The notes below the pieces were generated by a model. That model saw only the letters and a list, made by a program, of their open reading frames with translations, ran no database searches and was not told the DNA's origin. The position numbers and the translations under genes are program-made. This document shows positions 1 through 41,295 of a stretch of 41,295 nt of DNA, one piece after another (position 1 is the first letter of the stretch; every line of letters begins with the position of its first letter). Origin of the DNA: an uncultured beta proteobacterium. GTDB lineage: Bacteria > Pseudomonadota > Gammaproteobacteria > Burkholderiales > Rhodocyclaceae. The DNA is taken from contig CAIVQO010000006.1 of assembly GCA_903908065.1 (NCBI GenBank), positions 1-41,295 on the forward strand, given 5' to 3'.

Positions 1-668
1 CCGAAGGCGAATATTCCAGCGTCGGCGGCATCATGTTCGCCGGCACCCCGCAGGAAACCGTGGTGCAGGAAAGCATCTTCACCCGCCGCGGCACCGAGCG
101 CATCATGAAGTTCGCCTTTGAGCTCGCGATGCAGCGGCCGAAGAAGCATGTCACCTCGGCCACCAAGTCGAACGGCATCTCGATCTCGATGCCCTGGTGG
201 GACGAGCGCTTCGCCGAAATGGCGACCCGCTACCCGGCGGTACGCGCCGACAAGTACCACATCGACATCCTGACGGCGCATTTCGTGCGCAACCCCGACT
301 GGTTCGACGTCGTCGTGGCCTCCAACCTGTTCGGCGACATCCTTTCCGACCTCGGCCCGGCCTGCACCGGCACCATCGGCATTGCGCCCTCGGCCAACCT
401 CAACCCGGAGCGCGACTTCCCTTCCCTGTTCGAGCCGGTGCATGGTTCGGCGCCCGACATTTACGGCAAGGGCATCGCCAATCCGATCGGCCAGATCTGG
501 TGCGGCGCAATGATGCTGGAGCATCTGGGCCACCCTGAGGCGGCGGCCGCGATCATGCGCGCCATCGAGGCCGTCACCGCCGAAGGCCCGCGTACGCCGG
601 ACATGGGCGGCAGGGCGACCACCGCGGATGTCGGCAAGGCGATCGAGGCCATCGTCGCCGGGCGCTGA
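1..668 (+). CDS. Tartrate/D-malate dehydrogenase (isopropylmalate dehydrogenase family), C-terminal part
   Basis: This is the 3' end of a gene that enters from the left; the open frame runs from the first bases. The family oxidises tartrate, D-malate or 3-isopropylmalate with NAD+ and a divalent metal. The metal-binding block SNLFGDILSDLGP is clear, followed by FPSLFEPVHGSAPDIYGKG and a C-terminal MMLEHLGH helix. The sequence just before the first in-window Met (EGEYSSVGG) and the block QETVVQESIFTRRG are typical of the TtuC/DmlA branch rather than LeuB. About 220 residues are visible of a usual length near 360. The gene stops 6 bp before the convergent MATE gene. The exact substrate (tartrate or D-malate) cannot be told from sequence. 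Confidence 0.88.
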   Translation, partial: EGEYSSVGGIMFAGTPQETVVQESIFTRRGTERIMKFAFELAMQRPKKHVTSATKSNGISISMPWWDERFAEMATRYPAVRADKYHIDILTAHFVRNPDWFDVVVASNLFGDILSDLGPACTGTIGIAPSANLNPERDFPSLFEPVHGSAPDIYGKGIANPIGQIWCGAMMLEHLGHPEAAAAIMRAIEAVTAEGPRTPDMGGRATTADVGKAIEAIVAGR

Positions 669-674
669 TTCGGC

Positions 675-2030
675 TCAGCCGCGGACCCAGGTTCCCAGCC
701 GTATCGCCGCGGCAATCATCACGGCATAAAGCGCGAAGCCCAAAGCGATAACCACGAAGAATCCGCTGACCGGCAATTGCCAGACATGGATCGCCAGCCA
801 GCCGCCGACGGCCATGAACACGAGCCGGACAACGCTGCCGGTGAGCGGCCAGAACATCCTGCTGGCCCCCTGCGAGGCGAAGAACAGCGCGAGGCCAAGC
901 CCGAACAAGCCGTAGCTGGCACCGACGATGTTCAGGTAACTGGCGCCGAAGGCCAGCACCGCCGGATCGGCGCTGAAGTGGTTCATCCACAAGCCGGGGG
1001 CCAGCGCCGCGACCAGGCCGATCACGCCGGTAATCACCGCCACAACGCCACCACCGGTCCAGGTGGCGCGCAGCGCGCGTTCGTGCTGCCCGGCCCCGAG
1101 GTTGGTCGCCACGAGGGTCGTCAGGGCCGTGCCGAAACCGAAGGCGATCGGAATCATGATGTATTCCAGGCGCGCGGCGACGCCATAACCTGCCAACGCC
1201 GCCGTGCCGTAGCTGCCGATCAGCGCCGTGGTAATCGCGATCGAACCGTTGCTCAGCACCGGGCTCAGCGAGGCCGGCGCGCCGACACGCAGGATCACGC
1301 GCAGCAGCTCGGCCCGTGGCCGCCAGCCCGCCAGCGCCAGGCGCAAGGTCCCCTTGCCGCGCAGCAGGTAGCCTGCCAAAACGGCGCCGACGAGCAGGTT
1401 GCTGGCCAGCATGCTGAGCGCCGCCCCGGCGACGCCGAGGCCGGCCAGCGGCCCCCAGCCGAAAACCAGCACGGGGCACAGCGCCAGGTGCAGCATGGCG
1501 CTGGCCACCATCAACAGTGAAGGCAGCACCATGTTGCCGGCGCCGCGCACAATGGCGGCGAGGACATTGGTCAGCCAGATCACCACGGCACCGCTGAAGA
1601 TCACGCCCGAATAGGCCAGGGCGGCATCCAGCGCCGGTCCCTGGCCACCCATCGCAGCATAGATGGCACGGCCGCCGCCGAGCATAACCAGCATGAACAC
1701 GAGGGCCAGGGCGCAGGCAATCAGCAGCGCCTGTTGCGCCAGGGCATTGGCTTCGTCTCGCCTGCCACCTCCCAGCGCGCGTGCCACCGCGGCCGTGACC
1801 GCGCCGCCGATGCCGCCGGCGGACACCTGGGTCATCAGCATCGACAGAGGAAACACCAGCGCGCTGCCGGCCAGCACGTCGGCGCCAAGCCGGCCGAGGA
1901 TGTAGCCGTCGTAGCCGATCACCACGGTGGTGGCGAACAGGCCGATCACGTTGGGCGTCGCCAGGCGGAACAGCGTCGGCAGCACCGGTGCCTGCAACAG
2001 TTCGCGGGTACGGGCCGCCGCCGCGCTCAT
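675..2030 (-). CDS. MATE family efflux transporter
   Basis: The 451-residue protein has about twelve hydrophobic segments arranged as two similar halves, each opening with a loop of the LFRLATPNVIGLFATT kind, which is the multidrug and toxin extrusion (MATE) fold of the inner membrane. Family members export cationic drugs or metabolites in exchange for Na+ or H+. It is the last gene of a three-gene run with a cupin gene 18 bp upstream and a marR gene before that, so it is probably the transport output of a MarR-controlled stress response. Its stop faces the dehydrogenase stop at 668. The substrate is unknown. Confidence 0.9.
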   Translation of the reverse strand: MSAAAARTRELLQAPVLPTLFRLATPNVIGLFATTVVIGYDGYILGRLGADVLAGSALVFPLSMLMTQVSAGGIGGAVTAAVARALGGGRRDEANALAQQALLIACALALVFMLVMLGGGRAIYAAMGGQGPALDAALAYSGVIFSGAVVIWLTNVLAAIVRGAGNMVLPSLLMVASAMLHLALCPVLVFGWGPLAGLGVAGAALSMLASNLLVGAVLAGYLLRGKGTLRLALAGWRPRAELLRVILRVGAPASLSPVLSNGSIAITTALIGSYGTAALAGYGVAARLEYIMIPIAFGFGTALTTLVATNLGAGQHERALRATWTGGGVVAVITGVIGLVAALAPGLWMNHFSADPAVLAFGASYLNIVGASYGLFGLGLALFFASQGASRMFWPLTGSVVRLVFMAVGGWLAIHVWQLPVSGFFVVIALGFALYAVMIAAAIRLGTWVRG

Positions 2031-2048
2031 GTGGCGCTCATGACGAAA

Positions 2049-2507
2049 TCATGGCGGCCAGCTCACCTTGCGCTGCACCGGGCGGCCGTCTTCGGTGCCC
2101 GGTGCCGCGAGCCCGCCTTGCGGCGCCTGGATCACCAGGTAATAGAGATCCTCCTGCGAATTGTTGCGCCAGGTGCGCTCGCCGGCCGGGCTGACGCGCA
2201 GCATGGTGCCTTCACGGATCTCGATGACCTCGCCGTCGACCTGGAACTGGCCGCGCCCGCGCAGGAAAACGTAGAGCTCTTCGTGCGCCTGGTGGGTGTG
2301 ATAGAAGGGCACCCGGCCGCCCGCCGGCAGGCAGTTGAGGGAGACCTCCATGCCGGTGAGGCCGAGCAGAGGATGGAGGAAGAACTTGCCGGGCACCTTG
2401 ACTCCCGGCAACGAGGCAACTTCCGCCGTATAAGTTTTCCAGGCTTCGGCGGGACCCAGCTCCGCCACCGTGTAGTTGCTGCCCTGCCGCGCATCGGTCG
2501 GGTTCAT
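2049..2507 (-). CDS. Small cupin-domain protein
   Basis: A 152-residue single-domain cupin. The first cupin motif appears as HTHQAHEELYVFLRGRGQF (residues about 71-89), giving the two His and one Glu expected to bind a metal, and a second motif region includes PAGERTW. A good ribosome binding site (AAGGAG) precedes the ATG. It lies between marR and the MATE gene, 17-18 bp from each, so it is almost certainly co-transcribed with them. Such proteins may be small dioxygenases, isomerases or ligand-binding sensors. Nothing here fixes the reaction. Confidence 0.85.
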   Translation of the reverse strand: MNPTDARQGSNYTVAELGPAEAWKTYTAEVASLPGVKVPGKFFLHPLLGLTGMEVSLNCLPAGGRVPFYHTHQAHEELYVFLRGRGQFQVDGEVIEIREGTMLRVSPAGERTWRNNSQEDLYYLVIQAPQGGLAAPGTEDGRPVQRKVSWPP

Positions 2508-2524
2508 GGCTTCTCCTTGGGGAA

Positions 2525-2977
2525 TCAGGTGTCGTCGGCAACGTTGTCCTGCAAGGCCGCCGTGCAGTCATCGAGCAGTCGATGCAGCGCGGCAACCCTT
2601 TCGTCGCCGAGCAAGGCATTCACCTGCTGCTGGGCCGCCTTCCAGCGCCGCTGCGCCTCGGCCTGCTTGTCGCGACCGGCCGGAGTTATGCTGACCGAGC
2701 GGCTGCGCGCATCGACCCCCGCTTCCTGCAGCAGCCAGCCGGCTGCCACCATGGGCTGCAGGTTGCGCGTCAGGGTCGAGGCATCGAGGCCCATGTGCCG
2801 CGCCAGTTCGCCGGGCGCCAGCGGCCCAAGCCGCAGGACATGGGTCAGCAGCGAATACTGCGTGGTCTTGAGGCCAACCGCCGCCAGCTCCGCATCGTAG
2901 TGACGCGAAAGCAGGCGGGAAAGCTGGCGGGTCTTGAAGTTGGTGCAGCCCTTGGGCTGGGCAATGGGGGCAGGCAT
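2525..2977 (-). CDS. MarR family transcriptional regulator
   Basis: A 150-residue winged-helix protein. The recognition region (LAPGELARHMGLDASTLTRN, residues about 52-71) and the wing that follows (SRSVSITPAGRDK) are typical of MarR repressors, which bind as dimers to short palindromes and release DNA on binding phenolic or oxidising ligands. It is the first gene of the marR-cupin-MATE operon, and an inverted repeat overlaps its own promoter, so autorepression is likely. The ATG at 2977 lies only a few bases from the predicted -10 box, so the message may be leaderless. Confident for family, inferred for targets. Confidence 0.9.
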   Translation of the reverse strand: MPAPIAQPKGCTNFKTRQLSRLLSRHYDAELAAVGLKTTQYSLLTHVLRLGPLAPGELARHMGLDASTLTRNLQPMVAAGWLLQEAGVDARSRSVSITPAGRDKQAEAQRRWKAAQQQVNALLGDERVAALHRLLDDCTAALQDNVADDT

Positions 2978-2983
2978 GAAATC

Positions 2984-3011
2984 ATTGTACCTGCATTTAT
3001 TGTAGTTACAA
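2984..3011 (-). promoter_or_regulatory. Promoter of the marR operon with overlapping MarR-type palindrome
   Basis: On the minus strand there is a -35 TTGTAA (3011-3006) and a -10 TACAAT (2989-2984) separated by 16 bp. The -35 box is part of an inverted repeat, TTGTA-N2-TACAA (3000-3011), the size and type of site MarR dimers bind. The ATG follows the -10 by only six bases, so transcription would begin at or beside the start codon. The region is AT-rich compared with its surroundings. Confidence 0.6.
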
Positions 3012-3023
3012 GCATTTCTCGCA

Positions 3024-3245
3024 CTACTCCCACTCCCTGGCCAGTGCGTAGATCGCCGGAATCGCGATCAGGGTCAGCACGGTCGAGGACACTTTGCCGC
3101 CGACCATGGGCGCGGCGATGCGGCTCATGACCTCGGAACCAGCGCCCTCGCTCCACATGATCGGCAGCAGGCCGGCCATGATCGCCACCACGGCCATCAG
3201 CTTGGGCCGCACGCGCTCGATAGCACCCTCCATCACGGCGGCGTA
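3024..3245 (-). pseudogene. Orphan 3' end of a second cusA/czcA-like gene
   Basis: The 73 codons here encode the last part of an RND metal pump, from [17 protein letters not shown] to a stop after AREWE. They match the tail of the intact cusA (3919-4137) at 64 of 73 residues, and the DNA is also closely similar. Nothing upstream in frame resembles an RND protein: the homology ends abruptly at 3245, 27 bp beyond the stop of the methyltransferase. It has no start and lacks about 93% of the protein, so it is a remnant. The divergence from cusA suggests the tail of an older paralogue rather than a very recent duplicate. Confidence 0.85.
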
Positions 3246-3271
3246 CCAGCCGGCGCGGGCTGAACGCCGGG

Positions 3272-3898
3272 TCAGCCCGCGCGCAGGCGCCCGCGCGCCA
3301 GGTAACCCATGCCGAGTTGTGTTGCCTCCCAGGCGAAGTCCTCGCAATGCGAGGAAACCAGGTTCCACGGCTGCCAGAGGTCGCCGGGGCGCGCATTGTA
3401 GGGACGGTTTTTGAGCCAGGGCAGCAGGTTGAGGGGGCCAACCCACCAGGGAAAGTACTTCATCCCCGCCAACGCGATGCGGGCGCCCGGACGGGCCTGG
3501 CGCAGGATGTTGGCGAGCGCCTGCGGCGTACGCAGGATGTCATGCACGTAATTGAAAAGTATCGCGTCGACGACTTGGGGCAGCTCCACGGACTCGGCAG
3601 GAAGGTTGGCATGCCAGACGTTGTGCCAGCCATGCCTTGCCACCCGCGCCTGTGCCAGGTCGAACATCTCCGGGCTCTGTTCGCAGGCTAGAACGCACCC
3701 CTGCCCGCCCACGCCGGCAAGCAAGAGTTCGTAACTGAGGCCGGTGCCGGCGCCGACATCGAGCACGACATCGCCGGGTTTCAGGTCGAGCAGCGCAACG
3801 GCACGCCGCCGCAGGTGCATGGTGCGCCGCGCCGACGCATCGTATCCCGCCGCGTGGCGGCGGTAACGGCGGATCGAAAGCTGGTTGTCCGCCTTCAC
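3272..3898 (-). CDS. Class I SAM-dependent methyltransferase (UbiE-like)
   Basis: A 208-residue protein with SAM-binding motif I at VLDVGAGTG (residues about 45-53), an acidic end of strand 2 ([10 protein letters not shown]) and the post-motif [13 protein letters not shown]. The chosen start is GTG at 3898, which overlaps the cusA stop as GTGA; the frame is open farther upstream but there it only reads through cusA out of frame. The overlap implies translational coupling to the copper pump. The closest general type is the UbiE/COQ5 or phosphatidylethanolamine methyltransferase-like group, and the substrate is not evident. The gene sits between the intact cusA and the orphan cusA tail. Confidence 0.82.
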
Positions 3899-6800
3899 GC
3901 CGCGCGCCCCGCGCGCAGTTCCCACTCCTTCACCAGCGCATAGATCGCCGGAATCACGATCAGGGTCAGCACGGTCGAGGAAATCATGCCGCCGACCATG
4001 GGCGCGGCGATGCGGCTCATGACTTCGGAGCCAGTGCCCGTGCTCCACATGATCGGCAGCAGGCCGGCCATGATCGCCACCACGGTCATCAGCTTGGGTC
4101 GCACCCGCTCGACGGCGCCCTCCATCACGGCGGCGTACAAGTCGGCGCTGGCGTCACGGCGATTTTCCGCCGCGCACTTCGCCTTCACCGCCGCCCAGGC
4201 GTGGTCGAGGTAGATCAGCATCACCACGCCAGTCTCCGCTGCGACGCCGGCCAGGGCGATGAAGCCCACCGCCACCGCCACCGAGAGGTTGTAACCGAGC
4301 AGCCACATCAGCCAGACGCCGCCCACCAGCGCGAAGGGCACCGAGAGCATCACGATCAGGGTTTCGGTCATGCGCCGGAAGTTGAGGTAGAGCAGCAGGA
4401 AGATGATCAGCAAGGTCAGCGGCACGACGATCTTCAGCTTCTCGATGGCGCGCTCCATGTACTCGAACTGCCCGCTCCAGGTGATGTAGTAGCCGGGCGG
4501 GAACTTGACCTTCTGCTGCACGGCCTGCCGCGCGGCGGCGACGTAGGAACCGATGTCGCGCTCGCGGATGTCGACGTAGATGTAGGCCGAAAGCAGCGCG
4601 TTCTCGGTGCGGATCGCCGGCGCGCCCTTGACGATGGACACCGTCGCCAGTTGGCCCAGCGGCACCATCGCAGGCGGCGCATTCGCCTCCATCCCGGCGC
4701 CGTAGGCCGGTACCAGCACCTCGCGGGCGATGGCCTGCGGGTCGGCGCGCAGCTCGCGCGGATAGCGCACGATGACGCCGAAGCGCTCGCGCCCTTCCAC
4801 CGTGGTGGTCACCATCTCGCCGCCCAATGCCGTGCCTATGGTGTCCTGCAGTTCGCCGACCGACAGGCCGTAGCGGGCCAGCGCGGCACGGTCCGGCTCG
4901 ATGTCAAGGTAGAAGCCTCCGGTGATGCGCTCGGCATAGGCGCTGCTGGTGCCCGGCACGTCCTTGACCACGGCCTCGATCTCGCGGGCCAGGCGCTCCA
5001 TCTCGGCCAGGTCCTTGCCGAATACCTTGATCCCGATCGGCGTGCGGATGCCGGTGGACAGCATGTCGATGCGCGCCTTGATCGGCATGGTCCAGGAATT
5101 CGCCACGCCGGGGAACTGCAGCGCCTTGTCGAGCTCGGCGATCAGCTTGTCGGTGGTCATGCCCGGCCGCCATTGCGACTCGGGCTTGAGGTTGATCACG
5201 GTCTCGAACATCTCGGTCGGTGCCGGGTCGGTGGCGGTATTGGCGCGGCCCGCCTTGCCGATCACCGACGCCACCTCGGGGAAGCTCTTGATGATCTTGT
5301 TCTGCGTCTGCAGCAGCTCGCCGGCCTTGGTGATCGACATGCCGGGTAGCGAGGTCGGCATGTAGAACAGCGTGCCCTCGTTGAGCGTGGGCATGAACTC
5401 GCTGCCCAAGCGCGAGGCCGGATACACGGTGGCCGCCATGGCCACCAGCGCCAGGACGATGGTGCTGCCTTTCCAACGCATCACGGCGGCAATGATCGGC
5501 CGGTAGAGCCAGATCAGCACGCGATTCACCGGGTTCTTCGCCTCCGGCAGGATCTTGCCGCGGATGAAGAACAGCATCAGCACCGGCACCAGCGTCACCG
5601 AGAGCATCGCCGCGCCGGCCATGGCGAAGGTCTTGGTGTAGGCCAGCGGCGAGAACAGCCGGCCCTCCTGCGCTTCCAGCGTGAATACCGGCAGGAAGGA
5701 AACGGTGATGATCAGCAGGGAAAAGAACAGCGCGGGGCCCACTTCTTTTCCGGCTGCAATGATGGCCTCGGCGCGTTCGCTATCCGAGTGGCCCTCTTTC
5801 AGCCGCTCCAGGTGCTTGTGCGCGTTCTCGATCATCACGATGGCCGCGTCGACCATGGCGCCGATGGCGATCGCGACGCCGCCCAGGCTCATAATGTTCG
5901 AATTCATGCCCAGCGCGCGCATGGCGATGAAGGCGATCAGCACGCCCACCGGCAGCATCAGGATCGCCACCAGCGCGCTGCGCGCATGCATCAGGAACAC
6001 CAGGCAGACCAGCGCAACGATGATGCTTTCCTCGATCAGCGTGGTCTTCAGGGTGGCGACGGCGCGCTCGATCAGCTCGGAGCGGTCATACACCGTGGCG
6101 ATGCTGACGCCGGCCGGCAGTCCCGGCGCGATCTCGGCCAGTTTTTCCTTGACGTTGCGGATCACCTCCAGCGCGTTCTGCCCGTAGCGGGCGGTGGCGA
6201 TGCCGGAGACCACTTCGCCCTCGCCATCGAGTTCGGCGATGCCGCGCCGCTCGTCCGGCCCGAGTTCGACTCGGGCGATGTCGCGGATCAGCACCGGCGT
6301 GCCGCGCTCAGCTTTCACCACTAAGCCTTCGATGTCGGCCTTGCCGCGCAGGTAGCCGCGGCCGCGCACCATGTACTCGGTCTCGGCCATCTCGACCACA
6401 CGACCGCCGACATCGCGGTTGGAATCGCGGATCGCCTGCACCACCTTCATCAGCGGCACGCCATACGAGCGCAGCTTGACCGGATCGACCACCACCTGGT
6501 ACTGCTGGACAAAGCCGCCGATGCTGGCCACCTCGGCCACGCCCGGCGCCTTGGTCAGCTGGTAGCGGACGAACCAGTCCTGAAGGGTGCGCAACTCGGC
6601 CAGCGATTTGTCCTTGGCCTGCACGACGTACTGGTACACCCAGCCGACGCCGGTGGCATCGGGACCGAGCTGCGGCGTCACTCCTCGCGGCAGGCGGCCG
6701 GCAGCGAAGTTGAGGTACTCAAGCACCCGCGAGCGCGCCCAATAAATGTCGGTGCCGTCCTCGAAAATCACATAGACGAAGGATGCACCGAAGAAGGAAA

Positions 6801-7053
6801 AGCCGCGCACCACCTTCGATTTCGGCACCGAGAGCATGGCCGTGGTCAACGGGTAGGTGACCTGGTCCTCGACCACCTGCGGCGCCTGACCCGGCGCCTC
6901 GGTATAGATGATCACCTGCACGTCGGAAAGATCGGGCAGCGCGTCGAGCGGCGTCTTCCAGACGGCATGCACCCCGGCCAGGGTGATGAACAGCGTCAGG
7001 ATGACGACGAGGAATTTGTTGCGCGCCGACCAGTCGATGAGGGCATTCAGCAT
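3895..7053 (-). CDS. cusA: Cu(I)/Ag(I) efflux RND pump, inner-membrane subunit CusA
   Basis: A 1052-residue heavy-metal RND transporter, the usual length. It starts with MLNALIDWSARNKFLVV and has twelve membrane segments; TM4 carries the conserved acidic GAMVDAAIVMIENAHK. The three methionines that form the copper/silver site in E. coli CusA (M573, M623, M672) are all present in matching contexts: LFYMPTSLPG, PTEMFETVI and RIDMLSTGI. This favours Cu(I)/Ag(I) over the Zn/Co/Cd pumps. With CusB and CusC it should form the trimeric envelope-spanning efflux complex driven by protons. It follows cusB after a 420-bp gap filled by a repeat, and its stop overlaps the methyltransferase start. Confidence 0.94.
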   Translation of the reverse strand: MLNALIDWSARNKFLVVILTLFITLAGVHAVWKTPLDALPDLSDVQVIIYTEAPGQAPQVVEDQVTYPLTTAMLSVPKSKVVRGFSFFGASFVYVIFEDGTDIYWARSRVLEYLNFAAGRLPRGVTPQLGPDATGVGWVYQYVVQAKDKSLAELRTLQDWFVRYQLTKAPGVAEVASIGGFVQQYQVVVDPVKLRSYGVPLMKVVQAIRDSNRDVGGRVVEMAETEYMVRGRGYLRGKADIEGLVVKAERGTPVLIRDIARVELGPDERRGIAELDGEGEVVSGIATARYGQNALEVIRNVKEKLAEIAPGLPAGVSIATVYDRSELIERAVATLKTTLIEESIIVALVCLVFLMHARSALVAILMLPVGVLIAFIAMRALGMNSNIMSLGGVAIAIGAMVDAAIVMIENAHKHLERLKEGHSDSERAEAIIAAGKEVGPALFFSLLIITVSFLPVFTLEAQEGRLFSPLAYTKTFAMAGAAMLSVTLVPVLMLFFIRGKILPEAKNPVNRVLIWLYRPIIAAVMRWKGSTIVLALVAMAATVYPASRLGSEFMPTLNEGTLFYMPTSLPGMSITKAGELLQTQNKIIKSFPEVASVIGKAGRANTATDPAPTEMFETVINLKPESQWRPGMTTDKLIAELDKALQFPGVANSWTMPIKARIDMLSTGIRTPIGIKVFGKDLAEMERLAREIEAVVKDVPGTSSAYAERITGGFYLDIEPDRAALARYGLSVGELQDTIGTALGGEMVTTTVEGRERFGVIVRYPRELRADPQAIAREVLVPAYGAGMEANAPPAMVPLGQLATVSIVKGAPAIRTENALLSAYIYVDIRERDIGSYVAAARQAVQQKVKFPPGYYITWSGQFEYMERAIEKLKIVVPLTLLIIFLLLYLNFRRMTETLIVMLSVPFALVGGVWLMWLLGYNLSVAVAVGFIALAGVAAETGVVMLIYLDHAWAAVKAKCAAENRRDASADLYAAVMEGAVERVRPKLMTVVAIMAGLLPIMWSTGTGSEVMSRIAAPMVGGMISSTVLTLIVIPAIYALVKEWELRAGRAA

Positions 7054-7113
7054 GGTGCTTGCTCCATTGACACCGCCGGATTAAATGCGTTTTTCCGCGA
7101 CGGCAGGTGGGCG

Positions 7114-7439
7114 CCAAGGACAGCGGGTGCCCGTCTCCGTCCGTGTCCCCCATAGCGGGCTGCGCCCGCTCCGCCCACGGCTTGCCCTGCATGGCAAGCC
7201 GGCTGCGGCAGCGCGGAGCAGTGCTCCGCGAAACCCTGCCTACGCCCTCCTTTACCTACCGGAGACGGGCACCCGCCATCCTTGGCTGGATATGCATTTG
7301 CCGGGCAACCGCCGCACTGCAAATGCGTCACCGGATCGGGAGGGTGGGGCGTTCTGCGCAGCGAAGTAAAGGGGGAGGAGTCGCCCGCAGGGCGACGACG
7401 GAGGACATGAGCGAAGCAGAATGCCCCGGCCTCCCGATC
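7114..7439 (-). repeat. Composite structured intergenic repeat between cusB and cusA (modules A, B and nested C)
   Basis: The 420-bp gap 7054-7473 holds no credible gene. It contains two long inverted repeats. Module A has 26-nt arms at 7114-7139 and 7260-7285 (24 of 26 complementary). Module B has 24-nt arms at 7334-7357 and 7416-7439 (21 of 24, with two further wobble pairs). A related copy of A and B lies at 26277-26530. The A arms differ in sequence between copies yet each pairs with its own partner. Module C (7178-7246) is nested inside the loop of A. The gap separates two co-directional genes of one operon. Confidence 0.85.
7178..7246. repeat. Nested repeat module C, copy 1
   Basis: A 9-bp hairpin CGGCTTGCC/GGCAAGCCG (7178-7186 with 7193-7201, loop CTGCAT) is followed by a 31-nt block (7202-7232) that is identical to 34884-34914. 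That block contains the 19-nt odd palindrome 7212-7230, with arms CGCGGAGCA and TGCTCCGCG. The related copy between the TRAP permease genes has a different stem, CGACCGGCT/AGCCGGTCG, with loop TTGCAC. The module is absent from the otherwise similar repeat at 26277-26530, so it appears to have been inserted here. Confidence 0.8.
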
Positions 7440-7473
7440 CCGCACCAACGACAAACCAGCAAAGGGTTTCATC

Positions 7474-9060
7474 TCAATGCCCCTTGTGCGCAGTCGCGGC
7501 ACCCTTGGCGTCCATCTTGGTGATCACCCACTCGCCCGGCCCGCGCTCGACGAATTCGATGGTGACGGGGGCGCCGGCCTTGTGCTTCTCGACCAGCCCC
7601 GGATTGGCGAGGATGAAATCCATGGTCATCGCCGGCCAGTTGAGGCTGGCGACCGGGGCGTGGGTCACTGTCACCGTGCCGTTCTTGGCATCGATGGCTT
7701 CCAGGGTTCCCGTCGCTTGGTGGCTGACCGACGTCTTGGCGCCCGTAGTCGGGGCCGGCGCCGCCGTCAGGCCGGACAGCGCAGCCTTGAGGTTGCTTTC
7801 GGCATCGATCAGGAAGTTGGCCGCGACCACCACGGCATCACCTTCCTTGAGCCCTTCGCGCACCTCGACGTAATCGTCGCTGCGCTCGCCGAGCTTGACT
7901 TCGCGCGCCTCGAAGCGCCCGGCGGCCTTTTGCAGCAGGACGATCTGGCGCATGCCGCTGTCGATCACTGCCGAGGTCGGCACCGTCAGCAGCTTCTTCG
8001 CGCCGCCCGGCACCATTTCGACGCTGGCATACATCGCCGGCTTGAGCAGGCCGCCTGGATTGGCCAGCTCGATGCGTACCGGCACCGTGCGCGTCTCGGC
8101 CTTCAGCGTCGGGTAGATGTAAGCCAGCTTGCCGGCGAAGCTCTTGTCGGGGTAGGCGTTGATTTTCACCGTCACGCCAGCGCCGACTTTCAGCGCACCG
8201 ATGTCACGCTCGAAGACATCGGCCAGCACCCACACCGCCGAGATGTCGGCGATCTGGTAGAGCATCTCGCCGGGCATGAAGCGCATGCCGGCCACGGCCT
8301 TCTTCTCCAACACCACGCCGCCGGCCGGGGCACGGAAACTCAACGTGCGCTTCGGCTCGCCGCCGGCGGTCAGGGCCTTGATCTGCTCTTCGGAAATGTC
8401 CCAGTTGCGCAGGCGCACCAGGCTGGCCTCGGCCAGCTGCTTCATGCCGGATTGCATTTCGGCGCTGGCGTCCTTGAGTGCCGCAATGCCCTTGGCCGCC
8501 ACCGCGTACTCGCGCTGGGCCGAAACCAGCTCGGGGCTGTACACCTCGAACAGGGCTTGGCCCTTGCCCACCGGCTGGCCGGTGGCATTGACGTGCAGGC
8601 GTTCGATCCAGCCTTCGAACTTGGCGCTCACGGTATGCATACGGCGCTCGTCGATCTCGACCCGGCCGGCAGCGCGCACCTGGCGCGCCAGTTCGCGCAC
8701 GGCGACGGCTTCGGTCTTGACGCCCAGCTTCTGCACTTTTTCGGTGCTGATCTTCACTTCCCCGGGTACCGCCGAGGCATCGTCCTCGCCCTCATACACG
8801 GCGATGTAGTCCATGCCCATGGAATCTTTCTTCGGCACCGGCGAGGTGTCGGGCAGGCCCATCGGGTTGCGGTAGTAGAGCAGCTTGCGCGGTTTCTGGC
8901 TGGCGTCGGCGGCCGGACCAGGCGCAGCCGCTGCGGTAGCCGGCGTGCCGCCGGCGCCAGCGCTCTGCGTGGTTTCGGGAGCCCTCGCCTTTCCTGCCCA
9001 ATAGCCGGCGCCCAGCGCAGCGAGGACTGCGACGGCAACGCCCAGGTTGCGGATGTTCAT
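7474..9060 (-). CDS. cusB: Efflux RND periplasmic adaptor CusB with C-terminal CusF-like domain
   Basis: A 528-residue membrane fusion protein. An N-terminal membrane anchor or signal (residues about 6-22) leads to a heavy-metal-binding YHS-like segment (YYRNPMG...KKDSMGMDY, about 62-85), then the HlyD lipoyl, hairpin and barrel domains to about residue 440. The last ~75 residues form a fused CusF-like domain with the full Cu(I) site: HAPVASLNWPAMTMDF contains the His, Trp and two Met ligands. Longer than E. coli CusB (~400 residues) because of this fusion. It links CusA to CusC in the periplasm and can receive copper itself. Its ATG overlaps the cusC stop (ATGA). Confidence 0.92.
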   Translation of the reverse strand: MNIRNLGVAVAVLAALGAGYWAGKARAPETTQSAGAGGTPATAAAAPGPAADASQKPRKLLYYRNPMGLPDTSPVPKKDSMGMDYIAVYEGEDDASAVPGEVKISTEKVQKLGVKTEAVAVRELARQVRAAGRVEIDERRMHTVSAKFEGWIERLHVNATGQPVGKGQALFEVYSPELVSAQREYAVAAKGIAALKDASAEMQSGMKQLAEASLVRLRNWDISEEQIKALTAGGEPKRTLSFRAPAGGVVLEKKAVAGMRFMPGEMLYQIADISAVWVLADVFERDIGALKVGAGVTVKINAYPDKSFAGKLAYIYPTLKAETRTVPVRIELANPGGLLKPAMYASVEMVPGGAKKLLTVPTSAVIDSGMRQIVLLQKAAGRFEAREVKLGERSDDYVEVREGLKEGDAVVVAANFLIDAESNLKAALSGLTAAPAPTTGAKTSVSHQATGTLEAIDAKNGTVTVTHAPVASLNWPAMTMDFILANPGLVEKHKAGAPVTIEFVERGPGEWVITKMDAKGAATAHKGH

Positions 9061-10322
9061 AGCTCTTCTCCGAGGACTTTCTCAATGTCGGCAAGGCGGA
9101 TCTGCTGGTCGCCGCGAGCCTTGACGAGGTCGATGCGTGCGCGGCGCAGCTGACGCTCCGCGTCGAGCACCATGGCGAACTCGCTGCGCCCGTTTTCGTA
9201 GGCAGCCAGCGCGGCGTTTAGGTTGAGCTCGGCCTGCGGCAGCAGGCTGCCGAGGACCAGCGTCTCCAGCCGCTGCGCCACCTGCAGGGCGGCCAGGCTT
9301 TCGGCTACGGCGGCCAGCGACTGGTTCAGGGCATCCTTGCGGCGCAGGCGCGCCGTCTCCAGCCGCAGCTCGGCCTCGCGCCGTTCCGCTTCGCGCCGGT
9401 CGCGCTGCAACGGGATGTTGATCTCGAACATCAGCTCCCACTGCGCCACCCGGTTGCGCACCTGGGTCGGCGCCACGCCCAGCGTGACGTCGGGATAGCC
9501 GTTGAGCTCCGCCAGTTCGCGGCTCTTTTCGGCGCCGGCGATGCGCGCATCCTCCGCCGCGAGCGCGGGACTGGCCGCGCGCACGCGGTCTTCCAGCGCC
9601 TTGAGCTCGAGCCTGGCGGCCGGAGGCAGGGGACGCAGGTTTTCCGGAGGCCGCAGCTTGACGTTGTCGGGCCGGCCGATCAGCGCGCGGATGCGGGCGC
9701 TCGCCTGGGCACTGTCGCCCTCGAGCATCGCCAGGTCGGTTTCCATGGCGACGATCTCGGTCTGCGCGCGCAGCACGTCCTGCTGCCCGCCCAGGCCGCT
9801 GGCATAGCGGGTGCGGGCAATCTCGGCCACGCGGCGCATGAGGTCCACGCTCTCGCGCAGGTGGCGCAGGCTCGTCGAATGTACGTGATGGGTCGCATAG
9901 GTGGTCTTGATTCGCGTCGCCAACTCCATCCAGCCGGAACGGAACTTCGCCCGCGCCTCGTCGACCGCCGTGGCGGCGACATCGCGGCGCAGGTCGCGCT
10001 TGCCGGCCCAGGGCAGGGTCTGGCTGAAGCTGTAGCGCGCGCCGCCGATGCGCGGCGGCAGGATATTGGCGCTGGCGTCCAGCCCCTCGTTGGTCACGTC
10101 GCGCAGTTCCGTGCGCAGGACCGGATCGGGAAGCGCCGCCGCCGGCTCGACCCGCGTCGAGGCCGTTTCCACATCCGTCCGCAGGGCGGCGAACTCGGGG
10201 TGGTTCTCGCGGGCGAATTCGAGCAGACTTTCGACGCGGCCGCCGATCAGCTGCTCGGCTGCCTGCGCGTGCAGGCTCGCTGTGGCGGCCAGGGCCGCCA
10301 GCAGCGCACGATGGGAGGCCAC
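9057..10322 (-). CDS. cusC: TolC-family outer membrane efflux channel (CusC-like)
   Basis: A 421-residue outer membrane efflux protein with an N-terminal signal peptide (HRALLAALAATASLHAQA) and two repeated coiled-coil halves rich in Ala, Leu and Arg, typical of TolC/OEP channels. It would complete the periplasm-spanning tripartite pump with CusB and CusA. No lipobox cysteine is visible, unlike E. coli CusC, so lipidation is not expected. The likely start is GTG at 10322, four bases after the cusF stop and preceded by AGGG. Its stop overlaps the cusB start. Assignment to copper comes from the operon. Confidence 0.88.
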   Translation of the reverse strand: MASHRALLAALAATASLHAQAAEQLIGGRVESLLEFARENHPEFAALRTDVETASTRVEPAAALPDPVLRTELRDVTNEGLDASANILPPRIGGARYSFSQTLPWAGKRDLRRDVAATAVDEARAKFRSGWMELATRIKTTYATHHVHSTSLRHLRESVDLMRRVAEIARTRYASGLGGQQDVLRAQTEIVAMETDLAMLEGDSAQASARIRALIGRPDNVKLRPPENLRPLPPAARLELKALEDRVRAASPALAAEDARIAGAEKSRELAELNGYPDVTLGVAPTQVRNRVAQWELMFEINIPLQRDRREAERREAELRLETARLRRKDALNQSLAAVAESLAALQVAQRLETLVLGSLLPQAELNLNAALAAYENGRSEFAMVLDAERQLRRARIDLVKARGDQQIRLADIEKVLGEEL

Positions 10323-10326
10323 GGCC

Positions 10327-10638
10327 CTACTTCGCGGCGTCGAGCGTGACGACGGTCAGGTTGCCCTTGACCTCGGCGGCGCGGAAACGCACCTTGTCGC
10401 CTTCCTTGAAACCCTTGAGCATGGCCGCGTCCTTGGCCGTGAACGTCATGGTCATCGGCGGCATCTTGAGGTTGGCAATCTCGCCGTGGGCGATGCTGAC
10501 CTTGCCCTTGGCGGCGTCGATCTTCTTGATCACGCCGTCGGATTCCGGCAGGTGGCCGTCATGGGCCTGGGCCAGTGCGGTGAAGGAAACGAACAACAGG
10601 CTGGCCACCAAGGCCAGGAAACGTGCGAAGCTTTTCAT
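10327..10638 (-). CDS. cusF: Periplasmic copper-binding protein, CusF-like (Trp-to-Met variant)
   Basis: A 103-residue protein with a signal peptide ending near ALAQA, then a CusF OB-fold. The ATG at 10638 is preceded by GGGAG. CusF proteins carry Cu(I)/Ag(I) to the CusB adaptor. The ligand block reads AHGEIANLKMPPMTMTF. The His and the two Met of the E. coli site are kept, but the capping tryptophan (W44 in E. coli) is replaced by Met. The canonical Trp version is present instead in the C-terminal domain of CusB. It precedes cusC by four bases. Confidence 0.87.
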   Translation of the reverse strand: MKSFARFLALVASLLFVSFTALAQAHDGHLPESDGVIKKIDAAKGKVSIAHGEIANLKMPPMTMTFTAKDAAMLKGFKEGDKVRFRAAEVKGNLTVVTLDAAK

Positions 10639-10703
10639 GAGGAACTCCCGAATGCGACAAAACGCGGCGCGCGGGCGAGGCCCGGGCGCCAACCCGATGA
10701 AGA

Positions 10704-11084
10704 TCAGGCGTTGTATCTGGGAGGATGCTGCGGAGGTTCGGCGATGAAGCTGGGCGGAGCCGCGATCAGGACCCGTTCAAAGCGCTTGCCGAGCGGCAGC
10801 ACGGCGGGTTCGATGGCGGCACTCGGCATGAAGCCGGCGCTGGCAAGGTGGCAGATCTCGCAGTTGTCGCAGCCGTCGTCGGGATGCGCCGCGTGCTGGT
10901 CGTCCATCGCCTCGTGGCAGGGCATCGCTGCCGCTGCGTCGGCCATGTCCTGCTCCGGGTGCACGGCCATGCCGGCCTGCGACTCCATGTTCATGCACAC
11001 AGACACCGACATGCCGGCCATGGTCTGCACCGGCAGCCACAGCGCGGCAAACAGCAGCAGGAAGCGGATAAAACGGCGATTCAT
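10704..11084 (-). CDS. Small exported Met/His/Cys-rich protein upstream of cusF
   Basis: A 126-residue protein starting MNRRFIRFLLLF, with a single N-terminal hydrophobic signal segment ending near TMAG. The mature part is rich in possible metal ligands: VCMNMESQAGMAV, PCHEAMDDQHAAHPDD and DNCEICHL (a CxxC). It resembles the small DUF2946-like proteins found beside copper efflux genes, though the family match is only approximate. The open frame begins earlier, but ATG 11084 gives the clean signal peptide. As first gene of the cus run it may be a periplasmic copper binder or sensor. Function inferred from composition and context only. Confidence 0.7.
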   Translation of the reverse strand: MNRRFIRFLLLFAALWLPVQTMAGMSVSVCMNMESQAGMAVHPEQDMADAAAAMPCHEAMDDQHAAHPDDGCDNCEICHLASAGFMPSAAIEPAVLPLGKRFERVLIAAPPSFIAEPPQHPPRYNA

Positions 11085-11134
11085 GGCGAACAGATTACGC
11101 CCCCCCCGGCCCGCAGCGCAAGCCGGGGAAGTGC

Positions 11135-13186
11135 TCACTCCTCTTCTTCGCGCGGCCGGAAGGCCGCCGCCAGTTTCTGCTGGACCTGCGGCGGGACCTG
11201 GGCGTAGCGCGCGAACTCGATGCTGTAGGCACCCTGGCCGCCGGTCATCGACTTCAGGCGAGAGGCGTAATCCGCGATCTCGGCCAACGGCACTTCGCCG
11301 GTGATCGAGGCGGAATTGCCCGGGCGCGGATTGGTGCCGGTGATGTGGCCACGCCGGCTCGACAGGTCGCCGGTGAGGTCGCCGATGGCCGCCTCGGGGG
11401 AGACGATCTCGATGCTGACGATGGGTTCCAGCACGATCGGGTTGGCGGCGCGGATCGCCTCGATGGTGGCCTTGCGACCGGCGGTGACGAAGGCCACCTC
11501 CTTGCCGTCGACCGCGTGGGTCTTGCCGTCATACACCGTTACGCGCAGGTCTTCCACCGGGAAGCCGGCGGTGACCCCGTCCGCCAGTGCCTGGCGCACG
11601 CCCTTTTCCACCGCCGGCATGAACACGCCGGGAATCACGCCGCCCTTGACGTGATCCACGAATTCGAAGCCGCCGCCGCGTTCCAGCGGCTCGATCCGGA
11701 GGTAGACCTCGCCGAACTGGCCGGCGCCACCCGACTGCTTCTTGTGCCGGCAATGGCCCTCGGCGTTGCCGGTGATGGTTTCGCGGTAGGGGATCTGCGG
11801 CGGCTTGGTGTCGAGTTCGAGCTTGTACTGCGTGGCCATCTTTTCCAGCTTGTAGCGCAGATGCATTTCGCCGAGCCCGCGGATCACGGTTTCGTGCGTG
11901 GTCGGATGGCGCTCGACCTCGAAGCAGGGATCTTCCAGTTCCAGCTTGTGCAGGATGTCGAACAGGCGCTGCTCGTCGCCCTTCTTGCGGGTTTCCACCG
12001 CCAGGCCCTGCATCGGCTTGGGGAACTCCAACGGCTTCAGGTGGATGTGGTCTTCGTCGTGCGAATCGTGCAGCACGCTGTCGAACTCGATTTCCTCGAC
12101 CTTGGCCACGGCGCCCAGGTCGCCGGGCAGCAGCTCGTCGACCTCGACGTAGTCCTTGCCCTGCAACTGGTAGAGGTGGGCCACCTTGAACGGCTTCTTG
12201 CCGTCGCCGACGAACAGCTGGGCGTCCTTCTTCACCGTGCCCTGATGCACGCGGAACACGCCGACCTTGCCCATGTAGGGATCGACGATCACCTTGAATA
12301 CGTGCGCGAGGACATGCTTGCCCGCTTCCGGCACGGCATCGAAGGGCTCGGTCGCATCGCCCGGCTCGCCCTTGTAGAAGGGCGGCGGGTTGCCTTCGGC
12401 GGGGTTGGGCGCCAGCGAGGCCAGCACGTGCAGCAGTTCGCCGATACCGGCGCCGGTGCGCGCCGAGGTGAACAGGATGGGCACCAGGTGGCCTTCGCGC
12501 AGCGCCTTTTCGAACGGCGCATGCAGCGCGGCGGCACTTGGGTCCTTGCCGTCGTCGAGGTATTGCGCCAGCAGCGACTCGTCTTCCTCGACCAGCTGGT
12601 CGATCAGTTCTCGGTGGGCGTGGGCGACGGAATCGAAATCGGCGTCGCCGCTGTCGTGCTCCAGCACCTCGACCACATCCTTGTTGCCATGCGCGGGCAG
12701 GTCGAGCAGCAGGCATTCCTTGCCGAAGCGCTCGCGGATCTGCCCAACCAGGCCGGGCAGGTCAAGGTTGTCGGCGTCGATTTTGTTGATCACGATCATG
12801 CGCGCGATGCTGCGCGCCTGCGCTGCGCGCATCATGCGTTCGGTGGATAGCTCGATGCCGGTCTGGGCGTTGATCACCACGACGGCAGTTTCGACCCCGG
12901 CCAGTGCGGCCACCGCCTGGCCGGCGAAATCGGGATAACCCGGGGTGTCGATCAGGTGCACATGCACGCCCTCGGCGGCGAAATTCACCAGCGCCGAATT
13001 CAGCGAATGCCCGGCGGCCTTCTCCTGGGCATCGAAATCGCAGACGGTGCTGCCCTTCTCCACCGCCCCCTTGGCCGCAATGGCCCCGGCCTTGAACAGC
13101 AGCGCCTCGGCGAGCGAGGTCTTGCCTGCGCCGCCATGCCCGACCAGGGCTACGGCGCGGATTGCTTCGGTGTTGTATTTCGCCAT
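11135..13186 (-). CDS. Elongation factor G-like GTPase (atypical FusA2-type)
   Basis: A 683-residue translational GTPase with the complete EF-G layout: G domain, domain II, then III, IV and V toward the C-terminus. The P-loop is GHGGAGKT (residues 16-23) and the guanine motif is NKID. It differs from ordinary FusA: the P-loop lacks the AHIDAGKT form, and switch II reads DTPGYPDF, so the histidine needed for GTP hydrolysis in EF-G is a tyrosine. This matches the EF-G-like paralogues found beside a true EF-G in many bacteria. It is preceded by GGGAG. A role in normal translocation is doubtful; ribosome recycling or a stress role is possible. Confidence 0.88.
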   Translation of the reverse strand: MAKYNTEAIRAVALVGHGGAGKTSLAEALLFKAGAIAAKGAVEKGSTVCDFDAQEKAAGHSLNSALVNFAAEGVHVHLIDTPGYPDFAGQAVAALAGVETAVVVINAQTGIELSTERMMRAAQARSIARMIVINKIDADNLDLPGLVGQIRERFGKECLLLDLPAHGNKDVVEVLEHDSGDADFDSVAHAHRELIDQLVEEDESLLAQYLDDGKDPSAAALHAPFEKALREGHLVPILFTSARTGAGIGELLHVLASLAPNPAEGNPPPFYKGEPGDATEPFDAVPEAGKHVLAHVFKVIVDPYMGKVGVFRVHQGTVKKDAQLFVGDGKKPFKVAHLYQLQGKDYVEVDELLPGDLGAVAKVEEIEFDSVLHDSHDEDHIHLKPLEFPKPMQGLAVETRKKGDEQRLFDILHKLELEDPCFEVERHPTTHETVIRGLGEMHLRYKLEKMATQYKLELDTKPPQIPYRETITGNAEGHCRHKKQSGGAGQFGEVYLRIEPLERGGGFEFVDHVKGGVIPGVFMPAVEKGVRQALADGVTAGFPVEDLRVTVYDGKTHAVDGKEVAFVTAGRKATIEAIRAANPIVLEPIVSIEIVSPEAAIGDLTGDLSSRRGHITGTNPRPGNSASITGEVPLAEIADYASRLKSMTGGQGAYSIEFARYAQVPPQVQQKLAAAFRPREEEE

Positions 13187-13225
13187 GATGCCTTACTCCC
13201 TTTTCTTCGTATGTTCGGGCAAATT

Positions 13226-13663
13226 TTACCCCCGCCGGCGCGGCCGGTCGCGCGAGGGGATGCGCCACAGCCAGAGCGCCGTAGCGATGCCGATGCAGGC
13301 CAGCATGGCCTGCAGCCAGGGCTTGTCGGCGAAGCTCCAGATCGAGACGCTGATGGTCATGCTCATCAGGGTGATCGCCAGCCACTTGATGCGATGGGGA
13401 ATGCTGTGATGCCGTCGCCATTCGATGATCAGGGGGCCGAAGGTCGGGTTGCGCAGCAGCCAGCGGTAGAAGCGCTCCGAGGCGCGCGCGTAGCAGGCCG
13501 CCGCGACCAGCACGAAGGGCGTGGTCGGCAGCCCGGGCACGACTATGCCGATGATGCCCAGCAGCAGCGCGATGCTGCCGCAGACCCACAACACGATGCG
13601 CACCAGCAGCGAGGGATGCAGCTCGGCCTCTGGGATTTCCCAGGGAGGCTCCTGCTCAGCCAT
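13226..13663 (-). CDS. YbaN/DUF454 family inner-membrane protein
   Basis: A 145-residue membrane protein with hydrophobic segments at roughly residues 22-50 (two close helices), 95-110 and 115-130. The sequence GIIGIVVPGLPTTPFVLVAA followed by CYARASERFYRWLLRNPTFG is the signature of the DUF454/YbaN family, whose function is unknown. ATG 13663 was chosen because it gives the family N-terminus and overlaps the end of the radical SAM gene by eight bases (ATGGCTGA). EF-G-like starts 39 bp downstream. Confidence 0.85.
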   Translation of the reverse strand: MAEQEPPWEIPEAELHPSLLVRIVLWVCGSIALLLGIIGIVVPGLPTTPFVLVAAACYARASERFYRWLLRNPTFGPLIIEWRRHHSIPHRIKWLAITLMSMTISVSIWSFADKPWLQAMLACIGIATALWLWRIPSRDRPRRRG

Positions 13664-15572
13664 GGCCGCGCAAGGCCCGTTCGATGAACTGCCGCGGCAC
13701 CGTGGTCTTCGGCACGCGCCCGGCAAACCAGCCGCGCACGTCCTGCTCCAGCCCGAGGCCGTGCATATAGTTGTAGAGCGCCTTATTCAGAGCCTTGCCC
13801 AGTTCGGCATGATCGACGCCGGTCGGATCAATGAAGCCAACGTCGTTCCTGGCGAAACCACCGGGCGCCAGCGGCCGCAGGCTCACGCCATACCTTTCCG
13901 GATGCAGCCCTACCGGCGCATGCACGCTGCAGGTGAAGCGATGGAAGAAGCCGGACTGGATGCAGCCGGCTGCGAACAGCTGACGCACATACTCGAGCGC
14001 ATCGACGGTGTCCTGCACGGTCTGGGTCGGGAAGCCATACATCAGGTAGGCATGGACCAGGATGCCGACCTCGCTGAAGCCGCGGGTGACGCGCGCCACC
14101 TGGGCCACCGAGACGCCCTTCTGCATCAGCTTCAGCAAGCGGTCGGAGGCCACTTCCAGACCACCCGAGACGGCAATGCAGCCGGCATCGGCAAGTTCGG
14201 CGCACAACTCGGGCGTGAAGGATTTCTCGAAACGGATGTTGGTCCACCACGAGATCGCCCGGCCGCGGCGCTGCAACTCCCCGGCCAGCGCCTTGAGCGC
14301 CTTGGGCGGCGCCGCCTCGTCCACGAAATGGAAGCCGCTCTGCCCGGTTTCGGCGACGATGGCCTCGACGCGGTCGACCAGCCGTTCCGCGCCAAGCGCC
14401 TCGTAGCGCGAAATGTAGTCGAGCGAGACATCGCAGAAGCTGCACTTCTTCCAGTAGCAGCCGTGGGCCACGGTCAGCTTGTTCCAGCGCGCGTCCGACC
14501 AAAGCCGGTGCATGGGATTGAGCATGTCCAGCGGCGAGAGGTAGCGCTCCAGCGGCAGGCCATCCCAGGTCGGCGTGCCGGTGTCGGCAAAGGGAATGTC
14601 CGGTTCGCTGCCGGCGACGTAACGCACCTGTCCCGCCTCGCGCAGGAACGTTCGCCGCAGCTGATCGCGCGGACGCGTGCCGGCGAGGTGTTCGAGCAGG
14701 GCCAGCAAGGGCGCCTCGCCATCGTCGAGCGTGAGGTAGTCGAAATGGTCGAAGACGCGCGCTTCGGACAGCTCGCGCAACTCGGTATTGACGTAACCGC
14801 CGCCCAGCACGGTGACGATCGATGGGTCGTGCGCCTTGATCGCCTGGGCGATGCGGAAGGCGCCATAGACGTTGCCGGGAAACGGCGCCGAGAGCAGCAC
14901 CACGCGCGGTGCATGGCGCGCCAGCGCTTCCAGCGTCAGTTCGCGCAGGGTCCGGTCGATCAGGTTCTCCGGTGCCGCCAGGGCCTGCGCCAATGGGTCG
15001 AAGCTGGCCTGGCTCTGCGCCAGCGCTTCGCCATAGCGCACGAACTCGAAGCGCGCATCGACCGCCTCGCGCAACACGTCGGCGATGTCGTTCAGGTAGA
15101 GCGTGGCGAAATGGCGCGCGCGGTCCTGCACGCCGAGTGCGCCAAAGGCCCAGGCCAGCGGATCGCCGCCGTCGGGATCGACGTAGTCGTCGAGCGGGGC
15201 GAAGCGCGCGCCCTCGGGCAGGAAGTTGCGCCCGGCGATGCGATGGGCCAGCGAAGGATCGCGCCCCTGCAGGAAGGCAACGGCAGGCTCGACGGTTGTT
15301 CGATACGCGGCGAAATGCTGCATGAACGCCGCGACATTCGCCGTGCGCTGCCGCGCGGGACGGGCCTCCACCGCAGTGCGGACCTGATCCAGCCCGGACG
15401 CCGAGAACAGGCACAGGACCAGCGCCAGCGCCAGGTCCTCCTGCACCGCCGCGACTCCGCGCGAGCGCAGGAAGCCGGTCAGGTAGGCGGTGGAGGGATA
15501 GGGCGTGTTGAGCTGGGTCATCGGCGGGATGACCGACAGCACACGCAGCGAGGCAATCTCAGGCTGGCTCAA
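13656..15572 (-). CDS. Cobalamin-binding-type radical SAM protein
   Basis: A 638-residue protein. The N-terminal ~250 residues resemble the B12-binding domain that precedes many radical SAM enzymes (YPSTAYLTGFLR, then VVLLSAPFPGN and VTVLGGGYVN), but a classic DxHxxG cobalamin motif is not obvious. The radical SAM core follows with the cluster cysteines at C372, C377 and C380 (GCYWKKCSFCD), a CX4CX2C spacing instead of the usual CX3CX2C, then the GGLEVASDRLLKLMQKG and YGFPTQT regions. It presumably makes a 5'-deoxyadenosyl radical. The substrate is unknown. Both ends overlap neighbouring genes (SRAP by 14 bp, YbaN by 8 bp). Confidence 0.87.
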   Translation of the reverse strand: MSQPEIASLRVLSVIPPMTQLNTPYPSTAYLTGFLRSRGVAAVQEDLALALVLCLFSASGLDQVRTAVEARPARQRTANVAAFMQHFAAYRTTVEPAVAFLQGRDPSLAHRIAGRNFLPEGARFAPLDDYVDPDGGDPLAWAFGALGVQDRARHFATLYLNDIADVLREAVDARFEFVRYGEALAQSQASFDPLAQALAAPENLIDRTLRELTLEALARHAPRVVLLSAPFPGNVYGAFRIAQAIKAHDPSIVTVLGGGYVNTELRELSEARVFDHFDYLTLDDGEAPLLALLEHLAGTRPRDQLRRTFLREAGQVRYVAGSEPDIPFADTGTPTWDGLPLERYLSPLDMLNPMHRLWSDARWNKLTVAHGCYWKKCSFCDVSLDYISRYEALGAERLVDRVEAIVAETGQSGFHFVDEAAPPKALKALAGELQRRGRAISWWTNIRFEKSFTPELCAELADAGCIAVSGGLEVASDRLLKLMQKGVSVAQVARVTRGFSEVGILVHAYLMYGFPTQTVQDTVDALEYVRQLFAAGCIQSGFFHRFTCSVHAPVGLHPERYGVSLRPLAPGGFARNDVGFIDPTGVDHAELGKALNKALYNYMHGLGLEQDVRGWFAGRVPKTTVPRQFIERALRGHG

Positions 15573-16239
15573 TCAGCTCCGCTCCTTCGTTGCGCGCATT
15601 GCTGACGCGGGCGCTCACTGGCCAGGCCATCATCGCGGCGGCCGGCGCCGGCAGCAGCCAGCGCTTGAGCGCCTCGACGTCGCGCCAGGCCGGGTCAAGC
15701 CAGGCGTCGAACTGTTCCGGCGCCAGCAGCACCGGCATGCGATCATGGATGGGCGCCATGACTTCGTTGGGCCCGGTGGTGATGACGCAGGTGCTGACGA
15801 TGTCCTGGCCCTCGGGCGACTTCCAGGCGGCCAGCAGGCCGGCCATGGCGAAGAACTCGCCCTCCTCGCGCGGCCGCATGTACCAGGGCTGCTTGCGCGT
15901 GCGCCCGCCCTCGTCCACCGCCTGCCATTCGTAGAAGCCGTTGGCCGGGATCAGGCAGCGATGGCGCTCGAAACTCGCCTTGAACGAAGGCTTCTCGGCC
16001 ACGGTCTCGGCGCGCGCATTGTTCAGCTTGAGGCCGATCGAGGCTTCCTTGGCCCAACGCGGAATCAGGCCCCAGCGCACCATCTGGCCGACGCGGCCGA
16101 CCTCGGGCCGCTGGCGGATAACCAGCACATCGCTTTGCGGCGCGATGTTGTAGCGCGCCTGCCATTCGCCGCATTCGCGCAGGTCGAAGTGTTCGCGCAG
16201 GCGGGATTGGGGGCCGTGGAGTACGTAGCGTCCGCACAT
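15559..16239 (-). CDS. yedK: SOS response-associated peptidase family protein (SRAP, YedK/HMCES)
   Basis: A 226-residue protein beginning MCGRYVLHG. Cys2, exposed after removal of Met1, is the residue that forms a thiazolidine crosslink with abasic sites in single-stranded DNA. The other conserved parts are all present: NNARAET, CLIPANGFYEW and the late His in MAPIHDRMPVLL. The start at 16239 is required to place this cysteine second; the open frame continues upstream but gives no homology. It shields abasic sites from strand breakage. Overlaps the radical SAM gene by 14 bp, so the two are co-expressed. Confidence 0.92.
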   Translation of the reverse strand: MCGRYVLHGPQSRLREHFDLRECGEWQARYNIAPQSDVLVIRQRPEVGRVGQMVRWGLIPRWAKEASIGLKLNNARAETVAEKPSFKASFERHRCLIPANGFYEWQAVDEGGRTRKQPWYMRPREEGEFFAMAGLLAAWKSPEGQDIVSTCVITTGPNEVMAPIHDRMPVLLAPEQFDAWLDPAWRDVEALKRWLLPAPAAAMMAWPVSARVSNARNEGAELIEPA

Positions 16240-16302
16240 GGGTGCTTGGCAGGATTGGCAAAGCCGCAAGCTTAGCCGATGAAGCCGCTGCGGCGTCCCG
16301 CG

Positions 16303-16331
16303 ATCGCCGTGTCGCCGGCGCCGACTTTCAG
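16303..16331. repeat. 29-nt dispersed repeat, intergenic copy
   Basis: This sequence matches 27 of 29 bases of 30538-30566 and 24 of 29 bases of 37645-37673, all in the same orientation. Core: CGCCGTGTCGCC followed by a variable GG/AA pair, then CGCCGACTTTCAG. This copy lies at and just after the stop codon of the hemerythrin-GGDEF-EAL gene; the other two lie inside reading frames. Adjacent bases on the left form a small palindrome, GCCGCTGCGGC. Confidence 0.6.
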
Positions 16332-18640
16332 CCGGTGCAGGGATTCTGCCGGGCGAAGCGCTCGAACTCGTCGAGCGGCACCGGACGGCAGAACAGGAAG
16401 CCCTGGCAGGTGACGCAACCGTGGTCGCGCAGGAACTCGCGCTGGCCTTCGGTTTCCACGCCTTCCGCGATCACCGACAGGCCGAAGCTTTGCGCCAGGG
16501 CGACGATGGTCTTGGCGATCGCCGCGTCGTTCGGATGGCTGAGGATGTCGCGCACGAAGGACTGGTCGATCTTGAGCTGGTCCAGCGGCAGTTTCTTGAG
16601 ATAGGACAACGAGGAATACCCGGTGCCGAAATCGTCCATCGAAAAGCCGACGTGGCGCGCCTTCAGGGCCACCATCTTGTCGATCACCTCGTCGGCATTG
16701 TCGAGCAGATGGCTTTCCGTGAGCTCGAGCTTGAGGCGGTCGGGCTTGACCCCGAGGTCGTCGACGATGGCCAGCACTTCCTCGACGAAACTGGCACGGC
16801 CGAACTGGCGCGCGCTGACATTCACCGCCAGCGTGAGATGCGCGGTTTCGGCGCGCCCGGCCCAGATCGTCAGCTGGCGGCAGGCCTGTTCCAGCACCCA
16901 TTGTCCGAGTTGCAGGATCAGCCCGGTCTCTTCCGCCACGGGAATGAATTCGGCCGGCTCGACCATGCCGCGTTCCGGATGCCGCCAGCGCACCAGCGCT
17001 TCGGCGCCGATCACGCAGCCGCCGGCATTGACCTGCGGCTGGTAGTACAGGGCGAACTGGCCCTCGGCCAGGGCGCGCCGCAAATCGCGTTCGAGCAGGG
17101 TGCGCAGCTTGACCGCCTCCTGCATCTCGGGATCGAAGAAGCGATGGGTATGGCGTCCGGCCTGCTTGGCCTGGTACATCGCGGTATCGGCGCGGGTCAG
17201 CAAATCCTCGCTCGACCCCGAGCGGTCGTGGAACATGGCGATGCCGATGCTCGACCCGCAGGTGTGGTTGCAGGTACCGGTAGCCACGCCATCGACGATG
17301 ATGTCGAGGACATAGGCTTCGCTCAGGCGCGCCTGGACTTTCTCGGCGATCCGCTCGGCCTGGATGGCGGCCTGCTCGCCGCCGTCGAGGTCGTTGAGGA
17401 TGACGACGAACTCGTCGCCCCCCAGGCGCGCCACGGTATCCCCGTCGCGCACGCAGAAATGCAGGCGCTTGGCCACTTCGATCAGCAGGTTGTCGCCGAC
17501 GCCATGGCCCATGCTGTCGTTGAGCGACTTGAAGTCGTCGAGGTCGATCAGCAGCAAGGCACCCTTGCGTCCGTGACGGGCGCAGGCCGTAAGCGCCTGG
17601 TCGAGGCGATCCATCATCAGCCGGCGATTCGGCAGCTGCGTCAGCTGGTCGTAATAGGCCAGGTTCTTGATCCTGTCCTCGGCCAGTTTGCGCGGCGCGA
17701 TGTCGGTAGACGTGCCGACGAAATGGCTGGGCACGCCGTCGTCGCCAAGCACGGCAGTGATCGACAGCCAGGACGGGTAGGCCTCGCCGTTCTTGCGCCG
17801 GTTCCAGATTTCCCCCTGCCAGCTGCCCGTGGCATGGATGCCGCGCCACATCTCGGCATAGAACGCCGCGTCCTGCCGGCCGGAACTGAGCAGGCGCGGA
17901 TTGCGTCCGACCACTTCCTCGCTGGCGTATCCGGTAGTGGCGCAAAACGCCTTGTTCACCTGCAGGATGCGGCTGGCGGCGTCGGTAATGATGATGCTTT
18001 CCTGCGCCTCGAAGGCGGTGGCGGCAATGCGCAGATCGAGCGCCGCCTGCTTGCTGCGCGCCAGTTCCTGCTGCAATCGCGCGTTGGTCTCGCGCAGGTC
18101 GGCGGTGTTGCGTCCGAGCTGCTCGTAAAGCCCATCGACGGCATGCAGCAAGACTTCGGTGGTGCGCTCGCCGTCCGGAGGCGGCTCCACCGTCACGGCG
18201 AGGCCATCGCGCTGCTGGGCGCGGCGCACCTCGATCCCCAGTTGCCGATCCATGCCGAGGATGTGGTGGATCAGCCAATTGGTCAGGAACACCAGCGTAT
18301 CGCCGGTGACTTCGCGTGGCGACGCTTCGGCATCGCGGCGCGCGGCCAGGGCCTTGCCCACGAAATCCTTGTGGGCACGGCGGTGCGCCTCGGCATGCCG
18401 CGCATCCACCGCGGCCTCGGTCATCACCCGGTCTTCGGTCTGGAAATGGTAGGCCGTATAGCTCACCAGTTCGTCGAACACCCGCAGCAAGTCGTCATCG
18501 GCGGTCTTCGAGGCATGGTGCCGCGCCAGCCGGTTCAGCATCGCCACCAGGCGTTCGTGCTGGTCGTCGATCTCGCGCAGGCCGATGTTGAAGCCATTGC
18601 TCCAGCGAAAGATGTCATTCTGAAAATCGGTGACGCCCAT
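16328..18640 (-). CDS. Hemerythrin-PAS-GGDEF-EAL protein (c-di-GMP turnover)
   Basis: A 770-residue predicted cytosolic protein. The N-terminal bacteriohemerythrin domain keeps all seven di-iron ligands: H28, H65, E69, H86, H90, H126 and D131. A coiled linker, a PAS domain (about 195-300), a GGDEF domain and an EAL domain follow. The cyclase site is intact (GGDEF) with an inhibitory RxxD (RDGD) five residues before it. The phosphodiesterase signature is present as GAEALVRW and DDFGTG. It could therefore make or destroy c-di-GMP in response to O2 or redox state. ATG 18640 was chosen because it lies just before the domain; TTG and GTG codons at 18703-18698 in the same frame are alternatives. 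Confidence 0.9.
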   Translation of the reverse strand: MGVTDFQNDIFRWSNGFNIGLREIDDQHERLVAMLNRLARHHASKTADDDLLRVFDELVSYTAYHFQTEDRVMTEAAVDARHAEAHRRAHKDFVGKALAARRDAEASPREVTGDTLVFLTNWLIHHILGMDRQLGIEVRRAQQRDGLAVTVEPPPDGERTTEVLLHAVDGLYEQLGRNTADLRETNARLQQELARSKQAALDLRIAATAFEAQESIIITDAASRILQVNKAFCATTGYASEEVVGRNPRLLSSGRQDAAFYAEMWRGIHATGSWQGEIWNRRKNGEAYPSWLSITAVLGDDGVPSHFVGTSTDIAPRKLAEDRIKNLAYYDQLTQLPNRRLMMDRLDQALTACARHGRKGALLLIDLDDFKSLNDSMGHGVGDNLLIEVAKRLHFCVRDGDTVARLGGDEFVVILNDLDGGEQAAIQAERIAEKVQARLSEAYVLDIIVDGVATGTCNHTCGSSIGIAMFHDRSGSSEDLLTRADTAMYQAKQAGRHTHRFFDPEMQEAVKLRTLLERDLRRALAEGQFALYYQPQVNAGGCVIGAEALVRWRHPERGMVEPAEFIPVAEETGLILQLGQWVLEQACRQLTIWAGRAETAHLTLAVNVSARQFGRASFVEEVLAIVDDLGVKPDRLKLELTESHLLDNADEVIDKMVALKARHVGFSMDDFGTGYSSLSYLKKLPLDQLKIDQSFVRDILSHPNDAAIAKTIVALAQSFGLSVIAEGVETEGQREFLRDHGCVTCQGFLFCRPVPLDEFERFARQNPCTG

Positions 18641-18826
18641 GCTCAATTTGCCGCGTGCGGCGGGTTCTGCGGAGGGGGCATTCTGCCCTGCGACCTTCAC
18701 CAAGGCAAATCCGGCGGGATACCCGGCACGCGGCGCGGACGGCGCAACTTCGGAAAATTCGAGACCCTGATCGTCTATGGCTAAAGAAATAGCCAGCCAT
18801 GGCCCGGCCAGACGCAGGCGAAAGCG
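18641..18826. other. Gap between two GGDEF-EAL genes
   Basis: A 186-bp region upstream of the hemerythrin gene and downstream of the CHASE gene. It contains a small inverted repeat, TGGCTA/TAGCCA (18778-18783 with 18790-18795), without a T-tract. No convincing promoter, riboswitch or small gene was seen. Confidence 0.4.
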
Positions 18827-21800
18827 TCAGTCCGCGCTTGCCCGCCCGCGCACGTAGGCCGGGAATTCATCGGCGGCCAGCGGCCGGCTGAAGTAGTAGC
18901 CCTGAATCTCGCCGCATCCTTGTCCGCGGAGGAATTCCAGTTGCTCGCGCGTCTCCACGCCTTCGGCAATGGTCTGCATGCCAAGGCTGTCGGCCAGGCT
19001 GATGACGGCACGCACGATGGCCTGGCTTTCGCTGTCGGACGCCAGGTCGGCGACGAAGGACTGGTCGATCTTCAGCTTCCAGGCCTGGAAGCGCTTGAGG
19101 TAGCTGAGCGAGGAATAGCCGGTACCGAAGTCATCGATCGACATGCGGATGCCCCGCGCGTGCAGGTCGTCCATCACGGCAATGGCCGCCAGGGGATCGT
19201 CCATCGCCGCGGTTTCGGTCAGCTCCAGTTCCAGGCATTCGGTCGCAAGGCCCTCCTCGGCCAGCATCTGCGCCACCTGTTCCGGGAGATGGGCGTGGCG
19301 AAACTGGGCCGCGGAAAGATTGACTGCCATGGTGATCGGCGCCATCCCGGCCTCGGTCCAGGCTTTCATCTGATGGATTGCCGCGCGTAGCACCCATTCG
19401 CCGATCGGCAGAATCAGGCCGCTGTCCTCCGCCACGGGGATGAACTCGGCGGGCAGCACCTCCCCGAGTTCCGGGCTGTGCCATCGCAGCAAGGCCTCGG
19501 CGCCGACGACCTTGCCGCTGGCGAGCGACAGTTGCGGCTGGTAGTAGAGCTCCAGCTCGTCGCGCAGCAGGGCATGGCGCAAGGCGCCTTCGAGACGCAA
19601 TTTTCGCGTCGAAATTTCCTGCATTTCGGGCGTGAAGAAGCGGAAGGTGTTGCGACCGTCCTGCTTGGCCCGATACATCGCGGTATCCGCCGATCGCGAC
19701 AGAGCCTCGAAATCGTCCCCGTCACTGGGGTGGATGGCGATGCCGATCGACGGGGTGACGAAGAGTTCATATTGATCGACCCGGAAGCTGACCGCGATCA
19801 TGTCGATCAGCTTGCGCGCCACGTGGGCGGCGCCATCGGCGTCGGTGCCGGGCAGGACCATGACGAACTCGTCGCCCCCCTGGCGGGACACGGTGTCTTC
19901 CTTGCGCGTCGCCGCCACCATGCGCTTGCCGACCTCGACCAGCAGCTCGTCGCCGATGCGATGGCCGAGCGTGTCGTTGATGTTCTTGAAATGGTCGAGG
20001 TCGAGGAACAGCACCGCCACCTGTTCGCTGCTGCGCCGGGCCATGCCCAGCGCATGGTGCGCCCGGTCGTGCAGCAGCGCACGATTGGGCAGGCCGGTCA
20101 GGGCGTCGAAATGGGCCAGGCGCTGGATGCGCGCTTCCGCCTCCTTGTGGCGCGTGATGTCGCTGAAGATGCCGACGTAGTGGCTGGCCTGGCCGTCGGC
20201 GCCCTGGACGCGGCTGATCGCCAGCCACTCCGGATAAACGTGGCCATCCTTGCGCCGGTTCCATATCTCGCCCTGCCAATGTCCGGTGGCGTCGATCGCC
20301 TGCCACATCTCGCGATAGAACTCGGGCCCATGACGTCCCGAGGACAACAGTCCGGCGCTGTTACCCAATGCCTCGGCCTCGCTGTAGCCGCTGATCTCGC
20401 TGAAGGCGCGATTGACGCGCACGATGCGGCCGGAGGTATCGGTGATCATGATGCCCTCCTTGCCCTGCTCGAACACGGCGGCCGCCAGCTTGATGCTGGC
20501 ATCGCGCTCGAAGCCGTCCAGCGCATAGCTGATATCGACCGCCATTTCCTCGAGCAGGCGCCGCGCGTCGTCGTCGAAGGCCCCCGGCTCTCCCGCGTAC
20601 AGGGTGAAGGCGCCAACCACCTTGCCGTTGCGGTGCAGGGGCAGCGCAGCCACGGCGCCCCAGCCGTAGCGCAGCGCCCGCTCGCGCCAGGGCAAAGTCA
20701 GCGGATCGTTGAGGAAGTCCTGGTTCCACACCGGGCGATCCTCGCGCAAGGCGGTGCCCACCGGCCCGCGCCCATGCGGGTCGGTGGCATCGGTGGTGAT
20801 CAGGATGCCATCGAGATACTCCAGTCCGGTGCCGAAGCTGGCTACCGGGACGACACGTCCCGTGGCCTCGTCGTAGCCCCCGATCCAGGCCATCTTCATT
20901 TCACCGAACTCGACCACGTCGCGGCATATGGCGCGATACAGTTCTTCGGCCGAGGCGCAGTGCACGATGGCCTGGTTGCACTCGCTGAGGGCGGCGTAGA
21001 GCCTGGTCAGGCGCCGGATGCGATTTTCGTTGGCGCGTCGGGCGGTGATGTCACGATCGATGCCGCGATAACCCAGCAAGTTGCCGTCTCGATCCAGAAT
21101 CGGGGTGCCGCTGGTCAGCGTGATGTGGGCGGTACCGTCACGCGAGCGCACCACGTTCTCGAGATCGTTGAACGCCTTCTTTTCCGCCGCCAGCGCGGCG
21201 AAGGCGGCGCCGACTGTCGCTGCCTCGTCAGGCGCCATGAAGTCGAAGGGTGTGCGACCCAGTACTTCCTCCTGGTCATAGCCGAGCATGCGTCGCACGC
21301 CTTCGGAGACGTAGGTATAGCGCCCTTCGCCATCGACCTCCCAGATCCAGTCGCCGGAAACCTCGGCGATGTCACGGAAGCGCTGTTCGCTGCGGCGCAG
21401 TTCTTCCTCCGCCTGCCGGCGGGCATTGATGCTCATGCCGGTACCGCGCAAACCGATCACCTTGCCGGCATCGTCGCAAAACACCGCACCGTAGACCTCT
21501 TCCCACCAGACCTCGCCGGATGCGGTGATGTCGCGGTGCTGCAGGCGGAAACTCGACTTGGCCGCGATGGCACGGCGGACGATCTCGCCGACCGGCGCCA
21601 GGTCTTCCGCCGGCATGAATTCCATCGGCGTGTGTCCGACCAGGGCCTCGGGAGGGTATCCCTTGACCTGGGACGACTGCCCGGAAACATGGGTATAGAC
21701 CATGTCCGTGTTGATTTCCCAGAGGTAGGCGCCGGCGGCGTCGCTCATGTTGCGGAAGCGGCGTTCGCTGGTGGTCAGCTGTTCCGTGCGCTCGGCCACG

Positions 21801-22723
21801 CGCGCTTCGAGACCGTCCTGATAGCGTCGCAGATCGATCAGCAGCTTCGCGATCCAGCCCAGCAGCAGGCCGAACAGCAGCGCCAGGACCGCATCGAAGG
21901 CGGTCCGCGCCGGATCGCCCCAGCCTTTGCGCGGCGCGACGCTCAGGGTCCATTTGCCGTTGGGAAGCTCCAGATTCTGGTCGACGGGATCGATCAGCGC
22001 GGCCTTGCCGGACCGGGCAATGCCCTGGCGTTCCCCGCTGTCCTGGTGCATCCGCCACAGCTCATAGTCGAAGCCCTGGGCATCGAGCTGGGCGAGCCTG
22101 GCATCCTCCAGCACCTCGGGGAAGCGGATCAGCACCGTGGTGAAGCCCCAGAAAACGCGGCGTCCTTCGCCCAGGAATACCGGCAGGCGGCCGACCGCGC
22201 CAAGCCCCCCCTGCACCAGCTCGAACGGCCCGGCCAGGGTCAGGTGGCCACTGACCCGGGCGAGGAATGCCTCCTTGTTGCGCACCGGGTCCTGCAGCAG
22301 GTTGTGGCCTATCGCCTTTTCATTGCCCTGCAGGGGAACCACGTGGCGCACGATGCCGTCGGGCGCCAGCTGCAAGGACGACGCCCCGGGGTAATAGGCC
22401 AGCATTTCGCGCGCCGTGGACTCGAAGTCAGGGACCTGGCCATTACCATGGCGCACCAAGGCGGCGAGCGCGTAGGTCGCCGACAGGGCTCGTTCGATAT
22501 TGCGCTGGATCGCCTGGGCGTGGTCGCCGGCCATGTCGGAAACCCGGTTGCGCGCCTGCTGCTCGCGCTGCTGCGACGCCTGCCACACCAGTAGCCCGCC
22601 GACCAGCAGGGAAAGCAGGAATACCAGGGCCGGCGCCGCCAGCCGGGAACGCCACCCGTCGCCGGTACCGTCGACCTTGCGAAGCCCTGGGTCGAGGGTT
22701 TGCTGCGGCGGAAACTGGGACAT
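18827..22723 (-). CDS. Membrane CHASE-PAS-PAS-GAF-PAS-GGDEF-EAL protein
   Basis: A 1298-residue sensor protein. Two membrane helices (about 30-47 and 277-297) flank a periplasmic CHASE-like domain. PAS domains lie at about 325-435 and 450-565, a GAF domain at about 585-725, a third PAS at about 735-850, GGDEF at about 860-1020 and EAL at about 1035-1285. GGDEF is intact (SRQGGDEF) and preceded by an RxxD inhibitory site (RKED). The EAL part has GAEALLRW and DDFGTGYSS. It should control c-di-GMP in response to an external signal. The ATG at 22723 is preceded by AGGAG. Tandem with the hemerythrin version, whose PAS-GGDEF-EAL core is similar, suggesting duplication with sensor exchange. Confidence 0.9.
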   Translation of the reverse strand: MSQFPPQQTLDPGLRKVDGTGDGWRSRLAAPALVFLLSLLVGGLLVWQASQQREQQARNRVSDMAGDHAQAIQRNIERALSATYALAALVRHGNGQVPDFESTAREMLAYYPGASSLQLAPDGIVRHVVPLQGNEKAIGHNLLQDPVRNKEAFLARVSGHLTLAGPFELVQGGLGAVGRLPVFLGEGRRVFWGFTTVLIRFPEVLEDARLAQLDAQGFDYELWRMHQDSGERQGIARSGKAALIDPVDQNLELPNGKWTLSVAPRKGWGDPARTAFDAVLALLFGLLLGWIAKLLIDLRRYQDGLEARVAERTEQLTTSERRFRNMSDAAGAYLWEINTDMVYTHVSGQSSQVKGYPPEALVGHTPMEFMPAEDLAPVGEIVRRAIAAKSSFRLQHRDITASGEVWWEEVYGAVFCDDAGKVIGLRGTGMSINARRQAEEELRRSEQRFRDIAEVSGDWIWEVDGEGRYTYVSEGVRRMLGYDQEEVLGRTPFDFMAPDEAATVGAAFAALAAEKKAFNDLENVVRSRDGTAHITLTSGTPILDRDGNLLGYRGIDRDITARRANENRIRRLTRLYAALSECNQAIVHCASAEELYRAICRDVVEFGEMKMAWIGGYDEATGRVVPVASFGTGLEYLDGILITTDATDPHGRGPVGTALREDRPVWNQDFLNDPLTLPWRERALRYGWGAVAALPLHRNGKVVGAFTLYAGEPGAFDDDARRLLEEMAVDISYALDGFERDASIKLAAAVFEQGKEGIMITDTSGRIVRVNRAFSEISGYSEAEALGNSAGLLSSGRHGPEFYREMWQAIDATGHWQGEIWNRRKDGHVYPEWLAISRVQGADGQASHYVGIFSDITRHKEAEARIQRLAHFDALTGLPNRALLHDRAHHALGMARRSSEQVAVLFLDLDHFKNINDTLGHRIGDELLVEVGKRMVAATRKEDTVSRQGGDEFVMVLPGTDADGAAHVARKLIDMIAVSFRVDQYELFVTPSIGIAIHPSDGDDFEALSRSADTAMYRAKQDGRNTFRFFTPEMQEISTRKLRLEGALRHALLRDELELYYQPQLSLASGKVVGAEALLRWHSPELGEVLPAEFIPVAEDSGLILPIGEWVLRAAIHQMKAWTEAGMAPITMAVNLSAAQFRHAHLPEQVAQMLAEEGLATECLELELTETAAMDDPLAAIAVMDDLHARGIRMSIDDFGTGYSSLSYLKRFQAWKLKIDQSFVADLASDSESQAIVRAVISLADSLGMQTIAEGVETREQLEFLRGQGCGEIQGYYFSRPLAADEFPAYVRGRASAD

Positions 22724-22810
22724 CCGGGGGCGACTCCTGACGATCAAACCGTCAGTGTAGCGCGAGCCCGGGCCTCACCTACGCCCTCGACTCGGGCCAC
22801 GGGTCGTCCC

Positions 22811-22835
22811 TTCACCCGGCGTCGCGCCGGGTGAA
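22811..22835 (-). terminator. Stem-loop after pobA
   Basis: A perfect 11-bp stem, TTCACCCGGCG/CGCCGGGTGAA (22811-22821 with 22825-22835) with loop TCG, begins five bases after the pobA stop, at the end of the aromatic operon. On the minus strand it is not followed by a run of T, so it is either a weak or Rho-assisted terminator or a 3'-end stabiliser. Confidence 0.6.
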
Positions 22836-22839
22836 CGGA

Positions 22840-24878
<2,039 letters not shown>

Positions 24879-24879
24879 C

Positions 24880-25236
24880 TCAATTCCTCCCTGCGGCGAC
24901 GAGCTTCGCCTTGAATTCATCCTTGGTGACGCCCGTCTGCTGCGCGCCGATGTCCTGCATGTCGAGGCCATAGATGCCGCCCAGCTTGGCCAGGTAGTAG
25001 GCATTGCCGCCGGCGGCGAGCATGTCCAGCACCTGCAGGCTCAGCACCGCCGCCTTCTGTTGGGCGTTGAGGCCCCACTTGTCGCAATAGGCCGACGGAT
25101 CGGCCTTGAACTCGGCGCGGTTGTCCGCCGAGTTGAAGGAAAAGCACATCTTGTTCAGCGCATAGCCCTTGCGCGCCATGTCGCCGTCGAAGAGCACGGT
25201 GCCGGGAATCACTTTCTTCTGCTTGCCGCCATTCAT
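24880..25236 (-). CDS. Second LigA-type dioxygenase alpha subunit
   Basis: A 118-residue LigA-like protein (IPGTVLFDGDMARKGYALNK, then AYYLAKLGGIYG and DEFKAKLVAAG). In LigAB enzymes the small alpha chain covers the active site of the beta chain and helps bind substrate. The ATG has a strong AGGAGG upstream. It is followed after one base by its beta subunit (TGAGATG junction), so the two are a unit. It is shorter at the C-terminus than the other LigA (147 residues) in this operon. Confidence 0.87.
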   Translation of the reverse strand: MNGGKQKKVIPGTVLFDGDMARKGYALNKMCFSFNSADNRAEFKADPSAYCDKWGLNAQQKAAVLSLQVLDMLAAGGNAYYLAKLGGIYGLDMQDIGAQQTGVTKDEFKAKLVAAGRN

Positions 25237-25260
25237 ATCCTGCCTCCTGATCGGTCCGCC

Positions 25261-26256
25261 TTAGCTGCCGAATGTCTCGGTATCGATTTCCAACTGGGTT
25301 GCCGCGTTGTAGCGCGGTCCCGCCACGGTCTGTTGGTTGATCAGCGCATCCAGCCGCGCGACCGTATTCGGGTCGAGCGCCACGGCGGCCGCCCCGGCGT
25401 TGTCGTCGAGATGCTCCGGCTGCCGGGTGCCGAAGATCGGAATGATGTGTTCGCCCCGCGCCAGCAGCCAGGCCATGGCCAGCTGTGCGGGCGTGCAGCC
25501 GACCTCCTGCGCGATGGCCAGGTAGCCGGGCAGGAGGTCGAGGTTTCTTGCGTAGTTGGCCGCCTCGAAGCGCGGCATCTGGCGCCGGATGTCCTTGGCT
25601 TCCAGCTGCACCTCGGGATCGCGCAACGTGCCGGTGAGGAAAGCACGCGCCAGCGGGCTGAAGGCGACGTAGGCCGTGCCCAGTTCGCGGCAGGCATTCA
25701 GCGTGCCGAGCTCGGCATTGCGCGTCCACAGCGAATACTCGGATTGCAGTGCGGCGATCGGATACACGGCATGGGCTCGCCGTAGCGTGGGCGCCGACAC
25801 TTCGGACAGCCCAATGCTGCGGATCTTGCCGGCCTGCACCAGGTCGGAGAGCGCGCCGACGCTGTCCTCTATCGGCACCTGCTTGTCCCATCGATGCAGG
25901 TAATAGAGGTCGATGACGTCCGTCTGCAGGCGACGCAGCGACTCGTCGCAGGTACGCTTGAGCGTCGCCGGGCGGCCATCGATCACGCGCTTGCCATCGA
26001 CGCCAGTCATGCCGCACTTGCTGGCCAGCACGATCTGGCGCCGATGCGGCTTCAGCACATTGCCCAGCAAAGTCTCGTTGTTGCCGAAGCCATACAGGGC
26101 GGCGGTGTCGAAGAAGTTGATGCCATGGTCGAGGGCACGCAGCAGCAGCTTGCCGGCCACATCGGCAGGCGGCGGCGTGCCGTAGGCGTGGCTGAGGTTC
26201 ATGCAGCCGAGGCCGAGGGCCGAGACTTCGAATTCTCCGAGGCGACGGGTTTGCAT
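25261..26256 (-). CDS. Aldo/keto reductase
   Basis: A 331-residue (alpha/beta)8 NADPH-dependent reductase. The catalytic tetrad is visible: Asp and Tyr in FDTAALYGFGNNE, Lys in LASKCGM and His in YYLHRWD. It lies between a repeat-filled gap and the second ligAB pair, 24 bp before ligA, and is presumably co-transcribed. Its ATG has no good ribosome binding site. It may reduce an aromatic aldehyde or a pathway semialdehyde, but no known step of the 4,5-cleavage pathway requires it. Confidence 0.86.
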   Translation of the reverse strand: MQTRRLGEFEVSALGLGCMNLSHAYGTPPPADVAGKLLLRALDHGINFFDTAALYGFGNNETLLGNVLKPHRRQIVLASKCGMTGVDGKRVIDGRPATLKRTCDESLRRLQTDVIDLYYLHRWDKQVPIEDSVGALSDLVQAGKIRSIGLSEVSAPTLRRAHAVYPIAALQSEYSLWTRNAELGTLNACRELGTAYVAFSPLARAFLTGTLRDPEVQLEAKDIRRQMPRFEAANYARNLDLLPGYLAIAQEVGCTPAQLAMAWLLARGEHIIPIFGTRQPEHLDDNAGAAAVALDPNTVARLDALINQQTVAGPRYNAATQLEIDTETFGS

Positions 26257-26276
26257 TTCAGTGGTTTCGGTGGGTG

Positions 26277-26530
26277 CCAAGGGCGGTGGGGACTCGTCTC
26301 CGTCCGTGTCCTCCGTCGCGGGCTACGCCCGCTCCTCCTCCTTTACCTACCGGAGACGAGTCCCCACCACCCTTGGCGGGATACGCTTCCGCCTTGCAAC
26401 CGACAACCCGTGACGGCCTCACATGATCGGGAGGGTGGGGCATTCTGCGCAGCGAAGTAAAGAAGGAGTCGGCGCCCGCAGGGCGGCGACGGGTGACATG
26501 AGCGAAGCAGAATGCCCCGCCGTCACGATC
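26277..26530 (-). repeat. Structured intergenic repeat between ligC and the aldo/keto reductase (modules A and B)
   Basis: The 308-bp gap 26257-26564 has no credible gene. Module A has 26-nt arms at 26277-26302 and 26351-26376 (25 of 26 complementary). Module B has 24-nt arms at 26425-26448 and 26507-26530 (21 of 24). It is the same element as at 7114-7439 but without nested module C. Shared landmarks include TTTACCTACCGGAGACG in module A and TTCTGCGCAGCGAAGTAAAG in module B. The module A stems differ from the other copy at several positions on both arms, keeping the pairing. Confidence 0.85.
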
Positions 26531-26564
26531 CCGCACCGGCCCCGACATGGCGACGGCTTTCATT

Positions 26565-27527
26565 TCAGGCGCTCTTCGCCAGTTGTTGCTCAAGCTGGTG
26601 CAGTACGCGGTAGCAAGGCAGCACCTGAGCCACGCTGCCATTCGGCTCGCGGCCTTCGCGAATGGCGGCGAAGAATTCGCGGTCCTGCAGCTCGATGCCG
26701 TTCATCGAGACATCGACCTTGGAAACGTCGATCTTGTTGTCCTTGGCGTCGATCAGGTCGTCGTAGCGCGCGATGTAGGTGCCGCTGTCGCCGATGTAGC
26801 GGAAGAAGGTGCCGAGCGGGCCGTCGTTGTTGAACGACAGCGACAGCGTGCAGATAGCGCCGGTGCTGCTCTTCAACTGGATCGACATGTCCATGGCGAT
26901 GCCTAGGTTGGGGTGGATCGGCCCCTGCAGCGCATTGGCTGCGACGATCTCGCCCCCGGTCTGGTAGGCGAACAGGTCGACCGTGTGCGCGGCGTGGTGC
27001 CACAGCAGGTGGTCGGTCCAGGAGCGCGGCTGGCCCAGCGCGTTCATGTTGGTGCGGCGGAAGAAGTAGGTCTGCACGTCCATTTGCTGGATGTTGAATT
27101 CGCCCGCGCCGATCTTCTTGTGCACCCACTGATGGCTGGGATTGAAGCGCCGGGTGTGGCCGCACATCGCGACGAGGCCCGTTTTCCTTTGCAGCTCGAC
27201 CACCGCCTCGGCATCCACCAGGCGGTCGGCCAGCGGGATCTCGACCTGCACGTGCTTGCCGGCCTTGAGGCAGGCAATGCCCTGCTCGGCGTGCATCTGC
27301 GTCGGCGTGCACAGGATCACGGCGTCGACCTCCTTCAGCGCCAGGCTGTCGGCGAGGTCGGTGGTGACGTGGCCGATGCCGTACTTGGCGGCGGTCTCGC
27401 GTGTCTTTTCCAGTTCGCGGCTGACCAACGAGACCACCTCGACACCGTCGATCAGCTTGATCGCGTCGAGGTGCTTGATGCCGAAGGCGCCGGCGCCGGC
27501 CAGCGCAACTTTGATGGGTTTGCTCAT
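26565..27527 (-). CDS. ligC: 4-Carboxy-2-hydroxymuconate-6-semialdehyde dehydrogenase LigC
   Basis: A 320-residue Gfo/Idh/MocA-type enzyme with an N-terminal Rossmann fold (VALAGAGAFGIKH) and the CTPTQMH and VEIPLAD segments. LigC/PmdC oxidises the hemiacetal of the protocatechuate ring-cleavage product to 2-pyrone-4,6-dicarboxylate with NAD(P)+. It starts directly after the ligB stop (TAAATG), in the ligA-ligB-ligC order known for 4,5-cleavage clusters. The assignment rests on both sequence type and position. Confidence 0.92.
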   Translation of the reverse strand: MSKPIKVALAGAGAFGIKHLDAIKLIDGVEVVSLVSRELEKTRETAAKYGIGHVTTDLADSLALKEVDAVILCTPTQMHAEQGIACLKAGKHVQVEIPLADRLVDAEAVVELQRKTGLVAMCGHTRRFNPSHQWVHKKIGAGEFNIQQMDVQTYFFRRTNMNALGQPRSWTDHLLWHHAAHTVDLFAYQTGGEIVAANALQGPIHPNLGIAMDMSIQLKSSTGAICTLSLSFNNDGPLGTFFRYIGDSGTYIARYDDLIDAKDNKIDVSKVDVSMNGIELQDREFFAAIREGREPNGSVAQVLPCYRVLHQLEQQLAKSA

Positions 27528-28839
<1,312 letters not shown>

Positions 28840-28840
28840 C

Positions 28841-29755
28841 TCAGACCTCCTCGGGCCAGTAGAGGCGCATCGGATTGTCGACCAGCAGCTTGCGCTGCAA
28901 CTCGGCGGTCACCGCGATGTGCGGAATGAAATCCACCAGCAGGCCGTCGTCCGGCATGTGGTCCTTAAGGTTGGGGTGCGGCCAGTCGGTGCCCCACAAC
29001 ACGCGGTCGGGGAAGCTTTCCACCACCTTGCGCGCGAAGGGCACCACGTCGCGGTAGGCACTCTGTTCACCGTTCAGCGCCTTCGGCCCGCTGAGCGACA
29101 GGCGCTCGGGACAGCTGACCTTGCTCCAGACGTTCTCATGCTCGCGCATGAATTTGAGGAACAGGGCGAACTCGGGGCCGTCGATCGGTTTGCCGACGTC
29201 CGGGCGCCCCATGTGGTCCACCACCACCGTGGTCGGCAGGGCAGTGAAGAAATCCCATAGCTCGGGCAGGTCGACCGACTCGAAGTAGATGACGACGTGC
29301 CAGCCCAGCGCCTTGATGCGCGCGGCGATTTCCATCAGCTCGTCCTTGGGCGTGAAATCCACCAGGCGCTTGACGAAGTTGAAGCGCACGCCGCGCACGC
29401 CGGCGTCGTGCAGATCCTGCAGCTCGCGGTCGCTGACGCTGCGCCTGACGGTCGCCACGCCGCGCGCGCGGCCGCCGCTGGCGCGACAGGCGTCGGCCAT
29501 GGCGCGGTTGTCAGCGCCGTGGCAGGTGGCCTGGACGATCACATTGCGGGCGAAGCCGAGGTGGTCGCGCAGGGCGAAGAGCTGGTCCTTCGACGCATCG
29601 CAGGGCGTGTACTTGCGTTCCGGGGCGAAGGGGAACCGGTCGCCGGGACCGAAGACGTGGCAATGGGCATCGACGCTGCCGGGCGGAACCCTGAAAGTCG
29701 GCGCTGAGGGCACGGCGTACCAGTCCAGCCAGCCGGGAGTCTTTTCGAATGTCAT
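28841..29755 (-). CDS. ligI: 2-Pyrone-4,6-dicarboxylate hydrolase LigI
   Basis: A 304-residue amidohydrolase-superfamily enzyme that opens the lactone 2-pyrone-4,6-dicarboxylate to 4-oxalomesaconate. Characteristic elements are the N-terminal HxH (DAHCHVFGP), VVDHMGRPD at the middle and LWGTDWPHPN, which carries the catalytic Asp. The first residues, PGWLDWY, are typical of LigI. One-base junctions (TGAGATG) join it to the oxidoreductase gene before and ligA after. Confidence 0.94.
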   Translation of the reverse strand: MTFEKTPGWLDWYAVPSAPTFRVPPGSVDAHCHVFGPGDRFPFAPERKYTPCDASKDQLFALRDHLGFARNVIVQATCHGADNRAMADACRASGGRARGVATVRRSVSDRELQDLHDAGVRGVRFNFVKRLVDFTPKDELMEIAARIKALGWHVVIYFESVDLPELWDFFTALPTTVVVDHMGRPDVGKPIDGPEFALFLKFMREHENVWSKVSCPERLSLSGPKALNGEQSAYRDVVPFARKVVESFPDRVLWGTDWPHPNLKDHMPDDGLLVDFIPHIAVTAELQRKLLVDNPMRLYWPEEV

Positions 29756-29756
29756 C

Positions 29757-30683
29757 TCATTCCTTCGTCTTCAGCGTCGCCAGGATGCGATCGGCCTCAT
29801 CGCGCCAGTCGGTACTGCGGGCAAAGCCCGCCTGATCGCGACGACCGAAGGTGCCGGCGTCGGCGAGGTCGGCCATCCAGGCCTGGCGCTCCGCGGTACC
29901 GGCTGCGGACCAGGGGATCAGGCCGGCTTCGCGCACCGTCGCCGCCACTTCGAACACCTCCTCGCTGCGACGCCGCCCGTGCTCGATCACGCGCTGGAAG
30001 AAATAGCTGGCCTGCTTTTCCCAATCGATGCCGGGAAAGGTTTCGTACAGCGAGGCGACCACGGCATCCTCGACGCCGTAGGCGCGCGCCGTGGTGAAAC
30101 TCTCGATCACCATCGCCTCGAGGCCCTTGATCATCACGCTGCGGCACATCTTGGTCGCCGACGCGACGCCGAGCTTTTCCGAGCCCAGCGTGGGGGCAAA
30201 GCCCAGGGCCTTGAGCGCAGGGGCCAGCGCCGCCGCATGCGGCCCACCCAGCAACAGCGGCACCTTGCAGCGATGGGGCGGCACCGACGTCATCACCGCG
30301 CCCTCGACGTAGCGTCCGCCGGCGGCCTCGATGAGGCCTGCCGCGGCAATCTTGGTGCCCGGCGAGGCGGAATTGAAATCGAGGAAGAAGGCGCCGGGCG
30401 GGATCGCCGCGGCGCAGGATTCGGCCGCCGCCAGGGTCTGGCTGGCCGTCACCGCACTGACCACCAGGTCGGCGCCTTCCAGCGTGGTGGCGTGATCGAC
30501 GAAGATGGGCACGCGAAAATCCCCGGCATGGCGTGCAATCGCCGTGTCGCCAACGCCGACTTTCAGGTCGCAGGCGCAGACCAGTACGCCCTGGCGGCGC
30601 AGATCCTCGGCGAGGATGCGACCAACCTCGCCGTAACCGACGAGGGCGATGCGCCAATGCAGGGGATTGTCGGGCAGCGTCAT
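29757..30683 (-). CDS. NAD(P)-dependent oxidoreductase, 6-phosphogluconate dehydrogenase-like (DUF1932)
   Basis: A 308-residue protein. An N-terminal Rossmann domain (ALVGYGEVGRIL) is followed by LVVSAVTASQTL, DFNSASPGTK and an all-helical C-terminal domain with ATKMCRSVMIKGLEAM, which supplies the usual catalytic Lys of beta-hydroxyacid dehydrogenases. It lies between ligK and ligI. No step of the known pathway needs it, so it may handle a side product or an upstream aromatic. ATG 30683 was chosen over the longer open frame, which overlaps ligK. Residues corresponding to 30538-30566 (KVGVGDTAI) are encoded by a dispersed repeat. Confidence 0.83.
   Translation of the reverse strand: MTLPDNPLHWRIALVGYGEVGRILAEDLRRQGVLVCACDLKVGVGDTAIARHAGDFRVPIFVDHATTLEGADLVVSAVTASQTLAAAESCAAAIPPGAFFLDFNSASPGTKIAAAGLIEAAGGRYVEGAVMTSVPPHRCKVPLLLGGPHAAALAPALKALGFAPTLGSEKLGVASATKMCRSVMIKGLEAMVIESFTTARAYGVEDAVVASLYETFPGIDWEKQASYFFQRVIEHGRRRSEEVFEVAATVREAGLIPWSAAGTAERQAWMADLADAGTFGRRDQAGFARSTDWRDEADRILATLKTKE
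30538..30566. repeat. 29-nt dispersed repeat, copy inside an oxidoreductase gene
   Basis: Matches the intergenic copy 16303-16331 at 27 of 29 positions. It lies in frame near the end of the Rossmann beta2 region of the 6PGDH-like protein, where it encodes LKVGVGDTAI. The two differing bases are the central GG/AA pair. Confidence 0.6.
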
Positions 30684-30693
30684 CGAAATCTCG

Positions 30694-31377
30694 TCAGTCG
30701 ATGTACCTGAGCCCGGCCTTCTCAAGGCCCGGGCGCATGTCGTACATGTCGAGGCCGAGGATGCCGGAGGCCAGCTTCTCGCGCTTGGCGCCTTCGTTGG
30801 CCTCACGCTTGGCTGCGGCCTCCAGCGTCTTCGCGGCCATCGCGCGCGGCACGCAGACCACGCCGTCGTCGTCGGCGACGATCACGTCGCCCGGCGTCAC
30901 CAGCTGGCCGGCGCAGACCACGGGGATGTTCACCGAACCCAGCGTGGCCTTGATCGTGCCCTTGCTGCTGATGGCCTTGCTCCACACCGGAAAGCCCATC
31001 TCGGTCAGGGTCTTGACGTCGCGCACCCCGGCGTCGATCACCAGCGCGCGCGCGCCGCGCGCCATGAAGCTGGTGGCCAGCAGGTCGCCGAAATAGCCGT
31101 CGGTGCAGGGCGCGCTGATCGCCGCGACGACGATGTCGCCCGGGCGGATCTGCTCGGCGACCACGTGCATCATCCAGTTGTCGCCGGGATGCAGCAGCAC
31201 GGTCACCGCCGTGCCGGAGACCTGGGCCCCGACGTAGATCGGCCGCATGTAGGGCTGCAGCAGGCCGACGCGGCCCATGGCCTCATGCACCGTGGCGCTG
31301 CCATAGCGCGCCAGGCCGTCGGCCGTGGCGGACTCGGTGCGCTGGATGTTGCGATAAACGACGCCCAGTTCGTACAT
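30694..31377 (-). CDS. ligK: 4-Carboxy-4-hydroxy-2-oxoadipate aldolase/oxaloacetate decarboxylase LigK
   Basis: A 227-residue protein of the RraA-like class II aldolase group. The metal and substrate site is recognisable in [20 protein letters not shown] followed by GVRD. It cleaves 4-carboxy-4-hydroxy-2-oxoadipate to pyruvate and oxaloacetate, the last step of the 4,5-cleavage route, and can decarboxylate oxaloacetate. It follows ligJ by 10 bp and precedes the oxidoreductase gene by 10 bp. Confidence 0.93.
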
Positions 31378-31387
31378 GTCCGACTCC

Positions 31388-32416
31388 TTATTTTCCCTTG
31401 GCCTTCAGCGCGGCATCCAGGCGCGGATAGACGCGGCGGGCGTTGCCTTCATACACCTTGTAGCGATCCGCGGCCGAGAGGTTCAGCGTCGCCTCGATGT
31501 AACGCTTGGTGTCGTCGTAGTTGTGGCCGGTCTCCGGGTCGATGCCCTTGACCGCGCCGATCATTTCCGAGGCGAACAGGATGTTGTCCACCGGGATCAC
31601 TTTCGTCAGCAGGTCGATGCCCGGCTGGTGGTAGACGCAGGTATCGAAGAACACGTTGTTCAGCAAGTGGTCGCGCAGCAGCGGCTTCTTCAGTTCCTGC
31701 GCCAGCCCGCGGTAACGGCCCCAGTGGTAGGGCGCGGCGCCACCGCCGTGCGGGATGATGAACTTGAGCTCGGGGAAATCCTTGAACAGGTCGCCCTGGA
31801 TCAGCTGCATCACGGCCGTCGTGTCGGCATTGATGTAGTGCGCGCCGGTGGTGTGGAAGCAGGCGTTGCACGAAGTCGAGACGTGGACCATGGCCGGGAT
31901 GCGATGCTCGACCATCTTTTCGTAGATCGGGTACCAGTGCCGGTCGGTCAGAGGCGGCGAGGTCCAGTGGCCGCCGGAAGGATCGGGATTGAGGTTGATG
32001 GCGACGAAGCCGTAATCCCGGACGCATTTTTCCAGCTCGGCCACGCAGGTCTTCGGGTCGACGCCGGGCGACTGCGGCAGCATCGCCGCGCCGATGAAGT
32101 TGTCGGGGAAGAGTTGCGCGACGCGGTGGCACAGCTCGTTGCAGATCGCCGCCCAGGTGCTGCTGACGTTGAAGTCGCCGATATGGTGGGCCATGAAGCT
32201 GGCCCGCGGCGAGAAGATGGTCAGGTCGGAGCCGCGCTCCTGCATCTTCTTCAGCTGGTTGGTCTCGATCGATTCGCGCAGCTCGTCGTCGCTGATTTTC
32301 AGCTCGGAGACCTTGGGCATCGCGGACGGATCCTTGATGCCGGCGATCTGGCGGTTACGCCAGTCTTCCAGCGCCTTGGGCGCAGTGGTGTAGTGGCCGT
32401 GGATGTCGATGATCAT
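31388..32416 (-). CDS. ligJ: 4-Oxalomesaconate hydratase LigJ
   Basis: A 342-residue amidohydrolase-superfamily hydratase. The metal-binding HxH is at H6 and H8 (MIIDIHGHY), with [25 protein letters not shown] and [11 protein letters not shown] supplying later metal and substrate residues. It adds water to 4-oxalomesaconate to give 4-carboxy-4-hydroxy-2-oxoadipate. This is the LigJ fold, not the unrelated GalB type. The ATG at 32416 fits the family N-terminus, and its GGAGG is seven bases upstream. That Shine-Dalgarno sequence is part of a repeat-derived hairpin. Confidence 0.93.
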
Positions 32417-32419
32417 GGT

Positions 32420-32470
32420 CAGGCCTCCTGCCGGGCCGCCCCAAGGGAGGCCTGCGCCCCCTCGGGGGGC
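32420..32470 (-). promoter_or_regulatory. Repeat-derived leader hairpin that pairs the ligJ Shine-Dalgarno
   Basis: In the ligJ sense, CAGGCCTCC (32454-32446) pairs perfectly with GGAGGCCTG (32428-32420). The second arm contains the ligJ ribosome binding site. The loop contains TTGGGGCGGCCCGGC, which is identical to the loop before the TRAP large permease. A second short hairpin, GCCCCC/GGGGGC (32456-32461 with 32465-32470), lies just upstream. No gene is present in the gap 32417-32507. Confidence 0.7.
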
Positions 32471-32507
32471 AGCGAACGAATGTGAGTGCGGGGGTGCATA
32501 TCGTCTC

Positions 32508-33197
32508 CTAAGCCGGTTCCATGCCGTGCCGGCGTATGGTGTCCGCCGCAGCGGGGGATTGCATGTAGGCGAGCAGTGCGCGCACCGCCTCGGGCTGGCG
32601 CGACGCGGCGCAGATGCCGCCGGAAAACGTGGACACGATCTCGCAGCCCGGCGGCATGCCGCCAATCACATGGATGCCGGGGGCGCCGAGCATTTCGCTG
32701 AGTTGTTGGAAGCCGAGTTCCACCGCGCCATCGGCGACCAGCTGCGCCACCGGCACGCCGGCCGGCGCCTGGACGATGCGTTCGCGCAATTGATCGGCGA
32801 CACCCCAGCGCGCGAAGAGTTTCAGCAGGGCCGTACCGCTGGGCCCGGTGGAATGGCCGATGCTCCTGGCCGACAAGACGGCGGCGCGCAAGCTCGCTTC
32901 GCTGGCAATATCCGGCACGGAACTGCCCTCGCGCACCGCAATCGCCACCGGCGAGCGCACCAGGTCGGCCCGCGAGCCGGCCAGCACGCTGCCGCCGGCA
33001 AGCAGTTTGTCGATCGCGTCGGCGGCGAGGATCACGGCATCGAAGGCCTCGCCGGCCGCGACACGCTTGGCCGCGTCGACACCGCCTATCGATTCCAGCG
33101 CGAGCTCGACGCCGCAGGCCGTCCGATAGGCGGCCGCCAACTCGGCCAGTACCTGGCGGGTCGCCATCGACGAGATGCCTGTAAGCCGAATGCCCAT
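32508..33197 (-). CDS. Substrate-binding-like protein without signal peptide (ModA-like fold)
   Basis: A 229-residue protein that resembles the molybdate/tungstate-type periplasmic binding proteins (GIRLTGISSMATRQVLAELA, FDAVILAADAIDKLL, SIGHSTGPSGTALL). It starts directly with the first strand of the domain and has no signal peptide, so it should stay in the cytosol. It is the first gene of the aromatic operon, 55 bp after lysR. It might be a cytosolic ligand sensor or chaperone for an aromatic acid. That idea is inference. Confidence 0.75.
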   Translation of the reverse strand: MGIRLTGISSMATRQVLAELAAAYRTACGVELALESIGGVDAAKRVAAGEAFDAVILAADAIDKLLAGGSVLAGSRADLVRSPVAIAVREGSSVPDIASEASLRAAVLSARSIGHSTGPSGTALLKLFARWGVADQLRERIVQAPAGVPVAQLVADGAVELGFQQLSEMLGAPGIHVIGGMPPGCEIVSTFSGGICAASRQPEAVRALLAYMQSPAAADTIRRHGMEPA

Positions 33198-33252
33198 GAC
33201 GTCATTCTGGCAAATGCCCCGGCGCTGTCCAAGGCGCGGGGCGTACTACTAG

Positions 33253-34170
33253 CTATCGCGTTTTGTTATGGGCCACGGCTTCCAGCGATTCGGCCACCAC
33301 CAGCTCCTGCAACAGGCGCATGGCGCGCTTGCCCAGCGGTGTGCTCGGCTTGTGCGCCGAGACGGCAAGGAACAGGGTGCTGGAGAGGCCCGGCTTGGTC
33401 AGCGGTCGCAGCACAAAGGCGCCGGGCTTGCCGAAGGCGGCCAGTGCGGTGCGGGTCAGCACGGCATGGCCGTAGCCGGCGGCGACCAGGTCGAGGATCG
33501 CCGGCACGCCGGAGATTTCGAGCCGGATGTCGAGTTTGAGGTTGGCCAGCGCGGCCTGGGTCTCGATCAGCTTGCGCATGGCGTGGGTGCGCTCCGGCAG
33601 GATCAGCGGGTAGTTCGGCAACTCGGCCATGGGCAGGGGGGTGGCCGCCTTGCCGCCGGCCGGGCTGACCAGGCCCAACGGTTCGTCGAGCACCGGGGTG
33701 ACTTCGATCGCAGCGTTGGGTTCGGGATTGTGGATCAGGCCCAGATCCACCCGACCGGTGGCGATCCATTCCGTCAGGTGGGTGGACAAGCCCTCGACGA
33801 TGGCCAGCCGCGCCTTGGGCAGATGGCGCCGAAAACCTTCGACCAGCGGCAGGGTCAGGCGCCGGCCGATACTCGGCGGCAGGCCGACGACAATGCGGCC
33901 GGCGGGCTCGTCGCGCGCCGCCGCCACGTCCTCGGCGGCACGCGCCACCAGCTGCAGGATGCCGACGCTGTGGTCGAACAGGCGCTGGCCGACCTCGGTC
34001 AGCACCACGCCGCGCCCGTTGCGCGTCAGCAGCGTGACGTGCAGGTCGGTTTCCAGCAGGCGCACCTGGCGCGACAGCGCAGGTTGGGCGATGTTGAGGA
34101 TCAGCGCGGCCTTGCTGAAGCTGCCCAGCTCGGCGACCCTGACGAAGTATTCAAGTTGTTTGAGGTTCAT
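33253..34170 (-). CDS. LysR family regulator of the aromatic/TRAP genes
   Basis: A 305-residue LysR-type regulator. The N-terminal winged helix reads MNLKQLEYFVRVAELGSFSKAA with LNIAQPALSRQVRLLE as recognition helix, followed by a periplasmic-binding-protein-like effector domain (about 90-295). ATG 34170 gives the standard N-terminus; ATG 34188 in frame adds six residues and is possible. It is divergent from the TRAP operon and lies just upstream of the catabolic operon in the same direction, so it probably controls both in response to an aromatic acid or pathway intermediate. Confidence 0.9.
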   Translation of the reverse strand: MNLKQLEYFVRVAELGSFSKAALILNIAQPALSRQVRLLETDLHVTLLTRNGRGVVLTEVGQRLFDHSVGILQLVARAAEDVAAARDEPAGRIVVGLPPSIGRRLTLPLVEGFRRHLPKARLAIVEGLSTHLTEWIATGRVDLGLIHNPEPNAAIEVTPVLDEPLGLVSPAGGKAATPLPMAELPNYPLILPERTHAMRKLIETQAALANLKLDIRLEISGVPAILDLVAAGYGHAVLTRTALAAFGKPGAFVLRPLTKPGLSSTLFLAVSAHKPSTPLGKRAMRLLQELVVAESLEAVAHNKTR

Positions 34171-34224
34171 GCCGCGATGCAGCGCCATAACAAAATGAGA
34201 TAACTAATAGTACCCACAATGCCT

Positions 34225-34252
34225 TTGCGGTGCACCGCAATCCTGTTATATT
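34225..34252 (+). promoter_or_regulatory. TRAP operon promoter with 16-bp palindromic operator
   Basis: A perfect palindrome, TTGCGGTGCACCGCAA (34225-34240), lies in the lysR-TRAP divergent region. Its first six bases serve as a -35 (TTGCGG), 16 bp before a -10 TATATT (34247-34252). The position, beside the divergently read lysR, suggests a LysR or other repressor/activator site. The ATG at 34294 follows with GGAGG in front. Confidence 0.6.
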
Positions 34253-34293
34253 GAACGAGTATTCAATGAATAGCCGTTCACCCGGAGGCCGAG

Positions 34294-34833
34294 ATGCAGG
34301 AACCCAAGCCGGCAACGCCCTACGCCCTCAAGGACAGCTTCGGTCCCGGCGGCAACTTCCTGCTCTCGCTGTCGCGCCTGATGGCGATCATCGGCGGCCT
34401 GATCTTCGTCTTCCTGGTGTTCATGTCGGTGGTTTCCATCGTCGGTCGCAAGACATTCGACTGGGTGGTCCCGGGCGACGTCGAAATGCTGCAGATGCTT
34501 GCGGCGAGCGCCTCGGCGTCCTTTTTTCCCTATTGCCACCTGCTGCACGGCGACATCAAGGTGGACTTCTTCACCCACAACATGAAGCAGCAGACGCTGT
34601 GGGTGATCGATGCCTTCGGCTCGCTGCTGGTCGGCCTCTTCGGCGCCCTGGTGGCCTGGCGCTCCTGGGCCGGCGCGATGACCGTCAAGGAAGCCGGGGA
34701 GACCTCGATGATCCTCGCCTGGCCGGTGTGGATACCCCAGGCCTTCATGGTGCCCGGCTTCGCTTTGCTCGGCGTGGCCGGCATCTACATGTTCGTGCAC
34801 CAGCTGCGCATGGCAAAGAGGGGGAAACCATGA
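34294..34833 (+). CDS. TRAP transporter small permease (DctQ-like)
   Basis: A 179-residue protein with four hydrophobic helices (about 26-50, 65-85, 104-128 and 148-168), the layout of the DctQ subunit of TRAP carriers. The motif around SVVSIVGRKTFDWVVPGDVE is typical. It works with the large permease and the periplasmic binding protein to import an organic acid with Na+ or H+. The start is preceded by GGAGG. Given its position beside lysR and the protocatechuate genes, an aromatic acid such as 4-hydroxybenzoate or protocatechuate is a reasonable but unproven substrate. Confidence 0.9.
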   Translation: MQEPKPATPYALKDSFGPGGNFLLSLSRLMAIIGGLIFVFLVFMSVVSIVGRKTFDWVVPGDVEMLQMLAASASASFFPYCHLLHGDIKVDFFTHNMKQQTLWVIDAFGSLLVGLFGALVAWRSWAGAMTVKEAGETSMILAWPVWIPQAFMVPGFALLGVAGIYMFVHQLRMAKRGKP

Positions 34834-34859
34834 GCGCCTATCCCCCGGCCCCTGCCCCA

Positions 34860-34927
34860 CGACCGGCTTTGCACAGCCGGTCGGCTGCGGCAGCGCGGAG
34901 CAGTGCTCCGCGAATTCCTGCCTTCGC
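34860..34927. repeat. Repeat module C, copy 2, between the TRAP permease genes
   Basis: A 9-bp hairpin CGACCGGCT/AGCCGGTCG (34860-34868 with 34875-34883, loop TTGCAC) is followed by a 31-nt block, 34884-34914, identical to 7202-7232. The stem differs from the copy at 7178-7201 at several paired positions and still pairs fully. It occupies the gap 34834-35020 between two co-directional genes; no gene is seen there. Confidence 0.8.
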
Positions 34928-34987
34928 CCCGCGGAAAGGGGTGACGCAGGTTCAGCCGCGTGCGACGCGGCTTCCGGAAAATGATTC

Positions 34988-35020
34988 GCTGCCTCCTTGG
35001 GGCGGCCCGGCGGAGGCAGC
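34988..35020 (+). promoter_or_regulatory. Repeat-derived leader hairpin that pairs the TRAP large-permease Shine-Dalgarno
   Basis: GCTGCCTCC (34988-34996) pairs perfectly with GGAGGCAGC (35012-35020), which ends on the base before the ATG at 35021 and contains the ribosome binding site. The 15-nt loop TTGGGGCGGCCCGGC is identical to the core of the loop before ligJ, while the stem sequence differs. When folded, the hairpin would block ribosome entry. Confidence 0.72.
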
Positions 35021-36346
35021 ATGAGCGGCATGCAGATCGGTTTCGTGATGTTCGGCATCCTGATGGCGCTGCTGGTGGTGCGCATCCCGATCGGCATCGC
35101 CATGTTCATGGTCGGCGCCGGCGGCTACTGGTTCCTGGTCGGCGACAGCCTGCCGCTGCTGAACTCGCTGAAGAACCTGGCCTACGCCCGGCTTTCCAAC
35201 TACGACCTCGTCGTGATCCCGCTGTTCCTGCTGATGGGCCAGTTCGCCACCCATGGCGGACTGTCGAAGGCGCTGTTCCGCTTCGTCTCCTCCTTCCTCG
35301 GCCACTTCAAGGGCGGCGTGGCCATCGCCGCCATCGGCGCCTGCGCCGGCTTCGGCGCCATCTGCGGCTCCTCGCTGGCGACCGCCGCCACCATGGGCCA
35401 GGTGACGCTGCCGGAACTCAAGCGCTATGGCTATTCCGGCTCGCTGTCGACCGGTGCGCTGGCGGCCGGCGGCACGCTGGGCATCATGATCCCGCCCTCG
35501 GTGCCGCTGGTGATCTACGCCATCCTGACCCAGGAATCGATCGGCAAGCTGTTCATGGCCGCCGTGCTGCCGGGCATCATCGCCATGATCGGCTACATGA
35601 TCGTGATCCGCATCATCGTCACGCTGAATCCGGCTGCCGGCCCCGCCGGTCCCGCCACCACCTGGGGCGAAAAGTTCGCCAGCCTGCTGGCGGTGTTCCC
35701 GGTGCTGCTGGTCTTCGTCGTGGTAATCGTCGGCATCTACGGCGGCTGGGCCAACCCGACCGAGGCGGCCGCCATCGGCGCGGCGGCCTGCGGCATCCTC
35801 GCCATGATCAGCGGCGGCATGCGCTGGGACGGCATCCTCGAAAGTCTGGTCGGCACCGCCCAGGCCACGGCGATGATCTTCCTCGTCCTGCTCGGCGCCG
35901 ACATGCTCAACACCGCGCTGGCCGTGTCGCAGATGCCGGTCGAGCTGGCCACCTGGGTAAAGGAAAGCGGCCTCTCGCCGCTGCTGGTGATGGTGATGAT
36001 CCTCATCATCTACATCCTGCTCGGTTGCGTGATGGATTCGCTGGCCATGATCCTGCTCACCATCCCGATCTTCTACCCGGTGGTGATGGGCCTCGACTAC
36101 TGGGGCATGTCGCAGGGCGACAAGTCGATCTGGTTCGGCATCCTGGCGCTGATGGTGGTGGAAATCGGCCTGGTCCATCCCCCGGTGGGCATGAACGTGT
36201 ATATCATCAACCGCCTGGCCAAGGACGTGCCGCTGGTCGAGACCTTCAAGGGCGTGATGCCCTTCCTCGCCTCTGACTTCCTGCGCATTGCCCTGCTGCT
36301 GTTTTTCCCGATCATCTCGCTGTACCTGGTCAATACATTCCAATAA
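35021..36346 (+). CDS. TRAP transporter large permease (DctM-like)
   Basis: A 441-residue membrane protein with about twelve helices. DctM hallmarks are seen in YDLVVIPLFLLMGQFATHGG, ACAGFGAICGSSLATAATMG, GTLGIMIPPSVPLVIYA, NPTEAAAIGAAA and VHPPVGMNVY. ATG 35021 was chosen because it opens directly into the first helix and has a GGAGG; a GTG-like start 24 bp upstream falls within the hairpin. It is the main translocation subunit. It is separated from the small permease by a repeat-filled 187-bp gap and lies 26 bp before the binding-protein gene. Confidence 0.93.
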   Translation: MSGMQIGFVMFGILMALLVVRIPIGIAMFMVGAGGYWFLVGDSLPLLNSLKNLAYARLSNYDLVVIPLFLLMGQFATHGGLSKALFRFVSSFLGHFKGGVAIAAIGACAGFGAICGSSLATAATMGQVTLPELKRYGYSGSLSTGALAAGGTLGIMIPPSVPLVIYAILTQESIGKLFMAAVLPGIIAMIGYMIVIRIIVTLNPAAGPAGPATTWGEKFASLLAVFPVLLVFVVVIVGIYGGWANPTEAAAIGAAACGILAMISGGMRWDGILESLVGTAQATAMIFLVLLGADMLNTALAVSQMPVELATWVKESGLSPLLVMVMILIIYILLGCVMDSLAMILLTIPIFYPVVMGLDYWGMSQGDKSIWFGILALMVVEIGLVHPPVGMNVYIINRLAKDVPLVETFKGVMPFLASDFLRIALLLFFPIISLYLVNTFQ

Positions 36347-36372
36347 TCCGCATCACCCACGGAGGAGCAAGC

Positions 36373-37404
36373 ATGAAACTACGCGCAATCGCCGCATTGA
36401 CCGCGATGCTGGGCCTGACGTCCGGCGCCGCCCTGTCCCAGGAAATCACGCTCAAGGTGCACCATTTCCTGCCCCCCAGTTCCAACGCCCATGCCAACCT
36501 GATCGCGCCCTGGTGCGACAAGATCGCCAAGGAATCCAACAACAAGCTGAAGTGTCAGATCTACCCGGCAATGCAGCTGGGCGGCACACCGCCACAGCTC
36601 TTCGACCAGGCCAAGGACGGCGTCGCCGACATCGTGTGGACCCTGCCCACCTACCAGGCCGGCCGCTTCACCAAGTCCGAGGTCTTCGAGCTGCCCTTCC
36701 TGACGAAGAATGCCGAAACCGCCAGCCCCGCGCTGTGGGAGTACGTGCAGAAGAACGCGCTCGACGAATACAAGGGCACCAAGCCGATCTTCATGCATTT
36801 CCACGACGGCGCCACCCTGCATTTCGGCAAGGTCGGGCCGAAGACGCTCGAAGAACTCAAGGGCCTCAAGGTCCGCGCGCCGACGCGCATCGGCTCCAAG
36901 GTAATCCAGGCGCTGGGCATGGTGCCGGTACAGATGCCGGCGCCGCAGGTGCCGGAGTCGATCGCCAAGGGCGTGGTCGATGGCGCGATGATCCCCTGGG
37001 AAGTCATGACCCCGCTCAAGCTGCAGGAGATCACCAAGTTCCACGTCGAGGTGCCGCCGGGCAAACCCAAGCCTTCGAATTCGATCTTCGTCTTCGCCAT
37101 GAACCAGGCCAAGTACGACAGCCTGCCCGCCGAGCTGAAGAAGGTGATCGACGCCAACAGCGGCCTCGAAACTTCCAAATGGGCCGGCAAGGTCTTCGAC
37201 GGCCCCGAAGTCCCGGCGCGCAAGATCGCCGCCGACGGCAAGGCCACCTTCATCATCATCAGCCCGGCCGAGTATGACCGCTGGCGCAAAGCCACCGACC
37301 TGGTGGACGACGAGTGGATGAAGGAAGCCGGCAACAAGGGCGCCAACGGCAAGGCCCTCTACGACGAGGCAGTGGCGCTGCTCAAGCGTTACGGCAGCCT
37401 CTAA
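36373..37404 (+). CDS. TRAP transporter periplasmic substrate-binding protein (DctP-like)
   Basis: A 343-residue exported protein with a signal peptide (MKLRAIAALTAMLGLTSGAALSQ). DctP features include VHHFLPPSSNAH, QIYPAMQLGGTPPQLFDQ and GLKVRAPTRIGSK, in which the conserved Arg clamps the substrate carboxylate. GGAGGAG lies just before the ATG. It delivers an organic acid to the TRAP permeases. A clear terminator follows 18 bp after its stop. Confidence 0.93.
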   Translation: MKLRAIAALTAMLGLTSGAALSQEITLKVHHFLPPSSNAHANLIAPWCDKIAKESNNKLKCQIYPAMQLGGTPPQLFDQAKDGVADIVWTLPTYQAGRFTKSEVFELPFLTKNAETASPALWEYVQKNALDEYKGTKPIFMHFHDGATLHFGKVGPKTLEELKGLKVRAPTRIGSKVIQALGMVPVQMPAPQVPESIAKGVVDGAMIPWEVMTPLKLQEITKFHVEVPPGKPKPSNSIFVFAMNQAKYDSLPAELKKVIDANSGLETSKWAGKVFDGPEVPARKIAADGKATFIIISPAEYDRWRKATDLVDDEWMKEAGNKGANGKALYDEAVALLKRYGSL

Positions 37405-37422
37405 GCCGCATACGGCAGGTCC

Positions 37423-37447
37423 GGGCAGGCTACGGCCTGCCCTTTTT
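37423..37447 (+). terminator. Rho-independent terminator of the TRAP operon
   Basis: A perfect 8-bp GC-rich stem GGGCAGGC/GCCTGCCC with loop TACG is followed at once by TTTTTC. It lies 18 bp after the dctP-like stop and separates the TRAP operon from the hydrolase gene. Confidence 0.88.
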
Positions 37448-37473
37448 CTTGGCTGACTCGCGGAGCGACACAC

Positions 37474-38310
37474 ATGGCCATCACAACCGTCATCCTCGTC
37501 CATGGCGCCTGGCACGGCGCCTGGTGCTGGCAGCCGCTGATTCCCGAGCTGCTGAAACGGCGCCTCGCACCCTTCACCCTCGACCTGCCAGCGCACGGCA
37601 TGCATGCACGCTTCCCCGAGGGCTGGGGCGGCGATGCCGCGCGTTTCGCCGTATCCCCGGCGCCGACTTCCGGGGTCACGCTCGACGACTACGCCGAGGC
37701 CGTGCTGGAGCTGGTCGATGCCGCGCATGCGGCCGGTGCCGGCCCGGTGATGCTGGTTGGCCACAGCATGGCCGGCATCGTGCTGACGGCCGTCGCCGAA
37801 CGCGCGCCGGAGAAGATCGGCCGCCTGGTCTACCTCGCCGCCTTCATGCCCCTGCCCGGCGCGCCGATGATCGATTGCGTGCGCTGCGCCGAAAACGCCG
37901 GCGAGGAAGTCGCGGGGCTATTCGTCGCACCGCCGCCGAAGATCGGTGCCATGCGCATCGACTACCGCAATGCCGCCCAGCGCGAACGTATCCGCTCCGC
38001 CTTCGCCCATGACGTGGACGCGACGCGGTTTGCCGCGATGAACCACCTGGTGACGCCGGACGTGCCGGCCGGCCCGGTGGCGACGCCGACCGTGGCGACG
38101 CGCCAGCGCTGGGGCCGCGTGCCGCGCGCCTACATCCGTTGCAGCGAGGATCGCGCCGTGATGCCGGCGCTGCAGGATCGCTTCATCCGCGAAGCCGACG
38201 CCTGGACGCCGGAGAACCCGACCCGAGTGACGACGCTGGCCGCCAGCCACTCACCCTTTTTGTCGATGCCGCAAAAACTGGCGCAGGCCCTCGCGGACCT
38301 CGCCGCCTGA
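37474..38310 (+). CDS. Alpha/beta hydrolase (esterase, MES/hydroxynitrile lyase-like branch)
   Basis: A 278-residue alpha/beta hydrolase. The oxyanion region is VHGAWHGAWCW (9-19), the nucleophile elbow GHSMAG places Ser98, and the catalytic His is probably in AASHSPF (about 258). This plant MES-like branch includes carboxylesterases for small aromatic esters. Residues 46-67 form an extra loop compared with typical members, and part of it (FAVSPAPTSG) is encoded by a diverged 29-nt repeat. Next to 4-hydroxybenzoate genes, hydrolysis of an aromatic ester is a plausible role. It has no obvious signal peptide. Confidence 0.85.
   Translation: MAITTVILVHGAWHGAWCWQPLIPELLKRRLAPFTLDLPAHGMHARFPEGWGGDAARFAVSPAPTSGVTLDDYAEAVLELVDAAHAAGAGPVMLVGHSMAGIVLTAVAERAPEKIGRLVYLAAFMPLPGAPMIDCVRCAENAGEEVAGLFVAPPPKIGAMRIDYRNAAQRERIRSAFAHDVDATRFAAMNHLVTPDVPAGPVATPTVATRQRWGRVPRAYIRCSEDRAVMPALQDRFIREADAWTPENPTRVTTLAASHSPFLSMPQKLAQALADLAA
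37645..37673. repeat. 29-nt dispersed repeat, diverged copy inside the hydrolase gene
   Basis: Matches 16303-16331 at 24 of 29 positions, in the same orientation. It is in frame and encodes residues 58-67 of the hydrolase, inside a loop that looks extra for the family. This is the weakest of the three copies and may be coincidental. Confidence 0.4.
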
Positions 38311-38321
38311 GCCCTCAGGCG
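38304..38321. terminator. Shared hairpin at the convergent gene ends
   Basis: CGCCTGA (38304-38310) pairs with TCAGGCG (38315-38321) across the loop GCCC. The stem contains the hydrolase stop TGA (38308-38310) and, on the other strand, the thioesterase stop. There is no T-tract on either side. It may end both transcripts. Confidence 0.5.
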
Positions 38322-38830
38322 ACCGGCAACTCGCTCACTGCGCCCTCGGTGACGCAGACGCCGCAGGCCGCCTGGCGGCAGCGCACGCAGGCTGCCTTGA
38401 TGTCCTCCGGCACCGGAATCGACTTGATGCGCTTGGGGTCGGCCGGATCGCGCACCGCGAACAGGCGCACCTCGCGCCCCTCGGCCAGCACCGTGTCGCC
38501 GCGGCGTGCCGTGTGGTGCATGACGAAGGTCTTGTTGTTCCACTGTTCGACCGTGGTCTCGATCTCGATGTCCTCGCCGTAGGTGGCCGAGTTGAGGAAC
38601 TTGCACTGCACGTCGAGCACCGGCGTGCCGATGATGCCGCGCTCTTCCTCGGTGACATGCCAGCTGGGGATGCCGCAGGCAACGAAGAACTCGCGGCTGG
38701 CGGTATCGAACCAGGTCAGGTAGTTGGCGAAGAAGACGATCTTGGCCGGATCGCATTCCGAAAACGCAATGCGGTGGCGGTGGATATGGCGGCGGTGGCA
38801 GGGCCCCATCGGGGCGACGATGTCGTTCAT
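38315..38830 (-). CDS. Hotdog thioesterase (4HBT family) with four-cysteine tail
   Basis: A 171-residue acyl-CoA thioesterase. The 4-hydroxybenzoyl-CoA thioesterase motif is ECDPAKIVFFANYLTWFD with the catalytic Asp27. The core ends near residue 140, where most relatives stop. An extra tail carries C148, C151, C156 and C159 (CVRCRQAACGVC), a CX2CX4CX2C pattern able to bind zinc or an Fe-S cluster. Its ATG overlaps the iorB stop (ATGA), so it is probably translated with IorAB and hydrolyses an arylacetyl-CoA or similar product. That substrate is inferred. Confidence 0.87.
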   Translation of the reverse strand: MNDIVAPMGPCHRRHIHRHRIAFSECDPAKIVFFANYLTWFDTASREFFVACGIPSWHVTEEERGIIGTPVLDVQCKFLNSATYGEDIEIETTVEQWNNKTFVMHHTARRGDTVLAEGREVRLFAVRDPADPKRIKSIPVPEDIKAACVRCRQAACGVCVTEGAVSELPVA

Positions 38831-40308
38831 GTGATGCTTCCCGTTCGTTTCATCCAGCGCACTGGCACCGCCTTGACCGTTCGCGGCGGCGCTCCAGCCT
38901 GGACCAGTGCAGCGTCGAAGGTCTCGCCGCTGGCCTCGGCCAGGGCCGCTTCGCGCGCGCTGCGGATGGCGGCCGGATCGCTGGATTTCAAATGATTCAT
39001 TATAGACCTAAAGTTTTCCTTGGCACGCGCGTTGGTCTCGCCGTAGCCCTTGACCATGCGCGCACAAAGGGCAAGCTCCAGCGCCACGGCAAGGCTGGGC
39101 GCGGCTTCGATTGCGCTCAGCCACTGCTCGATCAGCGCCTGCTCTTCGGTATGGCGCTGCCCGAAGCGGCGCACGGGGCGCAGGGCTGCCAGGGCACGCA
39201 ACGCAAGAAAGCCGAGGATGGTGTCGGTGCGCAAATTCATGCGCCAGGCCAGCGGGCTTGCACCCGCGTGCCGGCGCCGGCTATCCCAGGCCAGCAGCGG
39301 ATCGGCGAGGACGGCCGGCAGCAGGCCGGCGAGTTCGACCAGGCCGGGCTTGAGGTGGTCGGCAATGCGCAACAGGTCGCCCGGCCGCGCACCGGATTCC
39401 GTCGCCACCCGCGCATAGCGCGCGGCGCGGCTCTTCAGGTCGGCGACGCGGATCACGTCGTCGAAGCACATCCAAAGCGCGAGGTAGCGCGCGCCTTCGC
39501 GCACCAGCTCGCCATCCCCGTCGGCGCCAAATCGGCGTGCAACGGTGCGCAGGCGCTCGACCCGGGCGCGATAGAGCGCGCCGTAGGCCGCATCCTGAAA
39601 CTCGACCACGCGCGCCTCACCCAGGGCAACGAGGTCCGGCGGCGGCGCTGGCACTTGTGCAGCCACAGTGCCGCCTGCCGCCTGGCAGCGCTCGAAGGCC
39701 AGTGCAAAACCCTTGAGGCTGGCCTCGACGCCGCGCCCCGAATCGCGCACCACCTGCTCGAAAGCTTTGCGGTCGAAAGGCAGCACGCCGCTGGCGGCAA
39801 TCGCGCCGAACAACACGGCGCTGGGCACCGTGCCGGCCTCGCGCGCCGTGGCGTCGACGTCGAAGGCCGCCAGGGTACGGCTGTTGCCGCGGGCGACGTC
39901 GAGCAGGCGCGCGCTGTCGTAGCGGCCATCGCCCGGCGCCAGCTTTTCGAAGGTGGTCAGGGTGCGATGCGTGGAGCAGACCAGGCGCGTGCGCTCGGCC
40001 GAGACGTAGCCGTTCTGGATCGCGCGCACGGCTTCCAAAAGTTCGGAAGCCACCATCAGGTCGAGGCAGCCCGGCACCGGCGACAGGCTCATCACCGGTG
40101 TGCGTCCATCCAGCTCGGCATGGCGGTGCGGATGGATCTCGACGTAGTAGGTGGTGGCGCCGGTACGCTGGGCAACGCCGGGAATCGAGGTGGCCTGCGC
40201 CGGATGGCCGGCGCGCACGGCGAGCTCCACCAGCCATTCGGCCAGCACGCCGCCGCCTTCGCCGCCCAGCGCGGCGATCAGGATAGTGATCGGTTGGGCT
40301 GCGTTCAT
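38827..40308 (-). CDS. iorB: Indolepyruvate ferredoxin oxidoreductase beta subunit IorB (long form)
   Basis: A 493-residue protein. The N-terminal ~190 residues are the 2-oxoacid oxidoreductase gamma-type domain (ALGGEGGGVLAEWL, SIPGVAQRTGATTYYVEIH). The remaining ~300 residues are a helical extension that also occurs in the long IorB proteins of proteobacteria. With IorA it converts arylpyruvates to arylacetyl-CoA and reduces ferredoxin. ATG 40308 overlaps the iorA stop (ATGA), which fixes the start; the open frame extends farther upstream only into iorA. Confidence 0.9.
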   Translation of the reverse strand: MNAAQPITILIAALGGEGGGVLAEWLVELAVRAGHPAQATSIPGVAQRTGATTYYVEIHPHRHAELDGRTPVMSLSPVPGCLDLMVASELLEAVRAIQNGYVSAERTRLVCSTHRTLTTFEKLAPGDGRYDSARLLDVARGNSRTLAAFDVDATAREAGTVPSAVLFGAIAASGVLPFDRKAFEQVVRDSGRGVEASLKGFALAFERCQAAGGTVAAQVPAPPPDLVALGEARVVEFQDAAYGALYRARVERLRTVARRFGADGDGELVREGARYLALWMCFDDVIRVADLKSRAARYARVATESGARPGDLLRIADHLKPGLVELAGLLPAVLADPLLAWDSRRRHAGASPLAWRMNLRTDTILGFLALRALAALRPVRRFGQRHTEEQALIEQWLSAIEAAPSLAVALELALCARMVKGYGETNARAKENFRSIMNHLKSSDPAAIRSAREAALAEASGETFDAALVQAGAPPRTVKAVPVRWMKRTGSIT

Positions 40309-41295
40309 TTCGCCAGCATCCCGATCACGCCGCGGCGTAGTCCGGCCAGCGCACGTTCGAACAGGCCGGGGTTGATCACCCGCTCCGCACGGTAGAACGA
40401 CGGGCACAGTGTCGCCGCGTGCGCGTTCTCGCCGCACAGGCCGCAGCCGACGCAGCCCTCGATCACTGTCGCCACCGGATCAGCCTTGAGCGGGTCGCCG
40501 CTGTCCTTCAGCGTCAGCGTCGGGCAGCCGGAAAGCCGGATGCAGGAATGGTCGCCGGAACAGGTGTCGGCATCGACGCCGTATTTCACTTTCACCACAC
40601 GCTTGCCCGCCTTGAGCAGGCCGGCGACCCAGGGCTTGCTGCGGCGCTGGCGCTCGAGCTGGCATTCGCCCTCGGCGATGATCACCTTGAGCCCGGCGTA
40701 ATCGGTGGTGAAGGCATCCTCCAGCGTGCGGCGCATGGTCTCCACCTCGTAGCTCGGCACCGTGCGCAGCCAGTCCACGCCGATGCCCTTGAGCGTTTCC
40801 TCGATGCTGCGGTTGCGATCGACCAGGCTCTGGTGCCGGTCTGCCGCCGTCGCCTTGATCTCGTCGTCGGGCGTGGAAATGATTTCCTGGGTGCCGGTGG
40901 CCGAGGTATAGCCGTTCTTCATGATCAGCAGCACGGCGTCGTCGCCGTTGAACAGCGCCGACTCGACGCCGGTCAGCAGGCCGTTGTGCCAGAAGCCGCC
41001 GTCGCCCATCACCGCCATGGCGCGACGGCCGAGCATGGGCGAAACACCGGCGCGACTGGCCAGGCTCATGCCGTAGCCGAGGATGGTGTGGCCGAAGCCG
41101 AAGGGCTCGAAGGTGGCGAAGGAATGGCAGCCGATGTCGGCCGCGTAATGCACCGTGCCGACGTTGGCCTGCGCCTGCTTGATCGCCGAGAACACCGGCC
41201 GCTCCGGGCAACCGACGCAGAACTGCGGCGGGCGCGGCGGCAGCGGCTGCGCCAGCTTTTGCGCCACCGCCAACCGGCGCGCCGCGTTGGCCGCC
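40305..41295 (-). CDS. iorA: Indolepyruvate ferredoxin oxidoreductase alpha subunit IorA, C-terminal part
   Basis: The gene continues past the right edge; about 330 C-terminal residues are visible. The thiamine diphosphate motif GDGGFWHNGLLTG followed by NGYTSATG is clear, and PPQFCVGCPERPVF is typical of IorA. At the C-terminus two cysteine clusters (CSGDHSCIRLSGCP and CVGCGLCGENAH...CP) indicate a ferredoxin-like domain with two Fe-S clusters. It oxidatively decarboxylates indolepyruvate or phenylpyruvates. The stop overlaps iorB. Confidence 0.93.
   Translation of the reverse strand, partial: AANAARRLAVAQKLAQPLPPRPPQFCVGCPERPVFSAIKQAQANVGTVHYAADIGCHSFATFEPFGFGHTILGYGMSLASRAGVSPMLGRRAMAVMGDGGFWHNGLLTGVESALFNGDDAVLLIMKNGYTSATGTQEIISTPDDEIKATAADRHQSLVDRNRSIEETLKGIGVDWLRTVPSYEVETMRRTLEDAFTTDYAGLKVIIAEGECQLERQRRSKPWVAGLLKAGKRVVKVKYGVDADTCSGDHSCIRLSGCPTLTLKDSGDPLKADPVATVIEGCVGCGLCGENAHAATLCPSFYRAERVINPGLFERALAGLRRGVIGMLAK

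Follow-up and report, generated by a model that had tools for sequence, protein, structure and literature searches.

In the 41,295-nucleotide stretch of DNA analysed here (the window), the hairpin that directly precedes dctM, the gene of a TRAP large permease, represents, on the evidence of sequence comparison, the 3' terminus of a mobile, dispersed element. It is in our view highly probable that this is a translated element, which settles at NTGA tetranucleotides and whose short internal frame would form a bridge handing ribosomes over to the downstream gene.

At this site dctQ, the TRAP small permease gene (34294..34833, + strand; PF04290, E 1.5e-18), ends in a TGA at 34831-34833, which belongs to the first of two ATGA copies (34830..34833, + strand); here the dctQ stop overlaps the start of a bridging frame, at the position where dctM starts in relatives with an empty site. 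The host's own Shine-Dalgarno (SD) sequence, GAGGGGG, stands ahead of this first ATG (34818..34824, + strand). The element occupies 34834..35020 (+ strand) between the two ATGA copies, as delimited by its presence or absence in relatives, in the orientation that we call type F, and the net insertion amounts to 191 bp in comparison with locus L182. The bridging ORF of 64 codons (34830..35024, + strand), for which no Pfam match was found, ends in a TGA (35022-35024) that overlaps the dctM ATG (35021-35023), and dctM itself extends over 35021..36346 (+ strand), with matches to PF06808 (E 1.7e-90) and, above cut-off, to TIGR00786. Inside the element's hairpin 1 lies an extra block (34859..34930, + strand, edges approximate), which adds about 75 nt to the common length (191 versus 116, in comparison with L003).

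The 3'-terminal hairpin of the element (34988..35020, + strand), delimited by sequence, folding and covariance, consists of GCTGCCTCC (34988-34996), TTGGGGCGGCCCGGC (34997-35011) and GGAGGCAGC (35012-35020), and its last base directly precedes the dctM ATG. The initial annotation had described a perfect 9-bp stem with its loop, ending before the ATG and carrying the ribosome binding site in its second arm, and all of this proved accurate. The predicted fold has an energy of -25.5 kcal/mol, and in it the 15-base "loop" is mostly paired itself (UUGGG/CCCGG, with a bulged C). The GGAGG motif within the 3' arm (35012..35016, + strand) is predicted to be occluded, each of its bases having an unpaired probability below 0.01 in the free transcript. 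When the 5' arm was removed in silico, two of the five GGAGG bases became mostly free; the predicted release of the SD is only partial because the other three find new partners elsewhere.

The insertion can be followed by comparison with relatives. Among 14 dctM loci, including that of the window, nine are empty, four carry a reversed element and one, the window's, carries it forward. The empty loci include relatives whose dctM proteins are 97% and 95% identical, and in the nearest relatives dctQ and dctM meet in a direct ATGA junction (...CC ATGAGCGG...) with no element between them. The count falls to 6 empty of 11 if L192-L194 (80-81% identical), three empty loci that may represent paralogues, are set aside. 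For 23 further sites, four relatives were searched for the right flanks; a script called 90 of the 115 site pairs empty, which hand correction brought to 86 of 115, as L364, L184, L186, L188 and L189 hold a copy of another size or a reversed one, while L226 is truly empty. With the two window sites included, at least one empty relative is known for 23 of 25 sites. Two pairs are particularly clean: between L379 and L280, ATCAA-ATGA-TTCGCC becomes ATCAA-ATGA-element-ATGA-TTCGCC, and L287 shows the same pattern with GTGA when compared with L357. As seen by eye, L274 differs from L399, L402, L403 and L404 by a copy lying in frame near the N-terminus, which lengthens the protein and makes L274 an exception to the usual ending of the frame at the next start.

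The N of NTGA is identical at the two ends in 33 of 43 cases (29 expected), and with agreement so near expectation a target duplication of NTGA is a candidate and not a proven feature. A duplication reaching beyond NTGA, suggested by an 8-base match in the window (CATGAGCG), was discarded, as the 43 sites display no excess identity beyond that motif. At L060 the left flank repeats the right arm and the start (GGAGGCAGCATGA), giving the impression that the arm corresponds to the host ribosome binding site. The idea drawn from this locus, that arms are copied from the target, finds no support in the window site, L280 or L287. Inspection by eye revealed no inverted-repeat ends of the DDE type.

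In the window's own family of genomes the placement of the hairpin is not random. Among 110 distinct copies, a long frame starts within 20 nt after the hairpin in 62 (background 25%), a frame on the opposite strand stops within the same distance in 43 (background 7%), and one or the other is found in 99 (background 31%), 37 having the stop only. In a wide set of 123 copies, starts are hardly above background (36, against 25%), opposite stops number 30 (7%) and either is found in 60 (30%). The expectation that copies would stand directly before start codons was thus borne out in the own family (62/110 versus 25%) but hardly in the wide set (36/123 versus 25%).

Two sub-types could be distinguished, given here in typical letters. 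Sub-type F reads along the gene as NTGA-GRRC...TCCCCC...hairpin-NTGA, and sub-type R, on the other strand, as NTGA-GCGCC-hairpin...GGGGGGAGGGTAGTCCA-NTGA; in R the hairpin follows the upstream stop and masks no SD. Not every copy is at a junction of coupled genes, as some are found within a gene or where no such pair exists. The second start has a GGAGG no more than 20 nt away in 13 of 25 F sites and 10 of 18 R sites, and in nine of the 25 F sites the 20 nt preceding it contain no motif that is SD-like or rich in G. An upstream frame of 70 codons or more terminates at the first NTGA in 37 of 43 cases; among the other NTGA of these stretches this is true of 115 of 541.

NTGA stands at both ends of 58 of the 110 copies, which represent 43 distinct sites. 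The distance from NTG to NTG is 2 mod 3 at 38 of these 43, all 38 being open up to the TGA of the second NTGA; the frame is kept at 23 of 25 F and 15 of 18 R sites, and five of the 43 are out of frame (binomial against one third, 1e-13 if the sites are independent). In-frame lengths are 107, 113, 116, 119, 122, 170, 188 and 191, and out-of-frame lengths 108, 112, 115 and 120; since the in-frame lengths vary, frame-keeping indels are implied. Lengths are partly inherited, and by distinct length the in-frame share is 8 of 12 (P 0.019). The signal lies in length, because shuffled interiors also often stay open (58% for F and 69% for R), and openness of the frame was dropped as sole proof on account of this control. 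F candidates without NTGA at both ends are distributed 7/8/7 over the three frames, a control that is only rough because some of them are reversed or second-family copies for which the wrong start was picked.

The frame count excludes 52 of the 110 copies, these 22 F candidates among them. It also excludes six of 31 R candidates (L043+, L215-, L238-, L243-, L255+ and L264-), for reasons of spurious brackets, membership of another family, previous counting as F, or CTGA; with the six restored, 26 of 31 R copies are in frame. At the bridging sites the 15-mer is translated as WGGPA (13 sites), LGRPG (10), RAAPR/AAPS (14) or PGRPK (1), that is, in four frames on both strands, the fourth frame being represented by one site. 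What is kept is therefore the bridge and no common peptide, and a peptide function was disfavoured for this reason. The reversed copy at the dctQ-dctM site of L184 also bridges, on the other strand.

The same 15-mer occurs a second time in the window (two copies when one mismatch is allowed, where shuffled sequence predicts 0.01), ahead of a gene on the - strand (31388..32416) for an amidohydrolase that we call LigJ-like, keeping the name from the initial annotation; Amidohydro_2 (PF04909, E 1.4e-59) is its only family match, with none in NCBIfam. The hairpin (32420..32454, - strand; loop 32430-32444) has different arms, CAGGCCTCC/GGAGGCCTG, and ends three bases ahead of the ATG. The shared loop was correctly noticed, and its stem does have 9 bp; a C.A mismatch separates it from the 15-mer. 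A frame of 26 codons (32419..32499, - strand), belonging to a second element family, ends in a TGA two bases before the next ATG, so that the site has the same bridging design as the dctM site from another family of elements. The locus is filled in 4 of 20 rows for this gene; two rows represent a single gene. Among second-family copies of the wide set, 7 of the 16 that have a start and a left ATG form such a bridge, but 51 of 73 have no adjoining start. This second family (32420-32499 in the window; wide loci L061-L180) has a different body with the same terminal hairpin, and was seen to be frequent in Comamonadaceae and their relatives, in many cases at a distance from start codons.

The count of two copies on which the initial annotation was built is too low. 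The window's own genome contains six exact copies of the 15-mer and 24 matches, at E up to 0.01, to a covariance model built from 46 copies. The 15-mer was found in 36 of 61 genomes searched, the own genome included, and within the genus each of 31 genomes has 2 to 29 copies; a backward control pattern was absent from these 31. A scan of species genomes returned at least 120 stretches with the 15-mer; among the 80 matches listed, most titles are Betaproteobacteria or their genera, and the few scattered ones (e.g. Streptomyces, Hymenobacter, Planctomycetota) look like chance. Order-wide, the 15-mer is present in 26 of 200 genomes; single matches outside the carriers prove little at this level, because the backward control also occurs in eight genomes, once or twice in each. 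Invariance of the 15-mer is true by construction, since copies were gathered by its exact sequence, and diverged forms exist (L341, L364).

Elements are mostly 107-122 bp long, that of the window having 191 bp. Extra blocks of about 75, 63 and 39 nt were noticed in several (the window; L050, L242 and L279; L244 and L288; L215 and L224), those of L050, L242 and L279 being similar to the block of about 75 nt in the window. The bridging frame is open despite such blocks in the bracketed L002, L050, L279, L244 and L288, and also in L215; the in-frame lengths of 170, 188 and 191 belong to copies with such blocks. In other families the 15-mer was seen repeated in tandem, about 60-111 bp apart (G119, G085, G193 and G174; L079, L073 and L134); the spacings listed for the G119 array are multiples of three, and elsewhere they often are not. 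Tandem arrays are known from the mycobacterial MIRUs.

The arms covary, as the initial annotation had supposed: of 237 copies (a set that includes orthologous copies unthinned), 44% pair perfectly over 7 bp, versus 1% when the 3' arms are dealt randomly, and two-sided changes affect 12 of 22 consensus pairs of the covariance analysis. The nature of the mismatches bears on the level at which pairing is maintained. Leaving aside 28 of the 237 copies with fewer than four of seven pairs, G.T and A.C mismatches number 11 and 17 in F, 0 and 5 in R, 1 and 2 in copies of both types, 8 and 8 in others, and 13 and 12 in the wide set. The five A.C of R would be G.U in RNA, because the R transcript is the other strand, and F and R together, in transcript sense, give 16 G.U against 17 A.C, both small numbers. 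Were pairing selected in the transcript, an excess of G.U would be expected; none is seen, and a selection for RNA pairing is not indicated. A cause at the DNA level, either hairpin recognition in mobility or template switching in replication, would fit at least as well; the latter is reported in PMC8794818 to create and maintain RNA hairpins. The hairpin module is more likely to be conserved for mobility, with its arms paired at the DNA level, than as an RNA sensor.

The initial annotation had favoured a selected RNA structure, and a cis-regulatory RNA, be it a thermometer or a protein switch, controlling dctM and the LigJ-like gene by way of the hidden SD would account for the SD being predicted shut (unpaired probability below 0.01) and for the two-sided changes at 12 of 22 consensus pairs. 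All five transition mismatches of R would be G.U in the transcript, which are too few to weigh, and against them stand the 11 G.T versus 17 A.C of F and the combined 16 G.U versus 17 A.C. We regard such a regulator as very unlikely: the element is missing from the closest dctM orthologs and reversed in others, the R sub-type masks no SD, and Rfam gave no match at gathering scores for the window and 10 loci, a loose E-value yielding sub-threshold matches only, none of them credible. Covariation thus survives from that reading, but a dedicated switch in two copies does not, given that the repeat is mobile, that 37 of 110 copies have an opposite-strand stop only and that 9 of 25 F sites lack any SD-like or G-rich motif ahead of the second start. 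A stem predicted at -25.5 kcal/mol would also make a thermometer unlikely. The remaining option offered there, that upstream ribosomes open the hairpin, agrees with the bridging frame.

A neutral intergenic repeat, with frame and position accidental by inheritance and arms maintained by template switching, would explain why A.C mismatches are as common as G.T, and can draw on the fact that GC-rich elements contain few stops (58-69% of shuffles remain open) and on the capacity of template switching to create and maintain paired arms, as far as PMC8794818 describes it. It leaves unexplained that one bridging frame is kept at 38 of 43 sites with varied lengths and in both orientations, and that coupled junctions are found at 37 of 43 sites versus 115 of 541 control NTGA, and we consider it improbable, although its template-switching part may be compatible with a translated mobile element. 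A further candidate is a derivative of the REP/RAYT or IS200/IS605 type, in which a Y1 transposase would use NTGA as cleavage tetranucleotide and the hairpin as recognition site. The terminal bulged hairpin beside a fixed short motif, the lack of excess identity past NTGA between the two ends and the presence of Y1 genes in 26 of the 31 genomes of the genus speak for this origin. However, a relaxed pattern, which, in a control run alongside the set of five, recovered the hairpin at all six positive loci, located it at none of 35 Y1 loci (30 + 5); the own genome has no Y1 match, nor have 6 of 10 carrier genomes (4 of 10 have one), and both orientations relative to the TGA occur. A Y1 transposase as mobiliser is consequently unsupported, with 0 of 35 loci linked to the hairpin and none in the own genome, and a derivative of this type seems unlikely.

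For the translated mobile element that we prefer, the following course of events can be proposed. A small non-autonomous element would insert at an NTGA, where an upstream TGA overlaps a downstream NTG, and leave NTGA standing at both ends. As the sequence shows, the upstream gene still ends at the first TGA, and the first NTG, with the host's own SD, opens a short frame through the element, ending in a TGA that overlaps the second NTG, the start of the downstream gene. Ribosomes on the bridge would unwind the terminal hairpin, terminate at ATGA and start again on dctM, probably assisted in this copy by the GGAGG of the 3' arm, and a ribosome arriving from outside would meet a closed SD. The insertion probably does little harm, as expected from an open frame that could pass ribosomes to the second gene, and the bridge has probably been kept because it makes insertion nearly harmless to the operon.

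By analogy, the betaproteobacterial element is best read as working like the mycobacterial MIRUs, which a 2025 review (PMC12548453, citing Supply et al. 1997) presents as units of apparent mobility, inserted at start codons, with an internal frame coupled to the gene at a spacing of -4 nt. To the extent that this description goes, the two are alike in mobility (23 of 25 sites with an empty relative), in the NTGA start/stop overlap (99 of 110 copies at gene boundaries) and in an internal frame that overlaps the next start by 4 nt (38 of 43 sites). MIRUs are not known to occur in more than one orientation or to have dyad symmetry, whereas the element described here comprises F and R sub-types with two strong hairpins, is betaproteobacterial, and bridges in four frames of the same DNA. 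We do not claim membership of the MIRUs, since hairpins and the two orientations differ; the likeness drawn here is one of described behaviour.

Palindromic repeats are also tolerated inside coding sequence in the case of the Rickettsia palindromic elements, but these extend the protein, whereas the frame here usually ends at the next start. REP/BIME elements with RAYT are likewise dispersed hairpin repeats at gene ends, from which the present element differs by its bridging frame and by the absence of a linked Y1 transposase in our searches. The enterobacterial RU-1/2/3 are mobile repeats of about 100-170 bp which, when located within genes, can be translated, and the abstract of PMC2759123 describes them as protein fusions, not as start/stop bridges. 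Among the matches listed in searches of the mostly non-subscription literature, no description of this betaproteobacterial element was found, and a string search with the 15-mer core and the second-family stem returned a single match, a cattle lncRNA paper.

These findings carry a warning, as a covarying hairpin over a Shine-Dalgarno sequence can be mobile DNA and not a riboregulator. The filled and empty pairs available for 23 of 25 sites allow the effects of insertion on coupling to be measured. The strategy proposed for MIRUs, a mobile repeat that spares operons because it is translatable across start/stop overlaps, would be seen in a second, distant bacterial group. More tentatively, one hairpin module on at least two bodies might have given rise to lineages that bridge in four frames and on both strands, with F insertions leading to obligatory coupling; if this is true, the gene downstream of an F-type element would be translated only via the bridge, and each insertion would rewire its operon from loose to obligatory coupling.
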